Origin: a virus | Strand: one strand, 5' to 3' | IMG/VR virus record: IMGVR_UViG_3300049491_000601 | Coordinates: 1 to 27,322 of that record | Length of the DNA stretch: 27,322 nt | Shown: piece after piece, positions 1 to 27,322 of the stretch | Layout of the letters: each line of letters opens with the position of its first letter | How positions within the stretch are numbered: the stretch's first letter is position 1 | Program-made: the position numbers and the translations under genes | The notes under the pieces: model-generated | What the model saw: the letters and a program-made list of their open reading frames with translations, nothing else | Told to the model about the DNA's origin: nothing | The model's database searches: none

Positions 1-168
1 GGCCTTGTCGCCGTCGTGGCTGTGGGCATCGCATCGGTCGCGGTGCTCCGGTCACGGCGGCGGCGCCGGACACAGATCGACTTGACGGCAGCGCGACGCC
101 GGCACGAGGCGCGCGTGCTCCAGTTCCGTACCGCGGTACGCAAACGCATCGACGGCGGTGCCGCATGA
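1..168 (+). CDS. Small membrane protein, 5' end outside the window
   Basis: The frame is open from base 1 and ends at TGA 166-168, so only the last 55 residues are visible. They begin with a hydrophobic run rich in Val, Ala, Gly and Ile (visible residues 1-16). A strongly basic stretch with five consecutive arginines (residues 19-23) and a polar, positively charged tail follow. A helix followed by arginines fits a single-pass membrane protein with its C-terminus in the cytoplasm. The stop overlaps the next start by four bases (ATGA). Two short membrane proteins in tandem could be lysis or envelope proteins, but no holin or spanin hallmark is visible. Function unknown. Confidence 0.6.
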   Translation, partial: GLVAVVAVGIASVAVLRSRRRRRTQIDLTAARRRHEARVLQFRTAVRKRIDGGAA

Positions 169-293
169 CGCTGCTCGGAATCATCGCCGGCGCCGTCGTG
201 ATCCTCGTCGCCGTCGTCCTGTTCGTCGCCGTGCAGTTGTTTCGCCTCGGCGCTGCCGTCCTCGACGCCACGAAAGACGGGCCGCGCCCATGA
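165..293 (+). CDS. Tiny single-pass membrane protein (42 aa)
   Basis: This 42-residue ORF starts at ATG 165 inside the stop of the preceding gene (ATGA) and ends at TGA 291-293. Residues 3-27 are almost entirely hydrophobic (Leu, Ile, Val, Ala, Gly, Phe) and must form one transmembrane helix. A short amphipathic tail ends in Lys-Asp-Gly-Pro-Arg-Pro. No signal-peptidase site is obvious, so it is probably an inner-membrane peptide. The four-base coupling upstream and composition like its neighbours support it as real. Function unknown; a holin-like role is possible but unsupported. Confidence 0.6.
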   Translation: MTLLGIIAGAVVILVAVVLFVAVQLFRLGAAVLDATKDGPRP

Positions 294-321
294 GCTACGG
301 GATCATCGCGCCAGAACCGCT

Positions 322-330
322 GGAGGGGGG
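322..330 (+). promoter_or_regulatory. Strong Shine-Dalgarno deciding the start at 335
   Basis: GGAGGGGGG lies 4-8 bases before ATG 335-337. It is one of the strongest ribosome-binding sites in the window. It favours ATG 335 over the in-frame ATG at 290, which would overlap the previous stop but has no comparable site. Confidence 0.6.
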
Positions 331-334
331 AGAA

Positions 335-826
335 ATGCAGACACTCGCCATGCAACGCCGGACCGTCCGCCAGGTCCGGGGAGAGATCGGGGCCACGTTC
401 GAGCCGGACGTGATGGTTCCGGAGCAGTTCGCCGGCCAGAACCGCCGCCAGGACGTGCGGACGCCCGAGCAGCGGCTCCAATACGGCGTGCTCGAGAACG
501 CGATGGACGAGCTCCGGATGCTCGCGGGCCGCGTGCGGTCCATTCGCTTCGGGACGGCCGAGGCTGCCGCCGAGCAGCGGTCCCGCCTCCAGGCCCGGTT
601 CGACGAGACGTGCGCCTGGTTCGCCGACGAGGACGACGCGCACCCGTTCACGTTCCTCCGCATCTGCGAGTCGCTGGGGATCGACGCCAGCTACTTCCGC
701 CGCGGGCTCCGGGAGCGGGACTTCAACCCCGAGAAGATCGTCGGCTCGTTCGAGCGGACGGTCGGCAAGGTGGCCTCGGGGCGGTTGCCGCGGGCGACGG
801 GGCCGAAGTGGGAGCGGTCGGCGTGA
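335..826 (+). CDS. Conserved-looking phage protein of unknown function (163 aa)
   Basis: I chose ATG 335 because of the strong Shine-Dalgarno before it; ATG 290 would add 15 residues and overlap the previous gene. The protein is soluble and charged. A middle helical region (about residues 50-95) holds many Arg and Glu residues. The C-terminal third contains a His-Pro-Phe-Thr-Phe segment, a Cys-Glu-Ser-Leu-Gly-Ile motif and then Tyr-Phe-Arg-Arg-Gly-Leu, which resembles a short helix-turn-helix (about residues 108-130). It lies just before the replication initiator and overlaps it by four bases (GTGA), so a role in early DNA metabolism or its control is plausible. No family is assigned. Confidence 0.72.
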   Translation: MQTLAMQRRTVRQVRGEIGATFEPDVMVPEQFAGQNRRQDVRTPEQRLQYGVLENAMDELRMLAGRVRSIRFGTAEAAAEQRSRLQARFDETCAWFADEDDAHPFTFLRICESLGIDASYFRRGLRERDFNPEKIVGSFERTVGKVASGRLPRATGPKWERSA

Positions 827-1611
827 AGCGCGGCACGCCTGAACATCCGAAGACGCGACGGCTCGCACGTCGGCTGAATCTCGAGACGTGGGGCGCAGTC
901 GGCGTGCTGGAGAGTCTCTGGCATTGGGCCGCGAAATTCGCGCGACGCGGTGACATTGGGCGGCATGACGACGCGGACATCGCCGAGGGGATCGGCTGGC
1001 GCGGTGACCCCGCCACGCTGATCGAGGCGCTGATCGCCGAGCGGTGGATCGACGCTAACGACACGTATCGGCTCGTCATTCACGACTGGCACATTCACGC
1101 GGACGACGCGGTCAAGAAGACGCTCGAGCGTGCGGGGGAAACCTTCGCGACAGGGGAGAACCCGCGTCGCGACGCCGTCGAGCCACCGTCGCGACGTCAG
1201 GGAGACAAAGTTTCCCTCGCGCGTGGCAGAGGCAAGGGCAAAGGCAAGGCTCTGGCAGAGGCTTCTACGGCGAGCGGGTTCGATCGCTTCTGGGCGGCGT
1301 ATCCCCGCCGCGTGAAGAAGCCCGACGCCCTCAAGGCGTTCGGGAAGCTCGCGCCGGACGTTCCCCTGGTCGACGCGATGGTCGCGGCGATCGAGGCGCA
1401 GAAGTCCTGGCCGCAGTGGCAGCGCGACGACGGGCTGTTCATCCCGTACCCGGCGAGCTGGCTGAACGGCCGCGGCTGGGAGGACGAGGCGCCGGAGACG
1501 CGGCCGGCGCTCCTGACGCCGCGGGGGCAGACCACGGCGGCGGCGGCGCGGGCGTGGCTCGACCGCCAGCAACTCGAACCGACGGCCACGGCCGTCCCGA
1601 AGCTCGCATGA
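823..1611 (+). CDS. Phage replication initiator (winged-helix, lambda O-like role)
   Basis: 262 residues from GTG 823, which overlaps the previous stop (GTGA). The N-terminal part (about 1-100) looks like the winged-helix domain of phage replisome organisers, with helices rich in Arg and Trp and an Asp-Trp-His segment at 88-90. A basic low-complexity hinge (about 110-150) includes a Gly-Lys-rich run. The C-terminal region (about 153-222) carries the block shared by many phage replication proteins: Phe-Trp-Ala-Ala-Tyr-Pro-Arg at 156-162 and Pro-Ala-Ser-Trp-Leu-Asn-Gly-Arg-Gly-Trp at 210-219. The next gene looks like a helicase loader, giving an initiator-loader pair. The hinge-coding DNA carries three 22-bp repeats that could be the origin it binds. 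Confidence 0.8.
   Translation: MKRGTPEHPKTRRLARRLNLETWGAVGVLESLWHWAAKFARRGDIGRHDDADIAEGIGWRGDPATLIEALIAERWIDANDTYRLVIHDWHIHADDAVKKTLERAGETFATGENPRRDAVEPPSRRQGDKVSLARGRGKGKGKALAEASTASGFDRFWAAYPRRVKKPDALKAFGKLAPDVPLVDAMVAAIEAQKSWPQWQRDDGLFIPYPASWLNGRGWEDEAPETRPALLTPRGQTTAAAARAWLDRQQLEPTATAVPKLA
1141..1206 (+). repeat. Three 22-bp direct repeats (candidate origin iterons)
   Basis: TCGCGAC recurs at 1145-1151, 1167-1173 and 1189-1195, each exactly 22 bases apart. Aligned as 22-base units (1141-1162, 1163-1184, 1185-1206), the copies match at about 13-15 of 22 positions pairwise by hand count. Copies two and three contain the palindrome CGTCGCGACG (1165-1174 and 1187-1196). Because 22 is not a multiple of three, each copy is read in a different frame, so the repeat is not a by-product of a repeated peptide. 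A short AT-richer patch (about 1205-1213) follows. Lambdoid phages carry their origin iterons inside the initiator gene in the same way. Confidence 0.5.
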
Positions 1612-2081
1612 CCGTCCACGATCGCGTGCCGTTCGCGCAGGCGCTGACGATGCTGGCCGAGACGCTGAACGAGCCGATGAGCCCGGCGCGGATCGAGGGC
1701 TACTGGCGGGCGCTCGGGGATCTCACGCTCGACGAGTTCCGCTTCGCCGTCGACCGGGCGCTGGCGCGCTCGGAGTGGTTCCCGAAGCCGTCGCATCTCC
1801 GGCAGTTCGCGCGGCCGAAGTGCGAGCCCGTGCTGAACGCAGAAGCCTACTCGGCGCCCGTCACGGGACCGCCGCGCCGGCCGGCGCTCGAGGCGCCCGT
1901 CACGATGGCCGAAGCGTTCGATGCGAGTGGCCTGCTCGCGATGATCGACGAGGCGACGGCTGCCGTCCAAGAGCGCGACACCGCGCCGACGATGACGCCG
2001 GAGCAGGTCGAGGCGCGGCGGCTCCTGCTCCGCGAGCAGGCGAAGCGATTGCTCCTCGATGAGCCGGAAGGAAACGCCTGA
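1608..2081 (+). CDS. Probable helicase loader (G39P-like)
   Basis: 157 residues from ATG 1608, overlapping the initiator stop (ATGA). The N-terminal 65 residues carry a pattern I associate with phage helicase-loader N-domains of the SPP1 G39P type: a Leu-Ala-Glu-Thr-Leu segment, then Tyr-Trp-Arg-Ala-Leu-Gly-Asp-Leu, an acidic-aromatic Asp-Glu-Phe-Arg-Phe-Ala, and Trp-Phe-Pro-Lys-Pro-Ser. The rest is a Pro/Ala-rich linker and a C-terminal helix rich in Arg, Leu and Glu, which could hold the helicase-binding part. Its position directly after the initiator supports the call. No replicative helicase is in the window, so it may serve a host helicase or one encoded outside. Confidence 0.55.
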   Translation: MTVHDRVPFAQALTMLAETLNEPMSPARIEGYWRALGDLTLDEFRFAVDRALARSEWFPKPSHLRQFARPKCEPVLNAEAYSAPVTGPPRRPALEAPVTMAEAFDASGLLAMIDEATAAVQERDTAPTMTPEQVEARRLLLREQAKRLLLDEPEGNA

Positions 2082-2362
2082 TGCTGGTGACCGATCATCC
2101 CGACTGGAAAGTCGTCACGCGGCTTGCCGCTGACTGCGAAGCGGGGCGGTGCAAGTACGCGCCGGGCCCCGATCGGGAGCCGCACCCGTGGGTCAACTCG
2201 ACGACGCATTGCTCGGGCTGGGCCGGGTTCGCGCACGCCGAGGGTGACGTCGATTTCGGCCGGCAGATCGTGATGCGCTGGCGCCCGTGTGATCGCCACG
2301 CGGCCTGGTGGGCGGCGGAGCGGGCGCGCATCCGTGAGCGGAAGGCGAGGGCCGCGGCGTGA
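2081..2362 (+). CDS. Small Cys/His/Trp-containing protein of unknown function
   Basis: 93 residues from ATG 2081, which shares its A with the previous stop (TGATG). The N-terminal half holds Cys16 and Cys20 and a Thr-Thr-His-Cys segment, followed by Gly-Trp-Ala-Gly-Phe. The second half has a Trp-Arg-Pro-Cys-Asp-Arg-His motif. These Cys and His residues could bind a metal, but spacing matches no zinc finger I know. The C-terminus is a very basic helix rich in Arg and Ala. It lies within the replication operon and overlaps the next gene by four bases. Function unknown. Confidence 0.7.
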   Translation: MLVTDHPDWKVVTRLAADCEAGRCKYAPGPDREPHPWVNSTTHCSGWAGFAHAEGDVDFGRQIVMRWRPCDRHAAWWAAERARIRERKARAAA

Positions 2363-2805
2363 ACCAGCTCGGCATGTTCGCGCAGCACCACGACGCCGCG
2401 ACCGGCCAGACGACGACGCGCGTCGTCGACGACCGGCCCGTGCTCGCGGGCGCCATGCGCCTGGAGCAAGCCGAGGCGGCGCTGCGCGTGACGGTCGAGG
2501 ATGACATCGGCAAGAGCCTGCTGCTCGATCGGTTTTTCCAATTTCACCATGAGAACCCCGCCGTGTTCCCGCTTCTGCTCCGGTTCGCTCGCGAGGTGCG
2601 CCATCGTCGCCAGTTCGGCGTCGCGGCAATTTACGAGCGCGTGCGGTGGGAGATCGCGATGACGACGGCCGAAGACACGGGGTTGAAACTGAACAACAAC
2701 CATCGCGCCTACTATGCTCGGCTCCTGTCGCTGTTCGATCCGTCGTTGGCTGGGTTGTTCGCGACGCGGGCGTTAGGGCCGCATCGGGAGGTGCAAATCG
2801 TATGA
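2359..2805 (+). CDS. Conserved phage protein of the Phe-His-Asn-Pro / Leu-Asn-Asn-Asn type, function unknown
   Basis: 148 residues from GTG 2359, with a GAGGG site at 2346-2350 and a GTGA overlap with the previous gene. Residues about 56-140 carry a pattern I recall from many phage and metagenome proteins: Phe-Phe-Gln-Phe-His-His-Glu-Asn-Pro, a basic Arg-Phe-Ala-Arg-Glu-Val helix, Arg-Trp-Glu, then Lys-Leu-Asn-Asn-Asn-His-Arg-Ala-Tyr-Tyr-Ala-Arg-Leu. The family has no function known to me. Position in the replication and recombination block suggests nucleic-acid handling. The Phe- and Asn-rich core makes the DNA slightly less GC-rich than flanking genes. Confidence 0.75.
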   Translation: MNQLGMFAQHHDAATGQTTTRVVDDRPVLAGAMRLEQAEAALRVTVEDDIGKSLLLDRFFQFHHENPAVFPLLLRFAREVRHRRQFGVAAIYERVRWEIAMTTAEDTGLKLNNNHRAYYARLLSLFDPSLAGLFATRALGPHREVQIV

Positions 2806-3077
2806 CCGACCTGCGCCCCGATCCCGTCCGCTGGGCCGCCGTCGTGGATACGCTGGTCGCCACCCGCATCGAACTCGGCATGGCGCTGGCACGGGCCCGC
2901 GTGGAGGTGCGCGAGTATCCGGCGGGCACGGTGCTGGTCTGCCGGGTGCGGGATGACCTGGCCCCGCTGCTGCGAGACGGGCGCGAGGATTACAGCCCCG
3001 TCGTGATTGCGGCCTGCGCGGCCGTGGGGATCGCGGTGGACGACGTGGCCTATGTCGAGGCGGAGACGGGCCGATGA
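2802..3077 (+). CDS. Small hypothetical protein (91 aa)
   Basis: 91 residues from ATG 2802, overlapping the previous stop (ATGA) and itself overlapped by the next gene (3074). It appears to be a compact soluble alpha/beta protein: an N-terminal helix rich in Val, Ala and Arg, a strand-like Gly-Thr-Val-Leu-Val-Cys-Arg-Val, an acidic middle, then Ala/Val-rich and acidic segments at the C-terminus. No motif was recognised. The coupled overlaps on both sides and the matching codon use support translation. Function unknown. Confidence 0.65.
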   Translation: MTDLRPDPVRWAAVVDTLVATRIELGMALARARVEVREYPAGTVLVCRVRDDLAPLLRDGREDYSPVVIAACAAVGIAVDDVAYVEAETGR

Positions 3078-3982
3078 CTTTCGCTCTGAAGAATCCCAAA
3101 GCGGCGAGTGATGCCGGGCGGCCCGTGGGTCAGTCGGGGATGGGAAACCCGTATCTCCTCGACCGACCTGCATCCATTGCGCTGTCGGGCGGGCGCTCGT
3201 CAGCGTTTATGCTGCGCAAAATTATCGACGCCTTCGGTGGCACGTTGCCAGACGACGTGCGGCCATTTTTCGGTAACACGGGGAAGGAGGACGAGAGCGC
3301 GCTCAAGTTCCTGCGTGACATCGAGCGACACTGGTCCGTTGTGGTCACGATGCTGGAATATCGCCCGGGGTTCACATTCGAGGTTGTGAACTACGATACG
3401 GCAAGTCGCGAGGGCCAGCCGTTTGAGGCGATCTGCCGAGACCGCGGCTACCTTCCGAATAGGATCAACCGCTTCTGCTCCTCGGAACTGAAATTCCGGA
3501 CGACATATCGCTACGTCACGGAGGTGCTCGGGTGGGAGTCGTACACGAGCGCCATCGGTTTTAGGGCCGATGAACCGGGCCGAGTGGCAAAACTCAAGGG
3601 CGACCGTGCGGCCGAGGATTGCGTCGCGCCGATGTATCGTGCGGGGCACTCGATCCGTGACGTGCGCGCGTTCTGGCGTGCGCAACCGTTTGATCTGGAA
3701 CTCCCAGAGAATTGGGACGGGTGGGGCAACTGCGATGGCTGTTTCCTCAAATCGCAGTGGAAACTCGAGCGGATCGCGACGCTGCAGCCGGAGCGCCTAG
3801 AGTGGTGGGCGAAGCAAGAGGCGACGCTCTTTAGCCCCGAGCAGGAACACCGGACGTTCCGCACGCTTGATGATCGGCCGCCGTATCGCGAGTTAATCGC
3901 GACGGGACGGCGACTGGCTGGACAAGGGAAACTGCCGTTCGGAACCGTCGGCGATGAGGACACATGCCATTGCACGGACTAA
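3074..3982 (+). CDS. PAPS-reductase-like PP-loop (ATP pyrophosphatase) protein
   Basis: 302 residues from ATG 3074 (ATGA overlap). The PP-loop Ser-Gly-Gly-Arg-Ser-Ser is at 38-43. Asn-Thr-Gly-Lys-Glu (68-72) lies where family members carry an Asn-Thr-Gly substrate-side loop. Cys-Ser-Ser-Glu-Leu-Lys is at 135-140. A Cys pair sits in Asn-Cys-Asp-Gly-Cys-Phe-Leu-Lys (219-226), and a final Cys-His-Cys lies at 298-300. The family adenylates or sulfurates substrates: CysH reduces PAPS, DndC acts in DNA phosphorothioation. Phage members mostly lack an assigned substrate. The extra cysteines could hold an iron-sulfur cluster. No DndA, D or E partner is nearby, so a nucleotide or DNA-modifying role is only inference. 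GC is a little lower than in neighbours. Confidence 0.8.
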   Translation: MTFALKNPKAASDAGRPVGQSGMGNPYLLDRPASIALSGGRSSAFMLRKIIDAFGGTLPDDVRPFFGNTGKEDESALKFLRDIERHWSVVVTMLEYRPGFTFEVVNYDTASREGQPFEAICRDRGYLPNRINRFCSSELKFRTTYRYVTEVLGWESYTSAIGFRADEPGRVAKLKGDRAAEDCVAPMYRAGHSIRDVRAFWRAQPFDLELPENWDGWGNCDGCFLKSQWKLERIATLQPERLEWWAKQEATLFSPEQEHRTFRTLDDRPPYRELIATGRRLAGQGKLPFGTVGDEDTCHCTD

Positions 3983-4545
3983 GCCCCATCACTCGCAAAG
4001 CCGGCGTCACCTACGCGACGGGAACCGACTTACCGACACACGCCGCGTACCTCCAGCACAAAGCCGGCGCCGATGATTGGGAGATCGCGCACCGCTACGG
4101 CGTGACGACGGATGAAGTGGAATTTGCCATCGCCTACGAAGCCAAGCGGGCCCGCCGTGCCGAGAAGAAACGCGACGAGCCGACACGACTCCGCGTGAAC
4201 CGGGGGCGGTCGCAGAAGCGCCGCGGCTACCAGTGCGAGAAGCGCATCGAAGCCGCGCTCGGTGCGTATGGGTTCACGCGCGTCCCGATGAGCGGCGCGC
4301 TCGGTGGCGTGCTGACGGGGGATCTGCGCCGGCCCGAGACGGATCGGCGCGCGGTGCATATCGTGGAGTGCAAGCAACGGCGGGGCGGGCACGCCACGCT
4401 GCGGCGGTGGCTGAAGCAAGGCGGCGCCGATCTGCTCGTCGTCGATCCCGTGGGCGGCGAGGAGCCGTTTGCGGTGCTCACGCTGACGACGCTGGCGGCG
4501 CTGTTCCACGAGAGCGCCTACGACGGCGCGGAGGGGGCGGCATGA
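3964..4545 (+). CDS. Resolvase-like PD-(D/E)xK nuclease with an N-terminal DUF433-like segment
   Basis: 193 residues from ATG 3964, overlapping the PP-loop gene by 19 bases; GAGG at 3956-3959 supports the start. The C-terminal domain (about 80-180) resembles Hjc-type and phage Holliday junction resolvases. Glu92 lies in a basic Gly-Tyr-Gln-Cys-Glu-Lys-Arg helix. Gly-Asp (Asp120) ends the second element. Glu-Cys-Lys at 135-137 gives the ExK signature, and a Lys/Gly-rich segment follows. The N-terminal region (about 21-58) recalls the DUF433/VapB45 helix-turn-helix-like fold (Ala-Asp-Asp-Trp-Glu-Ile-Ala-His-Arg-Tyr-Gly-Val). A role in recombination or branched-DNA resolution before packaging fits its place after the replication genes. 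Substrate is untested. Confidence 0.65.
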   Translation: MPLHGLSPITRKAGVTYATGTDLPTHAAYLQHKAGADDWEIAHRYGVTTDEVEFAIAYEAKRARRAEKKRDEPTRLRVNRGRSQKRRGYQCEKRIEAALGAYGFTRVPMSGALGGVLTGDLRRPETDRRAVHIVECKQRRGGHATLRRWLKQGGADLLVVDPVGGEEPFAVLTLTTLAALFHESAYDGAEGAA

Positions 4546-5132
4546 CCGATCGCAGCGTCGAGGAGATCCGGCATCTCCTGGTGGACGTCCGCGACGAGAG
4601 CGAGGAGTCGCACTGGAAGGCCGGCGCGCTCCTCTGCGAGCTGTTCGCGGCGAGCGCCCGTGAAGCGCCGAAGCACATGACGCGGCAGGATCTTCGGCAC
4701 CGCCGCGCCGAACTGCTCCAGGGCATCGCGGGCCTATGGGGCGACTCGCCGTCCCGCATCGTCCAGTTGGCGCAGGTGTACGCGGCGCTGGGCGAGGTGC
4801 GGGACCGGACGCATGTCTGGACGTGGCATCGCGCGGTCCATCTCGCGGCGAAGCGGACGGGGAAGCAACCGCTGACGATGCTCGACGAGGCGGTAGCCGA
4901 TGGCCTCACGGTGCCAGAGCTCAACCGGCTGGGAGCCAAGCCGAAGCCCGGGCACGGCGCGGCGTTGAGTAGCCGATGCGCGGGGTGCGGCTCGCGGGTG
5001 CAGTACGTCTGCGAGGGCGAGGTGGGCACGAAGCTCCGCGGGACGGCGGTGCCGTGCGGCGCGTGTATCGGCCTCGCGCGTCGCGAAGGAAAGCCCGACA
5101 GCGAAGTCGGCGTGCTCGGGGTCATGGAATAG
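4542..5132 (+). CDS. Zinc-ribbon-containing protein, probably DNA-related
   Basis: 196 residues from ATG 4542 (ATGA overlap with the nuclease). The first 140 residues are helical and charged, with a Trp-rich patch (Val-Trp-Thr-Trp-His-Arg). Near the C-terminus two Cys pairs, Cys-Ala-Gly-Cys (about 148-151) and Cys-Gly-Ala-Cys (about 175-178), flank a Gly-rich strand region, as in a treble-clef or zinc-ribbon fold. Sequestered Cys158 is extra. The chain then ends in an acidic tail. The stop TAG is immediately followed by the next ATG. It may bind DNA or regulate the operon. No named family was recognised. Confidence 0.65.
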   Translation: MTDRSVEEIRHLLVDVRDESEESHWKAGALLCELFAASAREAPKHMTRQDLRHRRAELLQGIAGLWGDSPSRIVQLAQVYAALGEVRDRTHVWTWHRAVHLAAKRTGKQPLTMLDEAVADGLTVPELNRLGAKPKPGHGAALSSRCAGCGSRVQYVCEGEVGTKLRGTAVPCGACIGLARREGKPDSEVGVLGVME

Positions 5133-5360
5133 ATGCGCACGCTCCTCGCCGCAATCCTCTTCGCCACAGCGACCGCCAACGCCGCGACGCAAACGACCGA
5201 CGTGCGCGCCAGGTTCGCCATTCCGACGGCCGCGTTCACGTTCGGGGTTCGCTACGACAACGGGGAGGAAACGACGATCCCCGTCCCGGCAGACACCGGC
5301 ATGCTCGTCGTCGTCAATACGGGAACGATCGTGACGCTCCGGAAGATCTCGGAGCCATGA
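5133..5360 (+). CDS. Small secreted protein (75 aa)
   Basis: 75 residues from ATG 5133, directly after the previous stop (TAGATG). Residues 1-17 form a clear Sec signal peptide: Arg2, a hydrophobic core Leu-Leu-Ala-Ala-Ile-Leu-Phe-Ala, and Ala-x-Ala before a predicted cut near residue 17. The mature part (about 58 residues) has alternating hydrophobic and polar residues typical of a small beta protein, with no cysteine. It is the first of nine exported proteins in the window and lies 20 bases before the tRNA gene. It could be a periplasmic or surface factor. Function unknown. Confidence 0.65.
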   Translation: MRTLLAAILFATATANAATQTTDVRARFAIPTAAFTFGVRYDNGEETTIPVPADTGMLVVVNTGTIVTLRKISEP

Positions 5361-5380
5361 AGGGTGGCGGTGGCATGAGT

Positions 5381-5453
5381 GCCCTCGTAGCTCAGACGGC
5401 AGAGCAGCGTCATCGTAAGGCGACGGTCGGCGGTTCGATTCCGTCCGCGGGCT
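5381..5453 (+). tRNA. tRNA-Thr, anticodon CGU
   Basis: The 73 bases fold as a standard cloverleaf. The acceptor stem is GCCCTCG with CGCGGGC (one U-C mismatch at pair 5-68). The D-stem is GCTC/GAGC with an eight-base loop. The anticodon stem is GCGTC/GGCGA (the outer pair mismatched), with loop ATCGTAA placing the anticodon at 5414-5416. The variable loop has five bases. The T-stem is GGCGG/CCGTC with loop TTCGATT. U33, A37 and the TTCGA core are all present. CCA is not encoded. CGU reads ACG (Thr), a dominant codon in this GC-rich phage. The gene ends 14 bases before a peptidase gene that is very rich in ACG. A phage-borne tRNA topping up a heavily used codon is the simplest reading. Confidence 0.9.
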
Positions 5454-5457
5454 TTTT

Positions 5458-5464
5458 GGGAGGT
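5458..5464 (+). promoter_or_regulatory. Shine-Dalgarno fixing the GTG 5468 start
   Basis: GGGAGGT ends three bases before GTG 5468, just downstream of the tRNA. It marks the true start of the metallopeptidase, whose open frame otherwise continues back through the tRNA into the previous gene. Confidence 0.65.
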
Positions 5465-5467
5465 AGA

Positions 5468-7978
5468 GTGGGACGACTTCTGGCGGCGGTGTTCTTGGCG
5501 GCGGCGACCTCTGCCCACGCGATGCACGTTGGCGAGGACTGCCCGACGTTGCCACGGGCGTCGATCAGCCCGCCGGTCATCGTGACGACGGCGAAGGCGC
5601 AGCGGGCGCTGGACAACGTGCGGAAGCATCTCGACCGCACCGGCAAGGCCCCGTTCGGACAGCTCAAGAAGGCGCTCGCCGACTACATGCCCGAAGCCGC
5701 GTGGGTCTGTCGGAACGATCCCGACGCCTGTCTCGATGTGCTCCTCTCGCAGGCGGAGGCGGCACCGCTGGCGAGCGATCCGTGCGCGCCGCGGTACGGG
5801 ACGTTGACGGGCGACGTCATGCAGGTGCGCTCGTTGCCGGAGCAGCCGGGCGGCGTCGGCTACACGGCGCTCGTGCTCCACGGGCTCGACGAGGACGTGC
5901 GGCTCGTCGTGCCGAGCGGGCAGCGCGTGAAGAAGGGGAAGCGGACGCTCTCCGGCGTGGCGCTTGGCAAGGGCACGTTCGTCGTCTCCGACGGCGGCAC
6001 CACGACGGTGGCCGCGAACGCGACGGCGCCGGGACTCGATGCGGTGACGTGGCCGACCACGGGACGCATCCGGGAAGTCACGCAGGTGGCAACCTACGAC
6101 AACGCGCCGACCACCGTGACGGACCAGGCGATCCTCGACAACGCGGCGTGGAATCGCCGCTACTACGCCTCGACCAGCTACGGGCTCGTCGATCTCCAGG
6201 CGACGCAGCTTCCGCGCGTGACGCTCCCCGGCCCCGCGCCGTGCGATGCGTTCTCATCGTTCCGGAGTCTGCAAGCGTCCATCGAAGCGACCACCGACAT
6301 CTGCCAGGTCGAGCAGGTCCAGATGTTCGGCAAGTACCCGTGCGGCTGGGGCGGCAATGCCGCGGTCGGCCCGACGTGCTGGCGCTCGCTCAAGGATCCG
6401 ACAAAGACGTGCTGCTTCGGCATCGCGCAGAATCAGGACGACGTCGGCTGGATGGGGGTCGCGGCGCACGAGCGAGGTCACGCGCTCGGGCTGCTCCACG
6501 GCAACATGATGCAACTGCCGAGTCGGTTTCCCCTTGGGGGCCGCTACGCCGCGACGAAGTTCGTCGAGTATGGCCGGAACCTGACGCTGCTCGGGAACTC
6601 GTCGAGCAACGGGCCCTTCGGCGTGCTCGCGCGGTTCTATCTCGGGTGGCTGCCCGTGGGCCCGACGGGTGTGCTTGTGACGCCCGCGGTGGGCACGTAC
6701 ACGCTCGCGCCGATCTCGCAGCAGGCGGCGGCGCTCCGCGGGCTCGTCTGGCAGGAGAGCGGGGCGGTCTACGCGGGGCTCGAGTATCGCGCCGACGTGA
6801 ACGAGTTCGAGCACCAGAACGTCGCCGGCAAGCGGATGAACTGCCTGCACCTGACGTCGAGCTCCGACAACGGCGCCCCGGAAGAGGACGAGCACGACGT
6901 CGTCGCCGGCGAGCCGTGTCTCGCGGTGGGCGAGACCGTGACCACGCCGAGCGGGTGGCGCTTCCAGGTAACGGCACCCGACACCGTGGCGATCCAGGCG
7001 CAAGGCACGCCCCTTCCCTCGCCGACGTTCACCATCACGACGCCGATCAACGGGAGCATCGTGTCGGGCCAGGTGGCGCTCGACGGCACGGTGAGCGGCG
7101 GCATCTGGCGCGTCCAGTGGTCGTACAACGGCGGGGGCGCCTGGCGTGCGTTGCCGCCGAAGCTCGCGGCGCCGTGGGGCACGACGTTCGACTCAACGCT
7201 CGTCGCGGACGGGCGCGTGAGCCTGCTCGGGGCCGCATGCAACGGGGCCGGCATGTGCGCCTACGGGCTCGTGACCGTGCTCACGCAGAACGGGATTGCG
7301 ACGACGACCACGGCACCCCCGACCACGACGACGACGCTGCCGAACGTCACCTATGCGGTGATCGAGCACCTGCCGAATCCCTCGGTGGTGGGCGAGCCCG
7401 TCGTGTTCACCGTCCGGGCGAAGAAGAACGACCAGTTTGTGCCGGTGTCGAGCCTGCACATCAACCTCTCGGATGCCGCCAATGCGTCCTGCGTCGCCGC
7501 GACACGGGTCGACGCCAACACGTTGCAATGCACGAAGGCCTACTCGGCCGGGTGTCTCCCGTGCTTCTCCAGCGGCTTCGCATTCGACGGCACGGCATGG
7601 ACCGATATCGTCAACATCCCGCACAACGTGGTGACGGCGACGGTCACGACCACGAGCGGCGTGCCGACCACCACGGGGGCTCCGACGACGACGGTGGCGC
7701 CGACCACGAGCACCAGCACGACGCGCCCGCCGACCACGACCACGGCGACGACGAGTAGCAGTAGCACGACGACGGTGCAGCCGAGCACGAGTAGTACGAG
7801 CACGCGCCCGACCACCAGCACGACGCGCGTGCCGACGACCACCACGCTCCGCCCGACCACGACGACCACGACGGTGGTGCCGTGTCGCGCACGGGGCACG
7901 TCGTGCGTGCTGAACGGGCAGAAGCATCCCGAGCTGTGCTGCTCGCGGCGCTGCGGAGGGGCACGGAAATGCCGCTGA
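5468..7978 (+). CDS. Large secreted zinc metallopeptidase, gametolysin (M11)-like, with Ig-like and Thr-rich regions
   Basis: 836 residues from GTG 5468; upstream frame would cross the tRNA. Residues 1-18 are a signal peptide (Ala-His-Ala end). The zinc site His334-Glu335-Arg-Gly-His338-x-x-Gly341-x-x-His344 is an exact HExxHxxGxxH metzincin motif. The following Val-Glu-Tyr-Gly and Leu-Gly-Trp-Leu landmarks match gametolysin-like bacterial peptidases, but the Met-turn Met is replaced by Leu (Leu374-Leu375-Gly). An Ig-like beta domain (about 518-605), a short Thr/Pro linker, a second beta domain (about 620-720), a long Thr/Ser/Pro linker (about 723-802) and a Cys-rich C-terminus follow. It probably acts outside the cytoplasm on envelope or surface proteins; whether it is part of the virion is unknown. 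Confidence 0.75.
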   Translation: MGRLLAAVFLAAATSAHAMHVGEDCPTLPRASISPPVIVTTAKAQRALDNVRKHLDRTGKAPFGQLKKALADYMPEAAWVCRNDPDACLDVLLSQAEAAPLASDPCAPRYGTLTGDVMQVRSLPEQPGGVGYTALVLHGLDEDVRLVVPSGQRVKKGKRTLSGVALGKGTFVVSDGGTTTVAANATAPGLDAVTWPTTGRIREVTQVATYDNAPTTVTDQAILDNAAWNRRYYASTSYGLVDLQATQLPRVTLPGPAPCDAFSSFRSLQASIEATTDICQVEQVQMFGKYPCGWGGNAAVGPTCWRSLKDPTKTCCFGIAQNQDDVGWMGVAAHERGHALGLLHGNMMQLPSRFPLGGRYAATKFVEYGRNLTLLGNSSSNGPFGVLARFYLGWLPVGPTGVLVTPAVGTYTLAPISQQAAALRGLVWQESGAVYAGLEYRADVNEFEHQNVAGKRMNCLHLTSSSDNGAPEEDEHDVVAGEPCLAVGETVTTPSGWRFQVTAPDTVAIQAQGTPLPSPTFTITTPINGSIVSGQVALDGTVSGGIWRVQWSYNGGGAWRALPPKLAAPWGTTFDSTLVADGRVSLLGAACNGAGMCAYGLVTVLTQNGIATTTTAPPTTTTTLPNVTYAVIEHLPNPSVVGEPVVFTVRAKKNDQFVPVSSLHINLSDAANASCVAATRVDANTLQCTKAYSAGCLPCFSSGFAFDGTAWTDIVNIPHNVVTATVTTTSGVPTTTGAPTTTVAPTTSTSTTRPPTTTTATTSSSSTTTVQPSTSSTSTRPTTSTTRVPTTTTLRPTTTTTTVVPCRARGTSCVLNGQKHPELCCSRRCGGARKCR
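7634..7873 (+). repeat. Low-complexity Thr codon tract (ACG/ACC)
   Basis: This part of the metallopeptidase gene encodes the long Thr/Ser/Pro linker. By hand count it holds about 29 ACG and 13 ACC codons and no ACA or ACT. Linkers of this kind are flexible and often O-glycosylated. The DNA is prone to slippage, so its length may vary between related phages. Confidence 0.7.
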
Positions 7979-8412
7979 TGCTCGTGCCCATCTCGATCCG
8001 CGACGCGACGTCGTTCGTGGAGCAGTACCACCGACACCATCGCGCACCGCGTGGTGCCATCTTGGCACTAGCCGCCGCCCGCGACGGCGTGGTGGTCGGC
8101 GTGGCGATGCTCGGACGTCCCGTTGCGCGGGGACTACAGGACGGGTGGACGGCGGAAGTCACCCGGCTCGTGACCGATGGGACACCGAACGCCTGCTCGT
8201 TTCTTTACGGTGCCGCGTGGCGTGTCGCCCGCGGCCTCGGCTACCGGCGCCTCATCACGTACATTCTCGACACCGAGCCAGGGACGTCGCTGCGGGCCGC
8301 TGGCTGGCGATGCGTTGGCGAAGCGGGGGGGGGGAGGTGGTCGCGCCCATCGCGCCCGCGCGTGGACGGGCACCCCTTGCAACGCAAACTGCGCTTTGAG
8401 GTGGCGGCATGA
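7969..8412 (+). CDS. XF1762-like protein (GNAT-like), function unknown
   Basis: 147 residues from ATG 7969, with GGAGGG at 7955-7960; the last ten bases of the peptidase gene overlap it. The chain follows a pattern I recall for the XF1762 family: Tyr-His-Arg-His-His-Arg (20-25), Gly-Val-Ala-Met-Leu-Gly-Arg-Pro-Val-Ala-Arg (44-54), Glu-Val-Thr-Arg-Leu (63-67), Thr-Pro-Asn-Ala-Cys-Ser-Phe-Leu-Tyr-Gly-Ala-Ala-Trp-Arg (72-85), Gly-Tyr-Arg-Arg (91-94) and Ser-Leu-Arg-Ala-Ala-Gly-Trp (107-113). The fold looks GNAT-acetyltransferase-like. Members occur in phages and mobile elements, without a known substrate. A G10 run (8325-8334) encodes Gly-Gly near residue 120. Frame is consistent with the family across that run. 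Confidence 0.75.
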   Translation: MPLMLVPISIRDATSFVEQYHRHHRAPRGAILALAAARDGVVVGVAMLGRPVARGLQDGWTAEVTRLVTDGTPNACSFLYGAAWRVARGLGYRRLITYILDTEPGTSLRAAGWRCVGEAGGGRWSRPSRPRVDGHPLQRKLRFEVAA

Positions 8413-8741
8413 ATCTCTGGAAGTCGAAGAACAGCAAGCGACACGACGCCGTGATGGCGGCGCTCGCAGACCTCGCCCGCCGGATGGACCGGCTCGCGCA
8501 ACAGGAAGCCACGGAGGCTCAGGTTATGAGTCAGGCACTCGACGATCTCACGGCAGAAGTCAGCAGCACGGGCGGCGCCATCGACAGCGCGGTGGTGCTC
8601 ATCAACGGCCTCGCGGACAAGGTGGATGCGCTCATTGCGGCCGGGAACAACGATCCGGCGCTGGCCCAGCTCGCGGCCGATCTCCGCGCCAAGAAGGACG
8701 CGCTCGCCCAGGCGGTCGCGGACAATCCCGTCCCGGCGTGA
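8409..8741 (+). CDS. Coiled-coil phage protein (110 aa)
   Basis: 110 residues from ATG 8409 (ATGA overlap); an internal in-frame ATG at 8526 is an alternative. Residues 1-15 are basic and rich in Lys/Asn. From about 15 to 106 the chain is a nearly continuous helix of heptad-like Ala, Leu, Val and Asp positions, with one break near Asn-Asn-Asp. This is the usual look of small phage coiled-coil proteins found next to tail or structural genes, which often lack assigned roles. No membrane segment. Probably a structural or assembly helper; function not shown. Confidence 0.6.
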   Translation: MNLWKSKNSKRHDAVMAALADLARRMDRLAQQEATEAQVMSQALDDLTAEVSSTGGAIDSAVVLINGLADKVDALIAAGNNDPALAQLAADLRAKKDALAQAVADNPVPA

Positions 8742-9073
8742 ACCGACACACGACAACGGGGGAGGCGGGCGCTTCGGCGTCCGTCGCCCCGCGACCGGAG
8801 GGGTGGGCCAGCGTTGGGATGTTTGAATACCATGAAGCCGACGATGGATGGGGGGACACCTTCCGCATCGTTGACGATGACGGGATGCCGTTTCATCTCG
8901 TCGATCTCAAGCGGTTCAACGGGCGCGGGGTTCGCATCACCATCGAGTTCGATGAGCGCATGGACGCGGAGGCGAATAAACCGTCAGACACCGAGCCGCC
9001 GTTGGTCCATCAGCGACTGGGGGTGACGCGGGAAGCCTACCGCAAGGTGCGGGAGAGGATGAGGGAACCATGA
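8738..9073 (+). CDS. Small acidic protein of unknown function
   Basis: 111 residues from GTG 8738 (GTGA overlap); ATG 8819 is an in-frame alternative giving an 84-residue protein. The N-terminal 27 residues are Ala/Gly/Pro-rich and may not be structured. The core (about 28-75) contains acidic and aromatic residues (Glu-Tyr-His-Glu-Ala-Asp-Asp-Gly-Trp-Gly-Asp) and alternating strands (Arg-Ile-Thr-Ile-Glu-Phe). The C-terminal 30 residues form a basic helix rich in Arg. No homologous family was recognised. It precedes a secreted gene with a four-base overlap. Confidence 0.55.
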   Translation: MNRHTTTGEAGASASVAPRPEGWASVGMFEYHEADDGWGDTFRIVDDDGMPFHLVDLKRFNGRGVRITIEFDERMDAEANKPSDTEPPLVHQRLGVTREAYRKVRERMREP

Positions 9074-9558
9074 CACGAAAAGACCGTTTCGCGCTCGCGC
9101 TCGTGTACTTCTGGACTGCGGCCCTCGCCATGTGGCTCCTCATCGGCATCGCCCACGCCGAGCCGGCCGTGGTGGTGGACCGGCTGGAGCCCGTGCTCCG
9201 TGGCTACCCATCCCTGGGCGCCATCGTCGCGGCCCACGTCGAGGACGACGCCACCGGGCAAACCGTTCCCCTCTACGGCATGTCAGTACAAGCGGGTGCG
9301 GGCGGTTCCGTCTGCTCCGCACCGCGGTACGGGAGCACGACCCCCTACGCCTCCCAGCAATGTACGGGGCCGCTCAAGGCGGTGCAGGGGAACACGCTCG
9401 TGGTCTACGCGAATCTCACGCCGGGGGCGCCGGGATGGATCGGGAGCGGGGACGTGGCGGTGTCGCCGTGGTTCTACGCGCCGCAAGTGTGGGGAACGCC
9501 GTGCCTCTTTAACAGCCAGTGTCGCAGCAATCGGTGCAAGCGGGGGAAGTGCGGATGA
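9070..9558 (+). CDS. Secreted protein with a small Cys-rich C-terminal module
   Basis: 162 residues from ATG 9070 (ATGA overlap). Residues 1-30 form a long signal peptide: Thr-Arg-Lys basic start, a hydrophobic core with two Trp, and Ile-Ala-His-Ala before the cut. The mature chain has beta-rich character, one Cys pair in Val-Cys-Ser-Ala-Pro-Arg-Tyr-Gly (a segment echoed in the metallopeptidase as Cys-Ala-Pro-Arg-Tyr-Gly), then a C-terminal module with Cys spacing C-x5-C-x4-C-x4-C. The last 15 residues are basic. Such modules are known in extracellular proteins of several bacterial groups. Role unknown; likely acts outside the cytoplasm. Confidence 0.6.
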   Translation: MTRKDRFALALVYFWTAALAMWLLIGIAHAEPAVVVDRLEPVLRGYPSLGAIVAAHVEDDATGQTVPLYGMSVQAGAGGSVCSAPRYGSTTPYASQQCTGPLKAVQGNTLVVYANLTPGAPGWIGSGDVAVSPWFYAPQVWGTPCLFNSQCRSNRCKRGKCG

Positions 9559-10811
9559 GGAGCTTTTTGTTGGACTGCCTTGGGGTAGGCATGATCGCCG
9601 GCTGTATCGGCGTCGCTGTCGGGGTTCCGGTGGTCACCATCATGGGAGTAGCGGCTGGGTATTGGTCGCCATGGTGGCTACCCGCCGCGTTCGTAGTGGG
9701 GGTCATGGCCATCACGGCCGTTGACTACATTCCGGATGTCCTACTGGTCCCCCTTCTGCTCTGTCTTGTCGCGTCATCGGCCGACGCCTTTACGTGCCGT
9801 CCCAACGGCACCGACATCAGCACCCGCCTCCCCGACGGGGCCTATACCGCCTACTTCCCGACCTCCGGCCTCCCGCATACCTCCTCGCAGTCGGAACGGG
9901 ATTGCCTGGAATGGTCCGCGACCGACCGCATGGTGGAGCTCATCGTCACCGCAGGCGACCTCGCCCCGAACGCCACCAACAAGGCGCTGGATGGCTTGTC
10001 GCTCGCCTTCACGCGCATTTCCACCGTGTCACCCTACGAGGGTGCGATGCAGAAAACATCGGGCGGGACGTGGGTGGTCCCCGTTCAGGGTCGGCATTAT
10101 CAGGTCGAGCAAAAGGCGTTCGCCGCGTTCCGTGCCGAGCTCACGTCCAGTAGCAAGCGGGCGAAAGCCGCGGCACGGTTCGTCACGCTGACCGACCTCC
10201 GGAACCTGCTCGACGTGGACCCGACCTTCACGCCGAACCTGCATGCGCCGTTCGTCGATCCCGTGCTCCCACCCATGGACACGGCCCGCGCGAACCTGCT
10301 GCCGGTGGATACGCGGACGACGCTGCCAGCATGCGGCAACGGCGACTGCTCGAGCCTCGCCGCGACACACGCGGCCCATGCCTGCGTGACCAACGCGCGC
10401 TGTAACGGCACGCCCGTGTCGGCGTGTCCCTCGGTCGGACTCGCCCATGTCGCCTACGAGAATGCGTGCGCCGGCAACGAGCGGTGCGAAGCCTTCCGCC
10501 GCATGAAGCCGTTTCGGGGCAGCGAGGACACGGTATCGTGGACCCGTCCGCAGTTGTGCCAGATCGCCCGCCTCCAGGACGTCATGCACCATCGCTGGAT
10601 GGCGGCGCAGCAAGCCGGCGACTGGAAGGCGAGTCGGAAGGCGGACACCAACCACCTGATGCTGCATGTGGCGATGAACGTCGGCAACCCCCGCATGCGG
10701 CTCACGTTCATGTGCGACGGGGCGGACGCGCAGGATCTCATTGGCTGCTTCGGGGGCGATCAGCCGATGCGCGACCTCCTGCCGAAGCTGGTGGAGGCGT
10801 ACCTGCGGTGA
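9555..10811 (+). CDS. Membrane-anchored or exported Cys-rich protein (418 aa), unknown family
   Basis: 418 residues from ATG 9555 (ATGA overlap). Three hydrophobic stretches occupy about 4-34, 42-56 and 61-75. The last ends in Ala-Asp-Ala (76-78), as a signal-peptidase site would. An in-frame ATG at 9705 (residue 51) would yield a simple secreted protein of 368 residues, so this may be two fused units or may have an internal start. The mature-like region (79-418) contains a Cys cluster (about 250-320: pairs such as Cys-Gly-Asn-Gly-Asp-Cys and Asn-Glu-Arg-Cys-Glu-Ala) and a helical C-terminus with His-His-Arg-Trp and Met-Arg-Leu-Thr-Phe-Met-Cys. No fold was recognised. Confidence 0.6.
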   Translation: MRSFLLDCLGVGMIAGCIGVAVGVPVVTIMGVAAGYWSPWWLPAAFVVGVMAITAVDYIPDVLLVPLLLCLVASSADAFTCRPNGTDISTRLPDGAYTAYFPTSGLPHTSSQSERDCLEWSATDRMVELIVTAGDLAPNATNKALDGLSLAFTRISTVSPYEGAMQKTSGGTWVVPVQGRHYQVEQKAFAAFRAELTSSSKRAKAAARFVTLTDLRNLLDVDPTFTPNLHAPFVDPVLPPMDTARANLLPVDTRTTLPACGNGDCSSLAATHAAHACVTNARCNGTPVSACPSVGLAHVAYENACAGNERCEAFRRMKPFRGSEDTVSWTRPQLCQIARLQDVMHHRWMAAQQAGDWKASRKADTNHLMLHVAMNVGNPRMRLTFMCDGADAQDLIGCFGGDQPMRDLLPKLVEAYLR

Positions 10812-11086
10812 AGGGAACCCCGCGCTACGTCTTATCGAATCCGGAAGGCCCCATCGCGATCATCTACGGGCGCACTACTATCACTCCGTCGCCCCTGATG
10901 GCGGTGGGTGATCCGGCCGAACCCTCGCCCCTCGAAGCCCGCAAACTCGTCGAGAACGACGTGGCCCGCATTCTCGCCTGGGACGACGCCCACCAGGCGC
11001 TCCTATTCGACCTCATGGTCAAGGCCGGATGGTCCCGCGATCGCGCGACGACCGTCCTCAGAAAGAAGGGATGGCACCTCGGATGA
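10808..11086 (+). CDS. Small helical protein of unknown function (92 aa)
   Basis: 92 residues from GTG 10808 (GTGA overlap). The N-terminal 40 residues contain a strand-like Ala-Ile-Ile-Tyr-Gly-Arg-Thr-Thr-Ile-Thr and Pro-rich turns. The C-terminal half is helical: Ala-Arg-Lys-Leu-Val-Glu, Leu-Phe-Asp-Leu-Met-Val-Lys-Ala-Gly-Trp-Ser, ending in a basic Arg-Lys-Lys-Gly-Trp-His. No Cys and no signal peptide. It separates two exported proteins but overlaps both of their genes. It might be cytosolic partner or chaperone for the following fibre-like protein, but nothing shows this. Confidence 0.55.
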   Translation: MKGTPRYVLSNPEGPIAIIYGRTTITPSPLMAVGDPAEPSPLEARKLVENDVARILAWDDAHQALLFDLMVKAGWSRDRATTVLRKKGWHLG

Positions 11087-14000
11087 TCTCGCTACGTGAC
11101 CGCCTGCTCCTGGGCGTGTGCCTCCTCCTGTGCGCGTCGCTCGGGGCGTCGGCGTCTCCGACAGGACATATCCCGACGAGCCATGGTCCCCAGGCGCACG
11201 CCCCCAGGCATGCCGTGCCCTCGGGGTATTGGATAGACAGTGCGAATGGGACGGATACGGCGACCTGCGGAAAATCCATCGGGTCGCCTTGCCAGACCTA
11301 CTACTACTGGTTGAACTCCGGCTGCTCGCCGGCGAGCGGGTGCAAGAATGACGGCATTCCGCATAGTGGGGGTGACACCGTCTACTTCCGTGCGGGGACG
11401 TATCACGGTGACGACAACCCCACGGCCGGCTCGCGGACCTACATCGCGATTCCGTGGGACGGTACGGCAACCGATCCGGTCACGTATGCCTGCTACGACA
11501 CGCCAGGGACGTGCGTCGTCGATCTCGACGGCGTAACGGGACTCGGGGCTGGGTCGGGCATGATGGCGGTCGGGGCGGCGATCAACGTCAAGACCAACAG
11601 CGCGGACGCTGCGGCGTACATCACGATCCGGGGGTTCAAGTTCGCGCCGGTCTCTGGCACGGGCGTGCGCTCGGCCATCGTGGACATCGGCAACGCGAGC
11701 ACGCACCACATTCTCGTCGATCAGGTGAGTATTGATCCGACGACGCTCGCCAACTTCCTCGGGTACTCGATGCGGTTCAGTACCACGGCCGCCTACACGA
11801 CAGTGAAGCATTCCTCTGCGCTCGCCACGCTCGCTGCTGACAAGGGTGGCCCGAGCTTCGATCGCAGCCCGAACATGGCGCTCGTCGGGAACGATCTCGG
11901 GGCTGCAAACGACACTACGAACAACGACTGCCACAACCTCCTCGGGATCGTGGTCGGGCTCTCTGACAGCAACGTGTGCCGCGACAACGCCGACGGGCTC
12001 GACTCCGGCCAGAACGCCGACACGCCCGCGCTAGACCGCCTCGTCATCCGCTACAACCTCATCCGAAACATCGGCGGGAACGTAGCCGGGTCGCGCTGCA
12101 TCCCGATGTCCGGGAACGGCGCCACCGGCCTCATCGGCCAGAACGCGATCTACAAGAACCTCTGCTACCAGACGCAGGCCGAGACGAACGCCTCGGGGAT
12201 CGTCAACTACGGCTCCTCCCAAAAGACGAGCATCTGGTACAACACCGTCTTCCTCGCGGGGGTGCCGGAGTTCCGCCTCTACACCGTCAGCGGCCAGAAC
12301 GTCATCAACAAACGCCAGACGATTCGCCACAACATTTTTGACACGGTGGCGACGAGTGGCGATGTAGTCGCGCTCTACTCCGATGGTGCGGCGACGGCGT
12401 GCCCGTCGGGCGACCACTGCCCGCTGGTGGGCAATGATTTCTATTCCCCCGAGCACAGCAGCGCCACCTGCGTCACCTGGCAACCGAGCGACACGGGCGC
12501 GACGACCTACACGTGCGCGCAGACCGCGACGACGTTCAACTCGATCAACAGCAACAGCGGCAACCAGAACACGAATCCGGTGTTCGCCGCACGAGCCGGC
12601 GATGGCTTCACGGCGGCGGCAAGCGATCTCCGGTTGCAGGCGTCGAGTCCCCTGATTGATCAGGGAGCGCCGTTCTGTCGCACGGTGGGAGCGGGCAGCG
12701 GGGCCACGACCCTCACCGTGACCTGCCAAGGGGCTACGAATGATCCGCGCTACTTCTTCCCGCAGCCGGGCGACTACTATGGCGTGACGAATGCGGATTG
12801 CGTCGGCTACGGCGCGCGCGCGGTGGACGGGGTCGCGGCGGGGTGCTTCGACATTCAGATCGAAGGCTGTGGCATCCGCCAGGTCGTGAGCGAGACGAGT
12901 AGCACGATCACCATCGACAACGCGTGTGCATGGGCCGACGGCGCCATGGTGCACGTGCCCTGGAACGGTGCCGGCCCGGATCTCGGGGCGCTCGAGGCGG
13001 CCAATGGCGCGACGACGACCACGAGCTCGGTGACAACCACCTCAAGCACGACCTCAACCAGTACGAGCAGTTCAACCACGACCAGCACGAGCACGTCCGT
13101 CACCACGACGACCTCGACGAGTTCGACGACGACGACGCTCGCGGCGACGATCCAAGTCCTCACGGTCGGGGCGCCGACGGCACAGTCGAATAGTGCCACG
13201 AGCTACATGCCCATTTCGGGTACGGCAGCAACGCCGGGGGCAACGGAAGCCCTCATGGAATCCATCATGGCGGCCCCGGGTACGGTCGGGGGCCTTCGCG
13301 CGCTCGTCGGTACGGTGCCGGGAGGGTCCGCGACGTGGGCGCTCACGCTCATGCTGAACGGCTCTCCCAGCGCGTTGACCTGCACGATCACGGCGGCGGC
13401 GACCACCTGCCAGGATGGCAGCAATGGGCACAACGTGACGGTCGCGGCGGGTGATCGCGCCTACTGGAAGATCGTGCCGAGCGGGACACCGGCGTCGTCG
13501 CCCATGCGGATCTCGGTCCTGTGGAAACCCACGACCTCCGATCAGACGGTCTGGCCGGTCACGACCTCGGGGTCGGTCGCCTCCGCAAACGGCTTCTTCA
13601 ACTTCTTCTCCGGCACGAATGCGACAACAGACAACACGGCGTCGCGCATCGTCGTGCCCATCCCCGGCACGCTCTCGAATCTCTACACCTGGTGCACCAA
13701 TGCGGTGGCGGCGAGTGCCACGCGCGTCTGGACGGTCAACCAGAACGGAGCGGGGTCGGCGCTCACCTGCACACAGACCGCGGGGTCGACGACGTGCAAT
13801 GACACCAACGGCGGGCATGCGGTGAGCCTCGCGGCTGGCGATGTCGTGAACCTGGCCTATACCTTCACGGGGACGCCAGGCTCTTCGGGGTGCGCCATGG
13901 GCGCGGTCTTCGTGCCGTCCACCTCGGGGCTGTATATGGTGGGCGGCCTCGGCACGACGGCGACAACGCCGACGACCGCGACAGACGTCTATGCTGCGCT

Positions 14001-14325
14001 CTCGCATCAGCAATTTGGCTTGACCTCCACTCGGGACGGCCTCGTGCAGCGCATCACGCAGGCGTCCACGATGAAGAACATCTATGTGCTCCTCGATGGG
14101 GCGACCGGCGCAAGTTCCACGCTCGACGTCACGCTGGAAAGCGGGGCGAGCTCGACGGCGCTCACGTGTTCAATGACGAACGGCTCGACGTGCAACCTGA
14201 CGACCGACGTCACGGTTGCCGACGATGCGCTGCTGAACACGCTCTTCCATCATTCTGGTAGTGCGGGGACGTCGCGCCGAGCGAACGTCTCCTATTCCGC
14301 CCTGTTTACGGGCACGTTCCCATGA
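11083..14325 (+). CDS. Secreted right-handed beta-helix protein with Thr-rich linker and three C-terminal repeats
   Basis: 1080 residues from ATG 11083 (ATGA overlap). Residues 1-24 are a signal peptide (Ser-Leu-Gly-Ala-Ser-Ala end). About 40-640 reads as a pectate-lyase-like parallel beta-helix, with repeated Ile-Arg-Gly-Phe, Ile-Leu-Val-Asp-Gln and Leu-Val-Ile-Arg-Tyr-Asn rungs and scattered Cys. A Thr/Ser linker spans 643-687. Three related beta domains follow (about 688-822, 825-949, 950-1080), each with an Ala-Leu-Thr-Cys core and a second Cys a few residues later. The architecture resembles phage tailspikes or polysaccharide-binding enzymes. A signal peptide on such a protein is unusual. 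Catalytic residues of a lyase or hydrolase were not identified, so enzymatic activity is unproven. Confidence 0.72.
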   Translation: MISLRDRLLLGVCLLLCASLGASASPTGHIPTSHGPQAHAPRHAVPSGYWIDSANGTDTATCGKSIGSPCQTYYYWLNSGCSPASGCKNDGIPHSGGDTVYFRAGTYHGDDNPTAGSRTYIAIPWDGTATDPVTYACYDTPGTCVVDLDGVTGLGAGSGMMAVGAAINVKTNSADAAAYITIRGFKFAPVSGTGVRSAIVDIGNASTHHILVDQVSIDPTTLANFLGYSMRFSTTAAYTTVKHSSALATLAADKGGPSFDRSPNMALVGNDLGAANDTTNNDCHNLLGIVVGLSDSNVCRDNADGLDSGQNADTPALDRLVIRYNLIRNIGGNVAGSRCIPMSGNGATGLIGQNAIYKNLCYQTQAETNASGIVNYGSSQKTSIWYNTVFLAGVPEFRLYTVSGQNVINKRQTIRHNIFDTVATSGDVVALYSDGAATACPSGDHCPLVGNDFYSPEHSSATCVTWQPSDTGATTYTCAQTATTFNSINSNSGNQNTNPVFAARAGDGFTAAASDLRLQASSPLIDQGAPFCRTVGAGSGATTLTVTCQGATNDPRYFFPQPGDYYGVTNADCVGYGARAVDGVAAGCFDIQIEGCGIRQVVSETSSTITIDNACAWADGAMVHVPWNGAGPDLGALEAANGATTTTSSVTTTSSTTSTSTSSSTTTSTSTSVTTTTSTSSTTTTLAATIQVLTVGAPTAQSNSATSYMPISGTAATPGATEALMESIMAAPGTVGGLRALVGTVPGGSATWALTLMLNGSPSALTCTITAAATTCQDGSNGHNVTVAAGDRAYWKIVPSGTPASSPMRISVLWKPTTSDQTVWPVTTSGSVASANGFFNFFSGTNATTDNTASRIVVPIPGTLSNLYTWCTNAVAASATRVWTVNQNGAGSALTCTQTAGSTTCNDTNGGHAVSLAAGDVVNLAYTFTGTPGSSGCAMGAVFVPSTSGLYMVGGLGTTATTPTTATDVYAALSHQQFGLTSTRDGLVQRITQASTMKNIYVLLDGATGASSTLDVTLESGASSTALTCSMTNGSTCNLTTDVTVADDALLNTLFHHSGSAGTSRRANVSYSALFTGTFP
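13009..13145 (+). repeat. Low-complexity Thr/Ser codon tract
   Basis: These bases encode the Thr/Ser linker (residues 643-687) between the beta-helix and C-terminal domains. Thr is spelled mainly ACG and ACC with some ACA-free stretches, echoing the linker in the metallopeptidase gene. The similarity is compositional; I cannot show recent exchange between the two. Confidence 0.6.
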
Positions 14326-14361
14326 GGGAGCGCAACGATCACCAACACGGAGGATAGAGGC

Positions 14362-14769
14362 ATGCGATACGGATGGATGGTGGTAGGACTCGCGGGAGTG
14401 CTCGCGGTGCTGCGGGCACAGCCGGCGGCGGCGGCCACGCTGACGGCTATGGCGGGCACGCTCAGTGAATGCACCTCGGGGTGTGCCACGGGGGCCTCAA
14501 CGGATGTGATCGAGGTCAGTCAGGCGCGACCGATCAAACTCGCCATCGACTACGTCACGATGGGGAGCAATACGACGATCCAGGTGGAACGCTCCATCGA
14601 CGAGGGAGCGACGTGGTCCCTGGTCGCGGGCACGGCAGGCTCGGCGGTCGCGGCCTACGAGATCGACGCGCCCATCGGGCGCTATCGGATCAACCGGACG
14701 ACCTGTGGCGCGAGCTGTGCGTGGAAGGTGGTCTATCGGCGGACGGGGCCATTCGGCTACGGAGATTGA
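14362..14769 (+). CDS. Small secreted beta-rich protein (135 aa)
   Basis: 135 residues from ATG 14362 with GGAGG at 14349-14353, one of the clearer ribosome sites. Residues 1-24 are a signal peptide ending in Pro-Ala-Ala-Ala. The mature part (about 111 residues) alternates hydrophobic and polar residues as in a beta sandwich. It has Cys pairs near its start (Glu-Cys-Thr-Ser-Gly-Cys) and end (Thr-Thr-Cys-Gly-Ala-Ser-Cys-Ala). The segment Arg-Ser-Ile-Asp-Glu-Gly-Ala-Thr-Trp-Ser recalls Asp-box or BNR-like turns, but there is only one. It follows the beta-helix gene and closes the second secreted block. Confidence 0.65.
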   Translation: MRYGWMVVGLAGVLAVLRAQPAAAATLTAMAGTLSECTSGCATGASTDVIEVSQARPIKLAIDYVTMGSNTTIQVERSIDEGATWSLVAGTAGSAVAAYEIDAPIGRYRINRTTCGASCAWKVVYRRTGPFGYGD

Positions 14770-14772
14770 TCG

Positions 14773-14826
14773 GTGAAGGACGGAAAGCACCGCGATCTCA
14801 GCCCGCGGCAGCGAGGTCTACTGTGA
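14773..14826 (+). CDS. 17-residue ORF, possible leader peptide or gene remnant
   Basis: GTG 14773 opens a 17-codon frame ending in TGA 14824-14826. GGAG at 14761-14764 is well placed eight bases upstream. The stop overlaps GTG 14823, an in-frame possible start of the next gene, giving the GTGA arrangement common here. The peptide is basic and includes Leu-Ser-Pro-Arg-Gln-Arg, which resembles the N-terminus of some small terminases or HTH proteins. It may be a leader that couples translation, a truncated gene, or a chance frame. It is too short to decide. Confidence 0.3.
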   Translation: MKDGKHRDLSPRQRGLL

Positions 14827-14846
14827 GAACGCATGAGCAGGCGAAC

Positions 14847-15407
14847 ATGACCACGATTCGCGACCGGGTGGTCGCGCTGCGCCGCGTGCGGGCGAGCGAG
14901 CTCATCCCGAACCCGAAGAACTGGCGCCGCCATCCGGCCGAGCAGCGTGACGCGATGTCGGGCGTGCTGCGGGAGATCGGCTATGCCGGGGCGCTCCTCG
15001 CGCGCGAGACGCCCGAGGGGCTCATGCTGATCGACGGGCACCTGCGGGCCGAGACGACCCCGGACCAGGAGGTGCCCGTCCTGGTGCTCGACGTCGACGA
15101 ACGCGAGGCGGATGTGCTCCTTGCGACCGTGGACCCGCTGGCGGCAATGGCGGAGCGAGACGACGCGGCCCTACGTGCGCTGCTGGCCGGCGTACAAGCC
15201 GACGACGCTGCCGTGCGGGCCCCACTGGATGGGTTGGCGGGCGACGTGGTCCTTGAGCCGTTCATGGGATCGGGCACGACGCTGATTGCGTGCGAGAGGC
15301 TGCGGCGTCGGTGCTATGGCATCGAATTGAAGCCCGAATATTGTGACGTCATCGTCACGCGCTGGGAGCAGTTCACCGGCAAGACCGCCACCAGGGAGTC
15401 CGCATGA
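14847..15407 (+). CDS. ParB-like domain fused to a DNA methyltransferase C-terminus lacking the catalytic motif (remnant)
   Basis: 186 residues from ATG 14847; GTG 14823 would add eight residues. Residues 10-70 match the ParB/Srx-like domain in phage ParB-methyltransferases: Asn-Pro-Lys-Asn-Trp-Arg (22-27) and Leu-Ile-Asp-Gly-His-Leu-Arg-Ala-Glu (61-69). Residues 133-180 match the end of the same enzymes: Leu-Glu-Pro-Phe-Met-Gly-Ser-Gly-Thr-Thr (136-145, the SAM-binding motif), then Cys-Tyr-Gly-Ile-Glu-Leu and Arg-Trp-Glu-Gln-Phe-Thr-Gly. Full-length relatives carry a long central part with the catalytic Asp-Pro-Pro-Tyr motif and target recognition. That part is absent, and the two ends join in frame near residue 130. 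It probably cannot methylate DNA; the ParB part may still bind or nick DNA. Confidence 0.7.
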   Translation: MTTIRDRVVALRRVRASELIPNPKNWRRHPAEQRDAMSGVLREIGYAGALLARETPEGLMLIDGHLRAETTPDQEVPVLVLDVDEREADVLLATVDPLAAMAERDDAALRALLAGVQADDAAVRAPLDGLAGDVVLEPFMGSGTTLIACERLRRRCYGIELKPEYCDVIVTRWEQFTGKTATRESA

Positions 15408-15841
15408 GCATCGCAAACCAGCCCGTCGGTACGCGCGAGCGCGCCGCCTCGCGCCGCGTCCAGGTCCTCGAGCTCCGGAAGGCCGGGGCGAGCATGCGGG
15501 CGATCGCGCGGCAACTGCACATCTCCGTGTCGACGGCGCACAAGGACCTCTGGCTGGCCCTAGACGAGCTCGCAGCGGCGCAGCGGGAGAAGGCCGAGCC
15601 GCTGCGGCAGCTCGAACTCGAGCGGCTCGACCGCTACCTGCTCGCGCTCGAGCCGACGATCAGCCGCGGAGAGCCTCGGGCGATCCTGGCGGCGGTGCGA
15701 ATCATGGAGCGTCGTGCGCGGCTCCTCGGTCTCGACGCGGCGCAACTGCCGGAGCAGCCGCCAGACGTCTCGACATTCCTCGCCGCGCTCGCGGGCCACG
15801 GCCACGGGAATGGAGAGCGGCGGCAGGTGTATGACGCATGA
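15404..15841 (+). CDS. Putative small terminase subunit (HTH protein)
   Basis: 145 residues from ATG 15404 (ATGA overlap). Residues about 14-55 form a helix-turn-helix: Gln-Val-Leu-Glu-Leu-Arg-Lys-Ala-Gly-Ala-Ser, then Ile-Ala-Arg-Gln-Leu-His-Ile-Ser-Val-Ser-Thr-Ala-His-Lys-Asp. A long charged helix (about 60-120) rich in Leu, Arg and Glu follows, as in the oligomerising core of small terminases. The C-terminal tail is short and ends in Gln-Val-Tyr-Asp-Ala. The large terminase lies 0.97 kb downstream, after three small genes. The size and fold suit a packaging-site recognition subunit, though HTH regulators look similar. Confidence 0.6.
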   Translation: MSIANQPVGTRERAASRRVQVLELRKAGASMRAIARQLHISVSTAHKDLWLALDELAAAQREKAEPLRQLELERLDRYLLALEPTISRGEPRAILAAVRIMERRARLLGLDAAQLPEQPPDVSTFLAALAGHGHGNGERRQVYDA

Positions 15842-16125
15842 TCAACGGCGTCGCTCGTGACTTCCCCGATGAGGGGATGATCTTCCGGCTCCCCGTGTCC
15901 GCGCCTCCGGGCTTCCGGTTCTACCGCGTCCTTAAGGCGAGCGGGGAGCGCGTCACGCTGGTGCCGCTCTCGACGAGTGACCGGCTGGACATGCTCCGCG
16001 CGATCGACGCCGAGCGTGCGGCGATCGGGGCGGAGCGGTGGGCAACGTTTTGGGCTGCCGTGGCCGACGCGGCGCAAACCCCGCGGTGGCGCCGCTACCT
16101 GCCGGGGACCCGGGGGGGCGCATGA
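15838..16125 (+). CDS. Small hypothetical protein (95 aa)
   Basis: 95 residues from ATG 15838 (ATGA overlap) and overlapped by the next gene in the same way. The N-terminal half contains Phe-Arg-Leu-Pro-Val-Ser-Ala-Pro-Pro-Gly-Phe-Arg-Phe-Tyr-Arg-Val, which reads as strands. The second half is an Ala/Glu/Arg-rich helix with Trp-Ala-Thr-Phe-Trp-Ala-Ala-Val, ending in a basic Arg-Trp-Arg-Arg-Tyr. It belongs to the packaging operon by position only. Function unknown. Confidence 0.62.
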   Translation: MINGVARDFPDEGMIFRLPVSAPPGFRFYRVLKASGERVTLVPLSTSDRLDMLRAIDAERAAIGAERWATFWAAVADAAQTPRWRRYLPGTRGGA

Positions 16126-16355
16126 CGAACGGACAGCAGCCGGAGGGCCCGACGCCCGCGATCGTGGTGGCCTTCGACGCCGAGGGCGAGCCGCAACTGT
16201 CGATCGCGGCCGGCACGTCGATCACGCGGGTGCTCGCGGCGGCGAAGCAGCTCGAGCGGTTCGGGACGATCCAGCTCGACATGCTGCTCGTGCAGCAGCT
16301 CCAGGCCCAGGGCCCGCGCGTGGTGACGCCGACGGGTCCACGGCTCGTGCGGTGA
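16122..16355 (+). CDS. Small protein with one copy of a ~55-residue module shared with the next gene
   Basis: 77 residues from ATG 16122 (ATGA overlap). Residues about 12-65 form a strand-turn-strand-helix unit: Ile-Val-Val-Ala-Phe-Asp-Ala-Glu-Gly-Glu-Pro, a Gly-Thr-containing loop, then Val-Leu-Ala-Ala-Ala-Lys-Gln-Leu and a Gln/Leu-rich helix. The following gene holds a clear paralogue of this whole unit and a second shorter one. That suggests tandem duplication. No family was recognised. It lies 450 bases before the large terminase and may be part of the packaging machine. Confidence 0.6.
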   Translation: MTNGQQPEGPTPAIVVAFDAEGEPQLSIAAGTSITRVLAAAKQLERFGTIQLDMLLVQQLQAQGPRVVTPTGPRLVR

Positions 16356-16391
16356 AGGATCGGGACGGCGGGTGTGGAGGGGGTTGCGGTG

Positions 16392-16772
16392 ATGGATGAC
16401 GAGACGCTGAACGGGACCGAGCCGCGGCGGATCACGATCACGTTCGCGGACGACGGGACGCCCGACTTCGAGTTCGGCGATCCCGTGAAGGCGGGAGACG
16501 TCCTGGCCGCGGCCCGGTGGCTCGCGCGGCGGATCTTCGCCGACGGCGACCCGACCGCGCCGCGCCAGATCGTGGTGCACATCGACGCCTGGGGGACGCC
16601 CGCCGTGGAGATAGGGACCGCGACGGATGCCGACGTGGCCCGGGCGGCCGGGTGGCTCGCCCTCTTTGCCGACGTCGACATTCGCCAGAACATCCTCGCC
16701 CAGGTGCAGGCGCGGCAACCGACGCTGCACCTGCCGAACCGGGCGATGCGGCGGGCCCTGGGGCGGGCGTAG
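16392..16772 (+). CDS. Protein with two tandem copies of the module seen in the preceding gene
   Basis: 126 residues from ATG 16392; GGAGGGG at 16377-16383 supports it, and upstream GTG 16374 is less likely. Copy one (about 12-50) has Ile-Thr-Ile-Thr-Phe-Ala-Asp-Asp-Gly-Thr-Pro and Val-Leu-Ala-Ala-Ala-Arg-Trp-Leu. Copy two (about 59-112) has Ile-Val-Val-His-Ile-Asp-Ala-Trp-Gly-Thr-Pro, Ala-Ala-Gly-Trp-Leu and a helix ending in Leu-Ala-Gln-Val-Gln-Ala-Arg. Copy two resembles the preceding protein more than copy one does. The C-terminal tail is basic (Arg-Ala-Met-Arg-Arg). Likely a duplicated small structural or packaging accessory; function unknown. Confidence 0.62.
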   Translation: MDDETLNGTEPRRITITFADDGTPDFEFGDPVKAGDVLAAARWLARRIFADGDPTAPRQIVVHIDAWGTPAVEIGTATDADVARAAGWLALFADVDIRQNILAQVQARQPTLHLPNRAMRRALGRA

Positions 16773-16807
16773 GCGGTGCACGAGGTCCGCCGCAAGGTCG
16801 AGCACGC

Positions 16808-18244
16808 GTGACCATCCTCGACGCGATGGAGTCGCCCGACCTGTTCGGGCCGTTCTTCCAGGGCACGCACTGGCGAGCCTGGAAGGCGTTTCTCGGCGCG
16901 GTCTTCGGGCTCCCGCTCGGGCCGAACCTGCGCGCGATCTACGAGAAGCACACGGAGCGGAGCGAGCTCCCGACGGCGCTGCCGAAGGAAGCGTACATGG
17001 AGGTCGGGCGCCGTGGCGGCAAGAGCCGCATTGCGGCCTTCATGGCGACGTACGTGGCCGCGTTCCGGGACTACCATCCGTATCTTGCGCCCGGCGAGCT
17101 CGCGCTCATCCCCGTGCTGGCCTCGGACATGGACCAGGCGGGCGCGATCTTCGGCTACGTGAATGGCTTCGTCGAGAACATCCCGGCCCTTCGGCCGCTG
17201 ATCGCCGGGAAGCCAACGGGTCAGCGTGTCGTGTTCCACACGGGCGTCGAGATCAAGGTCCGCGCCGCGACGTTCCGAGGGCTGCGTGGTCGCCCGATCC
17301 CGCTGGCGCTCGGGGACGAGATCGCCTTCTGGCGGAACGAGGAGAGCCGGAACCCCGACCATGAGATCCTCCGCGCGATCCTCCCGGGCATGCTCACCAT
17401 CCCGGACTCGCTCTTCGCGGGGCTCTCGTCGCCGTACGCGCGGCGCGGCCTGCTGTGGGATCGCCATAAGGCGCACTACGGGAAGAACAACCCGCGCGTG
17501 CTCATCTGGAAGGCGTCGACCCTCGACATGAATCCGACGGCCGACCGCGAGGAGATCGCGCTCGCGTACGAGGATGACCCCATCTCCGCCGCCGCCGAGT
17601 ACGGGGGCGAGTTCCGGCGGGATCTCGAAGCCTACGTGCCCCAGGAGGTGGTTGATGCCGCGATGGAGGGGCAGCCGCCCGAGCGGCTCCCCATGGCCGG
17701 CGTCACGTACCACGCCTTCACGGACCCGTCGGGCGGGAGCGCGGACTCGTTCACGCTCGCGATCGCCCACAAACTCGGGGACCGGGGCGTGCTCGATCGG
17801 GTGCTCGAGGAGCGCCCGCCGTTCTCGCCCGAGGGCGTCGTCGCGAAGTTCTGCGAGGTGCTCCGGGCGTACGGCATCACGATCGTGCACGGCGACCACT
17901 ACGCCGGCGAATGGCCGCGGGAGCAGTTCGCGAAGCATGGGGTGACGTACCGGGTGGCCGACCAGAGCAAGAGCGAGCTCTACCTGGCCTTCTTGCCTGC
18001 GCTCATGTCGGAGCGGGTCGACCTGATTGCGTCGCCCCGGCTCACGAACCAGTTCTGTGCGCTCGACCGCCGGACGTCGCGCGCCGGCAGGGATTCGGTC
18101 GATCACCCCCCGGGGGGGCATGACGACGTCGCGAACGCAGTGGCGGGCGTCCTGGCCCCGCTGGTCGGTGGGATCAACACGGGGTCGGGGGCGCTCGAGT
18201 TCATGACGGAGGCGCTCGCCCGGGGCTCCAGGAAGGCGTCGTAA
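16808..18244 (+). CDS. Terminase large subunit
   Basis: 478 residues from GTG 16808 (ATG 16826 is an alternative). Walker A is Gly-Arg-Arg-Gly-Gly-Lys-Ser (67-73). Walker B is Leu-Ala-Leu-Gly-Asp-Glu (166-171). The coupling motif is Ser-Ser-Pro-Tyr (207-210). The nuclease domain carries acidic residues in Thr-Asp-Pro-Ser-Gly-Gly (Asp306), Gly-Asp-His-Tyr-Ala-Gly (Asp363) and Gly-His-Asp-Asp-Val-Ala-Asn-Ala (439-440). This is the motor that drives DNA into the prohead and cuts concatemers. Length and motif order are normal, so it looks active. The GTG overlaps the stop of an 11-codon frame from 16776, which may be chance. Codons for residues 433-437 fall in a C6G7 run (18106-18118). Confidence 0.93.
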   Translation: MTILDAMESPDLFGPFFQGTHWRAWKAFLGAVFGLPLGPNLRAIYEKHTERSELPTALPKEAYMEVGRRGGKSRIAAFMATYVAAFRDYHPYLAPGELALIPVLASDMDQAGAIFGYVNGFVENIPALRPLIAGKPTGQRVVFHTGVEIKVRAATFRGLRGRPIPLALGDEIAFWRNEESRNPDHEILRAILPGMLTIPDSLFAGLSSPYARRGLLWDRHKAHYGKNNPRVLIWKASTLDMNPTADREEIALAYEDDPISAAAEYGGEFRRDLEAYVPQEVVDAAMEGQPPERLPMAGVTYHAFTDPSGGSADSFTLAIAHKLGDRGVLDRVLEERPPFSPEGVVAKFCEVLRAYGITIVHGDHYAGEWPREQFAKHGVTYRVADQSKSELYLAFLPALMSERVDLIASPRLTNQFCALDRRTSRAGRDSVDHPPGGHDDVANAVAGVLAPLVGGINTGSGALEFMTEALARGSRKAS

Positions 18245-18260
18245 AGTGGGGGTGGGGGTG

Positions 18261-18710
18261 ATGAGTCGACGGGTGACGATCACGTGCGCGAACCCGGCGT
18301 GTCGGCGGGAGGCGCGGAAGCACCCGGCCGACCTCCGGCGGGTGAAACAGCCGACGTGCTCCCGGACCTGCCGTGATGCCCTGGCGCGGATCCGGACCGA
18401 TTGGGCACCACGGGAGGGGCGGGGCGGCCGCATTCTCCGCGACGGCTACCCGTACCAGCGTGTGCCGCGGACGCACCATCTCGCGACCGCCGACGGATAC
18501 GCCCCGCTCCATCTGCTCGTCGCGGAGGACGTGCTGGGGCGGCCGCTCCGCCGGGACGAGCGGGTGCGGCGGCTGTCAGCCGACCGGACCGACACGCGTC
18601 CGGAGATCCTCTTCGTGACCTGGATGGAGGCGGCGACGGGTCGGGCGATGGCCTGCGCGTTGCTGCAGCTCGCCGCGCGCGAGCGTGCCGCCGTCCGCGC
18701 CGCTCGGTAG
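18261..18710 (+). CDS. Degenerate HNH-endonuclease-like protein with zinc ribbon
   Basis: 149 residues from ATG 18261, with G-rich bases upstream; GTG 18246 is an alternative. Residues 9-37 hold four cysteines (9, 14, 33, 37) in a C-x4-C...C-x3-C arrangement. Residues 60-118 follow phage HNH proteins: Asp-Gly-Tyr-Pro-Tyr, a His at 84, Val-Leu-Gly-Arg-Pro-Leu, Asp-Arg-Thr-Asp-x-Arg-Pro-Glu. Where relatives have Val-His-His-Ile-Asn-Gly-Asp, this one has Val-Arg-Arg-Leu-Ser-Ala-Asp (102-108), and both conserved Asn of the next segment are replaced (Thr112, Ile116). The catalytic histidines are therefore missing. It may bind DNA or the terminase without cutting; HNH proteins beside terminases assist packaging in HK97-like phages. 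Confidence 0.6.
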   Translation: MSRRVTITCANPACRREARKHPADLRRVKQPTCSRTCRDALARIRTDWAPREGRGGRILRDGYPYQRVPRTHHLATADGYAPLHLLVAEDVLGRPLRRDERVRRLSADRTDTRPEILFVTWMEAATGRAMACALLQLAARERAAVRAAR

Positions 18711-18762
18711 CGTCCGCGCTGTCTCGCCGCATCTAGCACCCAACGGCTAGGCGCACTGTGCG

Positions 18763-20580
18763 ATGCCCGGCGCGCAGCCCCTCGACGTCACGACGCTTCG
18801 GAAGGTCGTCGAGCAGGCCCTGGCGCAACCGCCGTCCCGTCGGTCGCTTCCTGGGCGTGTCGCCGACACGTTCCGGGGGTGGTTCGGTCCGGGGACGCCG
18901 CCGGCGGTCATTGCGCCGGCCGGCACGGAGCCCCGCCAGTGGGACTTCTCCACTTCGACGAACCTGCAGTCGACGCCGCGAGCCGAGGAGCCGGTTACCT
19001 TCCAGATGCTCCGCCAGCTTGCGGACGCCTGCACGATCCTCCGGTCCGGCATCGAGACCTGCAAGGACGACTTCGACCGCCTGGCCTGGGTGGTGAAGCC
19101 CCGCGACCCGGCGGTGGACCCCGCGAAGGACTCGCGGATCGCGGAGATCACGGCCTTCCTGCTCCGGCCCGATCGCCGCCACACGTTCAAGACGTGGCTC
19201 CGGATGCTGCTCGAAGACCTCATGGTGATCGACGCGCCGGCGGTCTACATCCGCCCCGACCGCGCCGGGCGCCCGTTCGCCTTCGAGCCGATTGACGGCG
19301 CGACGATCATCCCGAACATCGACGCGACGGGCCGGACCCCGCTCGACGGGCCCGCCTATCACCAGGTCGTGAAGGGCATGCGTGCCGTCCCGTTCACGTC
19401 GCGTGAGCTCGTCTACGCTCCCCGGAATCCGCGGACGAACAAACGCTTCGGGTTCGGAAACGCCGAGCAGCTCCTGATCACCGTCAACATCGCGCTGCGT
19501 CGCGAGGTGGGACAGCTCGAGTACTTCACGGCGGGGAACATCCCGGACGTGCTCATCCCGGCGCCGCCCGAGTGGACGAACCAGCAGATCAAGGACGCGA
19601 ACCTCTACTGGGACCAGTACCGAGGCGACACCGCGAAGCGCCGCGGCATCACGGTCGTCCCGGCGGTGGGTCCGAGCGGCATCAAGGAAGTCCGGCTCCC
19701 GCCGATCAAGGACGAGTTCGACGAGTGGCTCGCACGCTGCGTGATGTTCAACCTGGCGCTCCCGCCAACGTGGTTCACGAAGGTCGGCATGAACCGGGCC
19801 ACCGCCGAGACCATGCAGGACACGTCGGTGGAGCAGGGGCTCGTGCCCCGCATGCTCTGGGCGGCTGACTTCCTCTCGGAGCTGATCGGCATCGGGTTCG
19901 ACGCGCCGGACCTCTGCTTCGAGTGGGCCGACATCCGCGACCCGGACCCGAAGCAGCAGGCCGAGGTCGGCGAGATCGACGTCCGCGCCGGGGTCCGGTC
20001 CATCAACGAAGTGCGCGCCGAGCGGAAGCTCCCGGGCATTCCCGGCGGCGATGTCCCGTTCCTCATGACGGCGACGGGCCCCATCCCGCTCGACAGCTTC
20101 GCTCCGGACGCGCGCGCGGATGAGGCGACAGATGCGGCGGCCGTTCCGGTGGCCGAGCCGGCGCTGCCGCAGATCGGCGCGATGCTCGAGGTGGTCAGCG
20201 CGGTGAGCGGGGGCACGTTGGCGCCCGAGGCCGCCGTGGCGGTGCTCGTCGCCGCCTTCCCGACGCTCGGCGAGACCGAAGCGCGGCGCATCGTGGCCGG
20301 TGCACAGCCGAAGGAACCGGAGCCTGTGCCCGTTCCGCCGGACGATACGCCGCCCCCGCCGCCCGACGGTGGCGGAACGCCGGACCCGTCCGACGAGGCC
20401 GACACCGCCGAGCCGTCCGATGACGACGATGCGGAGGACGAGGCCCTTGCAGCCGCCACGGGCGTCCGCCGGAAGACGGTGGCGGGGCTGTCCCGTCGCA
20501 AGCGGGGTTTCTGGCAGGCCGAGCGCGCACCAGTCCCGCCGCGCGCAAGGCCGAGCGCCGGACCGCGGGGCAGATCATGA
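18763..20580 (+). CDS. Phage portal protein
   Basis: 605 residues from ATG 18763; no good Shine-Dalgarno is visible. The core (about 60-440) follows portal proteins: Leu-Arg-Gln-Leu-Ala-Asp-Ala-Cys near the start, Leu-Leu-Glu-Asp-Leu-Met-Val-Ile-Asp-Ala-Pro-Ala-Val-Tyr-Ile, the Phe-Gly-Phe-Gly-Asn-Ala-Glu segment, a helical Trp-Asp-Gln-Tyr-Arg-Gly, Leu-Ala-Leu-Pro-Pro-Thr-Trp-Phe and Asn-Arg-Ala-Thr-Ala-Glu. It would form the twelve-fold ring at one capsid vertex. The C-terminal 110 residues are an extended Pro- and Asp/Glu-rich tail (about 515-565) and a basic end, unusual in length. Terminase upstream and MuF downstream (ATGA overlap) confirm the setting. Confidence 0.88.
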   Translation: MPGAQPLDVTTLRKVVEQALAQPPSRRSLPGRVADTFRGWFGPGTPPAVIAPAGTEPRQWDFSTSTNLQSTPRAEEPVTFQMLRQLADACTILRSGIETCKDDFDRLAWVVKPRDPAVDPAKDSRIAEITAFLLRPDRRHTFKTWLRMLLEDLMVIDAPAVYIRPDRAGRPFAFEPIDGATIIPNIDATGRTPLDGPAYHQVVKGMRAVPFTSRELVYAPRNPRTNKRFGFGNAEQLLITVNIALRREVGQLEYFTAGNIPDVLIPAPPEWTNQQIKDANLYWDQYRGDTAKRRGITVVPAVGPSGIKEVRLPPIKDEFDEWLARCVMFNLALPPTWFTKVGMNRATAETMQDTSVEQGLVPRMLWAADFLSELIGIGFDAPDLCFEWADIRDPDPKQQAEVGEIDVRAGVRSINEVRAERKLPGIPGGDVPFLMTATGPIPLDSFAPDARADEATDAAAVPVAEPALPQIGAMLEVVSAVSGGTLAPEAAVAVLVAAFPTLGETEARRIVAGAQPKEPEPVPVPPDDTPPPPPDGGGTPDPSDEADTAEPSDDDDAEDEALAAATGVRRKTVAGLSRRKRGFWQAERAPVPPRARPSAGPRGRS

Positions 20581-21329
20581 GCGTCTTCCATGCGGCGCTC
20601 CCGGGCCTGGCCGAGCAGATCGCGTCGATCCTCGCGCGCGATGCGGCCGGACTCCCACTCGCGAAAGAAGCCGGCGACACGTCGAGCGAGGAGCGGATCA
20701 GCCAGATGATGGACGCCCTCGACCTGAGTGCCCTCGCGGCCCTGCGGGAGCCCTTCGAGGAGATGCTGGGCGACCTCGCCACGGACGGCGCGCGTCGCGG
20801 GTCGCTCACGGTCCGGGCGCTGGTGCCCGGGGCGGCCGACTTCGCGCTGCCGAGTGACGCGATCGCCACCTGGGCGAAGGACCACGCGGCGGCGTTGGTC
20901 GGGAAGCGCGTGCTCCCCGACGGCGCGGTGATCGACAACCCGAACCCGGAATACGCGATCACGGAGGCGACCCGGACAATGCTCCGCGGCGTCGTGGCGG
21001 ACGCCTTCACGGAGGCGCTCTCGCGTCCGGAGATCATGACGCGGCTCGAGCAGGAGTACGCGTTCAGCAGCGACCGCGCGGACAAGATCGCGCGGACCGA
21101 GGTGAGCCAGGCGCTCGTGCAGGGGAACGTCGAAGCCTGGCGCGCGAGCGGCGTCGTCTCCGGCAAGGAGTCGATCCTCGGAAGCGAGCACGATCACGAC
21201 GACGAGTGCGACGGCAACGCCGCGGCCGGCGTGATCCCGATCGCCGCGGCGTTCCCGAGCGGCCACACGGCGCCGCCCTACCACGTGCGCTGCGTCTGCG
21301 ACGTGCTCCCCGTGGTGATGGAGGGCTAG
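20577..21329 (+). CDS. Head morphogenesis protein, SPP1 gp7/MuF-like
   Basis: 250 residues from ATG 20577 (ATGA overlap with the portal gene). The C-terminal half shows the MuF signature: Ile-Ala-Arg-Thr-Glu-Val (171-176), an Asn at about 184, Gly-Ser-Glu-His-Asp-His-Asp-Asp-Glu-Cys-Asp (202-212), and the terminal Pro-Pro-Tyr-His-Val-Arg-Cys-Val-Cys-Asp (233-242). In SPP1 and Mu these minor head proteins sit with the portal and help prohead assembly and DNA ejection. The N-terminal half is helical and Ala/Glu-rich. Length is typical for the short form without a fused toxin. It ends at TAG 21327-21329. Confidence 0.85.
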   Translation: MSVFHAALPGLAEQIASILARDAAGLPLAKEAGDTSSEERISQMMDALDLSALAALREPFEEMLGDLATDGARRGSLTVRALVPGAADFALPSDAIATWAKDHAAALVGKRVLPDGAVIDNPNPEYAITEATRTMLRGVVADAFTEALSRPEIMTRLEQEYAFSSDRADKIARTEVSQALVQGNVEAWRASGVVSGKESILGSEHDHDDECDGNAAAGVIPIAAAFPSGHTAPPYHVRCVCDVLPVVMEG

Positions 21330-21333
21330 CGTC

Positions 21334-21789
21334 GTGTTCCACCACGACGTCGATGGGAATGGGAACCCGGAATACACATTTTTCGCGCTTCCCGGAACGC
21401 TCGATACCGATGCGGCATGGCGCGGCTTCAAATACCTGTGGAGCGGCACGACGTTGCAAGCGGTCCTCTGGGCCGACGGCAACAGCAATCTCGACAATGT
21501 CTACGCGAGTCGGGCGAGCCTCACCTACACCGCGAACGCCGCTCTGTCCTGGCTGACGGCGAATGTCGCGGAGTACGTACCTTCGGGCGCACGGCCGGGC
21601 ACGAGCTTCGCCGCGGGGTTCACGCTGGCCCTCGCCCCCTGGGAACTTCTCTTGAACACGACTCCCATGGTGCCGATCGGCAGCGGGTCTCCGGTGGGCA
21701 ATCAGGTGCTCGCATCCGGCACCACGCTCCAGACGGGCGTCAGTGTCGCCGCAGACGAGCCCCTCATCCTGCGGGTGTGGATGGCATGA
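21334..21789 (+). CDS. Possible virion protein of unknown family (151 aa)
   Basis: 151 residues from GTG 21334, with GGAGGG at 21320-21325. Unlike its followers it has no signal peptide. The N-terminal part reads Phe-His-His-Asp-Val-Asp-Gly-Asn-Gly-Asn-Pro, which resembles Asp/Asn-rich turns in beta structures. Then comes Trp-Arg-Gly-Phe-Lys-Tyr-Leu-Trp and an Asp-Gly-Asn-Ser-Asn-Leu-Asp-Asn turn, and the rest is rich in Thr, Ala and Leu. I recall similar small proteins beside tail fibre genes but cannot name a family. Position between the MuF gene and fibre genes suggests a head-tail or baseplate role. Confidence 0.6.
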   Translation: MFHHDVDGNGNPEYTFFALPGTLDTDAAWRGFKYLWSGTTLQAVLWADGNSNLDNVYASRASLTYTANAALSWLTANVAEYVPSGARPGTSFAAGFTLALAPWELLLNTTPMVPIGSGSPVGNQVLASGTTLQTGVSVAADEPLILRVWMA

Positions 21790-22223
21790 GGTCGGCGCTC
21801 GCCCTCCTGGTGCTCGTGCTCGCCGGTGCGCGCTCGTGTCGAGCCGCAGCGAGCACGCACATTCCACGGACACCAGAGAAGTGCGGCCGACTCCTCGTCC
21901 GCGCCATGTGGCAGGCGCCCGGCGCGGTGCTTCAGCCGGCGACGCCCTGTCTGCACTTCAACCCGATGGTGACGATCCCTGCGCGCTTCACGGTGCAGCA
22001 GAACGCGAATCCCCTGGTGGTGGAGATCCTCTATCGGGACAAGCGCCTCGGGTCCGTCGTATTGCCGGCGGCTCCTCCGGCACCCCCGCCGCCCTCGCTC
22101 ACCTTCATCGACAAGCGCCCGCGCCTCCCTGTTTCTCGCCGGTGGACCGAAGCCGGCGTCGAGTTCGTCTCCGTCCTTCCGGCAGAAGTCTCGCCCATCA
22201 CCGCAAAGGAGTCACGACCATGA
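21786..22223 (+). CDS. Secreted protein with proline hinge (145 aa)
   Basis: 145 residues from ATG 21786 (ATGA overlap). Residues 1-22 form a signal peptide (Arg, then a Leu/Val/Ala core, ending Arg-Ala-Ala-Ala). Mature residues include two Cys (Glu-Lys-Cys-Gly, Pro-Cys-Leu-His) that could pair. A strand-like region of alternating Val, Thr, Gln and Asn follows (about 60-90), then a run of Ala and Pro (about 95-105) and a C-terminal beta segment with Trp and basic residues. The next gene overlaps by four bases. It may be a periplasmic or surface factor. No family was recognised. Confidence 0.58.
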   Translation: MRSALALLVLVLAGARSCRAAASTHIPRTPEKCGRLLVRAMWQAPGAVLQPATPCLHFNPMVTIPARFTVQQNANPLVVEILYRDKRLGSVVLPAAPPAPPPPSLTFIDKRPRLPVSRRWTEAGVEFVSVLPAEVSPITAKESRP

Positions 22224-23113
22224 AAACGCACCGTTGGATCGTAGCCGTTCTCACCCTGGTACTTCTCTACGCGCCCGCTGCCCACGCCCTCACGGGCGGC
22301 ACTAATATCTCGGTGTCGAACGGGTCCGTCGCGATCACGGGGCAAGTCGGCGTGGCGAACGGCGGAACCGCCGTCGCCTCGTGGTCGGCCAACAACTCCG
22401 TGATTCTGTCCGGCACGTCGTCGACGGGCGCGGTGCAGATCGTCGCGGGCGGCACGGCGGCCGGCGTGCTCGTGTCAGGCGGGGCGGGCGTCGCGCCGAC
22501 CTTCACGAGCATGAACCTCGCGTCGTCCGCCGCGGTCGGCTCCTCGATTCTGCCGGTCGCGAACGGCGGCACGAACCTCTCGGCCGCGTCCGACGACAAC
22601 GTGATGGTCGGCAACTCGACGACCTGGCAGTCGAAGGCGCTCACAACCTGCACCGGCACCGGCAAGGCGGTCACCTATGACGCGTCGACCAACGCCTTCG
22701 GGTGCAACACCATCACCGCGGGCGTGCAGGCCCCACTCGGGTTCGGCTCGCTCGGCACCATCACGGCGGGCACCACGCTCTACGCGGGCATGGGCACCGG
22801 CAACATCTCGGCGACGGAGACGGACATCGGCACGCCGATGAACGCCCACACGTTGCAGAACCTCCAGTGCTACACCAACGTCGCCCCGGGCGGCTCGGAC
22901 ACCGTCACGACCACGCTCGGCGTCGGCACCTGTGGGTCTGCGCTCACCTACACGTCGAAGCCGACGTGTGCGGTGTCGGCGGCCGGCAAGACGTGCTCTG
23001 ACACGTCCAACACGGCGGCCCCGACCGCGGGCCAGTGTGTCGCCGCCAAGATCGTCTCGTCGGCGACGGCCGCCACGTCCATCGTTTCTTGCCAGATCGA
23101 CGTCGTAGCGTAA
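22220..23113 (+). CDS. Secreted fibre-like protein with Ala-Asn-Gly-Gly-Thr repeats (297 aa)
   Basis: 297 residues from ATG 22220; AAGGAG at 22206-22211 and an ATGA overlap support the start. Residues 1-23 are a signal peptide (Lys, Leu/Val core, ending Ala-Ala-His-Ala). The mature chain is rich in Gly, Ala, Ser and Thr and repeats Val-Ala-Asn-Gly-Gly-Thr (about 46-51 and 114-119), a motif widely seen in phage tail fibres as Ala-Asn-Gly-Gly-Thr. The C-terminal 100 residues carry Cys pairs and a Cys-Ser-Asp-Thr-Ser turn. Probably a fibre or fibre-tip partner of the next gene. The signal peptide is the odd element. Confidence 0.65.
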   Translation: MKTHRWIVAVLTLVLLYAPAAHALTGGTNISVSNGSVAITGQVGVANGGTAVASWSANNSVILSGTSSTGAVQIVAGGTAAGVLVSGGAGVAPTFTSMNLASSAAVGSSILPVANGGTNLSAASDDNVMVGNSTTWQSKALTTCTGTGKAVTYDASTNAFGCNTITAGVQAPLGFGSLGTITAGTTLYAGMGTGNISATETDIGTPMNAHTLQNLQCYTNVAPGGSDTVTTTLGVGTCGSALTYTSKPTCAVSAAGKTCSDTSNTAAPTAGQCVAAKIVSSATAATSIVSCQIDVVA

Positions 23114-23115
23114 AA

Positions 23116-23134
23116 GAGCCCAATGGCGTGGCTC
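23116..23134 (+). promoter_or_regulatory. Hairpin enclosing the start codon of the fibre gene
   Basis: GAGCC (23116-23120) pairs with GGCTC (23130-23134), leaving a nine-base loop that contains ATG 23123-23125. The same purine-rich bases just upstream would be the ribosome site. If it forms, it would slow initiation until ribosomes finishing the previous gene (stop 23111-23113) open it. Short stems are frequent by chance in GC-rich DNA. Confidence 0.3.
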
Positions 23135-26100
23135 ATCCGAACTGCGCTGTTCGCCATCCTCGTGGTGGCGAACAGCGCGTGGGCGCTCAACGGGGTCGAC
23201 GCGGGCGACGTCCGCTCGGCCCCTTCACGGTGGTCGCTGACCGGCGACATCACCCCCGCGCAGATCACGAGCACGCAGAACGACTACGCGCCGACCGATT
23301 TCTCGACCTCACAGCCGATCGACACGGCGGCGGTGCTTCGGCTCGACGCAGACGCCGCGCGCTCCATCACCGGGATCAAGTGTACCACGGCGGCCAACTG
23401 TGGCGCGTCGAGCGACGGCCGCATGCTGATCGTGGTGAACATCACCACGGCGTTCAACATCACCCTGGAAGCCGACGACAGCGGCTCGAACGCCGCGAAC
23501 CGCTTCGGCTTCAACGGCATCGACCGCATCATTGCTCCGAAGGAAGCCGTGACGCTGTGGTACGACAGCACGTCGTCGCGATGGCGTGCGCTCGTTCCGG
23601 CGTCGGGCTCGGGCACGGTCACGAGCGTGTCGGCGACGGCGCCCGCTGCGGGCTTCACGATCGCCGGCTCGCCGGTCACGACGTCGGGCGGGTTCACGTT
23701 CACGCTGGCGGATGACCTTGCCGCGCTGGAAGCCATGAGCGGCACAGGGCTCGTCGCGCGCACGGCATCGAACACCTACGCGCAGCGGACGATCACCTGT
23801 ACGCCGCCGCTGCTTTGCACGAACGGGAGCGGTGTCTCCGGCAACCCAACGATCGCGGACGAGTCTGTTAAGGACATCCGAGCGAACGGCGCGCTCTGCG
23901 ACGCGACGGTGACGGCGGCAACGGCCGTTGCGACCGGGACGAACGATACGACGAACATCCAGGCAGCAATTGACGCGGCGGCTCCGGGGATGACGGTTCT
24001 CGTCCCGTCAGGGAAAAAGTGCCTGCTCGGATCGAAGATCACGGTCAAGAACGGCGTCACGCTGAAATGCGAGGCGGGCGCGGGCTTCGTGCTTTCGACG
24101 AAGCAATGCAACGCCGGCAACTTCGTCGGCTCGGAGTGTGCGGCCGATGCCGACTGTTATAACGGCGGCTCGTCTACCACGGGACTGTGTACCGGCACGG
24201 AGTTCGCGCCGACTGGCGGTGTGGCCTATCCGGTGATCGACGCGGCATCGTCGGGCGATCGACGCGATATGTCGGTGGTCGGGTGCAGCATCCAGACCAT
24301 GCAGCTCTCCCCCTACTACACCTGCACCGCGGGGACGCGCTCTGGTAAGACTTGCACGACCAACGACACAAACGCGAACACCGGATGCCCGTCGGCGGGC
24401 ACCTGTACGGGCGCCCCGCTCTGGCCGTCCGGCCCCGGTAAGATCAACGTCATTGATCTATCCAATGGCGTGGCCGGGAGCCAGGCGGTTCGCGAGAACC
24501 GGATTCTTGATCTGCGCGTGACTGACCAGGCGATCAAGGTTCTCGGAATCGCGGCGACGCCCGCGATCGTCACGGCGAATATCCTCGGGGGGCCTACGGA
24601 CGGTATCTGCTGTGGGCCGCTCGCCACGGGGTGCGCCACCACGCCTCCGGGGTCCAATGGCTCGTCGTGCGAGCTTAACTACATCGCCGGCCCGCCGACC
24701 GAAACGCGGACGGACGGAGTCGTGTGCAGCGGCTATTGCACCGTATACGAAAACGGTATTCGGGCTGGTCGGTACGGGGTGAGCGCCAGCACGGGCGCGA
24801 TCGTGCGTGGCAACGTCATCACACTCGCGCAGGTCGCCGCGACGGCGGCCGGCGTCAACGCCACCGCGAATGCGAGGATTGACTCCAACACGATCGACAT
24901 GGCGACGACCGGAGGTGGCACGACGGCCACCGGCGTGATCGTGACCACCGGCAGTCTGGTCAAGGGCAACATCATCACGCTCGGCAACTCGATCACGACG
25001 CCGACCGGCATCACGCCCGGAGCGTCTTCGGTCGTGGCCGATAACGCGATCGCGCTGGGGACGGGCGCGACGACAAGCGTGGGGATCAATGCGCCGGATT
25101 CTTCGCATATCTACAACAACAAAATCACCATGTCGTCGGCGTCGTCGTCGGCGAACGGGATTAAGCAGGTCTCCGGGTCCGCCATTAACGCCCACCACAA
25201 CAACATCACGATGTCGAGCAGCGACACGAAGACCGTGGGCATCCAGCTCGGCGCGGGCCAGGTGCAGTCGCGCATAGATAACAACCTGATCCTTGCGTAC
25301 ACCTGCTTGTATGGCGGCGGCGATAGCGCGGCTGGTGGTGTCACGACCAATCTCACATTTTCCCACAATCGTTGTTACACGGGGAGCGGGCCGAAGATCG
25401 TCGTCACGGGTGGTGCCGGCTGGAAGATCCTCGGGAATTATCTCGCCTGGGGCACCGCGGGCGCCCCCATCATCCAGGTGGGGGATAATACCCGGCTGGT
25501 CTCGTACTATACCGATCATCTCGAAATTGCCGACAACACAATCTTTAGCGAGGCCGGCGCGACCTCCGGCGTCGGGTTCCTCGACATCGGGAAGCGGTGC
25601 AACGGTGGAACGAAGGTCGGTCAGGTCTGTACGAACAGCAACACAACGGATTGCCCTGGCGCGACGTGCGGAACCTGCTGCGCGGTCCAAACCCACGGCG
25701 GCATGCGGATCGAAAATAACGAACTGCTGGCCTGCCCGATCGGTCTCGACTTCTCCGCGCTCACCTCTAGCGCGAACACGACCATCAACGGTGGGATCGT
25801 CGGCGGTAATTTTCTGTCCGCTAACACGGTCGGCATCAAGATGCCCACGACCACGGGGAGCATCGCGGGGCTCGGCATTCTCGGAAACAACTTCCAGGGC
25901 ACGACCGATTCCCTACAAAATTGGTCCTGGGCGTTTGGTTCGTACGATTCGACGGCACCGCTTCAGCCGGGCGACGAGTCGCCGACGTTCGCGTTTTCGG
26001 GTGTGAGCGGCACGACGCCTGCTATCTATCAGCTCGCCGTGCATGACGGGACGAGTGACAGCACGACGAAGATCGCGCCCGCTGGTACGACGTTGCCGAT

Positions 26101-27322
26101 CCTCGGCGTCTATCTGTCCGCGACGGCGGCGGGCGGGACCGCACGGCTCGCGGTGAACGGGATTACGAAATGCACGATCGACGGCACGGTGACGCGTGGG
26201 GATCGCCTCTGCGTGTCGGCGTCGACCGCTGGACGAGCGGTCTCCTGCACCGGGGCTCAGGATGGCTTTGCCGTCGCGATGGCGTCGGGGGTCGCTGCCG
26301 ACAACGTGCTCTGCGCGCTGGAGCCGTCCGCGCCGAACATCATGAGCAGCTACGGGACGGTCCCGGCCTACCGTGCGACGGGCACGATCGGCACCGGCAC
26401 CTCCACGGTCGGCTCCGGACAGGGTCTTGGGCTTCCGACCGGACACGTCACGAACGACCTGTTGATCCTCACGATTCAGTCGCAGGGCGGCGAGGCGGGG
26501 ACATGCCCGGCAGGCTACACGCAGATCGGGCCGCAGAAGGGGACCGGGACCGGCGCGCTCTCGACGCGGCTGACGGCCTGCTGGAAGCGCGACGGTGGCG
26601 CGGAGTCCGTGCCCACGGTGGCCGACGCGGGCGACCACACGACGGCGTCGATCTCAGCCTTCTCCGGCGTGGTGACGACCGGCGATCCATTCGTCTATCT
26701 CGGTGGCGGCGTGAAAGCGACGGCGAGCACGTCGGTTGCGGCTCCTGGTGGCTCCACCTCCCAGGACAACACGCTCGTCGTCATCATGGCGGCGCATGGC
26801 ATAGACTCGGCGTCGGCGCAGTACACGTCGCCGCTGACGAACGCGGACCTCGCCTCGATCACCGAGCGCCAGGACGAAGGCAGCGTATCGGGCACGGGCG
26901 GTGGTTTGACGCTCACGACCGGCACGAAGCTGATCGCGGGCAGCATTGGCACGACGACGGGCACCGTGGGCTCGGCAGCGGAGGCCTACGCCACGATCGC
27001 GCTGCTTCCCGTGGCATCGGTTCAGCCATCGAATGCGTCGCGTGGGCCCGACGTACAGACCTTCACGTCACCGGGCGGAAGCCAGACGTGGAACAAGCCG
27101 ACCGGAGCCCGGCTGGTCGAGATCGTCGCCATCGGTGGTGGTGGTGGTGGTGGCGAGGGACGCTCGGTCGCGACGGCTGCGGGCGGCGGGGGCGGTGGCG
27201 GCGGCGCGTACCAGCGCGTCATCGTGCCGGCAGATCAGCTCCAGTCGACCATGACGGTGACGGTCGGGACCGCTGGTGTCGGCGCTGGCACGCAGTCGGC
27301 GGGCACGGCATCGACCGTCGTC
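23123..27322 (+). CDS. Giant secreted beta-helix tail fibre or spike with polyglycine C-terminal part; 3' end outside the window
   Basis: The frame opens at ATG 23123 and stays open for 1400 codons to the last base, so the protein is truncated by the window. Residues 1-21 are a signal peptide ending Ala-Trp-Ala. Around 272-310 is the Asn-Asp-Thr-Thr-Asn-Ile-Gln-Ala-Ala-Ile-Asp start of pectate-lyase-like spikes, with Val-Leu-Val-Pro-Ser-Gly. Long beta-helix rungs follow to about residue 930. Three Cys modules interrupt it (329-356, 401-428, 826-853). From about 1310 comes Thr-Phe-Thr-Ser-Pro-Gly and Thr-Trp-Asn-Lys-Pro, then runs of seven and eight Gly, as in receptor-binding fibre tips. The likely role is host-surface recognition. 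No lyase active site was identified. Confidence 0.8.
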   Translation, partial: MAWLIRTALFAILVVANSAWALNGVDAGDVRSAPSRWSLTGDITPAQITSTQNDYAPTDFSTSQPIDTAAVLRLDADAARSITGIKCTTAANCGASSDGRMLIVVNITTAFNITLEADDSGSNAANRFGFNGIDRIIAPKEAVTLWYDSTSSRWRALVPASGSGTVTSVSATAPAAGFTIAGSPVTTSGGFTFTLADDLAALEAMSGTGLVARTASNTYAQRTITCTPPLLCTNGSGVSGNPTIADESVKDIRANGALCDATVTAATAVATGTNDTTNIQAAIDAAAPGMTVLVPSGKKCLLGSKITVKNGVTLKCEAGAGFVLSTKQCNAGNFVGSECAADADCYNGGSSTTGLCTGTEFAPTGGVAYPVIDAASSGDRRDMSVVGCSIQTMQLSPYYTCTAGTRSGKTCTTNDTNANTGCPSAGTCTGAPLWPSGPGKINVIDLSNGVAGSQAVRENRILDLRVTDQAIKVLGIAATPAIVTANILGGPTDGICCGPLATGCATTPPGSNGSSCELNYIAGPPTETRTDGVVCSGYCTVYENGIRAGRYGVSASTGAIVRGNVITLAQVAATAAGVNATANARIDSNTIDMATTGGGTTATGVIVTTGSLVKGNIITLGNSITTPTGITPGASSVVADNAIALGTGATTSVGINAPDSSHIYNNKITMSSASSSANGIKQVSGSAINAHHNNITMSSSDTKTVGIQLGAGQVQSRIDNNLILAYTCLYGGGDSAAGGVTTNLTFSHNRCYTGSGPKIVVTGGAGWKILGNYLAWGTAGAPIIQVGDNTRLVSYYTDHLEIADNTIFSEAGATSGVGFLDIGKRCNGGTKVGQVCTNSNTTDCPGATCGTCCAVQTHGGMRIENNELLACPIGLDFSALTSSANTTINGGIVGGNFLSANTVGIKMPTTTGSIAGLGILGNNFQGTTDSLQNWSWAFGSYDSTAPLQPGDESPTFAFSGVSGTTPAIYQLAVHDGTSDSTTKIAPAGTTLPILGVYLSATAAGGTARLAVNGITKCTIDGTVTRGDRLCVSASTAGRAVSCTGAQDGFAVAMASGVAADNVLCALEPSAPNIMSSYGTVPAYRATGTIGTGTSTVGSGQGLGLPTGHVTNDLLILTIQSQGGEAGTCPAGYTQIGPQKGTGTGALSTRLTACWKRDGGAESVPTVADAGDHTTASISAFSGVVTTGDPFVYLGGGVKATASTSVAAPGGSTSQDNTLVVIMAAHGIDSASAQYTSPLTNADLASITERQDEGSVSGTGGGLTLTTGTKLIAGSIGTTTGTVGSAAEAYATIALLPVASVQPSNASRGPDVQTFTSPGGSQTWNKPTGARLVEIVAIGGGGGGGEGRSVATAAGGGGGGGGAYQRVIVPADQLQSTMTVTVGTAGVGAGTQSAGTASTVV

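What the first reader, a model, noticed from the sequence alone, without database searches (positions are those of the whole stretch)
1141..1206. Frame-independent 22-bp repeats inside the replication initiator gene: candidate origin
TCGCGAC occurs three times at exactly 22-bp steps (1145, 1167, 1189), with extended similarity between copies and two embedded CGTCGCGACG palindromes. Since 22 is not divisible by three, the copies cannot come from a repeated peptide, which points to selection on DNA. They lie in the hinge-coding part of the initiator gene, as lambda iterons do, with an AT-richer patch after them. TCGCGAC is not rare in such GC-rich DNA; the exact phasing is the signal.
Basis: partly seen in the sequence, partly recalled or inferred. 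Interest (0 to 1): 0.62.

Follow-up and report, generated by a model that had tools for sequence, protein, structure and literature searches.

The report
Replication origin inside phage initiator gene
The evenly spaced DNA repeats inside this phage's replication-starter gene are very probably the binding sites (origin) for the protein the same gene makes; dozens of related phages carry repeats at the same place, spaced by whole turns of the DNA helix, and their sequence changes together with one helix of the protein.

Summary
The repeat is real: TCGCGAC at 1145, 1167 and 1189, in a 262-aa phage replication-initiator gene (823-1611, PHROG 9474). Judged alone it is borderline (an equally spaced triple appears in 3.5-4.5% of shuffled windows). 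Relatives decide the matter. In 66 non-redundant relatives, and again in 55 further ones, DNA just behind the N-terminal domain is periodic at 10-11, 20-22 and 30-33 bp beyond synonymous-codon shuffles; the N-domain DNA (both sets) and downstream gene DNA (first set) are not. The commonest core, GTCNNGAC, is 16-fold enriched there. Scored as five GTCNNGAC boxes at 11-bp steps, the single best position in the 27.3-kb window is 1144. Across relatives, repeat sequence covaries with N-domain residues 95 and 99, on one face of a helix that precedes the repeats, as expected if this domain binds them. Best reading: an iteron-type origin inside the initiator gene, like lambda ori in O or SPP1 oriL in gene 38, but with tighter one-turn palindromic boxes, lineage-specific cores and no conserved AT-rich stretch. 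Many relatives have a second tandem CCNNNN element, read in all three frames. Binding and origin activity are inferred, not shown. New variant of a known kind.

The parts
823..1611 (+). Replication initiator gene, 262 aa, GTG start
   Evidence: PHROG 9474 replication initiation protein E 5e-42, phrog_270 E 6e-22, phrog_9327 primosomal protein E 1e-16; no Pfam hit
823..1146 (+). N-terminal domain, residues 1-108; helical with a two-stranded wing, winged-helix-like
   Evidence: AlphaFold2 pLDDT 94.9; no confident PDB match by fold or sequence
1105..1134 (+). Helix of residues 95-104, candidate recognition helix
   Evidence: Residues 99 and 95 rank first in covariation with the phased hinge repeats, above the largest value in permutations; mutual-information ranking
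1144..1195 (+). Array of GTCNNGAC-like boxes at 11-bp steps: 1144 TTCGCGAC (5/6), 1155 degenerate, 1166 GTCGCGAC (6/6), 1177 GTCGAGCC (5/6), 1188 GTCGCGAC (6/6); possible half box near 1199-1206
   Evidence: Motif and spacing taken from relatives; best-scoring position in the whole window at spacing 11, unique; synonymous-shuffle p 0.0012; spacings 9, 10 and 12 give nothing
1147..1269 (+). Hinge-coding stretch, residues 109-149, predicted disordered
   Evidence: pLDDT 42-53 in the full-length model
1225..1261 (+). Short GG-every-6-bp tract, the reverse-strand counterpart of the relatives' CCNNNN tract; weak in this window
   Evidence: in the window itself it does not exceed synonymous shuffles (pR 1.00)
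1264..1488 (+). C-terminal domain, residues ~148-222, shared with many other phage replication proteins

Best explanation
The stretch 1144-1206 is the initiator-binding array (iterons) of the phage's replication origin, embedded in the disordered-linker part of the initiator gene. Shown here: helically phased boxes at this place in most relatives, DNA-level constraint, and covariation of box sequence with the N-terminal domain. Inferred: the N-terminal domain of the protein binds GTCNNGAC boxes one helical turn apart, so that several copies line up on one face of the DNA; this complex bends and opens nearby DNA, and the C-terminal domain and partner proteins recruit the host or phage helicase. 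The second, CCNNNN-type tract in many relatives may be where strands open or helicase or primase enters.
For: Initiator family by profile. Hinge periodicity beyond synonymous shuffles: set 1 (66 genes) p<=0.01 at lag 10 in 11 genes, 11 in 16, 20 in 9, 22 in 12, against 0-3 genes at any lag in the N-domain DNA or in gene DNA further downstream; set 2 (55 new genes) lag 10 in 13, 11 in 18, 22 in 8, N-domain control 0 at these lags. 74 of 123 genes reach 22/33 identity at a helical lag and 71 of those 74 best windows start between -50 and +300 nt of the N-domain end. GTCNNGAC 15.8-fold enriched in the hinge; spacings almost all 10, 11, 20-22. Family motif x5 at 11 bp: the window's best position is 1144. 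Covariation of hinge repeats with residues 99 (r 0.150, z 8.0) and 95 (r 0.089, z 6.6), largest permuted value 0.081; N-domain DNA and downstream DNA controls do not point to these residues. Genes with two or more GTCNNGAC have K99 in 17/22 and R103 in 20/22. Known precedents: lambda ori within O (PMC5043065; PMC7466680), SPP1 oriL within gene 38 (PMC6316719); helical phasing of plasmid iterons (PMC5043065).
Against: No binding or replication experiment exists. Box 1155 in the window is degenerate, and the window's own array is among the weaker ones. No helicase or helicase loader was identified near it by profile. No AT-rich unwinding stretch is conserved. About a third of relatives show no significant periodicity at the thresholds used. 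The K99/R103 association is significant in the KR subgroup (p 4e-5) but not in the remainder (p 0.15). A 'non-helical spacing' control still ranks residues 99 and 95 first, more weakly, probably because arrays have many copies.
Confidence: 0.83

Rival explanations
1. The repeats are sites for the N-terminal domain, but serve autoregulation or another non-origin role (a roadblock to transcription, a partition site) rather than initiation.
For: The same binding evidence would be seen. Phased arrays bound by small DNA-binding proteins are also typical of partition sites and operators (own knowledge).
Against: The array lies inside the coding region, about 320 bp behind the start codon and not at a promoter; the gene family is annotated as replication initiation; arrays inside initiator genes are origins in lambda and SPP1.
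Confidence: 0.1
2. Neutral linker expansion: a fast-evolving disordered linker gathers tandem duplications by slippage, and the periods are incidental.
For: The hinge is predicted disordered and its peptide is not conserved; the 6-bp and 12-bp repeats of the second tract could partly come from slippage.
Against: The periods cluster at whole helical turns, 10-11, 20-22 and 30-33; units that are not multiples of three are kept; one core, GTCNNGAC, recurs among relatives only 50-60% identical; repeat sequence covaries with residues 95 and 99.
Confidence: 0.04
3. The window's three TCGCGAC copies are chance, even though relatives have real arrays.
For: Equally spaced triples appear in 3.5-4.5% of shuffled windows; TCGCGAC is common in this DNA.
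Against: The copies lie at the family's array position, contain the family's commonest core, sit in 11-bp register and form the best-scoring place of the whole contig; the protein has K99 and R103, as GTCNNGAC relatives do.
Confidence: 0.03

Closest known systems
Bacteriophage lambda ori within the O gene (iterons bound by O dimers)
   Same: Initiator-binding repeats inside the initiator gene, in its middle; near-palindromic units.
   Different: Lambda units are ~19 bp with a neighbouring 40-bp A+T-rich opening region (PMC5043065). Here cores are 8 bp at 10-11-bp steps and no AT-rich stretch is conserved; a relationship of the N-domain to O was not tested directly.
SPP1 oriL within gene 38
   Same: Direct repeats bound by the initiator gp38, positioned within its own gene (PMC6316719).
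   Different: SPP1 oriL has an AT-rich unwinding element; relation of the window protein to gp38 was not shown.
Iteron plasmids (P1, RK2, R6K, pSC101)
   Same: Arrays of initiator sites in phase with the DNA helix (PMC5043065).
   Different: Plasmid iterons generally lie outside the rep gene and are longer (17-22 bp, own knowledge); the window protein is of a phage family without a Pfam match.
DnaA-trio / basal unwinding elements of bacterial origins
   Same: A short tandem repeat next to duplex initiator sites, comparable in layout to the CCNNNN tract of relatives.
   Different: 6-bp GC-containing unit instead of 3-bp; any single-strand role is speculation.

Membership tests
PHROG 9474 phage replication initiation proteins | Profile match over the N-terminal domain | tested here: met
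   E 5.1e-42, residues 3-99
Iteron-type origin inside the initiator gene | Multiple direct repeats located within the initiator coding sequence | tested here: met
   same place in relatives
Iteron-type origin inside the initiator gene | Repeats in phase with the DNA helix | tested here: met
   22/11-bp register in the window; 10, 11, 20-22, 30, 33 bp in relatives
Iteron-type origin inside the initiator gene | Repeats bound by the encoded initiator | not testable with these tools
   Indirect: covariation of repeats with residues 95 and 99
Iteron-type origin inside the initiator gene | Region confers autonomous replication with the initiator | not testable with these tools
   Needs a plasmid assay
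Lambda-type origin (ori lambda) | ~19-bp inverted-repeat iterons | tested here: not met
   Units are 10-11 bp with 8-bp cores
Lambda-type origin (ori lambda) | Adjacent A+T-rich opening region | tested here: not met
   Mean GC behind the N-domain 0.56-0.58 against ~0.60 elsewhere in 123 genes; window minimum 45% GC, not unusual
SPP1-type origin | Initiator homologous to gp38 with helicase loader gp39 next to it | tested here: inconclusive
   Downstream gene 1608-2081 has no Pfam hit and only a weak match to a PHROG of unknown function

The most novel reading that the evidence does not exclude
A large, undescribed class of phage origins in which the initiator gene's linker encodes a two-part origin: (1) palindromic boxes one helical turn apart whose sequence is set by a helix behind the wing of the N-domain (a readable protein-DNA recognition code at residues 95, 99, 100, 103), and (2) a frame-independent tandem CCNNNN tract that takes the place of an AT-rich unwinding element.
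Probability: 0.35. Interest if true: 0.78.

Novelty: new variant of a known kind. Interest (0 to 1): 0.62.

Why it matters
It would place a replication origin in a family of mostly uncultured phages from sequence alone. The family offers a natural experiment, dozens of initiators with different but matched binding sites, from which a protein-DNA recognition code could be read and tested. It also shows a gene segment under two demands, where the DNA rather than the peptide is conserved, and raises the question of how such an origin opens without a conserved AT-rich stretch. Seven searches of the open-access paper library found no description of it, but most subscription literature was not searchable.

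Tried and rejected
GC skew: the contig is a 27.3-kb partial viral record, skew shows no interpretable switch near 1.1 kb, and the site is at the very edge. AT-rich unwinding element: not supported in the window or the family. PDB relatives of the N-domain by sequence or fold: none confident; the best hits are MarR-like regulators at E > 0.3. Close DNA relatives of this phage among cultured phages: only C-domain fragments. In the automatic test, cultured N-domain relatives (Microcystis, Synechococcus, Paenibacillus, Faecalibacterium and Roseburia phages, phage nd4) are significant in only 2 of 6, although the Microcystis phage shows an 11-bp AACCGTTCA-type array followed by CCAGAG repeats by eye. 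Single-strand folding of 1140-1265 (z -2.5) is what palindromic repeats give and was not pursued. Manual core classes were replaced by an automatic covariation test to avoid hand-picking.

Full report
What was claimed and whether it is there. TCGCGAC occurs at 1145, 1167 and 1189, exactly 22 bp apart, in three different reading phases, and CGTCGCGACG occurs at 1165 and 1187. The 7-mer itself is not rare in this DNA (21 copies against 21.7 expected). An equally spaced 7-mer triple with a spacing that is not a multiple of three is unique in the window, but shuffled windows have one in 3.5-4.5% of trials. Lag 11 and lag 33 are raised together with lag 22, so the underlying register is 11 bp, one turn of the helix. 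Against synonymous-codon shuffles the lag-22 signal has p = 0.0018 with a 44-column window, but it did not reach 0.01 with the 33-column window used for the family survey. On the window alone the case is suggestive, no more.

The gene. 823-1611 encodes 262 aa matching PHROG 9474, 'replication initiation protein' (E 5e-42, residues 3-99), with a C-terminal part shared with other phage primosomal and replication proteins. There is no Pfam match. AlphaFold2 gives a confident N-terminal domain (pLDDT 94.9) of helices 9-17, 22-39, 50-56, 63-72, strands 76-79 and 83-86, then helices 89-92 and 95-104: winged-helix-like. No solved structure matches with confidence. Residues 109-149, encoded by 1147-1269, are predicted disordered. 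The repeats lie exactly here.

Relatives. Searches with the N-domain brought in viral contigs, Acidobacteriota assemblies and a few cultured phages. Reading the DNA behind the N-domain shows repeats in most of them: for example GTCGAGACACT three times (L028), TGTCGCGACT (L029), TGTCCCGACA (L037), AATTCAACAGA about nine times (L039), GGAATTGCAA (L026), CCTCCGGAGGA (L030), GTGCGCAC (L025). The core differs between lineages; place and spacing do not.

Statistics on the family. For 66 non-redundant genes (the window's among them), identity at each lag in the hinge was compared with 300 synonymous-codon shuffles of the same gene, which keep the protein and its codon usage. Genes at p<=0.01: lag 10 in 11, lag 11 in 16, lag 20 in 9, lag 22 in 12, against about 0.7 expected; in the N-domain DNA and in the gene DNA further downstream no lag exceeds 3 genes. 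In 55 further genes not used before: lag 10 in 13, lag 11 in 18, lag 22 in 8, N-domain control 0 at these lags (the downstream control was run only on the first set). Lags 12, 18 and 24 are also raised, owing to the second tract described below. Of 123 genes, 74 reach 22/33 identity at a helical lag somewhere in the gene; 71 of the 74 best windows start between -50 and +300 nt of the N-domain end. GTCNNGAC is 15.8-fold enriched in the hinge over flanking DNA, and neighbouring copies are 10, 11, 20-22, 30 or 33 bp apart with few exceptions.

Back to the window. With motif (GTCNNGAC) and spacing (11 bp) suggested by relatives, five boxes in a row score 24 of 30 at 1144: the best and only such position in 27.3 kb. 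Spacings 9, 10 and 12 do not single out the hinge; synonymous shuffles of the gene reach this score with p = 0.0012. Boxes are 1144 TTCGCGAC, 1166 GTCGCGAC, 1177 GTCGAGCC and 1188 GTCGCGAC; the one at 1155 is degenerate. The motif choice was made with the window in view, so this p-value is somewhat optimistic.

Who binds. If the N-domain reads the boxes, residues that touch DNA should change with the box sequence. Manual core classes pointed to residues 99, 95, 103 and 100. An automatic test then asked, for every alignment column, whether pairs of genes with the same residue share a phased repeated 6-mer more often than their overall N-domain identity predicts. Residue 99 (r 0.150, z 8.0) and residue 95 (r 0.089, z 6.6) come first of about 100 columns and exceed the largest value in 200 permutations (0.081); residues 100 and 103 follow lower down. 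Repeats taken from the N-domain DNA or from DNA further downstream do not single out these residues. Residues 95, 99 and 103 lie one turn apart on a single face of helix 95-104. Genes with two or more GTCNNGAC have K99 in 17 of 22 and R103 in 20 of 22, as the window protein does; within subgroups the link is significant in one (p 4e-5) and not in the other (p 0.15). This is covariation, not proof of contact, and phylogeny is controlled only through pairwise identity.

A second element. Many relatives carry, behind the boxes, a tandem tract with CC every 6 bp (50 of 66 hinges, CC or GG counted; 2.9 per kb against 0.26 outside). It often encodes PEPEPE, which by itself could be a plain protein linker, and in the proline frame synonymous shuffles cannot test it. 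But the same kind of DNA is read in other frames: CCAGAGCCAGAGCC as SQSQSQ in L066 and L215, CCCATACCCATA as THTHTH in L036, and on the reverse strand as ALALAL in L028. In 123 genes the tract is in the proline frame in 69, in the other two frames in 18, on the G strand in 9 (several of these short), and absent in 27. This suggests, without proving, a DNA function. In the window the tract (1225-1261) is weak and does not exceed shuffles.

Interpretation. The array is best read as the initiator-binding part of an origin embedded in the initiator gene. Known precedents are lambda ori in O, with ~19-bp dimer sites and an A+T-rich opening region (PMC5043065, PMC7466680), and SPP1 oriL in gene 38 (PMC6316719). 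This family shares the placement and works like them, but differs in unit length, tight one-turn packing, lineage-specific cores, and lack of a conserved AT-rich element. It is therefore a new variant of a known kind. Binding, strand opening and origin activity remain inferences until tested.

Noticed in passing
L028, L036, L066, L215 and others, behind the iteron array (~+90 to +260 nt from HDW): Tandem 6-bp (sometimes 7-bp) CCNNNN tract present in most relatives and read in all three frames or on the other strand; may be a second origin element.
   Followed up: partly
window 3074-3982: Phosphoadenosine-phosphosulfate-reductase-family gene (phrog_424, E 2e-40) in the early region of the phage.
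   Followed up: no
window 14469-15407: ORF joining a ParB-like stretch (residues ~130-246) with a DNA methyltransferase-type stretch (residues ~257-309).
   Followed up: no
window 4976-7978, 11029-14325, 23123-27322: Very long ORFs (1000, 1098 and 1400+ aa) without a PHROG match; the first also has no Pfam match (the other two were not scanned against Pfam).
   Followed up: no
window 7647-7873: Cluster of imperfect tandem repeats (18- and 24-bp units with CGACCAC) at the end of the 1000-aa ORF; multiples of three, so probably peptide repeats.
   Followed up: no
L131, L132, L133 (phage nd4, Roseburia phage Shimadzu, Faecalibacterium phage FP_Lagaffe): Hinge of distant cultured relatives carries AGAGTAGACAAG-type ~10-bp repeats, with a DnaC-like or gp38-like replication gene next downstream.
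   Followed up: partly
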